Origin: Alphaproteobacteria bacterium
GTDB taxonomy: Bacteria > Pseudomonadota > Alphaproteobacteria > Rhodobacterales > Rhodobacteraceae
Length of the DNA: 48,841 nt
Direction: 5' to 3'
Assembly (NCBI GenBank): GCA_030425145.1
Contig: JAUHVK010000031.1
Location: 1 to 48,841, forward strand
A program made the position numbers and the translations under genes. Below are positions 1-48,841 of this stretch, piece after piece; position 1 is the first letter of the stretch; each line of letters begins with the position of its first letter. The notes beneath the pieces are model-generated. The model did no database searches. It had not been told where the DNA came from and saw nothing but the letters and a program-made list of their open reading frames with translations.

Positions 1-170
1 GAGATCTGTCTGACCGAACGAAATATGAAGTGCCAAAGCAGCCTATCCCGGGCAACATTGCGAGATTTATCAGCCCTACACCACCATTGCTCAAGGTCGC
101 CTGACCCCACAGTTTTAAACGGTCCCTCGACGCTCAAAGCGCCATGTCTCAGATTTAAAGGCAAAGCGAC
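1..170. other. Non-coding left edge, junction with truncated virB8
   Basis: No convincing gene. The reading frame of the VirB8 fragment that follows stays open leftward only to a TAA at 116-118, and its translation between about 119 and 170 is basic and does not look like VirB8. The recognisable VirB8 sequence begins near 173-188. This points to a recombination or deletion breakpoint close to position 170. I see no transposase remnant or clear terminal repeat here. Confidence 0.5.
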
Positions 171-187
171 ACCTGCCCGAGGCTTCG

Positions 188-631
188 GTGGGCGCAACTT
201 CGGTCACAGCCAACCAGGCGGTCATCGAGGCGGAGGTCTTCCGCTATGTGACCGACCGCGAGGTCTACAACCAGCTCGATAACGATCTGCGCATCCGCAG
301 TGTTCTGCGTCGCTCGGACGGTGCGGCCGCGAGCGGATTGCGCCAGATCTGGAACAGCGCCAACGAGAACTACCCGCCCACGGTCTATGGCCCGAATGCC
401 CGGCTCGATGTGGAGATCCTCAGCATCAATCGCATCGGCACCAACCGCGCCACGGTCCGCCTGCGCAAGCGCCTGACGTCCATCAATGGGGTTCAGACCG
501 GGCTCTTCACCGCCACGCTGCTTTTCGAGTTCCGTCCCGAGACCCGCCGCTCCATCGACGAGGTCTGGACCAACCCGTTCGGCTTCACCGTGCTCGAATA
601 TTCCATCCGCTCCGACAGATTGGAGAATTGA
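188..631 (+). CDS. virB8: VirB8 C-terminal domain fragment (5'-truncated)
   Basis: VirB8 is a bitopic inner-membrane protein that helps assemble the type IV secretion channel. Only its periplasmic NTF2-like domain is present here (residues with RYVTDRE, NENYPPTVYG and the final NPFGFTV stretch). The cytoplasmic tail and transmembrane helix that every VirB8 carries are missing. The open frame starts with GTG at 188 without a clear ribosome site; upstream codons (119-187) encode a basic, unrelated peptide. The stop codon overlaps the virB9 start (TTGA), as in an operon. Without the membrane anchor the product is probably non-functional, so either the T4SS is defective or another VirB8 copy lies outside the window. 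Family assignment rests on the domain and its position before virB9. Confidence 0.75.
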   Translation: MGATSVTANQAVIEAEVFRYVTDREVYNQLDNDLRIRSVLRRSDGAAASGLRQIWNSANENYPPTVYGPNARLDVEILSINRIGTNRATVRLRKRLTSINGVQTGLFTATLLFEFRPETRRSIDEVWTNPFGFTVLEYSIRSDRLEN

Positions 632-1332
632 ATTTGTTGCTCGTACGAATTGCAGTTGTTGTCCTTATCGTTTTGCTGCCGGGTTTGGTCGCTGCCGAAG
701 CGATCCCGCGCGGTGGTCCAAATGACAGTCGTGTGCGGCTGGCCACCTACCAGGAAGGCCAGGTCTACCGCCTCAGTGTCTCGCTCACCCATGTCACCAC
801 CATCGAGTTTGGAGAGGGCGAAAGCATCCGCTCGATCATCGCCGGCGACACGGAGGGCTTCGAGATCGACGGCGTACCCGGTGGGCAGGCCTTCGCGATC
901 AAGCCCGTCGCCCGAGGCGTCCATACCAATGTGACCGTCTACACCAACCGCCGCAGCTACTACTTCAACGTCCAGGAGACCCGCAGCCCGACCTTCTACG
1001 TGGTCCAGTTCCGCTATCCGGACGACGCTGCGCGCCCGACACGAGCCATCGCCGCCCAAGCGCCAAACTACAATTACGGAGCCAGCGCGCGCGCCGAGTT
1101 CACCCCGACCCGCGTCTGGGATGACGGGACCTTCACGTATTTCGAGTTCCCGAAAAACGCGCCGGTGCCCGCGATCTTCCGCTACACCAATGCCCGCGAG
1201 CGGACGGTCAATACACAAGCCACCGAGGACGGCGTGATCCGGGTCTCGGGGGTGAACCGGCAATGGGTGCTGCGGATCGGTGACGAGGTGGTTTGCATTG
1301 AGGCCACACCACCTGCGGGGGTCGGATCATGA
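628..1332 (+). CDS. virB9: VirB9, outer-membrane core component of T4SS
   Basis: This 234-aa protein is the VirB9/TrbG/CagX type. With VirB7 and VirB10 it forms the outer-membrane core of the conjugation channel. A signal peptide is clear (hydrophobic residues 2-20, cleavage near AAEA). It is followed by two beta-rich regions, the N-terminal one with RLATYQEGQVYRL and the C-terminal one with WDDGTFTYFEFP and NRQWVLRIGDEV, both hallmark VirB9 patterns. The start is a TTG at 628 that overlaps the virB8 stop, which suggests translational coupling. The end overlaps virB10 by 4 nt. Length is typical for the family (about 230-290 aa). Confidence 0.92.
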   Translation: MNLLLVRIAVVVLIVLLPGLVAAEAIPRGGPNDSRVRLATYQEGQVYRLSVSLTHVTTIEFGEGESIRSIIAGDTEGFEIDGVPGGQAFAIKPVARGVHTNVTVYTNRRSYYFNVQETRSPTFYVVQFRYPDDAARPTRAIAAQAPNYNYGASARAEFTPTRVWDDGTFTYFEFPKNAPVPAIFRYTNARERTVNTQATEDGVIRVSGVNRQWVLRIGDEVVCIEATPPAGVGS

Positions 1333-2708
1333 GCGACACCGGAAACGCGGACCTCGAGAAACGTCTCGCCGCCCTCGAGCAAGGCAAAGGCGCGAGCTCA
1401 CCCCCTGCCCCACGGCGCTCACCGCTGCTCGCATTGGTCGTCGTCCTCGTGATCGGCGCGGGTGGTGCACTGCTCTATCTCCTGTCCCAACCGGAGGAGG
1501 AAGAAGCCCTGCCGACGGCCAAGCCGGATGTGTTCCAAAACGAGGGCGACGGGTTCGGCGCCATCGAAACCCTCCCCCCACCGGAGCCCGAAGTCGTTCT
1601 GGTCGCACCGGAACCGGTGGAACCGAACGCCGAGCTTTTGGCGCAGCTGGCCGCCCTTCAGGCCCAGATCGAGGAGTTGCGCAACGCCCCCGAGCCGGTC
1701 TTAGAGGAAGACACCGCCGCCGCAGAAGCGATTGATGCGCTGACGGCCCAGATCGCGGCGCTGCAAGCGGCGTCAGAAGCCGCGCAACAGCAGTTTCGCG
1801 ATGAGCTCACGGCGCGCGATCGCGAGCTGGAGCGACTCCGCATGGACCTCGAACTTGCGAAGCTTGAGGCCAACCGCCCCCTGCCCGCACCCATCGGTCC
1901 CACGGAGGACGAGTTGCGCGCACGAGAAGAAGAACGCCTGCGCCGCGAAGAGGAAGCAAGGCGACTGGCGGAACTTGAGCGCCGCGTGGCCGAGGAGCGC
2001 GCGTTTCAGGAACGCCGCATCACCTCGCCCACCATCGCCTTTGGTGGCACCTCCGGTGCGAATGAGACGGCACTGACCGAACGGACCTTCGGGGAAGTGA
2101 CGGATTTCGTGCTGAACGGCGCGCTGCCCATGTCGGTGACGCAGGCCGAAGTCATCGCCAATCCCTCCAACACGATCATCCAGGGCACCATGATCCAGGC
2201 CGTCATGGAAACCGCCCTCGACAGCTCCCTGCCCGGCCAGACCCGGGCCGTCGTCTCAGAAGATGTCTACAGCTTCGATGGCTCCCGCCTTCTGATCCCG
2301 CGCGGGTCCCGCCTGATCGGGCGCTATCGCTCTGGCGTTGATATCGCGCAGCGCCGGGTCACCATCGCCTGGGACCGGATCATCCTGCCTGACAACCAAA
2401 CCATCCAGATCAGCTCCTTCGGGGGCGATGAATTGGGCCGCTCAGGCGTGACCGGCTTTGTCGACACGCGCTTTGATGAGCGCTTTGGCTCGGCAGCGCT
2501 GATTTCTCTGATTTCCGCGGCCCCAAGCGCCGCCGCTGCAAATGTACAGGATGAGACCGCAGCGGACGTGCTCGAAGACGTGGGCGATGATCTTGCCGAT
2601 GCCACGGATAGTGTGATTGGCGATTACCTTTCGATCGGTCCTGTCATCTATATCGACCAAGGCGCTCGCGTCACTGTGATGGTCGACCGCGATCTGGAGA
2701 TATTCTGA
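1329..2708 (+). CDS. virB10: VirB10, energy-sensing scaffold of T4SS
   Basis: VirB10/TrbI spans both membranes and transmits ATP-driven conformational change to the outer-membrane core. The 459-aa product shows a short cytoplasmic tail, one transmembrane helix (about residues 31-54), a proline/glutamate-rich and then strongly charged coiled-coil periplasmic region (to about residue 230), and the C-terminal TrbI beta-barrel domain with IIQGTMIQAVMETALDSSLPG and RLIGRYRSG. The ATG overlaps the virB9 stop by 4 nt, and virB11 follows after 4 nt. The long Glu/Arg-rich coiled coil is a common variable spacer in this family. Confidence 0.95.
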   Translation: MSDTGNADLEKRLAALEQGKGASSPPAPRRSPLLALVVVLVIGAGGALLYLLSQPEEEEALPTAKPDVFQNEGDGFGAIETLPPPEPEVVLVAPEPVEPNAELLAQLAALQAQIEELRNAPEPVLEEDTAAAEAIDALTAQIAALQAASEAAQQQFRDELTARDRELERLRMDLELAKLEANRPLPAPIGPTEDELRAREEERLRREEEARRLAELERRVAEERAFQERRITSPTIAFGGTSGANETALTERTFGEVTDFVLNGALPMSVTQAEVIANPSNTIIQGTMIQAVMETALDSSLPGQTRAVVSEDVYSFDGSRLLIPRGSRLIGRYRSGVDIAQRRVTIAWDRIILPDNQTIQISSFGGDELGRSGVTGFVDTRFDERFGSAALISLISAAPSAAAANVQDETAADVLEDVGDDLADATDSVIGDYLSIGPVIYIDQGARVTVMVDRDLEIF

Positions 2709-2712
2709 GCCT

Positions 2713-3699
2713 ATGTCTCTAAGCTATCTCCAGACCTCCCTTGATCGGATCGACGCCGCCACCCGCGATGATGTCATCGAGATCTGCATCAATCCCGATG
2801 GCAACTGTTGGGGAGAATTCCAGGGCGATCACTTCATGCGGAGGCTGGACCAAGGGTTGACCGCAACCGAAGTCAAGGACCTCGGCAACCAGATCGCCTC
2901 TTCCGCCAACACCACGATGAGCAAGGACCGCCCGATCGTCTCGGTCTCGATCACCTACAAGGGGCGACCGATCCGCGCACAGGTCATCACCCCTCCCGCC
3001 GTGCTCTCCGCCATGTCGATCAGCCTTCGGTTCTTCTCGAGCCTGCCGCTTGAGGGCATCGCGCTCGATTTCCTCTATGGCAAGGAACGCAAACTGGAAG
3101 AGCTCCGTCTTGAGAAAGCCCGGGAGCTGCGCGAGGTCGTGGCCGCTGGCGTGATCGACGATGCCCTGGCCTTTTGCGTAGACAACAAGCTTAACATGAT
3201 CGTCTCGGGCGGCACATCCACCGGCAAGACCGTGGCCGCGCGCAAGATCCTTTCTCACGTGCCGGCCGAGGAGCGCATCGTCACCATCGAGGAAGCCGCC
3301 GAGCTTCTGCCGACCCAGCCGAACACAGTCACACTCATTGCCAATCGCGACGCGGAATTCCAGACGGCCGATGTGCTTCTGACCGCGACACTGCGCATGC
3401 GCCCCGACCGGATCATCCTTGGCGAGGTGCGCGGCAAGGAGGCAATGACTTTCCTCGAGGCGATCAACACCGGCCATGGCGGGTCAATGACCACGCTGCA
3501 CGCAGAAACCCCGCAACTCGCCGTGCAGCGTCTGGCCATTGCAGCCCTCAAGACCGAGATCCCCATGACCTATACAGACATGATCCAGTACATCGAGAAT
3601 TCCATCGACGTGATCATCCAGGCCGGTCGCCACGACGGCAAACGCGGCATCACCGAATTCTATCTCCCAGGCGCAACCGAGATTGGAGCTTCGCAATGA
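2713..3699 (+). CDS. virB11: VirB11, traffic ATPase of T4SS
   Basis: VirB11 is the hexameric cytoplasmic ATPase that drives pilus biogenesis and substrate transfer. The 328-aa protein has the N-terminal domain followed by the RecA-like domain with Walker A GGTSTGKT (residues 166-173), the Asp-box region VTIEEAAELL, the Walker B-like stretch RIILGEVRGKEA and the His box GHGGSMTTLHAETP. All catalytic motifs are intact, unlike virB8. It lies 4 nt after virB10 and overlaps the next small gene by 4 nt. Confidence 0.96.
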   Translation: MSLSYLQTSLDRIDAATRDDVIEICINPDGNCWGEFQGDHFMRRLDQGLTATEVKDLGNQIASSANTTMSKDRPIVSVSITYKGRPIRAQVITPPAVLSAMSISLRFFSSLPLEGIALDFLYGKERKLEELRLEKARELREVVAAGVIDDALAFCVDNKLNMIVSGGTSTGKTVAARKILSHVPAEERIVTIEEAAELLPTQPNTVTLIANRDAEFQTADVLLTATLRMRPDRIILGEVRGKEAMTFLEAINTGHGGSMTTLHAETPQLAVQRLAIAALKTEIPMTYTDMIQYIENSIDVIIQAGRHDGKRGITEFYLPGATEIGASQ

Positions 3700-3890
3700 A
3701 GACTTTTGAATACGATATCCTGTCCTTTCCCATGACCCGCAAAACCAGCCTTGCCGACATGCAAGTCAGCCTGAATGCGAAAGGCGCAGATGGCTGGGAG
3801 GTCGTGTCGATCAGCTCTTCGGAATTCGCGAATGTTGGGCACACGGTCTTCCTGAAACGCGAAACCTCACCCATTGGAGCCACGGCATGA
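3696..3890 (+). CDS. Small protein, DUF4177-like
   Basis: A 64-aa protein between virB11 and a secreted protein, overlapping both by 4 nt (ATGA junctions), so it is certainly part of the operon. It begins KTFEYDIL and contains LNAKGADGWEVVSI, the pattern seen in DUF4177-type small proteins (a beta strand, then GxxGWE/VV). No signal peptide or cysteines. Role in conjugation is unknown. Position after virB11 suggests an accessory function rather than a core channel part. Confidence 0.7.
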   Translation: MKTFEYDILSFPMTRKTSLADMQVSLNAKGADGWEVVSISSSEFANVGHTVFLKRETSPIGATA

Positions 3891-4300
3891 GGTTGGCACT
3901 GCTAACCCTTGCTTTGATCGGGGTGGCCCTGAGCCTACTGGCTGTAACCGCCTTCGCTGAGCGCAATCTGGTGCCGACCCTTGAGCGCAGTTTCGAAGTC
4001 TGTCCAGACCGGCCTGCTGAGCCCAGCTGGATGCAAGAAGTTCCCCTGCGCCAAGCTTATCAGCGCGTGTTGGTCCAGGATATCTACCGCGCCCAAAATC
4101 TCGAGCGCATCGTCGAGAGCGGCAACTGCGATTGCGAGACCCGCTTCCCATCTTGGTACGCAGCCGAGGAGGTGTTTCATGAACGCCACGCCAGTGACGA
4201 ACGCTGGGAAATGCTGGAAGCTTCCGATGCCTACAATCGACGCGCCAACGACGTTCGCATTGAGGCCAAAGCCATCTGCGAAGCCGCGGGCAATTGGTAA
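3887..4300 (+). CDS. Small exported protein in virB operon
   Basis: A 137-aa protein with a clear N-terminal signal peptide (hydrophobic residues 2-22, AFAERN cleavage region). The mature part is mainly helical and holds three cysteines near the middle (CPDRP, and a CDC within GNCDCETRFPSW) plus one near the C-terminus, suggesting periplasmic disulphides. It starts 4 nt inside the DUF4177-like gene and ends 12 nt before virB6, so it is co-transcribed. I do not recognise the family with certainty. Position is where VirB5/VirB7-like or entry-exclusion proteins often sit. A periplasmic T4SS accessory is the fair inference. Confidence 0.65.
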   Translation: MRLALLTLALIGVALSLLAVTAFAERNLVPTLERSFEVCPDRPAEPSWMQEVPLRQAYQRVLVQDIYRAQNLERIVESGNCDCETRFPSWYAAEEVFHERHASDERWEMLEASDAYNRRANDVRIEAKAICEAAGNW

Positions 4301-4312
4301 GGCAGCCCCGTT

Positions 4313-5389
4313 ATGAGCGTCGTCACCTACTTCGTTGAAACCTCCCAGGGCTATCTCGACACCGCGGCGGAAACCCAGTTCGGATCGGTCGCGGTAACGG
4401 TCGGCACGCTTCTGGTGCTGGGAACAACGCTGGTGGTGATCCTCGTCTTCCTGAACATGATCTACCAGTACAAGGCGATGGACGGGCGCACGGCCTTCTG
4501 GCTCGCAGTCAAGATCGGACTGATCGGGATATTCTCCACCAACTGGGTGCAGTTCAACGCGCTTTCCGCCGCTATCCTGGCGGGCATCGACAGCATCGCA
4601 GGCGCGTTGGTTGCTTCGGTTGGTGGTGGAACTCCCGGCCCTTCTGGAACTTTCGCCGAAGAGTTTGACCGGCTGATCGCGGAACTAGGGGACTACCTCA
4701 ACGCCGCCGGGTCCGAGTTGAACTGGATGGCTGGCGCCATGCTCGACATCGTCGGTGTTCTTCTGCTCTCGATCCTCGGCGGGCTGGCCGCCTTCATCCT
4801 CGTGGCCTCCCGCCTGATGATCGCGCTCCTGATCGGGATCGCCCCGGTGATGATTTTCCTGACCCTCTTCGAGGTGACCAAGGACTATTTCGCGCGCTGG
4901 CTGTCGGCGCTGATTTCCTTTGCGCTCTACCCCATTGTCGTCGCAGGCGTGTTCGCAACGATCACAGGCGTCTCCTCAGCGCTCATCGGCGAACTAGGCG
5001 ACCCCGAAGGGGCCTCAAACATCGGCGCACTAATCCCATTCTTCATGATGGTCCTCATGGCCAAGGGCTTCATCATCGCAACACCCTTCATTGTCCGCGC
5101 GATCTCCGGCAACATCATGATGCCTGCCCTCTCCGGAGGCCTCGGTGGCGGATACAGTTTCGCCCGCGCCGCAATGGGCAGCCAACAGGCCTACAACCGC
5201 TACTTGATCGGCGGGGCAAGTGGGGCGGAATATGCCGCCCTTAGAGCGCGGCACTTCTTTGGTGTGCAGCAGATGCCAGTGCGGCAAGGCATGGGACAGA
5301 CGGGTCAAGCAAGCGGCACTGGGTCACCGGGGGCAGGGTCTCAAATGCTGGCTCAACTGGCCCGGTTGGGAAGGCTGGGGCGACGATGA
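4313..5389 (+). CDS. virB6: VirB6/TrbL, polytopic inner-membrane T4SS protein
   Basis: VirB6 is the multi-spanning inner-membrane component through which substrate DNA passes. The 358-aa protein has the N-terminal segment with DTAAETQF, a first transmembrane helix at about residues 24-48, further helices around 60-95 and 135-240, and the conserved VirB6 feature IGIAPVMIFLTLFEVTKDYFARWL. The C-terminal 80 residues are Gly/Ala/Gln-rich and cytoplasmic or periplasmic. It closes the operon: the next gene is 30 nt downstream but belongs to a different functional class. Confidence 0.93.
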   Translation: MSVVTYFVETSQGYLDTAAETQFGSVAVTVGTLLVLGTTLVVILVFLNMIYQYKAMDGRTAFWLAVKIGLIGIFSTNWVQFNALSAAILAGIDSIAGALVASVGGGTPGPSGTFAEEFDRLIAELGDYLNAAGSELNWMAGAMLDIVGVLLLSILGGLAAFILVASRLMIALLIGIAPVMIFLTLFEVTKDYFARWLSALISFALYPIVVAGVFATITGVSSALIGELGDPEGASNIGALIPFFMMVLMAKGFIIATPFIVRAISGNIMMPALSGGLGGGYSFARAAMGSQQAYNRYLIGGASGAEYAALRARHFFGVQQMPVRQGMGQTGQASGTGSPGAGSQMLAQLARLGRLGRR

Positions 5390-5419
5390 TGACGTTTTGT
5401 TTTGCAAGGCCGCTGAGCC

Positions 5420-6817
5420 ATGGATGAACGAGGGTCCCATAAACATTCACCAGTAAAAACGGTACCATTGGAGCTGGTGCAAACAATCCTGCGTTCAGCA
5501 GTCAATGGAAGATCTGTCGGGCTTGAAGAGGCAATACAGGTTCTGGACTGCGATGCACATCACGCCAACCGCGTCTTGCGCCAGATGGCCGAGGCTGGGT
5601 ACTTGGAGCCTGCCGACATCCTGGACCGTTTGTTTTATTGGCAGCTCACCCCGAATGGGACACGCCTCGCACTAGAACCCAAGCGAAAGCGTATCGGTCG
5701 CGACAAGGTCCAGACCATCATTTCTGCACTTCTCGCCCGGGCCAAGGTGATCAACGACGATCCCGATCGCTTGCAGCGCATCACCTTGAATCTATTCGGC
5801 AGCGCGCTCGAGGAGCGTGACGACTACGGGGACGTAGATGTTTCGATTGCGTACATGCGGCGTCAGCTAAGCGATGTCGAACGCAAGCGCATCGAAAATG
5901 CACTAAAGGCCCGTCAAAGCAGGTCAGACCGCCAATCCTTTCACGGACGGCTTATGGGAGCGGAACGTCAGGATACGCGCGAGATCATGGCGTTCCTGAA
6001 AAAGGGTCTGCCACATCTTTCGCTCATGAATGATGATCCTATGGACCTCGGGGCACGGTACCGTTGCCTTGTCGACCACGACGTGGAAACGGACAGACCA
6101 GTTGATGTTTCTGACGATATCGTTCGACCCAACGGGCCTTCGATCCTCGACCAACATCCGAGGAAACCGCTGCCGCTAATCACACTGCTTGAAGCACGAC
6201 ACAGAACCATTTCTGCGAGCACCAAAGTTGCGATTGATGACATGCACATAGGTTTGGAGGACGCAGCCATGCTCGAGGAACAAATGTGGTCTCCAAAGGT
6301 CACGCGCGAAGGCGCTTTCGTTGCCAATGACATCAGAAGTGAGAAGCGGGTCAAATTCGCCGGGTTTCAGCACCTATGTCCGATCTGGAAGAAGGACCTC
6401 GGCGGCGTAGCGATGTTGAAGGAAGCCCTCGACTGGTGCGATGAGCATAAGGTTTGGGTCAGGGACCTATTTCCGAGAGTTTCAATCCAACGGTCCGACC
6501 GGACACATATCATACGTCTCGGGTGGGGCCATGACCTGATCTATTTCAATGTCGGTGGTAAATCGACAACTGGGAGCCTGCTGCCTCGAAATCGAACACG
6601 CGTTTCCAAAATTGACTTGGCCGGAGCCTATGCGGTCGGAAGGGCACTTTCGAAGATTTATGATGAAAGTAGGTCCGCGAAAATGCCATGGTTCAGCGCT
6701 GACATTTTGCTTCCGTTAGTCGAGGTAGACAGGCTCCCGGATTTCCCGCGGCTGCATAAAGCTGGCACGTTCAAAGAAGGCGCGTTTCAAGGTCTGCGGG
6801 AGGTCACCTTGTTCTGA
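5420..6817 (+). CDS. Winged-helix protein with nucleotidyltransferase-like motif
   Basis: A 465-aa protein I cannot assign to a named family. Residues about 14-82 look like a winged helix-turn-helix (helix-rich, LEEAIQVLDCDAHHANRVLRQ then GYLEP and a strand YWQLTPNG). Residues 124-143 contain LFGSALEERDDYGDVDVSI, which matches the nucleotidyltransferase signature GS followed about ten residues later by DxD (G127-S128, D138/D140). The remaining 300 residues are unassigned. It starts 30 nt after virB6 with no strong ribosome site and ends convergently with the restriction-like operon. The architecture recalls MNT-type toxin or abortive-infection nucleotidyltransferases, but a role is not shown. 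It may be the first cargo gene inserted after the T4SS operon. Confidence 0.8.
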   Translation: MDERGSHKHSPVKTVPLELVQTILRSAVNGRSVGLEEAIQVLDCDAHHANRVLRQMAEAGYLEPADILDRLFYWQLTPNGTRLALEPKRKRIGRDKVQTIISALLARAKVINDDPDRLQRITLNLFGSALEERDDYGDVDVSIAYMRRQLSDVERKRIENALKARQSRSDRQSFHGRLMGAERQDTREIMAFLKKGLPHLSLMNDDPMDLGARYRCLVDHDVETDRPVDVSDDIVRPNGPSILDQHPRKPLPLITLLEARHRTISASTKVAIDDMHIGLEDAAMLEEQMWSPKVTREGAFVANDIRSEKRVKFAGFQHLCPIWKKDLGGVAMLKEALDWCDEHKVWVRDLFPRVSIQRSDRTHIIRLGWGHDLIYFNVGGKSTTGSLLPRNRTRVSKIDLAGAYAVGRALSKIYDESRSAKMPWFSADILLPLVEVDRLPDFPRLHKAGTFKEGAFQGLREVTLF

Positions 6818-6870
6818 GCTCGGATCACGCGCCCTACTCCGAACGAACCTGTTTCAATAGAGAAGCACGT

Positions 6871-8136
6871 CTAGTTTCCCGGCTCCACCTTGACGATCAA
6901 CTGGCGTTGGCTGTCGTATCTGTACTCATGCAACCTGCGTTCTTGAATGAGCTGAACGGCTTCGCTGACATGCTCGGGAAGCACGTAGAACCATTCTCGA
7001 GGATGGACCGCCTTGCCGAACCGGTCCGTGATCACAAGACCCTGCGGCCGTGCCGCATCAAAAAAGCGATGCAAGAGATCCTCGACCTTCATACGCTCCA
7101 GATTATGCAACTCGTAGGTCGCAACAACCTCGACAGGCGCGAGCAGGAAAGTTGGATCGTTCTTCGCATCAGCGATACGCCGCCGGACATCTTGACTGGT
7201 CACACCGACCTTGTGCAGGATCTTTGACACTCCTGCGATTTCCGGGACAGTCGACAGGCTTCGCGCCACATACACTGTGCCGGTGACCGTCATGCTATCC
7301 TGATCCCATTCCGGATCGAGCCGCCCAAACCCAGCCCTTTCGACGATCCGAGCGGTCTTATCTGCTGCGAGCGCTTTGCGAAATGACGACGACAGAGGAT
7401 CGTTCTCCATGCCATTGGAAAAGATGATCCGTAAACGGTGATCCGGCTTACCGCTTCTACGCGAAAGTTCCGTTTTTTCGGCGACATAGACCAGAAGGCC
7501 GCGATGGATGAAGAAGTCGCCTTCGTAGACCGTGATCTCAACATTGTCCTGAACCGGGAGAACTTTTCGATCTCTGGACTCGAGCTTCGACTGCATCTCA
7601 GCAAAGCCGTCTTCGAAGTGTTCGAAATCCGGACACGGGAACATGTCGGCCCGGTGGTCAGGCAACTGGCGTTCTGAGGCTGGCGTCACATTTCGGATGT
7701 TGAGAACCGCGTCATGCACGTCGAGGTCATCATCACCGAAGATATCGTCGAGGCTTGCCGGAACTTCCTCGTCGGCAACTTCTTCGCGCCAATCGGACTC
7801 AGGCACAGCCGGAGACTCCGTTTCGGCAATGGTTGCGGTCGGTGCCACTGGATGGCCATGCCCAAGAAGCCGGTTCCGGTCTGCCTCCATCATCGCGGCC
7901 GTCGGACTGGTCCGGATCGATCGCCAGATCGTCCCGAGTTTCATCTCTTCGAGGTCCAGGCTGTTGTCGTCCGGAATCCGGCCGTTTGACTCGTAAAAAG
8001 CATTCACCTGCGAGACGATCTCGGCATTGCGGGCGTCTGGCGTTGCCGCCGCGCCGCGGTTCCGCTCCTTGATTTCGAGTAGCCCGAACTCATCCGGCTC
8101 GTCGAAGATTTCATCGAGGGATCGGTAGCGCGGCAT
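6871..8136 (-). CDS. GIY-YIG (T5orf172-type) nuclease family protein
   Basis: A 421-aa protein, last in a three-gene minus-strand operon. The N-terminal 200 residues are acidic and low in motifs; residues 205-270 form an uncharacterised beta-rich domain (FFIHRGLLVYVAEKTELSRR). A GIY-YIG-like module follows at about 286-390: GTVYVARS, then KVGVTSQDVRRRI (309-321) with the conserved Arg, and VEDLLHRFF (351-359) with the candidate catalytic Glu352. GIY-YIG domains cut DNA. I chose the ATG at 8136 because it lies 5 nt after the helicase stop and because sequence upstream of it overlaps the helicase in another frame. It is probably the nuclease arm of a restriction-like system with its two neighbours. 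Confidence 0.85.
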   Translation of the reverse strand: MPRYRSLDEIFDEPDEFGLLEIKERNRGAAATPDARNAEIVSQVNAFYESNGRIPDDNSLDLEEMKLGTIWRSIRTSPTAAMMEADRNRLLGHGHPVAPTATIAETESPAVPESDWREEVADEEVPASLDDIFGDDDLDVHDAVLNIRNVTPASERQLPDHRADMFPCPDFEHFEDGFAEMQSKLESRDRKVLPVQDNVEITVYEGDFFIHRGLLVYVAEKTELSRRSGKPDHRLRIIFSNGMENDPLSSSFRKALAADKTARIVERAGFGRLDPEWDQDSMTVTGTVYVARSLSTVPEIAGVSKILHKVGVTSQDVRRRIADAKNDPTFLLAPVEVVATYELHNLERMKVEDLLHRFFDAARPQGLVITDRFGKAVHPREWFYVLPEHVSEAVQLIQERRLHEYRYDSQRQLIVKVEPGN

Positions 8137-8141
8137 GTGGC

Positions 8142-10202
8142 TCAGGTTCCCGACTGAGCCGCTCGCTGGCGTTCGGCCTTTTTCGTCTTGATATATGCAT
8201 GGGCTTCCGCGAGGCGCTTCTCCAATGGATCGGCCGAATGCGGGTTGGGTTCGCGGCCTTCCTGCGCCCGAAACCGCTTGATGCGCGGCCACAACGTGAG
8301 AGCTTCTTTTTCGGTCATCTGGATGCGCTGAGAGATCATCGCGTCCTGGATGGTCTTCAGGAGTGGTGTGTCGAAGGCGCGCGAGGCGACGTCGAAACCT
8401 TCCTTAAACGGGTTTACGCTGTCGATCAGATCGATATCCAACTCGCGGACGTTCACGAACCGCTTCACCATGTTGATCAGGGACAGGTTTTCCGACGGCT
8501 CAGCATCGTACGCCTCGCCCACTTCAGCAAACGCGCCTTCTTGCGATGCGCGTTTCGCCATGCCGATCAGGTTCATCCTCGCCGCGAGGTCCTGACGCAC
8601 GGATTCCGTTTCGTCGTCTGACAGGTTCTCGTAGGTTGTCTCGATGATATCCGTCAGCACCATCTGAGTGGCGACTTCCGGGGCAACATCATCCGCCACA
8701 ACGCGGCGGTCCATGGCCTGGCAGGCCTTGGCCACGAGCTCGTTCATGTCGTTCTCGACAATGGCACGGGCGCGGGCCGTAGGCGGCTCCAACAAACCCT
8801 TGATGCCAATATGTACGGTGCCGTCGTTCGTGGTCTCGACGGGCGCGCGGATATCCCCGTCTTCTCGGCGATAGAATTTGAAGTTGGGCGCCAGCACCTG
8901 CTCCATCAGCATCGCACCCGAAATTGCCTTGAGCATGTCGTTGACCGCGTCGGCGACGACCGTGGTTTCCACACCGGGCTCAGCGACCAGGTTGGTGAAC
9001 TGGGCGTGGGGCTTGCCAGGTGCATCGCGGGTGGCCCGGCCGATGATCTGGACGATTTCCGTAAGCGAATTCCTATAGCCAATGGTCAGCGCATGTTCAC
9101 ACCACGGCCAGTCAAACCCTTCTTTGGCCATCCCGAGCGCGATGATGATATCGACCTTGGCCCGATCCGCCGCGTCGTCCCGCTTTCCATCAGGGCCCTT
9201 CGCCTCTGCCTGCAACGCGGCCTTGATGCCGTCGCGCCCGTCGCCGTCGTCAACGAGGTCGGCGATCTTGAGAACTTTGCCGTCCGAGGCGCGTTTCACC
9301 AAATCGAACCCGGTGTCCGGATCGCGGCTGACGTGCTTACCAATCGCGCCCATGATCAGCCCGACCTCATCGTGCTTTTCGCCGAACGCCTCAGCTGACC
9401 CGCGATGCGGGATGTGGACAATCGTCTTGCGGTTGGTGTCGAGGACATCCGGGATCGCCGAGATGTACCGTCCCCGGTAGAACGAATACGAAATCCCCAG
9501 TGACTTCAGATGCTCGTATCCCTCAAGCTGCTCATAGTAGCTGTAGGTGATGGATTTGAACCGTGCCTCATCCTCGGGCCGCAGGACCGGCACGCTGTCG
9601 CCCCGGAAATAGGACCCGGTCATCGCCATCATGTGGGCTTTCTCGCGGGCCAGCAATTTGCGGAGAATCTCGCCCAGACGGTTGTCATCGGCCGCTGCAA
9701 CGTGATGGAACTCATCGACTGCGATCAGAAAGTCGTCAAACGCCTCCACACCGCGCGCCTTCTCGATCGCGTCGAAGGCAAAGCGGAACGTCGCATGGGT
9801 GCAGACAATTACCTGGGCATCGCTGTCCATGAAGGCTTCGAACGCCTTCACCTTCTGAGACTTCGCCATGCCGTCTTCACCCGATAGGCAAAGGTTCCAT
9901 TGCGGGTCCACGTCCCAATCGGCCCAGAACCCGTGCGAGGTGAGGTCGGTCGAGCGGAACGAGCTGCCGATAGAGGTTTCGGGCACCGCCACGACCACCT
10001 TTTTCACGCCCTGGTTTTCGAGCTTGTCGAGCGCGAGGAACATCAAGGCACGGGATTTTCCCGCCGCCGGTGGCGCCTTCAACAGCAGGAACTGCGCGGC
10101 GCGTGCCTCGTAAACGCGGGCCTGCATCGGGCGCTGGCCGAGGCTGTTCGTCTTGGAGTCCGCGCCGGAATGGCCATAGGTCATACGCACAAGATCAACC
10201 AT
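8142..10202 (-). CDS. Superfamily-2 DEAD/DEAH-type helicase
   Basis: A 686-aa ATP-dependent helicase/translocase of the ResIII class found with restriction enzymes. Motifs: Walker A APPAAGKS (43-50), motif II VDEFHH (162-167, DEFH in place of DEAH), the motif III region MAMTGSYF, and motif VI QIIGRATRD (385-393). A 270-residue C-terminal helical extension without obvious catalytic motifs follows. Its ATG comes directly after the TAA stop of the methyltransferase with no intervening base, and the GIY-YIG gene begins 5 nt after its stop. The three proteins are therefore made from one message. In type I, ISP and DISARM systems such helicases translocate on DNA to bring about cleavage; here that role is inferred. 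Confidence 0.9.
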   Translation of the reverse strand: MVDLVRMTYGHSGADSKTNSLGQRPMQARVYEARAAQFLLLKAPPAAGKSRALMFLALDKLENQGVKKVVVAVPETSIGSSFRSTDLTSHGFWADWDVDPQWNLCLSGEDGMAKSQKVKAFEAFMDSDAQVIVCTHATFRFAFDAIEKARGVEAFDDFLIAVDEFHHVAAADDNRLGEILRKLLAREKAHMMAMTGSYFRGDSVPVLRPEDEARFKSITYSYYEQLEGYEHLKSLGISYSFYRGRYISAIPDVLDTNRKTIVHIPHRGSAEAFGEKHDEVGLIMGAIGKHVSRDPDTGFDLVKRASDGKVLKIADLVDDGDGRDGIKAALQAEAKGPDGKRDDAADRAKVDIIIALGMAKEGFDWPWCEHALTIGYRNSLTEIVQIIGRATRDAPGKPHAQFTNLVAEPGVETTVVADAVNDMLKAISGAMLMEQVLAPNFKFYRREDGDIRAPVETTNDGTVHIGIKGLLEPPTARARAIVENDMNELVAKACQAMDRRVVADDVAPEVATQMVLTDIIETTYENLSDDETESVRQDLAARMNLIGMAKRASQEGAFAEVGEAYDAEPSENLSLINMVKRFVNVRELDIDLIDSVNPFKEGFDVASRAFDTPLLKTIQDAMISQRIQMTEKEALTLWPRIKRFRAQEGREPNPHSADPLEKRLAEAHAYIKTKKAERQRAAQSGT

Positions 10203-12887
10203 TTACGCGGCCTCTTCCTTCTTCAGCTTCTCGATCCGGGCAGCATAGAGCTTGAACAGCCGCTCGAGCCTTTCAGTATCGTTGCGGAACGGACGCCCGA
10301 TATACATCGTCTCGAGCAATTCGCCATTCTGGCGGTGCACCTCGCGCAGGTCGTCTGGCATCTCGTCGGGGTCGTACAGCTGCGCGATGGTCTTGGGGTG
10401 GTGCATGTAGCGCGTCTTGAGGATTGCGCGTGCGGACGCGTTCAGTGCTTCCAGCTGATCCTCGGTGAAGCGCGGTACCGGGAAGGTGTTCCAGCCAAGC
10501 GTGTTGGAATAGCGGAAATCCGATTTGAGCTTGCCGCAGACCGTACCGATCCAGACCAGATGAAGACGCGAGGCGATGAGGGCGAGGCACCATTCAGGTG
10601 CGTCATAGAGGGCAAAGTTCAGGTTTGACGGGACTACATCGTTGCCAACCCGCTCGACGGGCAGGTAGGGACGCCGTTCGGAAGTGACACCCGGAACCAG
10701 AATTGCCGAGTTTCTTGGGGCATAGTGCTCTCGAAATTGATGAGGGCGTTCTGCCAAGTCTCTACCCGCCTTATCCTTCATGTCGAGGCGCGCGGCGCGA
10801 GTTGCCTCGATCATTTTCCGGACGCCTGCGATTTTCGTTGCTTCTTCGAGTTTCTCATCATCGATCCACAGGCAGTATCTTTCGATCCCTTTTACGACTT
10901 CCTGTGAACCCATGAAGCGACGGACGAATTCGGCAGCTTCTGGATGATGGTCCAAAAGCTGATCTCTTTCAGATGGTTTCATCAAGAGCCTGCCAGCGTC
11001 GTAAGGCATGTTTCCGAATTGCATATCGGGCAGCCCAAACAGTGAAGTGTTTGAGCGCGTGACGACCATATCACTCATATTCAGTAGGTAGGAATTGATG
11101 TGCGAAGAGGGCGTCTTCAGATCGCCATCAAAGAGAACTTTCGGCGCATTGGAGCGGTTTCTTATTCCAACGATAACGCACATCACGGCAGCATTGGCCG
11201 ATGCGTTGTTGCGCCATTTGAAAGTGCGGTGCGCAAAACCGATTTCGCGGCCGCCTCCCAGAATCAAAGGCCATATGGTTGAGGCAGCATCCCCTTGCGC
11301 AATCGAGTTTGTTGCCACTAGCGCTGCCTGTGCAGGGCGATCTTCAATATACTGCCCTGCCTTGTAGAACCAGCCGACCACGTAGTCGAACGCCTTGTAG
11401 TTCACCCCCAAATCACCAAAGAGAAGATCCTTGTCGGCCTTATGTGACGCCTCTTGTTGCGCTTTGCCCAAGAACGGTGGATTGCCAGCGATGAAGACCT
11501 CTTCGTCGTCGCTTGGGGGTGGGCAAACGCGGTTCCAGTCTAACCTCAGTGAGTTTTCGCAAACGATGTTTCCGCCATCTCGCAGGGGTAGTGCCGGGGC
11601 TGTGTTTCCGAACATCTCGCCAAAGCGCGCATTGGCCTGATACTCGGCGATGAACAGTGCCAGCTTGGCCGTCTCCGCCGCGAAATCCGTGATCTCGATG
11701 CCGTAGAAATTCGCCAGCCGCACGCCAGAGAACATCTGCGCCGATGCCCCGCCATCCAGCTGCGCCAGACGCTCCAGCACGCGCATCTCGCGCGCACGAA
11801 GCTCCCGATAGGCGACGACAAGGAAGTTCCCCGATCCGCAGGCTGGATCGAAAACCCGGATCCCCTCGATCCGTTTGAGCACGCGCGCCAGTGCCTTGCG
11901 GCTATCACCGGCCTTCTCGATTTGCTCATCCAGATCATCAAGGAACAGCGGCCCCAGCACCTTGAGTATGTTCGGCACCGAGGTGTAGTGCATCCCCAGT
12001 TCGGACCGTTTGTCAGGATCAGCGACCGACTGGATCATGGACCCGAAGATGTCCGGGTTGATCTCTTGCCAATCGAGCTGGCAGGCGTCCTGAAGGTAGC
12101 GATAGGCACCGCGATCGAATTTGGGCACATCCAGTTCATCAGCGAAAAGCCCGCCGTTCACGTAGGGAAAGGCGTCAGCCCAAGCGGGCAGGTTCTGACG
12201 CTGACCCTTGGGGAGATTCATCGCGGCGAAGGCCGATGCGATGCAGGACTGCGCCTCTTCCCCTTTGTCGCCCGCATGGGTGAAGATGAGACGTGAGAAC
12301 AGGTTGTCTTCGAAGATGCCCACGTCTTCTGCGAACATGCAGAAAATCAGCCGCGTCATCAGCTGGTTCAGGTCATGCCGCCGTTCCGGTGTCTTCCAGT
12401 CCGGGTTCTTCTTGAGAAGCGCATCATAGAGCTTGGCCAGTCGCCCCGCCGCCTTGACGTCGACCTCGTTCTCTTCCGCCGCCTTGTAACGGGACATGCC
12501 AGCCGCTGGCAGGAAAAACCCGAAGTGATGATGCAAGTCGGCGAACTTGATGTGCAAGCTGTCGCCCGATGCGACATGTTCGGCGGACAGGTCAACGCCG
12601 TCCGTTGCCAGAAGGATTGCCGGTTTGTGGGTGGTAGTCTTCTTGTCCGACCGGATCATCGACAAGCCCTGGTCCAACGCGCCCGGGTCGGTCACCATTG
12701 CATAGAACTTGCGGTTCATCAGGACCGCGCCGGGCACCTTCGATTTGTTGATCGTCCCACTGCGGAGCTTTGAAACCGTGGCTTGCGGACTACCCATGGC
12801 GGCGGCGAACACAAACGGGAACTCGCCGCCGTCGAACGGACAGCTTGCGATTTCTTCCAGGGCGTCTGCGATTTCTGTCGGGTTCAT
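10203..12887 (-). CDS. MmeI-like class I SAM-dependent DNA adenine methyltransferase
   Basis: An 894-aa N6-adenine DNA methyltransferase. The N-terminal 130 residues (FPFVFAAAMGSP, VPGAVLMNR, HHHFGFFLPAAG) form a methylase-associated domain seen in this family and lack the D/ExK nuclease pattern of true MmeI enzymes. Then come a helical region with GMHYT (299-302), SAM-binding motif I FDPACGSGNF (346-355), the catalytic motif GNPPF (468-472) and a target-recognition/C-terminal part. The start codon ATG at 12887 follows a TAA in the upstream region; no strong ribosome site is obvious. It is the first gene of the operon with helicase and GIY-YIG nuclease. It probably marks host DNA so that the partner proteins act only on unmodified DNA. 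Confidence 0.92.
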   Translation of the reverse strand: MNPTEIADALEEIASCPFDGGEFPFVFAAAMGSPQATVSKLRSGTINKSKVPGAVLMNRKFYAMVTDPGALDQGLSMIRSDKKTTTHKPAILLATDGVDLSAEHVASGDSLHIKFADLHHHFGFFLPAAGMSRYKAAEENEVDVKAAGRLAKLYDALLKKNPDWKTPERRHDLNQLMTRLIFCMFAEDVGIFEDNLFSRLIFTHAGDKGEEAQSCIASAFAAMNLPKGQRQNLPAWADAFPYVNGGLFADELDVPKFDRGAYRYLQDACQLDWQEINPDIFGSMIQSVADPDKRSELGMHYTSVPNILKVLGPLFLDDLDEQIEKAGDSRKALARVLKRIEGIRVFDPACGSGNFLVVAYRELRAREMRVLERLAQLDGGASAQMFSGVRLANFYGIEITDFAAETAKLALFIAEYQANARFGEMFGNTAPALPLRDGGNIVCENSLRLDWNRVCPPPSDDEEVFIAGNPPFLGKAQQEASHKADKDLLFGDLGVNYKAFDYVVGWFYKAGQYIEDRPAQAALVATNSIAQGDAASTIWPLILGGGREIGFAHRTFKWRNNASANAAVMCVIVGIRNRSNAPKVLFDGDLKTPSSHINSYLLNMSDMVVTRSNTSLFGLPDMQFGNMPYDAGRLLMKPSERDQLLDHHPEAAEFVRRFMGSQEVVKGIERYCLWIDDEKLEEATKIAGVRKMIEATRAARLDMKDKAGRDLAERPHQFREHYAPRNSAILVPGVTSERRPYLPVERVGNDVVPSNLNFALYDAPEWCLALIASRLHLVWIGTVCGKLKSDFRYSNTLGWNTFPVPRFTEDQLEALNASARAILKTRYMHHPKTIAQLYDPDEMPDDLREVHRQNGELLETMYIGRPFRNDTERLERLFKLYAARIEKLKKEEAA

Positions 12888-13156
12888 TTAGGGTCCGTCG
12901 GTAAACTCATACGAATGCTACAGAAATTTTGGGGCGATGACGATAGCGACCGACGCCTTAAACAGCCCAATTCGGCCGTCGCCAATGAAATACTATGCGT
13001 TGATACCACGGCGCCGTTTTAGCCGATCGTAAAATTACGGGCGATTCTGGTTCTCCGAGAAACTCGGCAGCAGTCACCAGCAATGTCGCAAATGGGTGAT
13101 CGGCGCACAGGTCCCAAGGTTAATCTTGACGAAGTGACATTCTTAATCGGCCAGAC

Positions 13157-14074
13157 ATGACATCAATCAGCACAGCCCCTGCCACTGCCGATGCCCACAA
13201 GTACGGTGTGCTCTTCGTATTTGCGGCGGGTGTGCTGTGGTCGACGGTCGGCCTTGGAATTCGCCTGATCGAAGACGCCGTCGTGTGGCAGATACTGCTC
13301 TACCGGTCGATCAGCCTGTCGCTGTTTCTCTACGTGCTTATCCGCGTGCGGTCTGGCGAAAGCCCATTTGTTCAAGTCCGCCGCATCGGCGCCCCCGCCG
13401 TAATTGCGGGGCTCTCTCTGGTCGCGGCCTATTCCGGCGGCATCTACGCGATCCAGAACACCTCGGTCGCGAATGCCATGCTACTATTTGCGACCGCACC
13501 GTTTATGGCCGCTGTGCTTGGATGGATCGTGCTACGAGAACCTGTCCGCGCCGCAACCTGGATAGCGATTGCCGTCGCAATCAGCGGGATCGGGATCATG
13601 GTCGCCGACAAGTCCGGAGGCGTTGTGCTCAAAGGCAGCCTTGCGGCGCTTGGATCGGCCTTCGGTTTTGCTGTCTTCACCGTGGCGTTGCGGTGGGGGC
13701 GCACAGGCGAAATGCTGCCTGCGGTTTTCCTGTCGGGCCTCTTCGCGATCGTCATCACTTCGGTCATATGCTTGGGCCTCGGGCTTTCCTTCGTGCTAAG
13801 CCCTCGTGATGGCGGCATCGCGATGGGCATGGGGGTGTTCCAGGTTGGGGCAGGTCTGATCCTCTACACGTTGGGATCGCGCAGCCTTCCCGCAGCAGAG
13901 CTTGCCCTGTTGTCGCTTGCCGAAGTCCTGCTCGGTCCACTCTGGGTCTGGATGTTTCTGGGAGAAACCGCGACTGCGAACACACTGATCGGAGGTGCTG
14001 TTCTACTCGTGGCGATTGCTGGCAATGCGCTTTCGGGCAAGCGGAGAAAACCACCGCCAATCACGGCACCTTAG
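13157..14074 (+). CDS. EamA/DMT-family metabolite exporter
   Basis: A 305-aa inner-membrane protein with ten predicted transmembrane helices arranged as two EamA repeats (each about 130 residues; conserved GVLWSTVGLGIRL at the start of the first, GSAFGFAVFTVALRW in the second, and the terminal WMFLGETATANTLIGGAVLL). Members of the drug/metabolite transporter superfamily export amino acids and other small molecules; the substrate cannot be read from the sequence. It stands alone between two defence operons, divergent from the methyltransferase gene with a 269-bp spacer, and shows no link to them. Confidence 0.92.
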   Translation: MTSISTAPATADAHKYGVLFVFAAGVLWSTVGLGIRLIEDAVVWQILLYRSISLSLFLYVLIRVRSGESPFVQVRRIGAPAVIAGLSLVAAYSGGIYAIQNTSVANAMLLFATAPFMAAVLGWIVLREPVRAATWIAIAVAISGIGIMVADKSGGVVLKGSLAALGSAFGFAVFTVALRWGRTGEMLPAVFLSGLFAIVITSVICLGLGLSFVLSPRDGGIAMGMGVFQVGAGLILYTLGSRSLPAAELALLSLAEVLLGPLWVWMFLGETATANTLIGGAVLLVAIAGNALSGKRRKPPPITAP

Positions 14075-14430
14075 AACCGCAACCTGCGGCCCTGAGCGGA
14101 CTTTCTGTGTGTAGTCCAAGTGCTGCGACGCAGCTTTCTCGAAAAGCGGAAATCCAGCACTTAAACTAAATCGGATGGGTACAGAGTAACGGTAGTAGGA
14201 CAGCATAAGCATGACCACTTCATTGGAAGAACAAGAACGGCTTCTAAGGGTGGCTCGTAGGTGACCGCCCTTCGATCCAGCTCCAATAGCATCTGTACCA
14301 AGTCAGTCTGATTGAAGAAAAATATGCAGAGCGCGAGGGTAGCTTTCTAAATGACAATTACAGAAGGTAATTCAATGAACAGCCGCTAAAGTAATTTTCG
14401 GAGGTACGATTTGTCAGTGGAGAAGGCACC
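14075..14430. other. Intergenic region upstream of the Gabija-like operon
   Basis: I see no gene here. The stretch is more AT-rich than its flanks. A short open frame at about 14211-14264 (MTTSLEEQERLL..., 17 codons) has no support and may be a remnant. The promoter for the downstream OLD/UvrD operon should lie here. The Shine-Dalgarno-like GGAGAAGG at 14420-14427 precedes the ATG at 14431. Confidence 0.5.
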
Positions 14431-16365
14431 ATGAAGCTCACGCATTTGCGTATTTGCAACTTCCGATGCTTTGGGGGCGTCGAGACAGAAATCGCGTTAG
14501 ACGATACAACGTTCATTCTTGGACCGAACGGCGCCGGTAAGACGGCGGTGCTGCAGGCGCTGGCAAGGATGTTCAGTCTCGATCCCGCACAGCGTAAGAT
14601 CAGAACCTCCGATTTTCATATCCCCGCCGACGAGGCGCACGATGCGGCACCAGAAGAGCGCAGTTTTTGGATCGAGGCCGATTTCGAATTTCCAGAGCTT
14701 GAGTTGGAAAACGTCGACATGCCCGCGGTGCCCGGCAACTTCGCGCATATGCTCATGGTGGACAATGATGAGGTCGTCCGCGTCCGCTTCCGTTTGGCAG
14801 CAACTCTTGATCAGGACGGTGATATCGAGGAAACCTTCACCTACGTTACCGAAGCTGACGAGGACGGGTTGCCCGTGGAGGAAAGCCGGGCCTCCAAGCA
14901 AGATCGCAACGCCATTCAGGTGCATTACCTCCCTGCTCGCCGCGATCCATCGGACCATATCTCTTACTCCGCCAACGCCTTAGTGGGCCGGGCATTGCGA
15001 GCCGCCGACTGGAGCGTCGAGCGCACTGAGGTCAATGATCTTACAGCGCAAATTACCGATGCCTTAAGTGGGAACGCCGCCATTGAAGGCATCAGCGACT
15101 CGCTGACCGACATCTGGGGCCAGCTTCACAGGGGCGAGTTTTTCGCCAACCCGTCAATCTCTTTTGCGCAAAGTGAGGTCAACGCGCTTCTCCGCCATCT
15201 GAGCCTTACCTTCACGCCAGGCCACGGCGAGTCGCTCGTCGACTTTTCACGACTAAGCGACGGTCAGCAATCCTTGCTGTATATCTCTCTGGTGCTCGCA
15301 ATGCGCGAGATCGGCGACAAGGTGCTCGCCGGTGAACTAGAAGCTTTCGACATCGACAAACTGCGGCCCGCGATCTTTACCTTAATCGCGGTCGAAGAGC
15401 CGGAGAACAGCCTTTCACCGCACTATCTCGGGCGCGTAATCCGCGCGATTTCCGAATTTGCAAACGGCCAGAATGCACAGACCCTGGTGGCTACGCACGC
15501 CCCATCACTTTTGCGTCGCGTCGCCCCTGAGACTATCCGCTATCTGCGGTTAGACGGCGATCGTCGAACGGTCGTCGCTCGGGTTGTTCTCCCGGAAAAT
15601 GAGGACGCGGCAAAATATGTGCGTGAAGCTGTACACGCCTTCCCTGAATTATACTTTGCCCGGTTCGTCATTCTGGGTGAAGGCGACAGCGAAGAAGTCG
15701 TCCTGCCGCGGATGCTAGCTGCACGCGGCGTTCTCACGGATGATGCATCGATCTCGGTTGTCCCTTTGGGCGGGCGCCACGTCAACCATTTCTGGCGGTT
15801 ACTGCACGGGCTGGGCATCCCGCACGCGACTTTGCTTGATCTCGACCTTGCCCGCTTTCAGGGTGGCTGGGGCAGGATCAAGTACGCTGCGAAGCAACTT
15901 CTGAAATATAGCGACGTGGAGAATGCGGGCATTGACGAAGATGAAATAGCAGCCATCCCAACTTGGAATAGCGAACAAGGACTTTTGATCGATGACGATG
16001 ATTGGTTCGAGTATTTCAACGAGCGCGGCGTCTTCTTTTCGTCGCCGCTTGATCTCGACTTTATGATGATCGAGGCGTTCGCCGAAGTCTATCGAGTTGA
16101 AGATGACGAGCGCGAAGAACCAGATGAGACAACGCTCAAGGCTGTCCTCGGCAAAAAACACGATACCGTGGCAGGGCAATATACAGACGACCAGCTTCAG
16201 CTGTTCGATGCCTACCACGGTCGCTTCAAGTTAGGCAGCAAGCCAGCTTGGCATATCCGGGCAATGGCAGCGATTGATGATGCAGAAATTGCTGCGGACA
16301 TGCCCGCGGCCATGACCGCGCTAATCGACTATGTCGAAACCGAGCTCGAAGGCTTACCTGAATGA
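14431..16365 (+). CDS. gajA: OLD-family ATPase/TOPRIM nuclease, GajA-like
   Basis: A 644-aa class 2 OLD-type nuclease. ABC-like ATPase half: Walker A GPNGAGKT (31-38), signature LSDGQQS (275-281), Walker B with EEPE (322-325) and H-loop THAPS (355-359). TOPRIM half: acidic residue in VILGEGDSEE (Glu417) and the DxD at 470-472 in LLDLDLARF. Class 2 OLD proteins are those encoded next to a UvrD-like helicase. In the characterised Gabija anti-phage system GajA is a nucleotide-sensing DNA nicking enzyme that acts with GajB. The ribosome site GGAGAAGG fixes the start. The gene overlaps the helicase gene by 4 nt. It is longer than the studied Bacillus GajA (about 580 aa), so it is called Gabija-like. 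Confidence 0.88.
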   Translation: MKLTHLRICNFRCFGGVETEIALDDTTFILGPNGAGKTAVLQALARMFSLDPAQRKIRTSDFHIPADEAHDAAPEERSFWIEADFEFPELELENVDMPAVPGNFAHMLMVDNDEVVRVRFRLAATLDQDGDIEETFTYVTEADEDGLPVEESRASKQDRNAIQVHYLPARRDPSDHISYSANALVGRALRAADWSVERTEVNDLTAQITDALSGNAAIEGISDSLTDIWGQLHRGEFFANPSISFAQSEVNALLRHLSLTFTPGHGESLVDFSRLSDGQQSLLYISLVLAMREIGDKVLAGELEAFDIDKLRPAIFTLIAVEEPENSLSPHYLGRVIRAISEFANGQNAQTLVATHAPSLLRRVAPETIRYLRLDGDRRTVVARVVLPENEDAAKYVREAVHAFPELYFARFVILGEGDSEEVVLPRMLAARGVLTDDASISVVPLGGRHVNHFWRLLHGLGIPHATLLDLDLARFQGGWGRIKYAAKQLLKYSDVENAGIDEDEIAAIPTWNSEQGLLIDDDDWFEYFNERGVFFSSPLDLDFMMIEAFAEVYRVEDDEREEPDETTLKAVLGKKHDTVAGQYTDDQLQLFDAYHGRFKLGSKPAWHIRAMAAIDDAEIAADMPAAMTALIDYVETELEGLPE

Positions 16366-18011
16366 TTGCAGTGGAACGATGGTCTCCCGTGGATGGCTTA
16401 ACGCTTGAGCCGAACGCGTTGGCTGCTGCAACAGAGATTGCGCGCAATTTGGCCCTCACCGCGGGTCCCGGCGCTGGCAAGACTGAAATGTTGGCGCAAC
16501 GTGCCGACTTCCTGCTTCGCACTGGAACTTGCCGTTACCCTCGCCGGATCCTCGCCATATCGTTCAAGACTGATGCTAGCCAAAATCTCAAGGCACGCGT
16601 CCGGAAACGCTGTGGACCTGGGCTGGCTGCGCGATTCGATAGCCACACCTTCCATGCCTTCGCTAAACGGATCATTGACCGGTTTCGCCCGGTGCTGAGC
16701 GGACGCGATGCGCTAAACCCTGATTACTCGATTGGCCCGCGCCGTGTGCAGCACCAGTCCATCACGTTCGCCGACATGGTGCCGCTCGCTTGCAAGATTA
16801 TCGAAGACAGCCTAGTCGCCCGAAATGCGGTGCGACAGACCTATAGCCATGTCTTCCTGGATGAATTTCAAGACTGCACGGATGAGCAATATCGCCTGAT
16901 ACTCGCTTGTTTCGGCGACACCCCGACAATCCTGACGGCTGTTGGCGATACCAAGCAAAGCATCATGGGCTGGGCCGGAGCGCTCGAGGGTATCTTCCAT
17001 ACCTTCGCCGATGCTTTCGATGCGCTGCCGCGCAATCTCTATCAGAATTTCCGTTCCGCGCCGGCGCTCCGTCGGATGCAGAATGCGATGGTCAAAGTGA
17101 TGGATCCGCCAGCAGCGCTCGACGATGCCGATATCATTGGCGACGAGGGTGAGATTTGCATTCTTCGATTTGAAGATGACGATGACGAAGCCAGTGGCTT
17201 GGCTGAGCGAATCCGGGACCTGATCGACGATGGCATCGAGCCCTCCGAGATTGCGATCCTAGTCAGCAAACAACAAAGTCTTTATTGTCGGCGTCTCGCG
17301 GCTGCTTTTGAGGCGGAAGAGATTCCGTTTCGGGAAGAAGATACGAAGCAAGACTTGGCGTCGGAGCCGGTCGCCTCCCTACTCATCGATTTTCTTCTGA
17401 TCGCAAGTGGCTCGCGCCAACCCTCCGCTTATCGTCGTTTGCTTGATCTGGTTGTTTTCAACCATGGCTATGACGAGGAACGAGAATATCAGCTGCGATC
17501 ACGCTGGGATCGCTTCGTAAACGAAACCAAGCAGAAGATTGCGGCGCATGAGCTCGATCTTCGGCAGATGGACGATTTGCAAGCTCTCGCCATATCACTG
17601 GTAGACAATGTTGGGCGTGATAGTCTCATCTCTTTATCGCCGGACTATGGGCATGGAGATCGCTTCGATGAGCTCATCGCCCAAACTCTTGAGCATGCGC
17701 ACATGCTGCTGCAGAGCCAAGCGGACTCATCAACAGCTCTAGCCTCATTTTCGGGTGACAGCGCTGTTCGCATTATGTCAGTGCACAAGAGCAAGGGCCT
17801 GGAGTTCGATACGGTAGTCATCCTTGGGGTCGAAAAAGAAACCTTTTGGGGCGAGCCGTCAGCGGAACGCGCAGCTTACTTCGTCGCGATCTCGCGCGCC
17901 AAACAACGGCTTCTGCTGACCACGTGCGGTCAGCGCCAGCGTCCGCAAGGAGCGAAACGCTGGTCCACTAACCGTCATGAGTACGACGAATTTCTTGCCT
18001 ACATACCGTGA
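16362..18011 (+). CDS. gajB: UvrD/Rep-type superfamily-1 helicase, GajB-like
   Basis: A 549-aa SF1A helicase. Motifs: Walker A GPGAGKT (35-41), motif II DEFQD (167-171), motif III GDTKQSIMGWAG (195-206), motif IV near YQNFRS, motif V SVHKSKGLEFD (473-483) and motif VI VAISRAKQRL (508-517). It is shorter than full UvrD (about 720 aa) because the 1B/2B insertions are reduced, as in GajB. It starts inside the stop of the OLD-family gene (ATGA), so the two are translated together. In Gabija the helicase-like partner assembles with GajA tetramers and supports defence. It could act alone in repair, but the pairing makes that unlikely. Confidence 0.88.
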   Translation: MIAVERWSPVDGLTLEPNALAAATEIARNLALTAGPGAGKTEMLAQRADFLLRTGTCRYPRRILAISFKTDASQNLKARVRKRCGPGLAARFDSHTFHAFAKRIIDRFRPVLSGRDALNPDYSIGPRRVQHQSITFADMVPLACKIIEDSLVARNAVRQTYSHVFLDEFQDCTDEQYRLILACFGDTPTILTAVGDTKQSIMGWAGALEGIFHTFADAFDALPRNLYQNFRSAPALRRMQNAMVKVMDPPAALDDADIIGDEGEICILRFEDDDDEASGLAERIRDLIDDGIEPSEIAILVSKQQSLYCRRLAAAFEAEEIPFREEDTKQDLASEPVASLLIDFLLIASGSRQPSAYRRLLDLVVFNHGYDEEREYQLRSRWDRFVNETKQKIAAHELDLRQMDDLQALAISLVDNVGRDSLISLSPDYGHGDRFDELIAQTLEHAHMLLQSQADSSTALASFSGDSAVRIMSVHKSKGLEFDTVVILGVEKETFWGEPSAERAAYFVAISRAKQRLLLTTCGQRQRPQGAKRWSTNRHEYDEFLAYIP

Positions 18012-18148
18012 ACACCTAGGACGTTGGATCGCATGACGTCAGTGCCAATGGGACAGTTTAGGTCGCTTTGATGAGGGAGATTTGCCGCCTTGCGCTCGCA
18101 GCGAAAGACCGCTCCCCGCCCGCCTAGCAGAAAATCATGCCCGCCACC

Positions 18149-20173
18149 TTATCGAGCAACCAGCTTTTCACCACCATCGCCCTCTCGCAGCATCGCTTCC
18201 ATATCGTCCAAGCCATCAACGGCAGAGCGCATCTGCGCCTCATCATCCACGCCCACAGCCTCGGTATCAGCAACTTGGACCTCAAAATCCATCTCCATCT
18301 GGCGCTGTTCCTCGGCGATGACGGCTTGAACGACGGGCGCGGTTTTCTTTGCGACGATGGCGGTTTGCCCTGAAGATTGGCCGCTGCCCGCAACGTGGCT
18401 TGCGCTCTCCACAACCGCATCAGTTTCAGGTCCACCTGGTCCGTTCGCTGGCGGAGTCATCGGCATGGCGCGCACACTCAGCGGCAGATTGCCTTGCGGC
18501 CCCCCTCCCCCCAGCTCCGGAAACGGCAACTCGCCCGTCTGCGCCGCGTGGATCGCCTTGAACAGCCGATCGTCGAAGTACTGGATCCGCTTGGCCCGGA
18601 CAGGCATTTGCGCATCGATCACCATGACGATCTCATCAAGCGGCAGGCGGCGCGCCTCATCTTCCGGCAACAGCGAGCTCTCTTCAGTCCGGGTCGATTG
18701 GCTGCGGCCCTCGAAGGGGTTCTTGCCGATGGACTGGGATCGCGTGATGACGGTCTTGGTGGTCTTTCCGACAGCCTTGCTGAGCTCCTCGACGGTTTTC
18801 TCATCCGAGGGAGTCAAATAGAGCTTCACGCCGGCATTGCCCTGCAGGGCGCGCCGGGTGTTCTCGCCATAGATTTCATCGAGGGCGGGGATGGTTTGCG
18901 TGACCACGGCCAAATGCCCGCGATAGGTCCGCAGGGTCTCGATGCTCTCGACCACGATGGGCATCTTGCCGAGACGGTTGAACTCGTCGAGCATGATCAT
19001 CACTGGCCATGGCTCGTCTGGCCCGGGATCCTTTTCCTGCATGGCGGAGAGAAGGTCCGAGAAGAAGAGCCGGATCAGGGGTGCGAGCGGCTTCACCATC
19101 AGCGGCTGGACCACGAGATAGACGGAGAAGGGCGTCTTGCGGATCGTTCGGAAGTCAAAGTCCGACACCGCCGTCGCCTCATCGATGGCCGGGTTCTGCC
19201 ATTGATCGAGCCCCGAGGTCATCAGGAGCGAGACGTAAGAGGTCAGGGTGTCATTGTTGGTCGAGGCCAGCCGCGTGAAGATCAGTTTTGCGGCCCGGTT
19301 CTCCACCTCATGGCCCCGCGCGAAGTATTCCTTCTGCTTGTTCCCACCCGAGGCCGCGATCCGGTAGATCTCGCCCAAGGTCGGGCGCTTGCGCTGGAAG
19401 GCCAGCAGGCCTGCCGCCACGAAGAGATCGATCCCGCCTTTGAGGAGGCCCTGCACCCGGTCGTTGTCGCTCTGCAGGAAGAGCGTCGCCAGGAGCTGCA
19501 ATTCCATCTGCTGGCGCGCGGGATCTTTCAGTTGATAGATGCGCAGGAGCGGGTTGTAACGATGCGTGCGCTTGCCCTCCCAATCGGTGGGGGCAAAGCG
19601 ATAGACCTTGTCGCCTTGGGCTGCGCGGTGTCGGGCCGTGGCCTCAAAGCACTCGCCCTTCACATCGAGCGTCACGGCGGAGCCTTGCCAGGTCAGCAGG
19701 TTCGGAATGACGAAGCCCGTGGTCTTGCCGCGGCCCGTGGGCGCCACGATCAGCGCATGCGGAAAAACTTTGGAGCAGATGTAATTGGCGCGGGAGCCCG
19801 GCGGCCCCAGCTTGCCGAGGATGAACCCGGTGCCGGGCGCCCCGAAGAACCCATTGGCCTTCATCTCGCGCGCGGTCTGCCAATGGGTCTGGCCAAAGCG
19901 TGTCAGGGCGGACCCCGAGAGGGCGAGGCTCAGCATCAGGCCGGCGGCGGCGAAGCTGCCGATGATCAGGTGAATAAGTTGGGCGTCCTCCGGGCGGCGG
20001 TCCAAGATCGCCATGTAGTTCTGCGCGATATAGGCAAAGTCGATCTCGGCCCCAAAGCCGAGATCCTGGTAGGTCAGCACCGCCGAGGCGATCGTATAGC
20101 CCATGGCCCCGGTCACCAGCGTCACCATCAAGACCCCTGTTGCGATCCGCGCTTTTCCCATGGAGGCGCTCAA
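18149..20173 (-). CDS. virD4: VirD4/TraG coupling protein of conjugation
   Basis: The coupling protein is the membrane ATPase that delivers the relaxase-DNA complex to the T4SS. The 674-aa product has two N-terminal transmembrane helices (about 10-32 and 64-88), Walker A APTGRGKT (144-151), Walker B VMIMLDEFNRLGK, and the TraG pattern TLRTYRGHLAVVTQTIPALDEIYG. The C-terminal 130 residues are low-complexity and acidic, typical of coupling-protein tails. It overlaps the relaxase gene by 4 nt. Together with the virB genes on the left it makes up a transfer apparatus; the two were probably closer before the cargo block 5420-18011 arrived. Confidence 0.95.
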   Translation of the reverse strand: MSASMGKARIATGVLMVTLVTGAMGYTIASAVLTYQDLGFGAEIDFAYIAQNYMAILDRRPEDAQLIHLIIGSFAAAGLMLSLALSGSALTRFGQTHWQTAREMKANGFFGAPGTGFILGKLGPPGSRANYICSKVFPHALIVAPTGRGKTTGFVIPNLLTWQGSAVTLDVKGECFEATARHRAAQGDKVYRFAPTDWEGKRTHRYNPLLRIYQLKDPARQQMELQLLATLFLQSDNDRVQGLLKGGIDLFVAAGLLAFQRKRPTLGEIYRIAASGGNKQKEYFARGHEVENRAAKLIFTRLASTNNDTLTSYVSLLMTSGLDQWQNPAIDEATAVSDFDFRTIRKTPFSVYLVVQPLMVKPLAPLIRLFFSDLLSAMQEKDPGPDEPWPVMIMLDEFNRLGKMPIVVESIETLRTYRGHLAVVTQTIPALDEIYGENTRRALQGNAGVKLYLTPSDEKTVEELSKAVGKTTKTVITRSQSIGKNPFEGRSQSTRTEESSLLPEDEARRLPLDEIVMVIDAQMPVRAKRIQYFDDRLFKAIHAAQTGELPFPELGGGGPQGNLPLSVRAMPMTPPANGPGGPETDAVVESASHVAGSGQSSGQTAIVAKKTAPVVQAVIAEEQRQMEMDFEVQVADTEAVGVDDEAQMRSAVDGLDDMEAMLREGDGGEKLVAR

Positions 20174-22509
20174 TGGACCTGACCCCGCTCGGTCTCTCCA
20201 TCCACGTCTGTCGCGCGGTGTTTTTCGTATTCGGCGTCGGCCAGATCATCGACCAACTGGCGCAAGGCCTCCGTGTTGGCCGTCGCGGCATCGGATTGCA
20301 GATAGACCTTGGCGACATAGAGCCGGTCGAGGCGGTCCTCGAGAACCTTGTCCAGCGCATCGGCATCGCCGGATGTGAGCCGCTCAAGTTGACGGTTATC
20401 CAGCACCCGCGCGATCTCGTCGCGGAAGGCGTCCCGCTCCGCCTCGCTCTCGAAGGGCGCGGAGAACTCCCCGGCCCGCTCATGGTCCAGAACACGCGCA
20501 ATCTCGTCTGCAAGGCGGTCGGCACGGTCAGACTGCGGCGCAGTTTCACCGCGGGCTGCGAGGAGTGCGTCGCGCGTGCCAGACCCAAGCCCCTCGCGCA
20601 ACTCGTTTTCGCGGCGGACCTGATTGATGACCTCCGTGTCGCGTATCTCGACGACGGCCGCATAGGTCGCACCGAGCCCGCGGGCAAGGTGGGACGGCAT
20701 GTCCGGATAGCGCGCGCGCAAGTCATCCGTGACTGCATCTGCAACGGGCGTGCGGACGTCGCGTCCCGCTATGATCCGGTCGACTTCGCGGGTGATCTCA
20801 CTGGCGCGGGCCGCATCGGTGATGGTCTCCCTGTAGGGCTCAGACCGGTCAATCACATCGCCAGGGCGTGAGAGCAGATCCGGGTGTGCCTCGAGATATG
20901 CACGCTGCTCCGTCTCGATCCGGCGCTCCGCTCGCGATACGACCTCCCAATCCCTGTCCTCGATCTGCTGCGCGGTCAGGCCGTCTGCGCGCATCTCCTG
21001 ACGGATTGTCCGTTCCATCGCCCGCACCGCGCCCTCATGATAATGGAACCGCTCGCTGTCCGCTTCCGCTTCCATGACACCATCCCGGCGCAGCACGTTC
21101 TCCCGTTCCAAAAGCGTGCCAAGTTCGACATGTACATCGTTGAGAATGTCGCGCGCCTGTTCCAGATCGGCGCGGCGTTCAAGGTTCAGATCGCGCGCCT
21201 CAGCTACTTTGGAGAGATCATTGGCGATCCATTGATGCTCGAGCGCGGCGCTCGAGGCCCCGGTCTCGATCCGGGCCACCACTTCCGATGTGCTGATCCC
21301 GGTGCCCCGCAGTGCCGCGTCAATGCGCGATCTCAAGTCGGGCGTGGCCAGACGCGCGAGCTGGCTGGCGTCGATATTGGCTTCGGAATAGATCCCGCCC
21401 TCCGAGGGGGTCTCTGACAACGTGCTCGAACGCAAACCGAGAGGCTGCATGTGCTGGACCTGCCTCTGGATCTCGATGAGGCGTTTTTCCAGCACGGGAC
21501 GTTCCGCGTCAGACTTCTCGGCGATCATGCCCTGCACCCGCGCGAGCTTTTCCGCATAGAGGCTTCTCAGATCCTCGAAGCTTTGATCCTCGGCCATATA
21601 CACATCTCCTGTTCGGTCCACCTGCCCGCCGCGCGCCAGCACCTCGCCCGCGCGAAAGAGGGCTGCGGCAATATCCTCGCGGGCCTCGCGCGAAGCCTCC
21701 GCAGCAAGCGAGTGGTAGACAGTTCTGGTATTGGCGATCTCCGCCAGCGTCCGCGTCAGGTCCTGCCCCACGCGTTCCCGCTCGCGGGGCGCGCGACCCT
21801 CTTCTTTCGCCGCATAAACCTCGCTGGTGCGGGCTGGGTAATGCACAACCCCGCGATCCACCCGGCGCGTGGCCTCCAGGCGCACGCCGTACTTCTCCGC
21901 CTCCTCGACCATGGCGAGGCGGAAGTCGTCATAGTTGAAGCGATGGTTGCGCCCCAGAAAGAAGAACTCGCCTTCTTGCGAGCGGCGGTTCAGCACCAGA
22001 TGCGCATGGGGGTGATCGCGGTCCTCATGCACCGCGATGATGTAGTCGAAATGCCCCGCATCGGTCTGGAAGAACCGCTCGGCCACAGCCGTCGCGATGT
22101 CGCACACATCCTCCCCGCGCGTGCCGATGGGGAAGGACATGAGCATGTGGGTGGTCTGTCCGAGCTTGGGCTTGAAGCCCGCATCCCACCGCTTGGCAAA
22201 GCGCTCGGTCAGGTCCTTGATGTCACCGGCCTCGAGCTTCGCCTTGCCGTCCAGAAACCCGCTACTGTCCACGATATGGGTGGACTTGGTGGTGAGGTAC
22301 TCGAGCTGGTTTGCGAGCTGCGATTTGGTATGCGTCCCCCCGCCCCGGATCGCCTTGAAGACCGCCGGTCGATGCCCGGCTGCCGCGCGCACAAGCTGGG
22401 TCTGCTTGGCCACGTGCAGACCTTGCATCGAGCCCCGGACGCGGCTCCAGCCATCCCGAAAGACCTCGCCCGTGACGGCATGGACGGCATCATTCAGCCG
22501 CATGGGCAA
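20170..22509 (-). CDS. virD2: VirD2-type relaxase/mobilisation nuclease
   Basis: A 779-aa relaxase that nicks at oriT and leads the transferred strand into the recipient. Tyr71 in QLEYLTTKS is the candidate nucleophile; the HUH-type metal site is HEDRDHPHAHL (His161, His168, His170). The relaxase domain covers about the first 260 residues, followed by a long Arg/Glu-rich helical region that likely binds partners. It follows mobC with a 20-nt overlap (14 nt if the ATG at 22503 is used) and overlaps virD4 by 4 nt. A VirD2/MOBP-like class is inferred from these motifs. Confidence 0.93.
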   Translation of the reverse strand: MPMRLNDAVHAVTGEVFRDGWSRVRGSMQGLHVAKQTQLVRAAAGHRPAVFKAIRGGGTHTKSQLANQLEYLTTKSTHIVDSSGFLDGKAKLEAGDIKDLTERFAKRWDAGFKPKLGQTTHMLMSFPIGTRGEDVCDIATAVAERFFQTDAGHFDYIIAVHEDRDHPHAHLVLNRRSQEGEFFFLGRNHRFNYDDFRLAMVEEAEKYGVRLEATRRVDRGVVHYPARTSEVYAAKEEGRAPRERERVGQDLTRTLAEIANTRTVYHSLAAEASREAREDIAAALFRAGEVLARGGQVDRTGDVYMAEDQSFEDLRSLYAEKLARVQGMIAEKSDAERPVLEKRLIEIQRQVQHMQPLGLRSSTLSETPSEGGIYSEANIDASQLARLATPDLRSRIDAALRGTGISTSEVVARIETGASSAALEHQWIANDLSKVAEARDLNLERRADLEQARDILNDVHVELGTLLERENVLRRDGVMEAEADSERFHYHEGAVRAMERTIRQEMRADGLTAQQIEDRDWEVVSRAERRIETEQRAYLEAHPDLLSRPGDVIDRSEPYRETITDAARASEITREVDRIIAGRDVRTPVADAVTDDLRARYPDMPSHLARGLGATYAAVVEIRDTEVINQVRRENELREGLGSGTRDALLAARGETAPQSDRADRLADEIARVLDHERAGEFSAPFESEAERDAFRDEIARVLDNRQLERLTSGDADALDKVLEDRLDRLYVAKVYLQSDAATANTEALRQLVDDLADAEYEKHRATDVDGETERGQVH

Positions 22510-23071
22510 ACTCCCTCAGCGCGGCCGTGGCCTGCAGCTGCATCGCGTCCCGACGGCGGCGCAGGAGCAGATCGATCTCGTCAGCCGAATCCAGAATGAA
22601 CCGCGCCAGCCCGCGCATCTGCGCAAGGCGCAATTCGGTGAACTCCGAACCAGCCCCCCGCCCCCGCCGGTTGGCCTGCGTCATCTGCTTGGCAATCTGC
22701 GCGACCCCATTGCCGACCTCGTGCAAAGAGGCCCTGTATCGCGCCATCTCGGCCGCCATCTGCGCATCCGGAACGAACACCCCGCCTGCCGCCTGAATGA
22801 GCCGCCGCAGCCCCTCGGCCCGGCTCTCGATCTCGGCGGCGGCCAGCACCGCGTCGAGCGCCTCAAGCTCCGCAGCCGTGACCTTCACACTGACCGCCGA
22901 GACCGGGATCGCGGCATCCATCTGACGCTCGGCATCAGCTTTCAGGACGTAGCGCACGGCCCGCGATGTGACCTCGAAACGCTCAGCCAGCTCAGACGTC
23001 GACACACCCTCCGCGGCCTCGCGGACGATCTGCATTTTCTCGATCTCTGTCAGGCGTTTTGTTCGGGACAT
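22490..23071 (-). CDS. mobC: MobC-like relaxosome accessory protein
   Basis: A 193-aa protein with two parts. The N-terminal 55 residues are a helix-turn-helix (KRLTEIEKMQIVREAAEGVSTSEL then FEVTSRAVRYVLKA). The C-terminal part is a MobC-type helical domain with LEALDAVLAAAEIESRAEGLRR and HEVGNGVAQIAKQMTQANR. MobC proteins bind oriT and open DNA around the nick. I place the start at 23071 (MSRTKRL); upstream codons are hydrophobic and do not fit. The adjacent non-coding region holds palindromes and a nick-like sequence, as expected for its binding site. Confidence 0.88.
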   Translation of the reverse strand: MSRTKRLTEIEKMQIVREAAEGVSTSELAERFEVTSRAVRYVLKADAERQMDAAIPVSAVSVKVTAAELEALDAVLAAAEIESRAEGLRRLIQAAGGVFVPDAQMAAEMARYRASLHEVGNGVAQIAKQMTQANRRGRGAGSEFTELRLAQMRGLARFILDSADEIDLLLRRRRDAMQLQATAALREFAHAAE

Positions 23072-23088
23072 GCGGAAGAAAGACCCTC

Positions 23089-23100
23089 TATTTCCTGCCA
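23089..23100 (+). other. Candidate relaxase nick site
   Basis: The plus strand reads TATTTCCTGCCA. The VirD2 nick region of Ti-plasmid borders reads TATATCCTGCCA on the cleaved strand (recalled), which is 11 of 12 identical, and IncP oriT has a related ATCCTG|C. By analogy the nick would fall after G23097. It lies 18 bp from the mobC start, and the relaxase is VirD2-like, which strengthens the case. Confidence 0.45.
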
Positions 23101-23278
23101 CCTTCCACCAAGGCTGCCCCCACCTTACGATAATATACCAAGCTGTCAATTATATACTTCCGTCGCTTTCAGTCTCAGGCAGCCTTGGTGTCCGCTTCAC
23201 GCCGCGGCCCGCAGGGACGCGGCTCTGCAGCCCTCACCACCGGGCGACCCACCTGTCCTAGGGGTCCCGTCCACCAGC

Positions 23279-23331
23279 CCCGCCCGAGGGTCTGGCCGAA
23301 CACCACGTGTTCGGACGGAACCGCGGGCGGG
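23279..23331. repeat. 53-bp imperfect palindrome with nested perfect arms
   Basis: Outer arms CCCGCCCG (23279-23286) and CGGGCGGG (23324-23331) and inner arms CCGAACAC (23296-23303) and GTGTTCGG (23307-23314) are each perfect and share one centre at 23305. The two 9-nt spacers between them pair at 5 of 9 positions. The hairpin could form on either strand. It has no T-run, so a terminator is unlikely; a protein-binding or oriT structure fits better. Confidence 0.75.
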
Positions 23332-23376
23332 CGCAAACCCCACCGACAGGGCGGACAGGCAGGGTCAAGGAGGGCC

Positions 23377-23396
23377 AGATTTGGGCCCCCAAATCT
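23377..23396. repeat. 20-bp palindrome
   Basis: AGATTTGGG (23377-23385) and CCCAAATCT (23388-23396) are perfect inverted repeats separated by CC. It sits between the larger palindrome and the next gene within the candidate transfer origin. It may be a binding site for MobC or a plasmid regulator. Confidence 0.6.
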
Positions 23397-23568
23397 CTGC
23401 CGCAAAAACCGGGAGGCCCTGGCCGATAGGTTTTTGTGGATGGCCCCCTTGAGGCTGACTGGCCGGTCTGTCGCTACCTGATCATTCCGGGGGAGGTGCG
23501 TCTGTTGAATGCGCAGCGACCGGCAACTTCGTGAAGTCGCCTCGGGCGATCTGACCGCCGGGCACGGC

Positions 23569-23617
23569 ATCCCTGGAACAGGGATCGGGCCGCCCCAAGA
23601 TCATCCTGGGGCGGCCC
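23569..23617 (-). terminator. Double hairpin downstream of the 68-aa gene
   Basis: Two adjacent perfect hairpins: ATCCCTG/CAGGGAT (23569-23575 with 23579-23585) and an 11-bp GC-rich stem GGGCCGCCCCA/TGGGGCGGCCC (23587-23597 with 23607-23617). They begin 17 nt after the stop codon of the minus-strand gene. There is no T-run, so termination may be weak or the structure may act in RNA stability. Confidence 0.6.
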
Positions 23618-23633
23618 ATCCTCGTCAGAGGAT

Positions 23634-23840
23634 TTAGTCCTGGGGATCTTTCGCACTCGGCGGAAACATCACCAGCTCCGAGACCGCGACCGGGAAGTCG
23701 AGCTTGAGGCTGAAGAACTCCGAGCCGTCCCCGTTGCGGGTGTTGCGGAACATCGCGCTCACGCGCTGAAAACGGGTGCGCTCCTGGCCATCGGTATCGG
23801 TGAACTTGACGGGGACGGTGGCGACGTAGTGGTGGGTCAT
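23634..23840 (-). CDS. Small conserved hypothetical protein
   Basis: A 68-aa protein: HHYVATVPVKFTDTDGQERTRF, then RVSAMFRNTRNGDG and a C-terminal hydrophobic LDFPVAVSELVMFPPS. The ribosome site AAGGAGAG lies 8 nt before ATG. Short beta-rich proteins like this recur beside mobilisation genes of alphaproteobacterial plasmids, but I know no function. A degenerate inverted copy of its 5' end lies 180 bp upstream. A strong hairpin pair follows the stop. Confidence 0.75.
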   Translation of the reverse strand: MTHHYVATVPVKFTDTDGQERTRFQRVSAMFRNTRNGDGSEFFSLKLDFPVAVSELVMFPPSAKDPQD

Positions 23841-23854
23841 TTGGGTCTCTCCTT
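23834..23854 (-). repeat. Left copy of a 21-bp inverted repeat
   Basis: This segment, which carries the ribosome site and first codons of the 68-aa gene, is repeated perfectly in opposite orientation at 24015-24035. The 21-bp identity is far above chance and marks an inverted duplication. Confidence 0.85.
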
Positions 23855-24014
23855 GTTGCGATGGGGATCACCCGGCACGGGGGCAAGAGGCCCGGTCGCA
23901 AGCGCAAATGCGGAGGGTCCGCGGCCCCGCCGTGGAAGCCGTATTTGTGCTTGCCGAAGCGTGAGCTGAGGGCACGATTGGGCCGACCCCGTGCGATCCA
24001 CATCTATGAGCAAA

Positions 24015-24160
24015 AAGGAGAGACCCAAATGACCCTTGCCATCACGCCGCAGCGACCATCCGCGTCCTCGTCCCGCCGATCCTGGCCGGGGTGCTGACGG
24101 AGCCCGCCCGCGTGGATGCGATGTTCCGAAACACCTCCCGAGGGACGCGCAAGTCTTCGG
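24015..24160 (+). pseudogene. Decayed inverted copy of the 68-aa gene
   Basis: On the plus strand the leader AAGGAGAGACCCAA plus ATGACCC is identical to that of the 68-aa gene. About 92 nt after the ATG it carries ATGTTCCGAAACACC, matching ATGTTCCGCAACACC, which lies 87 nt after the ATG in the intact gene. The 5-nt difference shifts the frame, and a TGA ends the first frame after 22 codons. Between these anchors the sequences have diverged. I read it as an old inverted duplication that has lost function. Confidence 0.55.
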
Positions 24161-24351
24161 CCTCAAATGCGACGTCTCGACCCCTCGCGTCTTGTCCCGC
24201 TGACGATGTGCGTGAGGTGCGCACCATCCCCAGCCCGTACCGATGCGGATGGGCCGTACTCTGACGGACCGGGTAGAGGGATAACGGAGCTGGACGCCGC
24301 AGCCTGTCGATCTTGCGTAACCGACCGCACGCGCCATGACACATGACGAAA

Positions 24352-24372
24352 GGGCCGCGCCAAGCGCGACCC
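24352..24372 (-). terminator. Rho-independent-like terminator after the DUF2493 gene
   Basis: On the minus strand GGGTCGCGC and GCGCGGCCC form a 9-bp stem (one G-T pair) with a TTG loop, followed by CTTTCG. It lies 8 nt past the stop of the DUF2493 gene. Confidence 0.7.
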
Positions 24373-24379
24373 CCTCTCT

Positions 24380-25309
24380 TCAATCCTGCGACACCTTCTT
24401 CTCCGGGTCCGCAACCCGCATGACCGTCAGACCTTTCGCTTCCGCCTTCTGCCCGAGGTTCAGCGCGACCCCGTTGCCGCCGAAGAGTACAACCCCCGTC
24501 GCCGCGAACTTGTCGTCCAGCATTTCGTCGTTGCACTTGAACGGTGCCGCCCGCCCATGCGCGGACCAGCGCGGATCGAAGCGCGCCTGCGCGACACCCC
24601 GTGCCCGGGCCCATCGTGCCGCGATCATCTCCGCCCCGTGCTTGCCACCTTTGTGGCAGAGGAAGATCTCCTGGTTCCGGTTCTGCTTGATCCGTTCGCG
24701 AACCTTGTCGAGCGTGTTGAAGATCACATCGACATCGGTCCAGTCGGTGGCGCCTGAGACGATCAGGGGCACCCCCTCGACTTTCGACTTCTCGGCAGTC
24801 TCGCGGTCGTGCTGCTCCAGGAGCTGCCGTGCCTCGAAGACCGCGCCGGTCTCCTGCGCACGGACGCTTGCGCGCGACCCGGCTGCCGGGATGAAGGCGT
24901 GGCCCGTCTCGATCTCGTAGCATTCTGCCGCCGCCTCGCTCATCACCTCGATGGCGCTGACGATCTCGCGCAGCTGCAGAAAGCGCGCCTGCGCCTCTTC
25001 GAGCGCGGTCTCGGCGATCTCCGATCCGTCATGGGATTTTGCCAGCGCGCCGATCTTGTCGGCGGTGCGGTCGACCTCCTTGCCGAGTGCCACCTTGCGG
25101 CGCTGCAGGATCGTCGCGAGCCCATGGGCCAGCGGTTCGATTTCTGCCTCCAACCCGGTGCCGCGCAGCTGTCCGAGCAAAGCCTCGAAGCTCTCGCGGA
25201 TGATGCCGTCGGTCAGGATCTGGTCCTCCGGGATCGGCAGATGGGCGTCCTTCTCGGTCAGCCCGAAAAGCTCAATGGTCTCGTAGGTGTTCGCTTGGTC
25301 GTAAGCCAT
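24380..25309 (-). CDS. DUF2493 (SLOG-type) domain protein
   Basis: A 309-aa protein. The first 175 residues are helical and include a stretch rich in Glu and Ala (residues about 75-130). The C-terminal part carries a DUF2493 domain, a Rossmann-like SLOG fold: VPLIVSGATDWTDVDVIFNTLDKVRERI, then EIFLCHKGGKHGAEMIAARWARARG and VVLFGGNG. SLOG domains bind nucleotide-derived ligands. This protein is a regular passenger of Rhodobacterales plasmids and its role is unknown. The start at 25309 is chosen for the TGGAGAT ribosome site 8 nt upstream, in preference to an ATG 33 nt further out. Confidence 0.85.
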   Translation of the reverse strand: MAYDQANTYETIELFGLTEKDAHLPIPEDQILTDGIIRESFEALLGQLRGTGLEAEIEPLAHGLATILQRRKVALGKEVDRTADKIGALAKSHDGSEIAETALEEAQARFLQLREIVSAIEVMSEAAAECYEIETGHAFIPAAGSRASVRAQETGAVFEARQLLEQHDRETAEKSKVEGVPLIVSGATDWTDVDVIFNTLDKVRERIKQNRNQEIFLCHKGGKHGAEMIAARWARARGVAQARFDPRWSAHGRAAPFKCNDEMLDDKFAATGVVLFGGNGVALNLGQKAEAKGLTVMRVADPEKKVSQD

Positions 25310-26401
25310 TTTTGTATCTCCAGATGTTTGACTGACCACCACGTGAGTGTGGTGGCATGGCCGAATGTCTAGTTTCCGAATCTGCCCGGGTCAGGGACGG
25401 CGCAGCCGCCGGCTTGCCGGGCGCAAAAGTTTTCCCTGCGCAACATCCGACACACGCACACCCTCACGCACTGGACCGCCCTGCGCCAAAGGCCCCGCCC
25501 TCGCCGAAAAGTTTTGCGATCCTTGACGCGGGCTGATTTGGGGGCCATCCGGAGGATATGCTTCCACGCTCATGTGTGTGTGTGTTCTGACGGTAGGTCT
25601 GCCCGACACGAGCAGGCAAACGGCCCGACCGGACGCGGGAGACGGATGGAGCGGCGGGATCGTTTTGCTCCGCAAAACAGACCAGAGCGCAATCCGGCGG
25701 AGCGGCCGGGGAGGGACGTGCTCGCGAGGCGGGCAAACCGGAATGCCGGGTGCTGCGCCGCGGTGAGGCCGCATGGCCGAATGCGCGACGGACCGAAGGG
25801 CCGTTCTCCCCTGCGACACGCGAAGCCGAGCTGGGGAGGCCGCAAGGCTATGTCTTTAGTTTTCGTTGAGCACAATAATCGCCTCGGAACGACGCATCCC
25901 ATGAGCGCTAGAAATCTGTGGGACTCAGCCGCCGAGGTCAAAAGCGGAAATTCGCTGCACCGTGCGTGAACTGGTAAGATGCGGGACGAAGCGCCATTTT
26001 GTTGCAAATCCAAACACAGCTGCTTTACCGCCCATTGCAGACCTTCATCCCAGATTGCACACAATTTGCACACAGTCAGCGGCTACGACCTTGGTGAGCT
26101 TGGACGGTCTGCCCACTCCTCCATAGGCGCATTAGCTAACCTGCTGCTTCAGTGGCTGCGTTGTTGGGCTTTCCCGGGGTTCCAATGATCAGCGAGCCGG
26201 TTTCGGGTCCATAGCGCACACAAACTGTGCACGAATTGAGGTGGTCCATCCCCCCGGAGCGCGAAGAGAGGTGATTGGCGATGATAGAGCCTTGCTGAAC
26301 AACGGCAGCTTGAGAGAGCCCTTCAACATGGTCCGCACAAAGTCGCATTCGACGATCTGTTACTTTGTACTTCCGGTTCGTCCCGCCAACATGGCGTTGC
26401 T
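25310..26401. other. 1.1-kb region without a supported gene
   Basis: No open frame here looks coding: those present are Arg/Pro/Ser-rich and overlap one another on both strands. Contents I can see: a 7-bp inverted repeat CCACCAC/GTGGTGG (25336-25342, 25349-25355) just upstream of the DUF2493 gene, a TG microsatellite near 25573, and the hairpin GTTTTGC/GCAAAAC (25662-25668, 25672-25678). The motif AAAAGTTTT occurs near 25425 and 25505, and GCATGGCCGAATG occurs twice (about 25354 and 25770). GC content falls after about 25850, where the backbone seems to give way to the catabolic cargo. Confidence 0.5.
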
Positions 26402-26926
26402 TCACTGTTTCATGTCGATTGCAGTTTGAGCAATGACCGCAATCTCCCGGTTGCAGCTTTCCGGCACGGGCTCGCCGTTCGAGGGTGCCAGGAACCACGC
26501 AGGCACAGGGTGCAGGTCGGTGGAACGGCCTGCCCTATCCACATGGCCGAGCCAATCCTCTGCCCAGGCGATCTGGATCTGCTCGGCCAAAAGTTCTGCC
26601 TGTTTGACCCGGTCGCGCAGAATTTCTTTGGTCTTAGGCGGCATGTCGGAGCGGGGCGGTTTGAGGGCGCGGCGAATATGGCGCAGTGGCAGCACGGTCA
26701 TTTCGCGCCAGCCTTGCATTTCGGCCCGTAATTCGGCTCCTTCTGCCTCGCACAGAGACATGCCAAGCATCGACCATGCGTAAAGCACGATGACAAGCTC
26801 AACGATGTCTGCGTCCAGTCGATCCTGTAGCGTAAGGCATGCCTCAGCCACGCCGGGGCGTCCGTAAAAATCAAGCGCGAAAGCCCATGCGGGGTTTTCC
26901 AGATCAAGAGCCACTGTCTGTTCCAT
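26402..26926 (-). CDS. TIGR02444 (DUF2390) family protein
   Basis: A 174-aa cytoplasmic protein whose N-terminal half matches the TIGR02444 pattern: PAWAFALDFYGRPGVAEACLTLQ, followed by LDADIVELVIVLYAWSMLGM. The family is small, helical and of unknown function. It begins 1 nt after the ubiX stop and ends the gntR-ubiD-ubiX operon. It may assist the decarboxylase, but co-transcription is the only evidence. Confidence 0.75.
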   Translation of the reverse strand: MEQTVALDLENPAWAFALDFYGRPGVAEACLTLQDRLDADIVELVIVLYAWSMLGMSLCEAEGAELRAEMQGWREMTVLPLRHIRRALKPPRSDMPPKTKEILRDRVKQAELLAEQIQIAWAEDWLGHVDRAGRSTDLHPVPAWFLAPSNGEPVPESCNREIAVIAQTAIDMKQ

Positions 26927-26927
26927 T

Positions 26928-27539
26928 TCAGGTGCCTGACTGGTCTTGCATCTCCGTCTTGATACCCTGCCAACGTGGCATCCCGCCCATGTCGATCCCG
27001 AACAGGTCCAGCGCGCGACCGATGGAATAATCCACCATCTCGTTCAATGTCGCGGGCTTGGTGTAGAAGGCCGGCACTGGCGGCATAATGATCGCGCCCA
27101 TTTCGGTGATCGAGGTCATGGTGCGCAAATGCCCCAGATGCAGCGGCGTTTCGCGCAGCATCAGAACCAGCCGCCGCCGTTCCTTGAGAACGACATCGGC
27201 CGCACGGCTGATCAGCGTATCGGTGGTCCCGGCCGCAATTTCCGACATCGTGCGGACGGAACAGGGCGCAATCAGCATGCCAAGCGTGTGGAACGACCCG
27301 CTGGCGATCGTGGCACCGATGTCGCGGGTATTGTGAACGACGCTTGCCCGTGCCTCCAGCTCGGCCGGGCGCATGTCCAGTTCCTGCGCGAGGGTGAGAT
27401 GCGCGGATTTCGTCACCACAAGATGCGTTTCCACACCGAGCCGACGCAGATGATCCAGCGCCCGCAGCCCATAGATCGCGCCCGAGGCCCCGCTGATGCC
27501 GATGATGATACGCGGCGGATGATCGGTCACAGGCTTCAT
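26928..27539 (-). CDS. ubiX: UbiX-family flavin prenyltransferase
   Basis: UbiX joins dimethylallyl phosphate to FMN to make prenylated FMN, the cofactor of UbiD decarboxylases. The 203-aa protein carries the family signature IIIGISGASGAIYGLRALDHL near the N-terminus, FHTLGMLIAPCSVRTMSEIAAGTTDTLISRAADVVLKERRRLVLMLRETPL (family core with CSVRTM), and MTSITEMGAIIMPPVPAFYTKP. It overlaps ubiD by 4 nt, so enzyme and cofactor supply are coupled. Confidence 0.95.
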   Translation of the reverse strand: MKPVTDHPPRIIIGISGASGAIYGLRALDHLRRLGVETHLVVTKSAHLTLAQELDMRPAELEARASVVHNTRDIGATIASGSFHTLGMLIAPCSVRTMSEIAAGTTDTLISRAADVVLKERRRLVLMLRETPLHLGHLRTMTSITEMGAIIMPPVPAFYTKPATLNEMVDYSIGRALDLFGIDMGGMPRWQGIKTEMQDQSGT

Positions 27540-28855
27540 TTTGTGTCGAACCAGTCTGCCAGATCAATATCATTGGCCATGCGGATGGTCTTGCGCAGAA
27601 ATTCCTCTTCGCGGCCCCAGGGTTTAGTGGCATCGACCAGGAGGCGGCCCCAATGGTCTTTTTGTTCGTCACGGTAGAATGACGGCGTTTCGGGAATGAT
27701 CATCATGTCCTTGTCCGGACGGCAGCGGGTCAGCGTGGCCCACATCACATCATCCAAATCGTAGATGTCTACATCCGCGTCGACAACGGTGATCACCTTG
27801 GCCCAGATCGGCTCTGCGCCGATGGTGGCCAGCATGACCTGGCGCGCGTGTCCTTCGAATTGCGGATCAATCTGGACGATCGCATGGTTGACGAAAGGCT
27901 GACAGGTGACATTCAGGATCCCCGGCAGGGCGGCGCTGAGACGCTGGAAGATATTGGCGGAGACCGACAATTCCAGCGTCAGAACCTCCTCCTCCGAGCC
28001 ACACAGGATGCTGTGGAACAGGGCATCGGGGCGGACATTAACACCCAGAACCTCGAATACGGCATTGGGGGCTTCGGGCACGTAATAGCCCATGAATTCA
28101 CCAAACGGCCCTTCGAGACGGCGTTCATTGGGCAAGAAGCGGCCTTCGATGACGATCTCGGTCTCGGCAGGCACCTCCAGGTCGATATGCTTGCATTTGC
28201 GCATCGGCATCGGCGCGCCCTTGAGACGGGCCGCGACCTCCAACTCATCGGCGTCATAGGCCAGCGGGGCCGCTGCGGTCAGGAAAGAGGTGGCTGGCGC
28301 ACCGATCAGCATCGCGGCCTCAAGGTAGTCGCCCTTTGCCTCGGCCTTCTCATGGTAGATCGTCAGATGGTGGCGCGGGGCCAGCCGGCAGCGCAATTCC
28401 TCGTCATTGATATACATGCTGCGGTGATAGGACAGGTTGCCCACGCCGGTATCGGGGTCTTTGGCGATGAACATGGCGGATGTGAAATAGGCCCCGCCAT
28501 CGCGATCCGAATAGGTGATGAGCGGCAGGTCGGACATTTTCACGTCGATCCGCTCTTCCTCCTCTGCCTTGACAAAGGGCGTGCCGGTGCCCTGCCCCAG
28601 ATTGGCAAGGTTGCTCCACTGTCGGCAAAAATCATTCGCGTCAATGCCGATCACCTCTGCCAGGCGTTCGCGCGAGCCGTAGACATTGGTGACAACCGGG
28701 AATTTGGTGCCCTTCACATTGGTGAACAGGATCGGTTTGCCCCATTTCTTCATCGCGTTATGGGTGACGGCGGCCAATTCGTGGAACGGATCGACCTCCT
28801 TGTCGACAACCATCAGGTCTCCGCGGGCACGCAGGCGTTCGACAAACTCTCTCAT
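27536..28855 (-). CDS. ubiD: UbiD-family decarboxylase
   Basis: UbiD enzymes reversibly decarboxylate aromatic or alpha,beta-unsaturated acids using prenylated FMN. The 439-aa protein has the N-terminal FVERLRARGDL, the cofactor-binding region with NLSYHRSMYI (conserved Arg), and the catalytic LEGPFGEFMGYY with the Glu of the E-R-E triad. It is at the short end of the family (bacterial UbiD is about 490-500 aa), closer to catabolic decarboxylases than to the ubiquinone enzyme. Close spacing with gntR (2 nt) and ubiX indicates a dedicated degradative operon. The substrate cannot be deduced. Confidence 0.93.
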   Translation of the reverse strand: MREFVERLRARGDLMVVDKEVDPFHELAAVTHNAMKKWGKPILFTNVKGTKFPVVTNVYGSRERLAEVIGIDANDFCRQWSNLANLGQGTGTPFVKAEEEERIDVKMSDLPLITYSDRDGGAYFTSAMFIAKDPDTGVGNLSYHRSMYINDEELRCRLAPRHHLTIYHEKAEAKGDYLEAAMLIGAPATSFLTAAAPLAYDADELEVAARLKGAPMPMRKCKHIDLEVPAETEIVIEGRFLPNERRLEGPFGEFMGYYVPEAPNAVFEVLGVNVRPDALFHSILCGSEEEVLTLELSVSANIFQRLSAALPGILNVTCQPFVNHAIVQIDPQFEGHARQVMLATIGAEPIWAKVITVVDADVDIYDLDDVMWATLTRCRPDKDMMIIPETPSFYRDEQKDHWGRLLVDATKPWGREEEFLRKTIRMANDIDLADWFDTK

Positions 28856-28857
28856 GG

Positions 28858-29622
28858 CTATCTCCTTGACGGGTTCGACCTGCGCGACGGCGGCGTCATC
28901 ACAGATGCATTGCTTGTGGCTTCATGGGCACTGGAGAGGCGATAACGGTCCCCAGGATATAGAAATCGGCTCCGGGTCACCGGGGTGTCGGCATGCCATG
29001 TCTGACGGTTGATCAGCAGGCAGGGATGCGCGGCGTCGATCTGAAGCAGCTGTTGGGCCTCGTCGTCGGGGCGAATGGCGCGGATCGTGTTGTCGACAAA
29101 GGTGACCTTGGTTTCGCGCAGCAGATAGGCATGGGTCGTGACACGGGTGAAATCCTGCGAGATGTAGTCAGGGGCCAGTGCGGCATTGATGAAGCGGTCC
29201 TCGATCTGGATCGGGGTGCGGTCTTCCAAATGTAGGATCCGCGAATAATAGACCGTTCCGCCATTGACCGGCAGCAGGTTGTAGCGCGGGTCATCGGGCT
29301 CCAGCGTGCAGAGAGTGACGATCTCGCTCGTATGAACGCCGCCATTGTTTTCGATCTCTTCCGAGACATCCTCGATGCCGAAGACGGCGCATTGCATCCT
29401 GGGGCCGACCACGAATGTGCCCCGCCCGCGCACCCGCACAAGCACGCCCTCCGATTGCAACTCGCGCAGCGCGCGGCGCACGGTCAGATGAGAAACGTTG
29501 AATTCCTCCGAGAGCGCCTCTTCGCTCGGAACCTTGAAATCGGCATGCCAGTCGCGGCTGTCGATTCGGTCCTCGATGGCGGATTTGACCTGGCTGTAGA
29601 GTGGTTTTGGCTCGGTAGTCAC
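28858..29622 (-). CDS. GntR/HutC-family transcriptional regulator
   Basis: A 254-aa repressor-type regulator with an N-terminal GntR winged helix (residues about 5-72; LYSQVKSAIEDRI, PSEEALSEEFNVSHLTVRRAL, GRGTFV) and a C-terminal UTRA ligand domain (about 90-235; YYSRILHLEDRTPIQIEDRFI, DRYRL). HutC-type regulators sense the pathway substrate or an intermediate. It is first in the minus-strand operon with ubiD, ubiX and the TIGR02444 gene, and divergent from the aldehyde dehydrogenase/ABC operon. It probably controls both through the 14-bp sites in between. Confidence 0.94.
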   Translation of the reverse strand: MTTEPKPLYSQVKSAIEDRIDSRDWHADFKVPSEEALSEEFNVSHLTVRRALRELQSEGVLVRVRGRGTFVVGPRMQCAVFGIEDVSEEIENNGGVHTSEIVTLCTLEPDDPRYNLLPVNGGTVYYSRILHLEDRTPIQIEDRFINAALAPDYISQDFTRVTTHAYLLRETKVTFVDNTIRAIRPDDEAQQLLQIDAAHPCLLINRQTWHADTPVTRSRFLYPGDRYRLSSAHEATSNASVMTPPSRRSNPSRR

Positions 29623-29635
29623 TGTTTGGCCCCCA

Positions 29636-29649
29636 TAATAATATCATTA
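29636..29649. promoter_or_regulatory. Putative GntR operator, site 1
   Basis: TAATAATATCATTA lies 14 bp before the gntR start codon. It matches site 2 (29744-29757) at 13 of 14 positions in the same orientation. Repeated AT-rich sites next to a divergent GntR gene are normally the regulator's operators. Confidence 0.5.
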
Positions 29650-29730
29650 CTTGACTGATACCTCAGCAAGATTTGCCTGTCCACATGCATCACCCTTGGC
29701 TTTCCGAAGCTTATCACCCCAAAAACGTCG

Positions 29731-29757
29731 TTGACAAGTATCATAACAATATCATTA
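29731..29757 (+). promoter_or_regulatory. Putative promoter with GntR operator, site 2
   Basis: A TTGACA box (29731-29736) is followed by TAACAATATCATTA (29744-29757), the second copy of the 14-bp site. It lies about 100 bp before the aldehyde dehydrogenase start. Overlap of operator with the promoter core fits repression. No ideal -10 is visible at 17 bp, so the exact promoter is uncertain. Confidence 0.45.
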
Positions 29758-29856
29758 GCTATCCACACAGATAGCAATGCATCGGCTCAATGTCGATGAC
29801 ATGACGGATCCCGAGCACAGCCATTGGGATCCGGACCAAGTTTGAAAGGGTAGAAG

Positions 29857-31350
29857 ATGATCGAAGCCGGGGGCCTTACGAAGCTTCAGATGTATATTGG
29901 TGGCGAGTGGGTCGCACCATCGGGGGGCGACTATATCGAATCGGTCAACCCGTTCACCGCCCAACCCTGGGCCCTGGTGCCGCGCGGCAATGCACAGGAT
30001 GCAGGTCGTGCAATCCTTGCCGCCGATGAGGCGTTTCGCAATGGTCCCTGGGGGCGGATGCATGCATCTGACCGGGGCGCGATCATCCACCGACTTGGTG
30101 CCCTGATTGAGAAACACGCCGATGAGCTGGCCGAGATCGAGGTGCGCGACAATGGCCGCCTCTTGGCCGAGATGCGCCATCAGATCGCATATGTCGCAAA
30201 GTGGTATTACTACTACGCCGGGCTGGCCGACAAGATTGAAGGCACGGTCCATCCCTGCGACAAGCCTGCCCTGAGCTATTCGAAACACGAGCCTCTGGGC
30301 GTCTGCGTGGGCATCGTGCCCTGGAACGCGCCGTTGCTATTGTTCTCGCTCAAGGCCGCCCCGGCCCTGGCGGCTGGCAACACGATCGTCATGAAACCTG
30401 CGGAAACCACCTCGGCCACCGCGCTCAAGCTGATGGAACTGGTCGAGGCCGCGGGTTTTCCGCCCGGTGTCGTCAACGTCGTGACCGGCTATGGCAAGGA
30501 AGTGGGCGAGCCGCTGGCCACCCATCCCAAGACCCGGCATATCGGCTTTACCGGCTCGACCGCGACGGGTGCCCATCTGGGAATGCTGGCCGCGCGCGAC
30601 ATCAAGCGGGTCAGCCTGGAACTGGGCGGCAAATCCCCCAATATCGTCTTTGCGGATGCGGATCTGGACAATGCCGTGCGCGGTGTCGTTGGCGGCATTT
30701 TCGGGGCCACTGGCCAGACCTGCATCGCGGGCTCGCGCCTGTTGGTGCAGCGCGAAGTGCATGATGAATTCGTCGAGAAGCTGGCCGCCTTCACCAAGGC
30801 CGCGCGTGTCGGCGATCCTTGCAACCCCGCGACCCAGATCGGCCCGATGGCCAACCAGATGCAGTATCAGCGGGTGCTGGACTATATCGAGGTTGCCAGG
30901 AACGAGGGGGCCAAGCTGGCCCTGGGCGGCAAACACCCCGAGATCGAGGAATGCGCCACCGGCTATTTCATCGAACCCACGATCTTTACCGGCGTCACCA
31001 ACAACATGCGGATCGCCCGCGAAGAGGTGTTCGGGCCGGTCCTGTCCACGATCGTCTTCGATGATGCCGAAGAGGCCATCGCCATCGCCAATGACAGCGA
31101 GTTTGGCCTCGCCGCCGGGGTCTGGACCTCGGATATGCGCCTCGCGCTGAAAATGTCGGACCGGCTGGAGGCGGGAAGTGTCTGGATCAATACCTACCGC
31201 GACATTTCCTACACCACCCCCTTTGGCGGCTACAAGAAAAGCGGCCTGGGCCGGGAAAACGGCGTCGAGGGTATCCGCGAATATCTGCAGACCAAGGCGG
31301 TCTGGATCTCCACCGCCAAGGAAATCGCAAACCCGTTTGTCATCGGATGA
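29857..31350 (+). CDS. NAD(P)-dependent aldehyde dehydrogenase
   Basis: A 497-aa ALDH-superfamily enzyme that oxidises an aldehyde to the acid. Key features: GIVPWNAPLL, the nucleotide-binding FTGSTATG, catalytic base in LELGGKSPNIVF, catalytic cysteine in GQTCIAGSRLL, and the EEVFGPV motif. The overall pattern resembles ALDHs annotated for degradation of N-heterocycles and amines, but the substrate is unknown. Ribosome site GAAAGGG lies about 8 nt upstream. It is first in the plus-strand operon, before the ABC importer. Confidence 0.95.
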   Translation: MIEAGGLTKLQMYIGGEWVAPSGGDYIESVNPFTAQPWALVPRGNAQDAGRAILAADEAFRNGPWGRMHASDRGAIIHRLGALIEKHADELAEIEVRDNGRLLAEMRHQIAYVAKWYYYYAGLADKIEGTVHPCDKPALSYSKHEPLGVCVGIVPWNAPLLLFSLKAAPALAAGNTIVMKPAETTSATALKLMELVEAAGFPPGVVNVVTGYGKEVGEPLATHPKTRHIGFTGSTATGAHLGMLAARDIKRVSLELGGKSPNIVFADADLDNAVRGVVGGIFGATGQTCIAGSRLLVQREVHDEFVEKLAAFTKAARVGDPCNPATQIGPMANQMQYQRVLDYIEVARNEGAKLALGGKHPEIEECATGYFIEPTIFTGVTNNMRIAREEVFGPVLSTIVFDDAEEAIAIANDSEFGLAAGVWTSDMRLALKMSDRLEAGSVWINTYRDISYTTPFGGYKKSGLGRENGVEGIREYLQTKAVWISTAKEIANPFVIG

Positions 31351-31458
31351 AAAGGACCGAGCGGCGCGCGTTCTGTGTCGCCCCGACATAACGACTTCAC
31401 CGGCCCGAAACAGTCGAAAACCAAAGGGCCAAAAAGACCACCATGGAGGAGAAACAAA

Positions 31459-32346
31459 ATGACTATCAAGAAGCATGGGGCGCGCCGCGCCTGCCTGACC
31501 GGAACATCGGCCCTTGCATTGGGTCTGATGATCAGTGCCGGGTCTGCCACTGCCGAAGGTGCCGCGGACCTCTTGCCGCAGGAATACCGGGATGCGGGCG
31601 TCATCCAGCTTGTGACCGACGCGCAATATCCACCCTTCCAATATATCAATGACGAAGGCGAAATGGTCGGGTTCGAGGTCGATCTCTGGGATGCGATTGC
31701 CGAACGCCTTGGCGTCGAGATGGAGGTCACATCGGTGTCCTTCGATTCGATGATCCCCGGCGTCCAGTCCGGCCGGTGGGACATTGCTATGGAGGGCATC
31801 ACGGACAACCCGGTGCGCCGCGAAGTCGTGAGTTTCGTCAATTACGGCTACACGACCTCTTCAGCCTATGTGCTGGAGGAAAACTCCGAGGGTATCGAGG
31901 ATCACCTTGACCTGTGCGGGATGAATGGCGCGGCCCAGAGCGGCACCGAATGGGTCGACATGATCGCCGAAACACTGTCGGATGCCTGCGTGACGGATGG
32001 TCAGGAACCGATGACCGTCTCCGAATACGGCACCGGCAATGACGTGCTGCTGTCCCTCTATTCTGGCCGGACCGATTTCGTCCTGACCTCGGCGGCCTCG
32101 GCGCGCGAGATCATGAACAATGCACCTCGCCGGGTCAGCGTTGTCGCCGTCGACATCCTGCCACGCCAGCCAAGCGGCATCGCGTTCCGCCCTGACGAGA
32201 TGGATCTGGGCGAAGCGATCCTCGAAGCCCTGCGCGAGGTTATGGCCGATGGCACCTATGAGGCCATCTATACCGAATGGGACGTAACGCCGATGATGAT
32301 GACGCATGAGCCCGGCATCAACTCGGCCACCATTCCCTCCAACTGA
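31459..32346 (+). CDS. ABC transporter substrate-binding protein (polar amino acid type)
   Basis: A 295-aa periplasmic solute receptor of family 3 (SBP_bac_3). Signal peptide with TGTSALALGLMISAG and cleavage near ATAEGA, then the conserved YPPFQYINDEGEMVGFEVDLWDAIAERLG, and later FDSMIPGVQSGRWDIAMEGI. The start at 31459 is set by the GGAGGAG ribosome site; an upstream in-frame ATG would spoil the signal peptide. Family members bind amino acids, opines and related compounds. It is followed by the matching permease and ATPase. Confidence 0.94.
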   Translation: MTIKKHGARRACLTGTSALALGLMISAGSATAEGAADLLPQEYRDAGVIQLVTDAQYPPFQYINDEGEMVGFEVDLWDAIAERLGVEMEVTSVSFDSMIPGVQSGRWDIAMEGITDNPVRREVVSFVNYGYTTSSAYVLEENSEGIEDHLDLCGMNGAAQSGTEWVDMIAETLSDACVTDGQEPMTVSEYGTGNDVLLSLYSGRTDFVLTSAASAREIMNNAPRRVSVVAVDILPRQPSGIAFRPDEMDLGEAILEALREVMADGTYEAIYTEWDVTPMMMTHEPGINSATIPSN

Positions 32347-32413
32347 AGCTACCACGCGGGTCCGGCAGGGTTGCCTGCCGGACCTCACCCTGCCCGTTTG
32401 CCCCGGAGCGATC

Positions 32414-33334
32414 ATGGACGTGTCCTCACCCAGCCCTGCCCCATCCAATGAAAACCAGACCGACCAGCCGCCGCTACTGACCTATGTTCCCATCCGCGGC
32501 TATGGCCGCAAGGCTGCCGCAATTGTACTGGCCGCCATTTTGCTGTCTTTTCTGGTTTCGATTGCGGGCAACGACAATTTCGGCTGGCCGGTCGTCGGCC
32601 AGTATCTGTTCGATGACCGCATCATGTCCGGGCTGTTCCTGACCTCCTGGCTGACTGTGGTCACGATGGTGATCGGGGTCGTTCTGGGAACCATCCTGGC
32701 GATCATGGCGATGTCGACGAATAACGTCATCTCCTTTGTCGCCAATACCTATCTGTGGTTCTTTCGCGGCACGCCGGTCCTGGTTCAGCTGATCTTCTGG
32801 TATAATCTGGCGGCCCTGTTTCCGGACCTGTCCATCGGCATTCCCTTCACCTCGCTATGGGTGTCCATCGACACGAATGTCGCGATCACCCCTGTCATGG
32901 CCGCCATCCTCGGCCTGGGCTTGAATGAGGGGGCCTATATGTCCGAGATCATCCGCAGCGGGCTGATGTCAGTCGATTCCGGCCAGCGCCAGGCGGCAAA
33001 GTCGCTTGGCATGACCAATGGCAAATCGCTCTGGCGGATCGTGATTCCGCAGGCCATGCCGATTATCATCCCACCGACCGGCAACCAGACCATCGGGATG
33101 CTCAAGACATCCTCGCTGGTCAGCGTCATCGCGCTGTCCGATCTGCTCTATTCGGCGCAGACGATCTATTCGCGCAATTTTCAGACCATCCCGCTCCTGA
33201 TCGTTGCCTGTATCTGGTATCTGACCGCAACCTCGATCCTAACCGCGATCCAGTCCCGGATCGAACGCCATTACGGGCGGTCCTTGCTGCAAACCGATGC
33301 GCCCGTGCGCTGGCGTCTTTTCCGCTCATCCTAG
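32414..33334 (+). CDS. ABC transporter permease (His/Glu/Gln/Arg/opine type)
   Basis: A 306-aa inner-membrane permease with a 38-residue cytoplasmic lead, then transmembrane helices around 42-62 and in a core of five. The EAA loop is QRQAAKSLGMTNGKSLWRIVIPQAM, which contacts the ATPase. Such polar amino acid permeases work as homodimers when only one permease gene is present, as here. The ATG at 32414 follows GGAGCG; an earlier in-frame ATG at 32306 overlaps the receptor gene and encodes an unlikely basic peptide. Confidence 0.93.
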   Translation: MDVSSPSPAPSNENQTDQPPLLTYVPIRGYGRKAAAIVLAAILLSFLVSIAGNDNFGWPVVGQYLFDDRIMSGLFLTSWLTVVTMVIGVVLGTILAIMAMSTNNVISFVANTYLWFFRGTPVLVQLIFWYNLAALFPDLSIGIPFTSLWVSIDTNVAITPVMAAILGLGLNEGAYMSEIIRSGLMSVDSGQRQAAKSLGMTNGKSLWRIVIPQAMPIIIPPTGNQTIGMLKTSSLVSVIALSDLLYSAQTIYSRNFQTIPLLIVACIWYLTATSILTAIQSRIERHYGRSLLQTDAPVRWRLFRSS

Positions 33335-33346
33335 GGGGATCCATCC

Positions 33347-34111
33347 ATGTCAGATCCGATGGTCGTGTTTGACCGTGTATCCAAGAGCTACGGCGCGCTG
33401 GAGGTTCTCAAGGGGATCAACCTGGAGGTCGCGCCCGGCGAGGTGCTCAGCCTGATCGGCCCCTCGGGTTCCGGAAAATCCACGCTGCTGCGCTGCGTAA
33501 ATCATCTGGAACGCATAGATAGCGGAGCCGTCACCGTAGATGGCGAATTGATCGGCTATCGGCAGGTCGGAAATCTGGCCTATGAGCTGCCCGAGAAACT
33601 GATCGCCAGACAGCGCGCCCGGATCGCCATGGTGTTCCAGAATTTCAACCTCTTTGGCCATATGACGGTGCTGGAAAACGTGATCGAGGCCCCAACACAG
33701 GTTCTGGGAGTGCCGCGCCGCCATGCAGAGGAACATGCCGCCGCCATCCTTGAGCGTGTCGGCTTGGGCGACAAGCTGACCAGCTATCCGCGCATGTTGT
33801 CGGGCGGCCAGCAGCAGCGCGTCGCCATCGCACGGGCGCTGGCGATGAAACCCAAACTGATCCTCTTCGACGAACCCACCAGCGCCCTTGACCCCGAACT
33901 GGTCGGCGAAGTGCTGGACGTGATGCGCGCCCTTGCCGAAGAAGGCATGACGATGATGGTCGTCACCCACGAGATGGCCTTTGCCCGCGATGTCTGTCAC
34001 CGGGTCGCATTCATGGATGGCGGCAAGATCGTGGAATGCGGCCCGCCCGGAGAGGTGCTTGCCAACCCCTCGCATGAGCGGACCCGCACCTTCCTGTCCA
34101 AGGTCAACTAG
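33347..34111 (+). CDS. ABC transporter ATP-binding protein (polar amino acid type)
   Basis: A 254-aa ABC ATPase. Walker A GPSGSGKST (about 38-46), Q-loop FQNFNLFGHMTVLENV, signature LSGGQQQRVAIARAL, Walker B LILFDEPTSALDPE and H-loop VVTHEMAFA are all intact. It energises uptake of the substrate bound by the upstream receptor. It starts 12 nt after the permease and ends 24 nt before the FAD oxidoreductase. Confidence 0.96.
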   Translation: MSDPMVVFDRVSKSYGALEVLKGINLEVAPGEVLSLIGPSGSGKSTLLRCVNHLERIDSGAVTVDGELIGYRQVGNLAYELPEKLIARQRARIAMVFQNFNLFGHMTVLENVIEAPTQVLGVPRRHAEEHAAAILERVGLGDKLTSYPRMLSGGQQQRVAIARALAMKPKLILFDEPTSALDPELVGEVLDVMRALAEEGMTMMVVTHEMAFARDVCHRVAFMDGGKIVECGPPGEVLANPSHERTRTFLSKVN

Positions 34112-34135
34112 GGCCGTGGCGGCGTCAGGGGCTTC

Positions 34136-35398
34136 ATGAAACCGGTCAACGACACAGAGCATTGGGATGTGATCATCGTGGGGGGCGGCATCATGGGATG
34201 CTCTGCCGCCTATTACATGTCGAGGGCCGGGCTTCGCGTGCTACTGTTTGAACGCGACACGCCTGGTTCTGCGCAATCGGGCCGCAATCTGGGCTTTGTC
34301 CGTCAACAGGCGCGCGATTTCAGGGAGGTTCCGCTTGCCATGGGCGCAATCCGACTGTGGCAGTATCTGGAGCGGGATATGGACCGCAAACTGGGCTGGC
34401 ACCAGGGCGGAAATATCGTGCTGGCCCTGTCTGAGGAGGACATCGCACAGCAGGTTGCCTGGCAAAATGAGGCGCAGGGATACGGGCTGGACACCCAGAT
34501 ATTGAGCGCGGCACAAGTGGCGGAAAAACTGCCGGGCCTGAAACCGGCTGCCAATGTCAGGGGGGCCATGTTCACCGCATCGGATGGCCGCGCAGAACCC
34601 GCGCAGGCGACGCGCGCCTTTCTGGATGCCGCCCTTGGCCATGGCGCAGAGGTCATTCTGGGCCAGCGTGTGTCAAAGCTGGAGACGGCCGCCGGTGCCG
34701 TCACCGGGGTCTGGTCCGAAGGCCGGTTTTACCGCGCAAACACGGTCATCTGCGCCGCCGGGGCGAAGAGCGCCGCGTTGCTCAGGCCGCTTGGCATCGT
34801 GTTCCCGCAGGAGATCATTCGCGCCACGGTGGCCAGGACAGAACCGCTGGACGCAGCGTTCCCGCATTGCGTGTCCTGCCCCATGACCGGCATCCGGCAA
34901 GCGGCCGACGGATCGCTGCATCTTTCAGTGGCAGGCGGCGAATATGACGTGCGGTTGGACTCCATTCGCTATGCCCGCTGGTATATGAAAGTCAGGAAGG
35001 AACAGCCCGATGCCTCGCGCATCAATTATCTTTCCCCTCTGCGGGGCCTCCTGTCACGCGGTGCGCCGCCGCCGCTCGCCGACATCCCGCCGACGCGTGA
35101 TTGCGTGCCACCGAACCCGACGCGCATTGAACAGGCGCTCACTGAAACGGCCGCTTTCTTTCCCGCGTTCTCCAACTTGCGGGTTCTGGCCAGTTGGGCT
35201 GGCTACATAGACACATTGCCGGATATGATCCCCGCAATCGGCCCAGTATCGACAACCGGCGGCCTGCTGGTCGCCACCGGCTTCAGCGGCCACGGTTTCG
35301 GCTTGGGACCAATGGTGGGCAGCGTGCTGTCGCAGTTGATACAAGGCAAACAACCCGGTGTGGATATCAGTCAATTCTCGCCCGAGCGGTTTGGGTGA
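34136..35398 (+). CDS. DAO-family FAD-dependent amine/amino-acid oxidoreductase
   Basis: A 420-aa flavoenzyme of the D-amino-acid/sarcosine oxidase family. An N-terminal dinucleotide fold is seen as DVIIVGGGIMGCSAAYYMSRAG with the following FERD. SGRNLGFVRQQ is typical of sarcosine-oxidase beta-like dehydrogenases, and the C-terminal GYIDTLPDMIPAIGP and TGFSGHGFGLGP contact FAD. It would oxidise a secondary amine or D-amino acid brought in by the adjacent importer. It is last in the plus-strand operon; no terminator is obvious downstream, where a decayed recombinase begins. Confidence 0.93.
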   Translation: MKPVNDTEHWDVIIVGGGIMGCSAAYYMSRAGLRVLLFERDTPGSAQSGRNLGFVRQQARDFREVPLAMGAIRLWQYLERDMDRKLGWHQGGNIVLALSEEDIAQQVAWQNEAQGYGLDTQILSAAQVAEKLPGLKPAANVRGAMFTASDGRAEPAQATRAFLDAALGHGAEVILGQRVSKLETAAGAVTGVWSEGRFYRANTVICAAGAKSAALLRPLGIVFPQEIIRATVARTEPLDAAFPHCVSCPMTGIRQAADGSLHLSVAGGEYDVRLDSIRYARWYMKVRKEQPDASRINYLSPLRGLLSRGAPPPLADIPPTRDCVPPNPTRIEQALTETAAFFPAFSNLRVLASWAGYIDTLPDMIPAIGPVSTTGGLLVATGFSGHGFGLGPMVGSVLSQLIQGKQPGVDISQFSPERFG

Positions 35399-35399
35399 A

Positions 35400-35785
35400 T
35401 AGCGGGCACTCCCGCCCTCAGGCAGATACGCCATAAAGTTCTGCCTGAGCCTGTGCGGCGAGACCTGCTTACCTATCTCGGCAAAGGCGCAGGCCACCCC
35501 AATGGCGCGGTTGAATTGCTGTGTCGGGATTGAATCGACCACGGTGGTGCCGCCGGGAAAAGCCAGCCTTCGGACCGGGCTCCGCGATCGACGCCTCGCA
35601 TGACCTCCAGCAAACTTGGCAAAAGCACTAGGTGGCGGTCCTTTCGGTCCTTGCCCTAATCGACGCACATCAGCATCCGACCGCTGTGGATATCGCCGAC
35701 CTCTAAATTAGTGACTTTGCGCGCCCGCTGAGCGCCGTCACAGGTCACGCTCAAAACCACCCGGTATTGCACCCTACCCCAGGCC
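35400..35785 (-). pseudogene. Tyrosine recombinase remnant (IS91-associated type)
   Basis: Minus-strand translation gives, from right to left, YRVVLSV, then KVTNLEVGDIHSGRMLMCVD, an in-frame TAG (35656-35658), GKDRKDRHLVLLPSLLEVMR, EGWLFPGG, FNRAIGVACAFAEI and VSPHRLRQNFMAYLPEGG. This follows the catalytic domain of phage-integrase-type recombinases (motifs around VxxLxxxDI, GKGxKDR and HxLRHxF), with the second HxLR box retained but the conserved RH changed to RQ. The active Tyr region and N-terminus are gone and the reading frame is broken, so it is a decayed copy. It marks the right border of the catabolic cargo. Confidence 0.6.
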
Positions 35786-35817
35786 GACCGTCAACTCACT
35801 GAATCCCTGATCGTCGC

Positions 35818-35847
35818 GCCACGAGACATCTGGCCATGTCTCGTGGC
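35818..35847. repeat. 30-bp palindrome with 12-bp perfect arms
   Basis: GCCACGAGACAT (35818-35829) and ATGTCTCGTGGC (35836-35847) are perfect inverted repeats around CTGGCC. It lies next to the recombinase remnant. It may be a recombination or operator site of a lost element, or a terminator; no T-run is present on either side. Confidence 0.65.
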
Positions 35848-35849
35848 AG

Positions 35850-36178
35850 GTTTCGTGGGGCCCGTCAGTCATTCTGGTTTCGATGTACTGCAAACTGACC
35901 AATTGCCGACAATCCGAAAGAACTCGACATAGGGCGATCTTGTATTGCACACATAGTGCAATCAACGCCCCTCAACCTATTGAATCGAAATATTAACGTT
36001 CCTAATCCATCACTAGATAGACGCAAACGGTGTCTTCGCATGATCGCTTTGTAACGGCTTTCAGACATTGGCTCAGGTCGCAGCATCCAGTAATTTGGAC
36101 TCTTCGGTTGCATTCGCTGCGGACGAAACGAACATCTCCAAATGCACGCTGGGTTTCTTCAAGCTTACCAGCACAGAG
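35850..36178. other. Non-coding spacer between cargo and backbone
   Basis: About 330 bp with no supported gene. It is AT-richer than the flanking backbone. A short inverted repeat ATTGCAC/GTGCAAT separated by ACATA lies near 35944-35962. Short frames on the minus strand have no family features. Confidence 0.5.
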
Positions 36179-36210
36179 AAAGGGGAACCGTGATCCCACG
36201 GCTCCCCTTT
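36179..36210 (-). terminator. Strong hairpin terminator after the DUF736 gene
   Basis: A 14-bp stem (36179-36192 with 36197-36210, one G-T mismatch position) around a 4-nt loop, followed on the minus strand by TCTCTG. It lies 30 nt past the stop of the tandem DUF736 gene. Confidence 0.75.
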
Positions 36211-36240
36211 CGGTTCAGATCGTCTAATCTCGCGCGCCGT

Positions 36241-36969
36241 TCACGCGACCAGCGACAGCCCCGCGCCCGCGTCCTGCGGCTGCTCACCGCTGTCGATGAA
36301 CGGGATGATTGAGAAGGCCTGCCCGCCGCGCTGCTCTTCGTTCTGGACGGCGTTCACGCGCAAGTCGCCATCGGGCGTATTGATCAGCAGCGACAGGTAG
36401 TCATTGCCCGTGCGGCTGCTTTTGGCCATCCACGCCGAGCCGACGCGGATTGGTTTACCCCGGGGCGAGCTGACCTCGATCCGGTAATCTGGGTGGGTCT
36501 CCTCGGATTTGTAGCTGTTCTCGATCAGCATGAACTCCAGATCGAACATCATGTTGGCGATGTAGCCCGTGAAGGCGTTGTCAGCGTCCATGGCGGTGAG
36601 CTCGCCCGAGATCGAGCCGGATTTCATCAGGCCGTTCGAGACCAGCGGGATGATCTCGAATTCGCCGCTCTGGGCCGCGCGCGCCTCTTTCGTCTGCACT
36701 GCGTTGACCCGGAACGGGCCGAGGCCGACATCGATCTGCATCGAGATGTAGGGGTTGCCGCTGGTATTCCCGGTCTCGTTCCAGGCCGTGCCGATACGCA
36801 CCTTGCGGCCTGATTTGTTGACTGCCGTCACGTCGTAATCCGGGCTGCGAGCGGACATCTTGGCCCGTGCCTCGAGCTGGATGGCGATGTCAAAGCGCGT
36901 CGAATGGATCATGCCGGTGTACTCGGCGGCTGCGGTCTCGACATTGCGGGTGAGGGTTCCTGCGAACAT
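36241..36969 (-). CDS. Tandem DUF736 protein
   Basis: A 242-aa protein with two DUF736 domains. The first covers about residues 3-105 (GTLTRN, SPDYDV, GTAWNETGNTSGNPYISMQID, RVNAVQ), the second about 115-225 (SGELTA, HPDYRI, GSAWMAKSSRTGNDYLSLLIN, RVNAVQNEE). DUF736 proteins are normally about 100 aa with a single domain and occur on conjugative plasmids of alphaproteobacteria; function unknown, though an OB-like or nucleic-acid link has been suggested. The start at 36969 is chosen for the AAGGAAC ribosome site; longer in-frame extension is unlikely. The double-domain arrangement looks like a fusion or duplication. Confidence 0.88.
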   Translation of the reverse strand: MFAGTLTRNVETAAAEYTGMIHSTRFDIAIQLEARAKMSARSPDYDVTAVNKSGRKVRIGTAWNETGNTSGNPYISMQIDVGLGPFRVNAVQTKEARAAQSGEFEIIPLVSNGLMKSGSISGELTAMDADNAFTGYIANMMFDLEFMLIENSYKSEETHPDYRIEVSSPRGKPIRVGSAWMAKSSRTGNDYLSLLINTPDGDLRVNAVQNEEQRGGQAFSIIPFIDSGEQPQDAGAGLSLVA

Positions 36970-37060
36970 GGGATGGTTCCTTTTGGATTGGCCGGTGCCT
37001 GACGTTTTTGCCAACGCATCCGGGATTGCTTTCTCGACCCCTTGAGGGATCACAAATCAG

Positions 37061-37080
37061 AAAGCCTGCTTTCCTTTCAG
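37061..37080. repeat. Copy 1 of a short intergenic hairpin repeat
   Basis: AAAGCCTGCTTTCCTTTCAG lies between the 100-aa gene and the DUF736 gene. It is a variant of the repeat found at 38450-38471 and 42773-42794. Read on the minus strand the AAAG...CTTT arms can form a small hairpin, followed by T-rich sequence, so it may end transcription. Confidence 0.55.
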
Positions 37081-37093
37081 CCCCGCCCACGGG

Positions 37094-37396
37094 TCAAAGC
37101 TGCCGTCCGAGTGGGAATGCCCCCGCGCCTCCGGGTGCTACGCCCCTCCCCTGCCCGTCTGGTCTTGATTGGTTGCCCGGATTTTCTGCGGCGTCCTTCG
37201 ATTGCGCGACGAAGAACTCCGTTTCTTTTCCGTTCAACCGGTGCCCGCCCCGGTCGGTCAGACCGATGCAGCTACCATTCGGCACATAGGTGATGAGGTA
37301 CTGACCGAGCCGGTCCTTGTGGACAACGTAGCCGGTATTGGCCCAATGCACGGTCTGGCCGGCATCAACGGCCGCCTTGATGTCTTCGAGTGTCAT
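37094..37396 (-). CDS. Small conserved plasmid protein
   Basis: A 100-aa protein beginning MTLEDIKAAVDAGQTVHWANTGYVV. The ribosome site AAGGAGGT, 7 nt ahead, fixes the ATG at 37396; the longer frame upstream is unlikely. The first 65 residues are well formed, with a glycine-rich LTDRGGHRLNGKE; the tail is Gly/Arg-rich and low in complexity, so the natural end might be earlier in relatives. It is a typical conjugative-element hypothetical with no known function. It is followed by a short hairpin repeat (37061-37080). Confidence 0.75.
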   Translation of the reverse strand: MTLEDIKAAVDAGQTVHWANTGYVVHKDRLGQYLITYVPNGSCIGLTDRGGHRLNGKETEFFVAQSKDAAENPGNQSRPDGQGRGVAPGGAGAFPLGRQL

Positions 37397-37496
37397 GCGA
37401 ACCTCCTTACGAAGAATGGTGGGGAAACGACGCAAGAAGTCCGATCTTCCGACCGGGCTTCCATGCAAGATTTGTTTGGCAAACGGCCGAGAGCTG

Positions 37497-37958
37497 TCAG
37501 GCGCTTTGCGTGGCTTGCGTCGCGCGCGCCGCTATCCAATCCTTCAGGCCAAGAACCGTTCTTCCGGCGGCGACCTCGGAGGCCCAGGCAACCCTTGGGT
37601 CGCCGCAGGGCTCATCGCCGGAATGCCGGTCGATGTGGCCATTGGCCATCCATGGCTCAGGCTGTATCCGTCGCAGCCAGTCCGCCATGCTCGGGATGCG
37701 GCCCTGGCAGTCTTCACGAATATGCTGCTCGCCGATCCAGCGCACGGGGATGTCGCGGCCCGCACTATTGGTCAGTGTCAGGCCAAAAACCCGTTCGGCC
37801 TCAAACAGGCCTTGCGCATGGTGACGCATGGCGCGGTGCGTGAAGAGCGCGAGGTGCTCTTTCGAGGCGTCAAACCAATCGTGCAGAGACTGATAGTCAG
37901 ACGGCACCCCGCCGAATTTCCGGGCAGAGCTTTCAGCATGATGAAGCGGATGGGCCAT
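37497..37958 (-). CDS. DUF6915-like protein
   Basis: A 153-aa protein starting MAHPLHHAESSARKFGGV, with the family block DYQSLHDWFDASKEHLALFTHRAMRHHAQGLFEAERVFG followed by RWIGEQHIREDCQGRIPS. Histidine-rich and compact, it resembles metal-binding small proteins, but activity is unknown. Its ATG is 1 nt after the stop of the DUF6878 gene, so the two are co-translated. A 13-codon extension is possible but would run into that gene. Confidence 0.8.
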   Translation of the reverse strand: MAHPLHHAESSARKFGGVPSDYQSLHDWFDASKEHLALFTHRAMRHHAQGLFEAERVFGLTLTNSAGRDIPVRWIGEQHIREDCQGRIPSMADWLRRIQPEPWMANGHIDRHSGDEPCGDPRVAWASEVAAGRTVLGLKDWIAARATQATQSA

Positions 37959-37959
37959 C

Positions 37960-38346
37960 TCATAGCCCCTCGTCATAGCTGTGCGAGCATTCGACATAGC
38001 GGTCCGCGTGATCGAGGATAATGCTGTCTAGTGCTATGTCCCAGGTCAGCGTGCCGTAGCCGCCCTCGTTGTTTTCGAACCCCGGGTGATGGTGATAGGC
38101 GAGCGACCAGGCGAAGTCGCCAACCTCTGTGGCAAGCGGCTCCGGCAGTTGGACCTCTGCAGGCTGCACCGTCACATCCTCGACATTGCCGGAGTCGCCA
38201 TAGCCTTCGTATTCGGCAGTGACCTCGCTGATGCCAAGCGCACGTAGTTGCGCGAGCAGCTCCGTTCGGGATGCCTTCAATGTAGTTTCGCGCTCTGCAC
38301 GCCACTGAGCCGCCATTGCGGCATAGTCGATCTGGGGATTGGTCAT
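37960..38346 (-). CDS. DUF6878-like protein
   Basis: A 128-aa protein. Features: AAQWRAERETTLKASRTELLAQLRALGISEVTAEYEGYGDSGNVEDV, then VGDFAWSLAYHHHPGFENNEGGYGTLTWDI, which is the DUF6878 pattern of conjugative-element proteins. The ATG at 38346 follows AAGAGGA; upstream in-frame sequence overlaps the helicase gene and is not coding here. Function unknown; co-transcribed with the DUF6915-like gene. Confidence 0.8.
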   Translation of the reverse strand: MTNPQIDYAAMAAQWRAERETTLKASRTELLAQLRALGISEVTAEYEGYGDSGNVEDVTVQPAEVQLPEPLATEVGDFAWSLAYHHHPGFENNEGGYGTLTWDIALDSIILDHADRYVECSHSYDEGL

Positions 38347-38449
38347 GGGTCCGTCCTCTTGTCTGAAGTTGGGGGGCCGGGCGTGGCATTGGTCAGCGCG
38401 CGACCGGAAAGCGCAGACCGGTGAAATCCAGATCCGCGACGCCCGGCAC

Positions 38450-38471
38450 AAAGCCCGCTTTGACTTTTCAG
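38450..38471. repeat. Copy 2 of a short intergenic hairpin repeat
   Basis: This 22-bp copy overlaps the helicase stop codon: on the minus strand the TGA is inside the repeat. It matches copy 3 at 20 of 22 positions. Its AAAGC/GCTTT arms suggest a weak terminator. Confidence 0.6.
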
Positions 38472-41400
38472 GCGGCTTGTTCTGCCGCTCTGGCGGCTTC
38501 CTGCCCCACGATCCGGGCCAGAATGCTTCCCGTGTCGATCCCGTCCCCATGCGGCAGGAACACCCGTAGCTGAAAGGCGATGATCTCCGTGAAACACCCC
38601 ATGGCCTTGAGACCTTCAATCATGCCCCGATCCGCACCGCCCAGCTCGAGACGCATCTCGCCTGCGACCCGGCGACGGGTCAGGGTCAGACCCCGGCCCA
38701 GATCGACAGGTGCGGTGGTGCCTAGGGCGGCGGTCAACATCTCCTGCGGCGTTTGCGGGTTGGAGACGAGGAAGCGGGCGCGCAGCGCGGCCGCACCTTC
38801 CTCGCTCAGCGTGCGCCCGATCATGGCTTTCGCCCCATCGGGCGTGACCCGGTAGATGCGCTCATTGGTGGTCGGAATGTCCTTCCAGATCGGCAGCAGC
38901 AGCCCGGTCAGCAGGTAGAGCTTGGTCGTGGTGGTTTTTGGCAGGGACGCAGCCTCGGCATCCCAAAGCCGTGAGAACTCAGGCTTGCCGATGTCTTCCC
39001 AGGCCGAGGACTCGAACCGCGTCTCCTCCAGGTAGCTCGACCCGTTTGGCCGCACCACCTTGCGCATCAGCGTGACAATGTCCTCGTCATACATCTGCAT
39101 GGGGCGCGCCGAGATGAGCGCCGCGCGGCCCGAGGCGCGATTAACCATCGGCAGCTTGTCGGGATTGCGCGACATGGCCTCTTCGGCGTCAAGGACATGG
39201 ACCGGGTCCGTCACCTCAAGCCCAATGATCCGCGTCACGGCGCCGGATTTCGGGCAGGTCCAGAGATCCTCTGTGGAGACCTGTTCGATCTTTTCGCCAC
39301 GCAGGGTTTCGACGCCGAGATCGAGCGTGCCCGCCGCGCGCGCCCGTTCAGTCTGATCGGCAATCCGGCGCATGAACTCGGCAAAGAGCGCGTTCTGCAT
39401 GTGGATGGGAAGGGCAAGCACCCGGTTGAGAAACCGCTGGATCGGCGGCAGCTCCTCGAGCAGCACCCCGTCCTTGTCGATCAGCCGCAGGGCTGTCCAG
39501 TCGGTGAAGCTCTCGTAGCTCATCGCCTCAGCGCGCCCGGCGGCAAGATCGGCGAAATACCCACGTAGTGCGGCCCGCGCGATCGGGCTTTCGAGATTGT
39601 CCTCCTCGCGGAACATGCCCTGCGATCCGGTCTCGCGCTGACCCTTGGTCAGGGCCCCCAGCTGGTCGAGGCGTTTGGCTATAGTCGAGGTGAAGCGCTT
39701 TTCGCCATGCACATCCGAGGTGCAGACCCGGAAGAAGGGCGCGCTGACCTGGGCAGAGCGATGCGTGCGGCCCAGCCCCTGAATGGCCGCATCCGCGCGC
39801 CAGCCGGGCTCCAGTAGATAGTGCCGCCGCCGTTTCTGGTTCTTCGCCGTTTGCGCCGCGTGATAGGATCGGCCCGTACCGCCTGCATCGGAGAAGATCA
39901 GGATATCCTTTTCGCCGTCCATGAAGGCTTGGGTCTCAGACGAATTGCTGCTGGCGCTGCGCTTCTCGATGAAGAGCTGGCCGTCCTCGGCTTTGATGGG
40001 TCGGATGGACCGCCCCGTGACTTCTGCCACGGCCTCGTCGCCAAAGGCCCAGAGGATCTGATCCAGCGCCGAGGGGATCGGGGCGAGCGTCATCAACTCC
40101 ATCATGGCCGCATCACGCAGGGCGAGCGCCTCGCGCGAGACGACCAGCGCCCCGGTCTCATCCCGCAAAGGCACTGCCACCATATTGCCGTCGATCTCGA
40201 CCAGCTTTTGCGCATGGATCGGGAAGGCCTGTTCGAGGTAGCCCAGAACATAGTCGCGCGGCGTCAAGGCACCCTCGACGAGTTCATCCTCCGGGTCCAT
40301 CGCCTCAAGCCGACGCTTCAGCAGGCTCTCGCCTGTCGAGACAACCTGGATGACGCAAGCATTGCCTGCCGCCAGATCGTCCGCGATGGCGCGGATGATG
40401 GTCGGGGCCTTCATGCCCATCAGCAGATGATTGAAGAAACGCTGCTTCGTGCTCTCGAAGCGGGACTTGGCCGAGGCGCGAGCGGCCGAGGCATTGGTCT
40501 CGCCAGAGGCGTCGTTGACGCCGGTCGCCGTCAGCGCGGCCTCGAGATTGTGGTGGATCGTCCGAAACGCACCCGCATAGGCGTCGTAGATCTCGATCTG
40601 GGCCGGGGTGAGCGCGTGTTCGAGTACGTCATACTCCACGCCATCAAAGCTGAGGGCACGGGCCGTGTAGAGGCCGAGCGTCTTGAGATCGCGCGCGACC
40701 ACCTCCATGGCGGCGACACCGCCTGCTTCCATCGCCGAGACGAAACTCTCGCGGCTCGGGAAGGGGTATTCGGGGCCTTGCCCCCAGAGCCCTAGCCGCG
40801 CGGCATAGGCGAGGTTGTGCACGCTCGTGGCACCCGTGGCCGAGATGTAGAAGACGCGGGCGCGGGGTGCTGCCAGTTGCAGCCGCAGGCCAGCAAGGCC
40901 CTGCTGGGAGGGTTTGATCCCCCTGCCCTCCTCGGACCCTGCCGCGTTCTGCATGGCATGGGCCTCATCGAAGGCAAGAACGCCGTCAAAGTCTTCACCC
41001 ATCCAGGCGAGGATCTGGCTCAGTCGCGTGGTGCCGCATTTGCCCGCGGACCGCAGCGTGGCGTAGGTGACGAAGAGGATTCCGTCGCCCATCGGGACGG
41101 GCTGATCCGGTTTCCATTTGGAAAGCGGCTGAATGTCGGCAGGCGAGCCGCCGAGATCGGTCCAGTCGCGGATCGCGTCCTCGATAAGCGTGGCGGATTT
41201 GGAGACCCAGATCGCCTTCCTGCGCCCGGCCAGCCAGTTGACAAGGATGAGCCCCGCGCATTCGCGCCCCTTGCCGCAACCGGTGCCGTCACCGAGGAAA
41301 TAGCCGAGGCGATAGGCCCGTGCATCCGGGTCATCATCGGCGCGCGTCAGCTTGGTCTGGTCGTCATCGATGGTAAACCGACCGGGCAGATCACGCCCAT

Positions 41401-42730
41401 GGGCGTCATGCGCCATGATGATGGTTTCCAGCTGCGCCTCGGAGAGATCCCCCTCCTCGATCAACCGTGCGGGCAGGCGCAAGTTATCACTGCCCGTGTT
41501 TGAGGGCATGGGCGGGGCAACCGAGGCCATGGCGATGCTTTCAACGAGCGGCGTGGGATGTTCCTGCGCACCCGCGATCTCGATCCGTTGCGGACGGTAG
41601 CGCGCATAGATATCCGAGATCGGCGTGTTATCACGGGGGGCCTCAAAGCTTGTGAAGCTGAGCGGGCGGACGGCATTGGCCTGGGGTTTGGAAGCGGCAA
41701 CAGGCGCAGCCGCGGTCTTGCGCGGGGCAGAGGATGGAACGGTCGGCCGAGCATGAGGGATCGCTTCAACCCGTTGGGCCGGGCGCATCTCGGTCCGTGT
41801 TGCGGCCACGGCATCGACATATGCCAAGGCTTCATTCAGATCCCGCACAGGGACGCGGATCATTTCGCCGTCCTCCTGCACCTTGTCGAAGACCATCAGC
41901 TGGGTTTCGACAGAGGTGCCAAGCTTGCGGTAGACCTGCCCCGGCATCGTCAGCGCCAAGCGCGGCGTCAGGAGACCGCAGGCGCGGGACCAATGCGCGG
42001 CATCGCGTTCGGGCGTGAACCCCGGCGGCATGATCGCCACCAGCCGCCCACCGGGCGCGAGACGCTTGGCAGCCGCGATGAGATGTTTGGCGGCGATGTG
42101 CTTGTCCCGCGACCGATCGACCGAGGAAGCGAAGGGCGGATTCATCACCACGACGTCGGGTAGAACCGGCGTCTGCAGCAGATCATCGATATGCTCCCCG
42201 TCATGGCCTGTCACCTCGCCGCCGAAAACCGCGCGCAGGAGGCGCTGGCGAAAGGGGTCGATCTCGTTGAGCACAAGCGTGGCACCGGCCCGGGCGGCGA
42301 AAGCGGCCAGGGCACCGGTGCCAGCCGAGGGCTCCAGCACGGTCTCGCCCTTGCGGATCGCCGCAGCCCGCAAGACCAGCGCCGCAAATGGCAACGGCGT
42401 GGAGAACTGCTGCAAACGGATTTGCTGCTCCGACCGGCGCGTTTCCGTCAGGAGACGTGACGCAAGGAGTTTTGCGGCAGAGTAATCATCCTCACTGTTG
42501 TCGCCACGTAGCAGCGCCTGCACAGCCGCGGCCTGCATCAGGTCATAGGCCTTCCGCCAGTCCCAGGCGCCCCCGGTATCACTGCCATGAAACGTCTCGC
42601 GCATGATGCGCGCGAGCGCTGAGCTACGCAGGGGTTGGTGGTCGATCTCCGCGCCGATTTGTGCGATGGCATTTGCGAGATCAGTGTCAGAGATTGGGAA
42701 AGCCGGGTTTGCCGGTTTGGGCTTGGACAT
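38468..42730 (-). CDS. Strawberry-notch-like helicase with N-terminal adenine methyltransferase
   Basis: A 1420-aa protein with two enzymatic parts. N-terminal methyltransferase: SAM motif EPSAGTGAL (133-141) and the N6-adenine catalytic NPPF (197-200). Helicase: Walker A GDGTGCGKGR (480-489), DEAH (588-591), then SVHNLAYAAR and the C-terminal helicase domain with FSDAGGTGRSYHAA and GLGRTHRSAQ (motif VI), as in strawberry-notch and SNF2-related proteins. Conjugative plasmids of this group nearly always carry it. Phage P1 DarB has the same methylase-helicase order and protects incoming DNA from type I restriction; a similar role is inferred. The ATG at 42730 is chosen from the start of similarity (MSKPKP); 14 upstream codons are possible. 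Confidence 0.9.
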   Translation of the reverse strand: MSKPKPANPAFPISDTDLANAIAQIGAEIDHQPLRSSALARIMRETFHGSDTGGAWDWRKAYDLMQAAAVQALLRGDNSEDDYSAAKLLASRLLTETRRSEQQIRLQQFSTPLPFAALVLRAAAIRKGETVLEPSAGTGALAAFAARAGATLVLNEIDPFRQRLLRAVFGGEVTGHDGEHIDDLLQTPVLPDVVVMNPPFASSVDRSRDKHIAAKHLIAAAKRLAPGGRLVAIMPPGFTPERDAAHWSRACGLLTPRLALTMPGQVYRKLGTSVETQLMVFDKVQEDGEMIRVPVRDLNEALAYVDAVAATRTEMRPAQRVEAIPHARPTVPSSAPRKTAAAPVAASKPQANAVRPLSFTSFEAPRDNTPISDIYARYRPQRIEIAGAQEHPTPLVESIAMASVAPPMPSNTGSDNLRLPARLIEEGDLSEAQLETIIMAHDAHGRDLPGRFTIDDDQTKLTRADDDPDARAYRLGYFLGDGTGCGKGRECAGLILVNWLAGRRKAIWVSKSATLIEDAIRDWTDLGGSPADIQPLSKWKPDQPVPMGDGILFVTYATLRSAGKCGTTRLSQILAWMGEDFDGVLAFDEAHAMQNAAGSEEGRGIKPSQQGLAGLRLQLAAPRARVFYISATGATSVHNLAYAARLGLWGQGPEYPFPSRESFVSAMEAGGVAAMEVVARDLKTLGLYTARALSFDGVEYDVLEHALTPAQIEIYDAYAGAFRTIHHNLEAALTATGVNDASGETNASAARASAKSRFESTKQRFFNHLLMGMKAPTIIRAIADDLAAGNACVIQVVSTGESLLKRRLEAMDPEDELVEGALTPRDYVLGYLEQAFPIHAQKLVEIDGNMVAVPLRDETGALVVSREALALRDAAMMELMTLAPIPSALDQILWAFGDEAVAEVTGRSIRPIKAEDGQLFIEKRSASSNSSETQAFMDGEKDILIFSDAGGTGRSYHAAQTAKNQKRRRHYLLEPGWRADAAIQGLGRTHRSAQVSAPFFRVCTSDVHGEKRFTSTIAKRLDQLGALTKGQRETGSQGMFREEDNLESPIARAALRGYFADLAAGRAEAMSYESFTDWTALRLIDKDGVLLEELPPIQRFLNRVLALPIHMQNALFAEFMRRIADQTERARAAGTLDLGVETLRGEKIEQVSTEDLWTCPKSGAVTRIIGLEVTDPVHVLDAEEAMSRNPDKLPMVNRASGRAALISARPMQMYDEDIVTLMRKVVRPNGSSYLEETRFESSAWEDIGKPEFSRLWDAEAASLPKTTTTKLYLLTGLLLPIWKDIPTTNERIYRVTPDGAKAMIGRTLSEEGAAALRARFLVSNPQTPQEMLTAALGTTAPVDLGRGLTLTRRRVAGEMRLELGGADRGMIEGLKAMGCFTEIIAFQLRVFLPHGDGIDTGSILARIVGQEAARAAEQAA

Positions 42731-42772
42731 GGGGATTTTCCTTTGGATCAGGGTCTGAATTCCAAAGGACAA

Positions 42773-42794
42773 AAAGCCCGCTTTCGCTTTTCAG
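42773..42794. repeat. Copy 3 of a short intergenic hairpin repeat
   Basis: This copy lies between the PaaA2-like antitoxin gene and the helicase gene. On the minus strand AAAAGC and GCTTTT pair across an 8-nt loop and are followed by TTG, which is the layout of a small rho-independent terminator. Confidence 0.6.
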
Positions 42795-42833
42795 GGTGAC
42801 GGGGGTCAGACCGCGCTGACCTCCAAGGCTTGG

Positions 42834-42986
42834 TCAGGACTTGGGTTCGACCTGCCGCTTTGCATCAATCAATGCCTGTGCGGCCTGCATCACCTGAACC
42901 TGAGATGTTCCCGAGCGTGCATCCTCCAGCGCGGCCTGCACCTTCGCGCGAAACCACGCGTCATACGAATTGACATCAGCCGCCAC
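42834..42986 (-). CDS. PaaA2-like antitoxin / stability determinant
   Basis: A 50-aa protein: VNSYDAWFRAKVQAALEDARSGTS then VMQAAQALIDAKRQ. The SYDAWFRAKVQ block is the hallmark of PaaA2-type antitoxins, which neutralise ParE/RelE-family toxins. The GTG at 42986 has a good ribosome site (GAGGAGC). The usual ParE toxin gene is missing from this strand nearby, so it may be an orphan or pair with a toxin elsewhere. It overlaps the small frame upstream by 11 nt. Confidence 0.75.
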   Translation of the reverse strand: MAADVNSYDAWFRAKVQAALEDARSGTSQVQVMQAAQALIDAKRQVEPKS

Positions 42987-43140
42987 GGAAATGCTCCTCG
43001 AGCCCGATATCCAGCAGCTTGCCGAGGTCATCGGGCATGTCTGCAACGTGCACAGCAATTGGGAAACGGTGCCCCGTCAGGTCAGGCGCGCATTGCTCCT
43101 CTAGCCCGAGGTGCTGCCTATCCTTTTCCGCCTCAATCAT
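42976..43140 (-). CDS. Possible 54-aa protein overlapping the antitoxin gene
   Basis: A short frame starting at ATG 43140 with GGAGAAA 9 nt before it. The product is acidic (MIEAEKDRQHLGLEEQ..., then MPDDLGKLLDIGLEEHF). The last 11 nt overlap the antitoxin GTG start, so translation of one could lead into the other. I recognise no family. It could instead be the decayed front of the antitoxin unit. Confidence 0.35.
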   Translation of the reverse strand: MIEAEKDRQHLGLEEQCAPDLTGHRFPIAVHVADMPDDLGKLLDIGLEEHFRGG

Positions 43141-43234
43141 TGTGCTTTCTCCGACCGTATTATCAGCCGATGCTACATCTTCCAGCGGGGCGTCGTAAAC
43201 GATAATGCCAAAGGGTCACAGCAAGCTGGCCCAC

Positions 43235-43753
43235 TTACCGATCGGGCACCGCTTCAAGGGAAGTTTCGAACCGCTTGCCCGCCGCTGCAGCTTCTTTCAA
43301 GAGCGCGTCGAAATTGTCAGGTGGATTGCCTTCTTCCAACATCCCTTTGAACGTCGCATAGGCATCCGTCTTGCTGCCATAGGCGCGCAGGGTCTTGTCG
43401 TCGTTCACCCAAGCCACCACGATGACCTTCGCATCCCTGTTGAACCGATAGAACAGCCGATACTGCTGGAAGAATTTCGCCCGGAACCAGTGCTTGCGGT
43501 GATCGCCGAGTGTGCCGCCTTGCCGGAAGGCGGCGGCACCCGGATCTGCCGGTATGGCCTCGGTGACCAGCTTGAAGATGGCGGCAAGCCGTTTCGTCGG
43601 GTTTTTCTTGCGCCAGGTCTTAGGATCGCGTGCCTTACGCGCCTCGACCTCCAGGGTCAGCCCTTCGAGCTGATCCAGAAAGAGCGGATGCGCATAAATC
43701 GACCATCCGTTTACGACAAGGGGCGCCCCTGCGGGCACGGTATCGCCGGTCAT
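43235..43753 (-). CDS. yhaV: YhaV-family ribonuclease toxin
   Basis: A 172-aa RelE-superfamily ribonuclease, the toxin of the PrlF-YhaV module. It matches YhaV in length and pattern: GWSIYAHPLFLDQLEGLTLEVEA, then PGAAAFRQGGTLGDHRKHWFRAKFFQQYRLFYRFN and VVAWVNDDKTLRAYG, with the basic residues (R, K, H) expected for RNA cleavage. The start overlaps the stop of the prlF gene by 4 nt. The pair would act as a stability module by post-segregational killing. Confidence 0.93.
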   Translation of the reverse strand: MTGDTVPAGAPLVVNGWSIYAHPLFLDQLEGLTLEVEARKARDPKTWRKKNPTKRLAAIFKLVTEAIPADPGAAAFRQGGTLGDHRKHWFRAKFFQQYRLFYRFNRDAKVIVVAWVNDDKTLRAYGSKTDAYATFKGMLEEGNPPDNFDALLKEAAAAGKRFETSLEAVPDR

Positions 43754-44076
43754 TCATCCTCGAGCGATAGCGGCGCATCGAGATCGATGTCAACGTCTCC
43801 GACCAGTGCTGCAAGACGGTCATGCAAAGCCCCATCGAACGCCCGAATGCGATCCGGATGCGCCTTGATATCGGCCTCGACAAAATCGAGAAAGGCGCCG
43901 AGCGCGGGATCATCCTCGTCGCTGCGCACGGGCTCGATATAGACCCTGCCACTCGGCTCGGTGCAGTAACGAATCTGGTCGCCCTTGCCCAGCTTGAGCT
44001 GTTTGCGCACACCCGCCGGCACGGTCGTCTGATACCGATCCGTGAGTTTCGAGACATCTTGTGCGAGGGCTGTCAT
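43750..44076 (-). CDS. prlF: PrlF-family antitoxin
   Basis: A 108-aa antitoxin with an N-terminal SpoVT/AbrB-type DNA-binding fold (LTDRYQTTVPAGVRKQLKLGKGDQIRY, residues about 11-40) and an acidic C-terminus that should bind the toxin. PrlF represses its own operon. A ribosome site AGGAGAC is present 7 nt before ATG. Overlaps yhaV by 4 nt. Confidence 0.93.
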   Translation of the reverse strand: MTALAQDVSKLTDRYQTTVPAGVRKQLKLGKGDQIRYCTEPSGRVYIEPVRSDEDDPALGAFLDFVEADIKAHPDRIRAFDGALHDRLAALVGDVDIDLDAPLSLEDE

Positions 44077-44200
44077 GGCAGTCTCCTGAAGAAAAGGGGC
44101 TTTGCTGCCCGCGATAGGTAATGCATTTGCATTGCCTTGTCAAGACAAGCCGCAGCATCTGCTGTCGCCGGGCAGGTCGATGAACCGTCCGGCGCAGGAC

Positions 44201-44854
44201 CTAATTTCGCCCCGCAAGAAACTCCGCCAGCACCGGGCTAGCCGCACCTTTCGCGGAGCTGAGCAGCTCCGAGCCCGCAAGCGAGGCCTTCGACAGGCGT
44301 ACGAGCCCACCAGTTTCCTCGATGCGGTAGCAGCGGCGCTTTTGTCGCCCGCGCCTGTAGTGGGTCGCGGTGACAATCTGGCAGGTACTGCCATCGGTGA
44401 GCGTCACAGGTGCTGCGAGCTTGATCTTGTCGCCTTCCTCGTAGTCCGGGATCGCAGCCCAGTCCTGGCAGCGCTGGCGCCAGGCATGAGCATAGCTGTC
44501 TGGGTCTTTCAGCTCGGACAGCAGGGCCAATAGGCTCAGTGGCGCGCGGGATTCGACCGGTCCCGCGCTTTCCTCCATGTCCTTGTAGCCCCAGCAGCCG
44601 TCATCGTATCGGGTGAGGAAGACAGCCCCGAAAGTGATCGAGCCGTCAGGATCGGTGACATAGGTCGCGTCTTCGACAGGGGTGCCGTCGATATTTGCGA
44701 CCTTTGCCGCCGCGTACCAGGTGGAGCCGACCTTGCAGGCCTTGACCAATTCGGTTCTGCGCGTTTCGCCCTCGAAGGTGCAGAGCCGGGCAATCTCCGC
44801 TTTCTCATCCGCGTAGGTCTGGACGCGGCCGTCGGTATAGAAGAGCCAACCCAT
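44201..44854 (-). CDS. DUF6927-like protein
   Basis: A 217-aa protein beginning MGWLFYTDGRVQTYADEKAEIARLC, with STWYAAAK, ITFGAVFLTRYDDGCWGYKDMEESAGP and a C-terminal KRRCYRIEETGG. This is the DUF6927 pattern, found on alphaproteobacterial conjugative elements. Function unknown. AAGGACT stands 7 nt ahead of the start. Confidence 0.8.
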   Translation of the reverse strand: MGWLFYTDGRVQTYADEKAEIARLCTFEGETRRTELVKACKVGSTWYAAAKVANIDGTPVEDATYVTDPDGSITFGAVFLTRYDDGCWGYKDMEESAGPVESRAPLSLLALLSELKDPDSYAHAWRQRCQDWAAIPDYEEGDKIKLAAPVTLTDGSTCQIVTATHYRRGRQKRRCYRIEETGGLVRLSKASLAGSELLSSAKGAASPVLAEFLAGRN

Positions 44855-44956
44855 TTCAGAGTCCTTTCTCTTATTGGGGAAATTGTTGTCGCCAATGTCC
44901 CGAGAGGGCCGCAGGCCTGGCAGGGTATTGGCGATGCTTGTTTGAGAAAGGGCGCG

Positions 44957-45550
44957 TTACGCCGCCCTCCGGTCATCGATTTCCATCAGGGCATCGAGCG
45001 GCACGCGGTAGGGCTGCATGGCGTCGAAATCCTCGCAATTGCCGCAGTTCTGCACGATCGCGAAGGTGTCGCAGGCATCCTTGAGAATGACCCGGAAGGT
45101 GCCGCCGAGGCCCGAGGGCACCTCGTAGGTCCCGCCGATGAGATAGTCCGAGGCCCGGCGCACGAAGACGCGGATGCTGTGGCCATCGGTGGCGAGCCGG
45201 ACCGTCCCTTGGCCACGGTCGATGAGCACCTGCACATCGTCGAGAATGTCCGTGTAGAACTGGCCGGTCAGATCGCGAAACGCCATGCGGCGCTGCGCCA
45301 TCCAGTCGGTGTCCCGGAACGGGTTCATGCCGTCGGCGAAGGCGAAGGAGGGATCGGCCTGTTCGGTGGTGACGATACGGGTGGTCGTGCCATCGATGCC
45401 GTTCGAGCGCAGATGCACGCCATTGCCGACGATGAGGATCAGGGCGGGCCTGTCCACCGGTCCGTTCCAGTTGGGCAGGAAGGTCTTGCAGGCACGCGCA
45501 TGTGCGATTTGCGCCGCAACAGCGGAGGCAGAGAACTTGAGAATAGCCAT
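44957..45550 (-). CDS. Conserved hypothetical protein of the conjugative backbone
   Basis: A 197-aa soluble protein with no signal peptide. A central part runs DRPALILIVGNGVHLRSNG...TTRIVTTEQADPSF and the C-terminal part has YEVPSGLGGTFRVILKDACDTFAIVQNCGNCEDFDAM. The CGNC pair could bind metal. I do not recognise a family. It stands between the ParB-like gene and the DUF6927 gene in the same direction. Confidence 0.7.
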   Translation of the reverse strand: MAILKFSASAVAAQIAHARACKTFLPNWNGPVDRPALILIVGNGVHLRSNGIDGTTTRIVTTEQADPSFAFADGMNPFRDTDWMAQRRMAFRDLTGQFYTDILDDVQVLIDRGQGTVRLATDGHSIRVFVRRASDYLIGGTYEVPSGLGGTFRVILKDACDTFAIVQNCGNCEDFDAMQPYRVPLDALMEIDDRRAA

Positions 45551-45622
45551 GGGGATGTCTTTCTGTTCGGTTTGGAAGGGTCGACCCGCGCGGGGAATGC
45601 CTCGCGCGGGTCGCGTGAGGAC

Positions 45623-47605
45623 TCAGGCCGCTTGCGCGACCTCGCTGTCAGGCTCGGGGGTTTCCGCAGCGGGCTCCGACTCGTCACAGGCGACACCGGC
45701 GGTCTGCATCATGGGCGGGCACCAGGCGGCCACGGCAGCGCGCTGCGCGTCCGTGAGCGTGGCGAAGGGCTCGGCGAAGAGCTTGTCACAAAAGGCGACG
45801 ATCTCCTTCTTGCTCGACGAGGCCAGCGTCACCGCCTCCTGGGCGAGACCCAGATCCTCGCCGAGGATCTTCAGGAGCCAAGCCTTCTTGAAGCGGTTGA
45901 AGAGCGCCGCATTCGGCGTCCAATACGCGCGGATGTCGGGCATGATCTCGATCTCGAACGCATGCATCAGGCTATCGCGTTGGCGGTCCCGGGCAAAACA
46001 GGACTGCGTGGTGCTGGCCGTCGCATAGGCCACGAGCTTGGCCTTCTCACCCGCTTCGAGCGCGCGAAACGCCGCGAACTGATCCGCGGGCGGGCGGGTG
46101 TCATCGAGCCACGAGAGGTCAAGCGCATCATGCGCCACCGCCGCCTGCTCAAGCGAGGTGCCATCGATCTCGTCCATCTTGGCATGGCTGCGGTATTCCT
46201 TGCGGGCATCGACCTTGATCGCCTGCGTAACACTCATGCCGCTGGCCAGAACATCACTGACCAGCTTGAAGAGCGTCAGATCGAGCGTGGCCTCCGGATG
46301 CAGCGCCATCGCAGCGCCAAGGGCCATGGCCCGCTCTGTCTTAAGGTCCTCGGCTAGTGAGGCCGGGTAGGTGATTTCGCCGGCGTCCGGGGCCTCCTCC
46401 CCGGTCGGGCTAGGCGAGGAGCCGCGTGCGCCCTCCTCTTTGACGGTGTCTTCCGGGCGGACGAGGCCAACATGGAGGGTCACCTGCCCGCCCGACCAGG
46501 ACGCGATCACCCCAGACCGCGCGAGGTCCTCGGCGCTGTAGGCCTCCTGCAGATCGCGCGCTTCCTCTTCCAAGGCGTCCACGCGCTCGTAAAGGGCATT
46601 GTAGGCACCGTCCTCGAGCCCCTCATTCTCCATCTCGAGCTGCAATTTCTCGAGCTCTGCAGTGATCTCATCGATGCGCTTCTGGGCGGTCTCGTCGGGC
46701 TCAATCGGGCCGGGATAGACGCGGCCATAGTCGGCCATGGTCGCGTAATCATAGCGCACCATCGCATCGGCCCAAGCAAAGCCTAGCTTCATACGGGCCT
46801 CTTCGGCGGCGGCACCGAGCTTCTCGAGCAGGATGGTTTCGACCAGCGCTGCATCCTCCAGCACGGAATGCTCTTCCAGAAGGTCAGCTGCGACGGCACC
46901 GCCACGCGCCTCGTAGTCTTCGCGCACGAAAGCCCCGATATCATCGCTGACCTGCACGCCGCGGGATTTGAGGGCCTGACGGACGGTATAGGCCTGCAGA
47001 TAGCCGCCGTCCTTCGTGAGCGCCTCGAAGACCTCGCGCTGCGCCTCCTGGCTCGGGTGCTCGGCGAAGGCCTTCATCGTGTCGAGCGTGATCACCTTGC
47101 CCCGCGCCGCGGCGCGGATGTCGGGGTGTATCAGGCCATAGCGCAACCGGCCTTTCACGGCGGCCACCGTGGTGCCGAAGGTCTTTGCGATCGTCTCGGG
47201 CGTCTGGCCATCGACCTCCATCATCCGCGCGAAAGCCTCGAACTCGTCGATTGCGTTCATCGGTGCCTGGGTGATGTTCTCGGCGAGCGACAGCGCCGTG
47301 GTAACGTCGCAGTCTTCCGGCACGAGGCGGCAGTCCACCTTGGTCTTCGCCGTGAACCCCTTGGTGGCCTTGTCGGCGATCAGCTCCTTCAGCGCGGCAT
47401 GGCGTCGGCCACCGGCGAGGACAGCATATTTGCCGTCAAGCTTCTGGACGAGGAGCGGCTGGAGCAGGCCCAGCACAGCGATGCTGGCCTTCAGATGCGC
47501 GATGTTCTCAGGGTCATAAGTTTCCGGCGCGTTGCTGCGCACATTCGCGGGATGCGGGACCAGATCGCCGATGGCGACGGTGAGAGGGGCAAAGCTTGTG
47601 GTCAT
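45623..47605 (-). CDS. ParB/RepB/KorB-family partition-like protein
   Basis: A 660-aa protein with a full ParB N-terminal nuclease-like domain (LTVAIGDLVPHPANVRS, LGLLQPLLVQ, LAGGRRHAALKEL), an ALSLAENITQAPMNAIDEFEAF segment and a helix-turn-helix around TPETIAKTFGTTVAAVKGRLR. The remaining 450 residues include a charged coiled-coil region (EITAELEKLQLEMENEG...) and a C-terminal domain of unknown role. It is much larger than usual ParB (about 300 aa), like the large ParB-type proteins of conjugative elements that need not have a ParA. No parA gene is present next to it. Confidence 0.88.
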   Translation of the reverse strand: MTTSFAPLTVAIGDLVPHPANVRSNAPETYDPENIAHLKASIAVLGLLQPLLVQKLDGKYAVLAGGRRHAALKELIADKATKGFTAKTKVDCRLVPEDCDVTTALSLAENITQAPMNAIDEFEAFARMMEVDGQTPETIAKTFGTTVAAVKGRLRYGLIHPDIRAAARGKVITLDTMKAFAEHPSQEAQREVFEALTKDGGYLQAYTVRQALKSRGVQVSDDIGAFVREDYEARGGAVAADLLEEHSVLEDAALVETILLEKLGAAAEEARMKLGFAWADAMVRYDYATMADYGRVYPGPIEPDETAQKRIDEITAELEKLQLEMENEGLEDGAYNALYERVDALEEEARDLQEAYSAEDLARSGVIASWSGGQVTLHVGLVRPEDTVKEEGARGSSPSPTGEEAPDAGEITYPASLAEDLKTERAMALGAAMALHPEATLDLTLFKLVSDVLASGMSVTQAIKVDARKEYRSHAKMDEIDGTSLEQAAVAHDALDLSWLDDTRPPADQFAAFRALEAGEKAKLVAYATASTTQSCFARDRQRDSLMHAFEIEIMPDIRAYWTPNAALFNRFKKAWLLKILGEDLGLAQEAVTLASSSKKEIVAFCDKLFAEPFATLTDAQRAAVAAWCPPMMQTAGVACDESEPAAETPEPDSEVAQAA

Positions 47606-47690
47606 GGGATATCCTTCCAGGTGGGTGAGGTGTGGCCCGCGCGCTCACGCGCGTGACCAATCCCCGGCTTCAGGGATCACCACGACAAAA

Positions 47691-47722
47691 GGCCCACTCT
47701 CCCTTTGAGGGGTCAGTGGGCC
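47691..47722 (-). terminator. Terminator after the truncated gene
   Basis: GGCCCACT (47691-47698) and AGTGGGCC (47715-47722) form an 8-bp stem; on the minus strand the second arm is followed by TTTTG. It lies 42 nt beyond the stop at 47764, which supports a real gene there, and upstream of the ParB-like gene. Confidence 0.7.
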
Positions 47723-47763
47723 TTCATCGCCTGGGGTTTCAGGAGGGGGTGTCCCCTGCCCTT

Positions 47764-47880
47764 CTACCAGTCGCGCGCCAGCATGATGGTCAGCACGCGC
47801 ATGGTGGTGGCGGGATTGTCCGGGGTCTCAGCCCCGTAGCGGAAATCCGAGTCTGCCTCATAGAAGTTTCCATGCAGGAG
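47764..47880 (-). pseudogene. C-terminal remnant of an unidentified gene
   Basis: The minus-strand frame ends FYEADSDFRYGAETPDNPATTMRVL...ARDW with a stop at 47764. The codon pattern is GC-rich and gene-like until about 47880, where it runs into the IS110-family element. The terminator at 47691-47722 sits in the right place for it. I read it as the end of a backbone gene cut by the insertion sequence; the family is unknown to me. Confidence 0.45.
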
Positions 47881-48714
47881 GTTGCGCGAACCGGATAGGT
47901 TGGTCGCATATTCACCAGAAGGGAGATTTCTACGATGACGACGTGGACGACACCGGCAACGTGTTTTGTTGCCATTGACCTCAGTAAATCGAAATGGCTC
48001 GTGGCGGTTGATGCCCCGCACCTGGCGAAAGTCAAATCGGTTCGGCTTGCTGGCTTCGATACAGGCGGGCTTCTTGACCTTGTGAACAGAACAGTCGCTG
48101 ACGCCAAAGCATCTTGTGGATCTGATCAACGCGCCGTGATTTGCTTTGAAACGGGCTACGATGGGTTCTGGTTGCAAAGACTGCTCACCAATGAAGGCAT
48201 CGAGACTTTGGTTGTTGACCCGACCAGCTTTCTTGTTAATCGCAGGGCCAGAAGGGTAAAGACGGACAGGGTCGATGCTGAAGGCATGGTTGTCCTTCTG
48301 AAGAACTATAGCCTTGGTGATCGAAAGGCATTCCGCACCGTGCGTGTCCCAACCGTTGCGGAAGAGGATGCCAAGCGATTCCACCGAGAGCGCAAACGGA
48401 TGATGGGAGAACGAACGGGTCACATCAATCGCATCAGGGCATTGCTGGCCTTGCAAGGCGTCAGACATATCAATCCGGCTGTCACAACTTGGCGCAAGCG
48501 GTTGGAAGGTCTTGAAACCGCCGACGGTCGCTGTTTTCCACGTCAACTGATGCGCGAAATCGTGCGTTCCTTTGAGCGGCTTGAGCTGTTGAACAGCATG
48601 ATCAAAGCTCTGGAACGGGAACGAGATGAAGCTCTCTGCGCTGAGCCAGAGTATTTCCCCGAGCATGAAAAAGCTGCGCTCCTCGAACGGGTTCGCGGTG
48701 TGGGCCGCCATAGT
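47881..48714 (+). mobile_element. IS110-family element, right end lost
   Basis: The transposase begins at 47935 with leader AAGGGAGA. The left end of the element lies a little before it, around 47880, judged from the break in the minus-strand gene. At about 48714 the sequence changes to that of an IS3-family element. IS110 elements have no long inverted repeats, so the exact left end cannot be fixed from this copy. Confidence 0.6.
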
Positions 48715-48753
48715 GTGAGCTACTCCCCATTTATTGGACAGGTTCTGGCGTAA
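47935..48753 (+). pseudogene. IS110-family transposase, 3' truncated
   Basis: The DEDD catalytic domain of IS110-type recombinases is present: FVAIDLSKSKW near the N-terminus, ICFETGYDGFWLQRLL, VDPTSFLV and VKTDRVDAEGMV. The C-terminal transposase_20 region with the active serine starts (LLERVRGVGRHS) and is then replaced by 12 unrelated residues encoded by the neighbouring IS3-family end. Full-length proteins have about 340-400 aa; this one has 272. It is therefore inactive. Confidence 0.85.
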
Positions 48754-48841
48754 ATTAAGCTACTCTTTGCACCTGCTGATCGGGGTTGGTTGTTTCATTT
48801 CGCTGCCAGTAGATCACAGCGGGTGGTTTGCCGCCAAGGGC
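48715..48841 (-). mobile_element. IS3-family element, left part (continues beyond window)
   Basis: From about 48715 (TGTGAGCTACTCCCC...) the sequence looks like the terminus of an IS3-family element, and the minus-strand frame behind it encodes the C-terminal end of an IS3 transposase. It inserted into the IS110 transposase gene. The other end is outside the window. Confidence 0.6.
48755..48841 (-). CDS. IS3-family transposase (OrfB) C-terminus, partial
   Basis: The minus strand reads ALGGKPPAVIYWQRNET then QQVQRVA and stop (TAA, 48755-48757). Pattern LGGKPPAVIYW is the usual tail of IS3-family integrase-core transposases, after the last catalytic Glu. Only the last 28 codons are inside the window. 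Confidence 0.75.
   Translation of the reverse strand, partial: ALGGKPPAVIYWQRNETTNPDQQVQRVA

Follow-up and report, generated by a model that had tools for sequence, protein, structure and literature searches.

The window, a stretch of 48,841 nt, carries an operon of three genes that probably encode a restriction-modification system driven by ATP and akin to the DnmA-YeeB-YeeC cluster, in which an MmeI-like methyltransferase (MTase) would sense the site, an SF2 helicase would move and a GIY-YIG protein would cut. Judged from the sequences, this reading has a probability of roughly 0.64. Its observed basis is fourfold: the catalytic motifs are conserved in all three proteins, the linkage of the genes is near-constant, the nuclease active site of the MTase is absent where the helicase/GIY-YIG pair is present, and the specificity cassettes differ between operons. 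The features are as follows.

10203 to 12887, minus strand: MTase, an MmeI-like N6-adenine DNA methyltransferase with its own TRD, DnmA/YeeA-type, 894 aa
12411 to 12887, minus strand: degenerate MmeI_N (PD-(D/E)XK) domain, MTase residues 1-159, PF20464
10608 to 11537, minus strand: MTase residues about 451-760, the proposed exchangeable specificity cassette, covering the second half of the MTase domain and most of the TRD
8142 to 10202, minus strand: SF2 helicase, YeeB-type, 686 aa
8184 to 8315, minus strand: C-terminal small helical domain of the helicase, residues 630-673, with a homologue at the start of the nuclease
6871 to 8136, minus strand: GIY-YIG (T5orf172/MUG113) nuclease-family protein, YeeC-type, 421 aa
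7909 to 8040, minus strand: the matching small helical domain near the start of the GIY-YIG protein, residues 33-76
7339 to 7530, minus strand: weakly predicted small beta-barrel, SH3/Tudor/EF-P-domain-I-like, GIY-YIG protein residues about 203-266
6946 to 7281, minus strand: GIY-YIG domain, residues 286-397 of the GIY-YIG protein

The three proteins and their domains

All three genes are intact. The last base of the MTase stop codon is 10203, and the ATG of the helicase follows at once at 10202 (spacing 0 nt); the helicase in turn closes at 8142, 5 nt before the ATG of the GIY-YIG gene at 8136. The first gene downstream of the MTase is the SF2 helicase, the second is the T5orf172/GIY-YIG gene, and the operon holds no fourth. 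The coordinates, order, strand and both spacings given in a preliminary description of this DNA all held on re-checking, and its identification of the three proteins was backed by Pfam matches and motif positions.

All five MmeI domains were matched in the MTase by Pfam (PF20464, E 1e-24; PF20465, 2e-22; PF20473, 6e-97; PF20466, 2e-79; PF20467, 2e-14), and the match to the MmeI structure 5hr4 extended over residues 89-885 (E 1e-155). The motifs FDPACGSGNF and GNPPF occupy residues 346-355 and 468-472, respectively, and N469 and P470 were kept in 80 of 80 aligned relatives. The preliminary description held that the N-terminal region had been replaced by a domain with no D/ExK motif. Replacement is ruled out by the Pfam match to MmeI_N; the motif is indeed missing, as the columns for D, E and K are occupied by A54, M64 and T66, where a passage of PMC4833311 gives D70/E80/K82 as the catalytic residues of MmeI. 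Judged by its sequence, this region is a degenerate MmeI nuclease domain that no longer has its catalytic residues. In the 2023 copy of PADLOC the MTase is listed under Type IIG restriction enzyme-methyltransferases, though the nuclease site is gone; it gave no strong model for the GIY-YIG protein, nor for the helicase, which had weak PbeA matches only.

DEAD, ResIII and Helicase_C were matched in the helicase by Pfam, with the motif APPAAGKS starting at residue 43 and DEFH at residue 163. DEFH was present in 87 of 87 relatives and the Walker lysine in 86 of them, the remaining one having a gap. Matches to its SF2 fold included the DNA translocases Mfd, FANCM and RadD, and HsdR appeared among the Foldseek matches with low TM-scores; RNA helicases tied with the DNA translocases in this comparison, and the fold is therefore no evidence of movement along DNA.

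In the GIY-YIG protein T5orf172 and MUG113 exceeded the Pfam cut-offs, and no other match did. Nine residues of the GIY-YIG domain were invariant in all 92 relatives (G286, Y289, K309, G311, R320, E352, H356, E381 and W382), and the first six of these are what we take to be catalytic positions of the family. A sequence search of the PDB with this protein gave 0 matches. Fold comparison with Foldseek and VIA-align found a small barrel; the matches listed spanned mainly residues 181-270, approximately, and no solved GIY-YIG structure was among them. The domain left unassigned in the preliminary description, at about residues 205-270, is a predicted small beta-barrel. A second small domain, helical, is shared by two of the proteins: the C-terminus of the helicase matched the N-terminus of the GIY-YIG protein with an hhalign probability of 96.1 (E 3e-9), against at most 1.6 for ten control segments. 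The copy in the GIY-YIG protein is a gene of its own in locus L006; in L047 and L054 it occupies a frame apart from the rest, perhaps through a frameshift.

Linkage, motif loss and differing cassettes

The cluster is widespread: at least 558 confirmed relatives, including one from a methanogen bin, were found in 84,980 species genomes, and the family occurs in 262 of 72,556 plasmid records, 117 of these being typed conjugative. A census seeded with the helicase covered the best 80 of the at least 558 loci, a best-scoring sample that leans towards close relatives. The GIY-YIG gene was directly downstream of the helicase in 79 of the 80, with a gap of at most 16 nt, and the MTase, or a part of it cut by the contig end, was upstream in 70; eight of the ten loci lacking it have more than 1 kb upstream with no adjacent MTase end. 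The three families, which the preliminary description had taken to belong together, are thus found together in nearly all the relatives covered. The order is the same in chromosome-sized contigs, and the trio is also present in a Bacillus mediterraneensis contig at a helicase identity of 50%. Other defence-type genes often occupy the MTase-helicase junction. A near-identity search with one copy matched 3 of 5,426 genomes of an E. coli collection, which is too few for the comparison of cassettes described below. On one Klebsiella plasmid a GIY-YIG gene stands alone, neither an MTase nor a helicase being matched within 7 kb of it, and other Klebsiella plasmids carry 3' fragments.

The D..E.K motif was found in 0 of 80 trio MTases. 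A second set was seeded with the MTase and started from 21 places with strong PF20473 matches, from which the window's own MTase and that of L112 (G172, MTase at the contig edge) were removed and to which a split gene of G209, matched in weaker pieces, was joined, for a total of 20. Loci L001-L004 and L094-L113 were excluded as duplicates. The helicase/GIY-YIG pair was present at 14 of these 20 places. With MTases shorter than 800 aa excluded from the motif count and that of L143, which lies in two frames, unscored, D..E.K occurred in 0 of 13 scorable MTases with the pair and in 6 of 6 without it (Fisher p 3.7e-5). Ten distant PF20473 matches without flanks (L114-L123) were kept out of this 2x2 test; nine were long enough to score, and eight of them have D..E.K, the exception being L121, misaligned by eye. 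Two motif-less MTases seemed to lack a helicase, one in a stretch of 10.4 kb (L126) and one in 16 kb (L131). Both exceptions fell away when a search of the genomes located the helicase farther downstream, at 7.1 and 7.3 kb, respectively, on the same strand and with the GIY-YIG gene adjoining.

Cassettes were compared in five groups of near-identical operons, both MTases of a pair being at least 800 aa. Among pairs with a helicase identity of at least 90%, nine of ten were only 45-53% identical at MTase residues 451-760, while the flanking parts of the MTase in these nine were 80-99% identical. As the cassettes differ beside a nearly identical helicase and nuclease, it seems to be the MTase that gives both proteins their target, and the comparison of sequences suggests that the cassette sets the target for the two of them. 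Such differences are what one expects where there is pressure to switch targets, and they argue that the relatives are active and that the choice of target sits in the MTase alone. If restriction does follow the cassette, this would be a Type I-like enzyme re-aimed via one exchangeable stretch. A broader proposal, plug-in restriction, stands at about even odds: the MTase with its dead nuclease would be the exchangeable guide of a fixed motor-nuclease pair linked by the duplicated small domain, a single recombination in the MTase gene would re-aim both self-marking and cutting, and the junction would collect defence genes.

Precedent, proposed mechanism and alternatives

Although the preliminary description implied that the arrangement was new, it is already known as the DnmA-YeeB-YeeC cluster of B. 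subtilis. Passages of PMC7261158 and PMC9973331 describe MmeI homologues that have no endonuclease motif and stand ahead of yeeB (helicase) and yeeC (T5orf172/GIY-YIG), a conserved synteny and, citing Morgan 2009, a Type I-like proposal for the cluster; the three families of the window trio and their order are those of this cluster, the MmeI homologue being likewise devoid of the motif. The likeness is one of families and order, and the window trio differs in its setting, as it lies in a conjugative-element defence island, adjoining Gabija and amid conjugation genes. The published model of the cluster, that of B. subtilis, looked inactive in the passages concerned: deletion of dnmA left plasmid transformation unchanged (PMC7261158), deletion of yeeB or yeeC left the plaquing of three phages unchanged, phage genomes show no avoidance of the DnmA site, and the authors regard the cluster as a non-functional relic (PMC9973331). 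These results count against the reading as an active restriction system. Passages of the two papers also state that YeeB and YeeC of B. subtilis miss C-terminal stretches present in V. crassostreae (PMC7261158, PMC9973331), in which deletion of the dnmA and yeeB homologues is reported to have increased sensitivity to some phages (PMC9973331).

For the window trio, we infer a complex that would act on phage or plasmid DNA at a target set by the cassette. The MTase, its only sequence-specific subunit, would recognise a probably asymmetric site and methylate one adenine; on an unmethylated site it would recruit the helicase, perhaps via the inactive nuclease domain, and the helicase would move along the DNA, which the GIY-YIG protein would cut. 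MmeI-family enzymes methylate one strand only, and for this reason two opposed complexes would probably be needed for cutting, as in Type III/ISP enzymes. Predicted cleavage in trans by the GIY-YIG protein with the helicase as motor, put forward in the preliminary description, is still the best reading of families that co-occur in nearly all relatives examined.

That B. subtilis gave negative results in restriction and phage tests and shows effects of m6A on gene expression (both from passages of PMC7261158 and PMC9973331), and that partial copies occur on Klebsiella plasmids, would also fit a relic or domesticated system in which only the MTase works, as the epigenetic regulator proposed for B. 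subtilis DnmA. This is improbable, given catalytic motifs of the helicase and nuclease that vary little or not at all between phyla and cassettes that differ between otherwise near-identical operons. A slightly better, still unlikely, candidate is a BREX/DISARM-like block, in which methylation would mark self and the helicase and nuclease would attack intermediates that arise as the invader replicates or recombines, the GIY-YIG protein being a branch-specific nickase in place of site recognition and translocation. GIY-YIG proteins such as SLX1 and ANKLE1 are reported to cut branched DNA, an SH3/Tudor-like barrel is weakly predicted in the nuclease, and the DnmA motif is not avoided by phage genomes according to a passage of PMC9973331. 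The MTase is similar to DrmMI and PglX; apart from this, among the PADLOC matches listed no BREX or DISARM component was found for the three proteins, and none to PglZ or DrmA/DrmB for the six proteins scanned. A constant nuclease and helicase beside changed cassettes favours, instead, a site-directed complex. Least of all can three separately acting co-travellers be expected, the MTase protecting against another enzyme and the other two serving plasmid upkeep: the family is common on plasmids and a lone GIY-YIG gene exists, but the order is fixed in nearly all loci examined, chromosome-sized contigs included, and the MTase active site is missing where the pair occurs, a correspondence that would not arise from unlinked functions.

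Comparison with known systems

No GIY-YIG appears in the S. thermophilus survey PMC11514479, a text search of the BREX survey PMC12839542 gave no matching term, GIY-YIG has one table mention in PMC10952713, in other systems, and PMC10853773 deals with Dnd/Pbe systems; PMC8432527 concerns another system. With the Type IIL enzyme MmeI the MTase shares all five domains, TRD included, whereas it has lost the D..E.K nuclease site and a helicase and a separate nuclease have been added. CglI and NgoAVII, as described in part of PMC5737866, also have a nuclease separate from an SF2 helicase-like ATPase; their nuclease is of the PLD type and binds DNA through a B3-like domain of its own, neither of which Pfam found in the GIY-YIG protein of the window, where recognition seems to be led by the MTase. 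By analogy, the trio resembles Type I enzymes (EcoR124I HsdR/HsdM/HsdS) in a target that would be set on the MTase side, an SF2 motor and a nuclease apart from recognition. It differs from them in having no HsdS, the TRD lying inside the MTase, and, in contrast to the HsdR fusion, its motor and nuclease are two proteins, the latter of the GIY-YIG family.

Operon structure and genomic setting

The MmeI-like methyltransferase (MTase), the SF2 helicase and the GIY-YIG protein of the window are each encoded by an intact gene, and the order and close spacing given for them in a preliminary description were confirmed by the coordinates, with 0 nt between the MTase and helicase genes and 5 nt between the helicase and GIY-YIG genes. 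The features of this region are:

12887-10203, minus strand: MTase
10202-8142, minus strand: helicase
8136-6871, minus strand: GIY-YIG protein
5420-6817, plus strand, convergent with the operon: 465-aa protein
13157-14074, right of the operon: EamA transporter
14431-16365, opposite strand to the operon: GajA of Gabija (PADLOC, E 6e-267)
16362-18011, opposite strand to the operon: GajB of Gabija (PADLOC, E 3e-215)

The MTase contains the complete set of five MmeI Pfam domains, and MmeI of known structure was aligned with it over residues 89-885 (E 1e-155). The helicase matches DEAD, ResIII and Helicase_C, and the GIY-YIG protein exceeds the Pfam cut-offs of both T5orf172 and MUG113. The latter protein also displays two copies of an acidic motif, SLD(E/D)IF followed by acidic residues, at residues 6-15 and 128-137 (window 8092-8121 and 7726-7755) with a small helical domain between them; the motif is visible in the family consensus too.

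Genes for conjugation (TrbI, a T2SSE-family ATPase, TrbL, a T4SS coupling protein and a relaxase) were found left of the operon and further right, which together with Gabija places the operon beside another defence system amid conjugation genes. The 465-aa protein had no match in Pfam, PADLOC or NCBIfam; inspection by eye suggests that it may begin with a winged helix and contain a GS...DVD stretch like that of nucleotidyltransferases. A 1434-aa protein encoded at 38468-42772 (minus strand) matches AAA_34 and the Strawberry-notch-type Helicase_C_4.

Co-occurrence of the three genes

A species genome collection was scanned with the helicase profile alone and at least 558 relatives were confirmed, of which the best 80 were used, so that the sample is skewed to close relatives. 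Co-occurrence of the three families in other genomes was borne out in these 80 loci: 79 have a GIY-YIG gene of the family behind the helicase on the same strand, no more than 16 nt past the end of the helicase frame, and 70 have an MTase, or a contig-cut part of one, upstream in the same orientation. The sole locus lacking the GIY-YIG gene (L032) is on a contig that stops 40 nt past the helicase. The 10 loci with no upstream MTase have about 78-2389 bases of contig ahead of the helicase frame; in eight of them this exceeds 1 kb, enough to reveal the end of an adjacent MTase, and thus other content is found there or the MTase is absent. One of the 10 (L078) has its MTase downstream.

According to record titles, the listed relatives come from Pseudomonadota, Bacillota, Bacteroidota, Planctomycetes, Chlamydiae and one methanogen, several being metagenome bins. 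Among close relatives of the host the operon is sporadic (4 of 61 genomes, including the window's own). The helicase was matched by 262 of 72,556 plasmid records, 153 of them across at least 80% of its length, and 117 were typed as conjugative. A Klebsiella plasmid (L145) carries at 7065-8231 a GIY-YIG gene of the family with 94% DNA identity to an Aeromonas copy, and neither MTase nor helicase was matched throughout the 15-kb stretch around it; other Klebsiella plasmids gave similar GIY-YIG gene matches or 3' fragments.

The catalytic residues of the MmeI nuclease domain are D70, E80 and K82 (PMC4833311). The aligned positions of the window MTase are A54, M64 and T66 with spacing unchanged, in agreement with the earlier claim that its N-terminus has no D/ExK motif. 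None of 80 full-length MTases from such operons has all three residues, and D alone is retained in seven. A PF20473 search of 299 genomes, sampled evenly across the phylum, gave 21 strong places; the window's own place and another at a contig edge were set aside, one split gene was added, and the resulting 20 were fetched. The helicase-nuclease pair is downstream on the same strand in 14, inside the fetched stretch in 12 and, from a search of the genomes of L126 and L131, 7.1-7.3 kb from the MTase in two. None of the 13 scorable pair-bearing MTases has D..E.K (the split L143 was not scored), while all six of the 20 that lack the pair have it (Fisher p 3.7e-5). Lack of the MTase's own active site thus accompanies presence of the pair. 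No helicase match occurs anywhere in four of the six genomes bearing a motif-positive MTase; G209 and the window's own genome each have a single helicase, which belongs to an MTase other than the motif-bearing one. The window's genome therefore holds one MTase of each kind, the second being at 2593-5487 of L141 (G000 contig C61), with D..E.K and no pair in its 12-kb stretch.

Variable cassettes and junction genes

The window operon was compared with those of a same-genus genome (L011), a Ruegeria contig (L014) and a metagenome contig (L015). Identity is 96-98% for the helicase, 94-97% for the GIY-YIG protein and 96-98% for MTase residues 1-450 and 761-885, and falls to 49-53% in residues 451-760. 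The DNA match with L011 stops within the MTase gene and restarts 836 bases on, the flanking pieces being 91.5 and 89.7% identical, and the left edge of this cassette is close to the GNPPF motif. L014 and L015 have one cassette in common; those of the window and L011 are two further, different ones. Cassettes differ likewise in L127/L008, L023/L005, L020/L021 and L058/L039, so that among ten pairs of operons whose helicases are at least 90% identical nine have different cassettes (45-53% identity) and only L014/L015 the same. Below 90%, the cassette is the same in L026/L027 (89%) and different in L030/L031, L076/L130 and L076/L013 (85-87%). The sharp change at both edges fits recombination, and the cassette, since it overlaps the MmeI TRD, probably determines the target site.

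The MTase and helicase frames are 300 nt or more apart in 24 loci out of the 70 whose MTase lies upstream (from the best 80 of at least 558), and 20 inserted frames from these and the MTase-seeded loci were scanned. They matched PDDEXK_4, AlbA_2 with HATPase_c_4 (RecG C-terminal), AAA_15, KAP NTPase, Abi_C, reverse transcriptase, RhuM, KilA-N, BRO-N and DUF1828, and weakly, below cut-off, HEPN/Abi_2 and HTH_11; five had no match. Varied defence-type genes, the reverse transcriptase and the PDDEXK_4, AAA_15, KAP and Abi_C proteins among them, occupy the junction in related operons (L126/L149, L013, L039, L049, L077, L062 and others), and the window's junction has no insert.

Proposed function and comparison with known systems

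The best-supported reading is a restriction machine in which the MTase would scan sites and mark them and, at an unmarked site, engage the helicase, which would travel along the DNA, with the GIY-YIG protein cutting it. As helicase and nuclease are nearly constant across cassettes, their having matching site recognition of their own is unlikely. Judged from these comparisons, the same constancy makes an ordinary Type II pair less likely and favours a division of labour like that of Type I; it also argues against a relic. Methylation by MmeI-family enzymes and DnmA affects a single strand (PMC7261158), so one daughter site would be unmarked after replication. Types III and ISP protect the host by requiring two opposed sites (PMC5737866), and by analogy cutting by the trio may need them as well. 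Counted against a cutting trio are the lone GIY-YIG gene of the Klebsiella plasmid, the lack of any cleavage assay of the cluster in the literature found, the helicase fold, by which DNA translocases and RNA helicases are not distinguished, and the negative tests in B. subtilis, where neither transformation nor three phages were found to be restricted (PMC7261158, PMC9973331).

The novelty implied for the arrangement did not hold, as it is already known as the DnmA (YeeA)-YeeB-YeeC type, published in the same order from B. subtilis (PMC7261158, PMC9973331). Cassette exchange, the small helical domain shared by the helicase C-terminus and the GIY-YIG N-terminus, and the junction slot were not mentioned in the accessible text of these two papers or in literature searches, which left subscription papers mostly outside, and may have been published all the same. 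As the two papers describe it, DnmA is an MmeI homologue that lacks the endonuclease motif and methylates GACGAG, followed by the helicase YeeB and the T5orf172 protein YeeC, with synteny conserved among homologues. A Type I-like cluster was proposed by Morgan 2009 (cited in PMC7261158 and PMC9973331), YeeB and YeeC homologues were placed in defence islands by Makarova 2011 (cited in PMC9973331), and in Vibrio crassostreae deletion of the dnmA or yeeB homologue increased phage sensitivity (Piel 2021, cited in PMC9973331).
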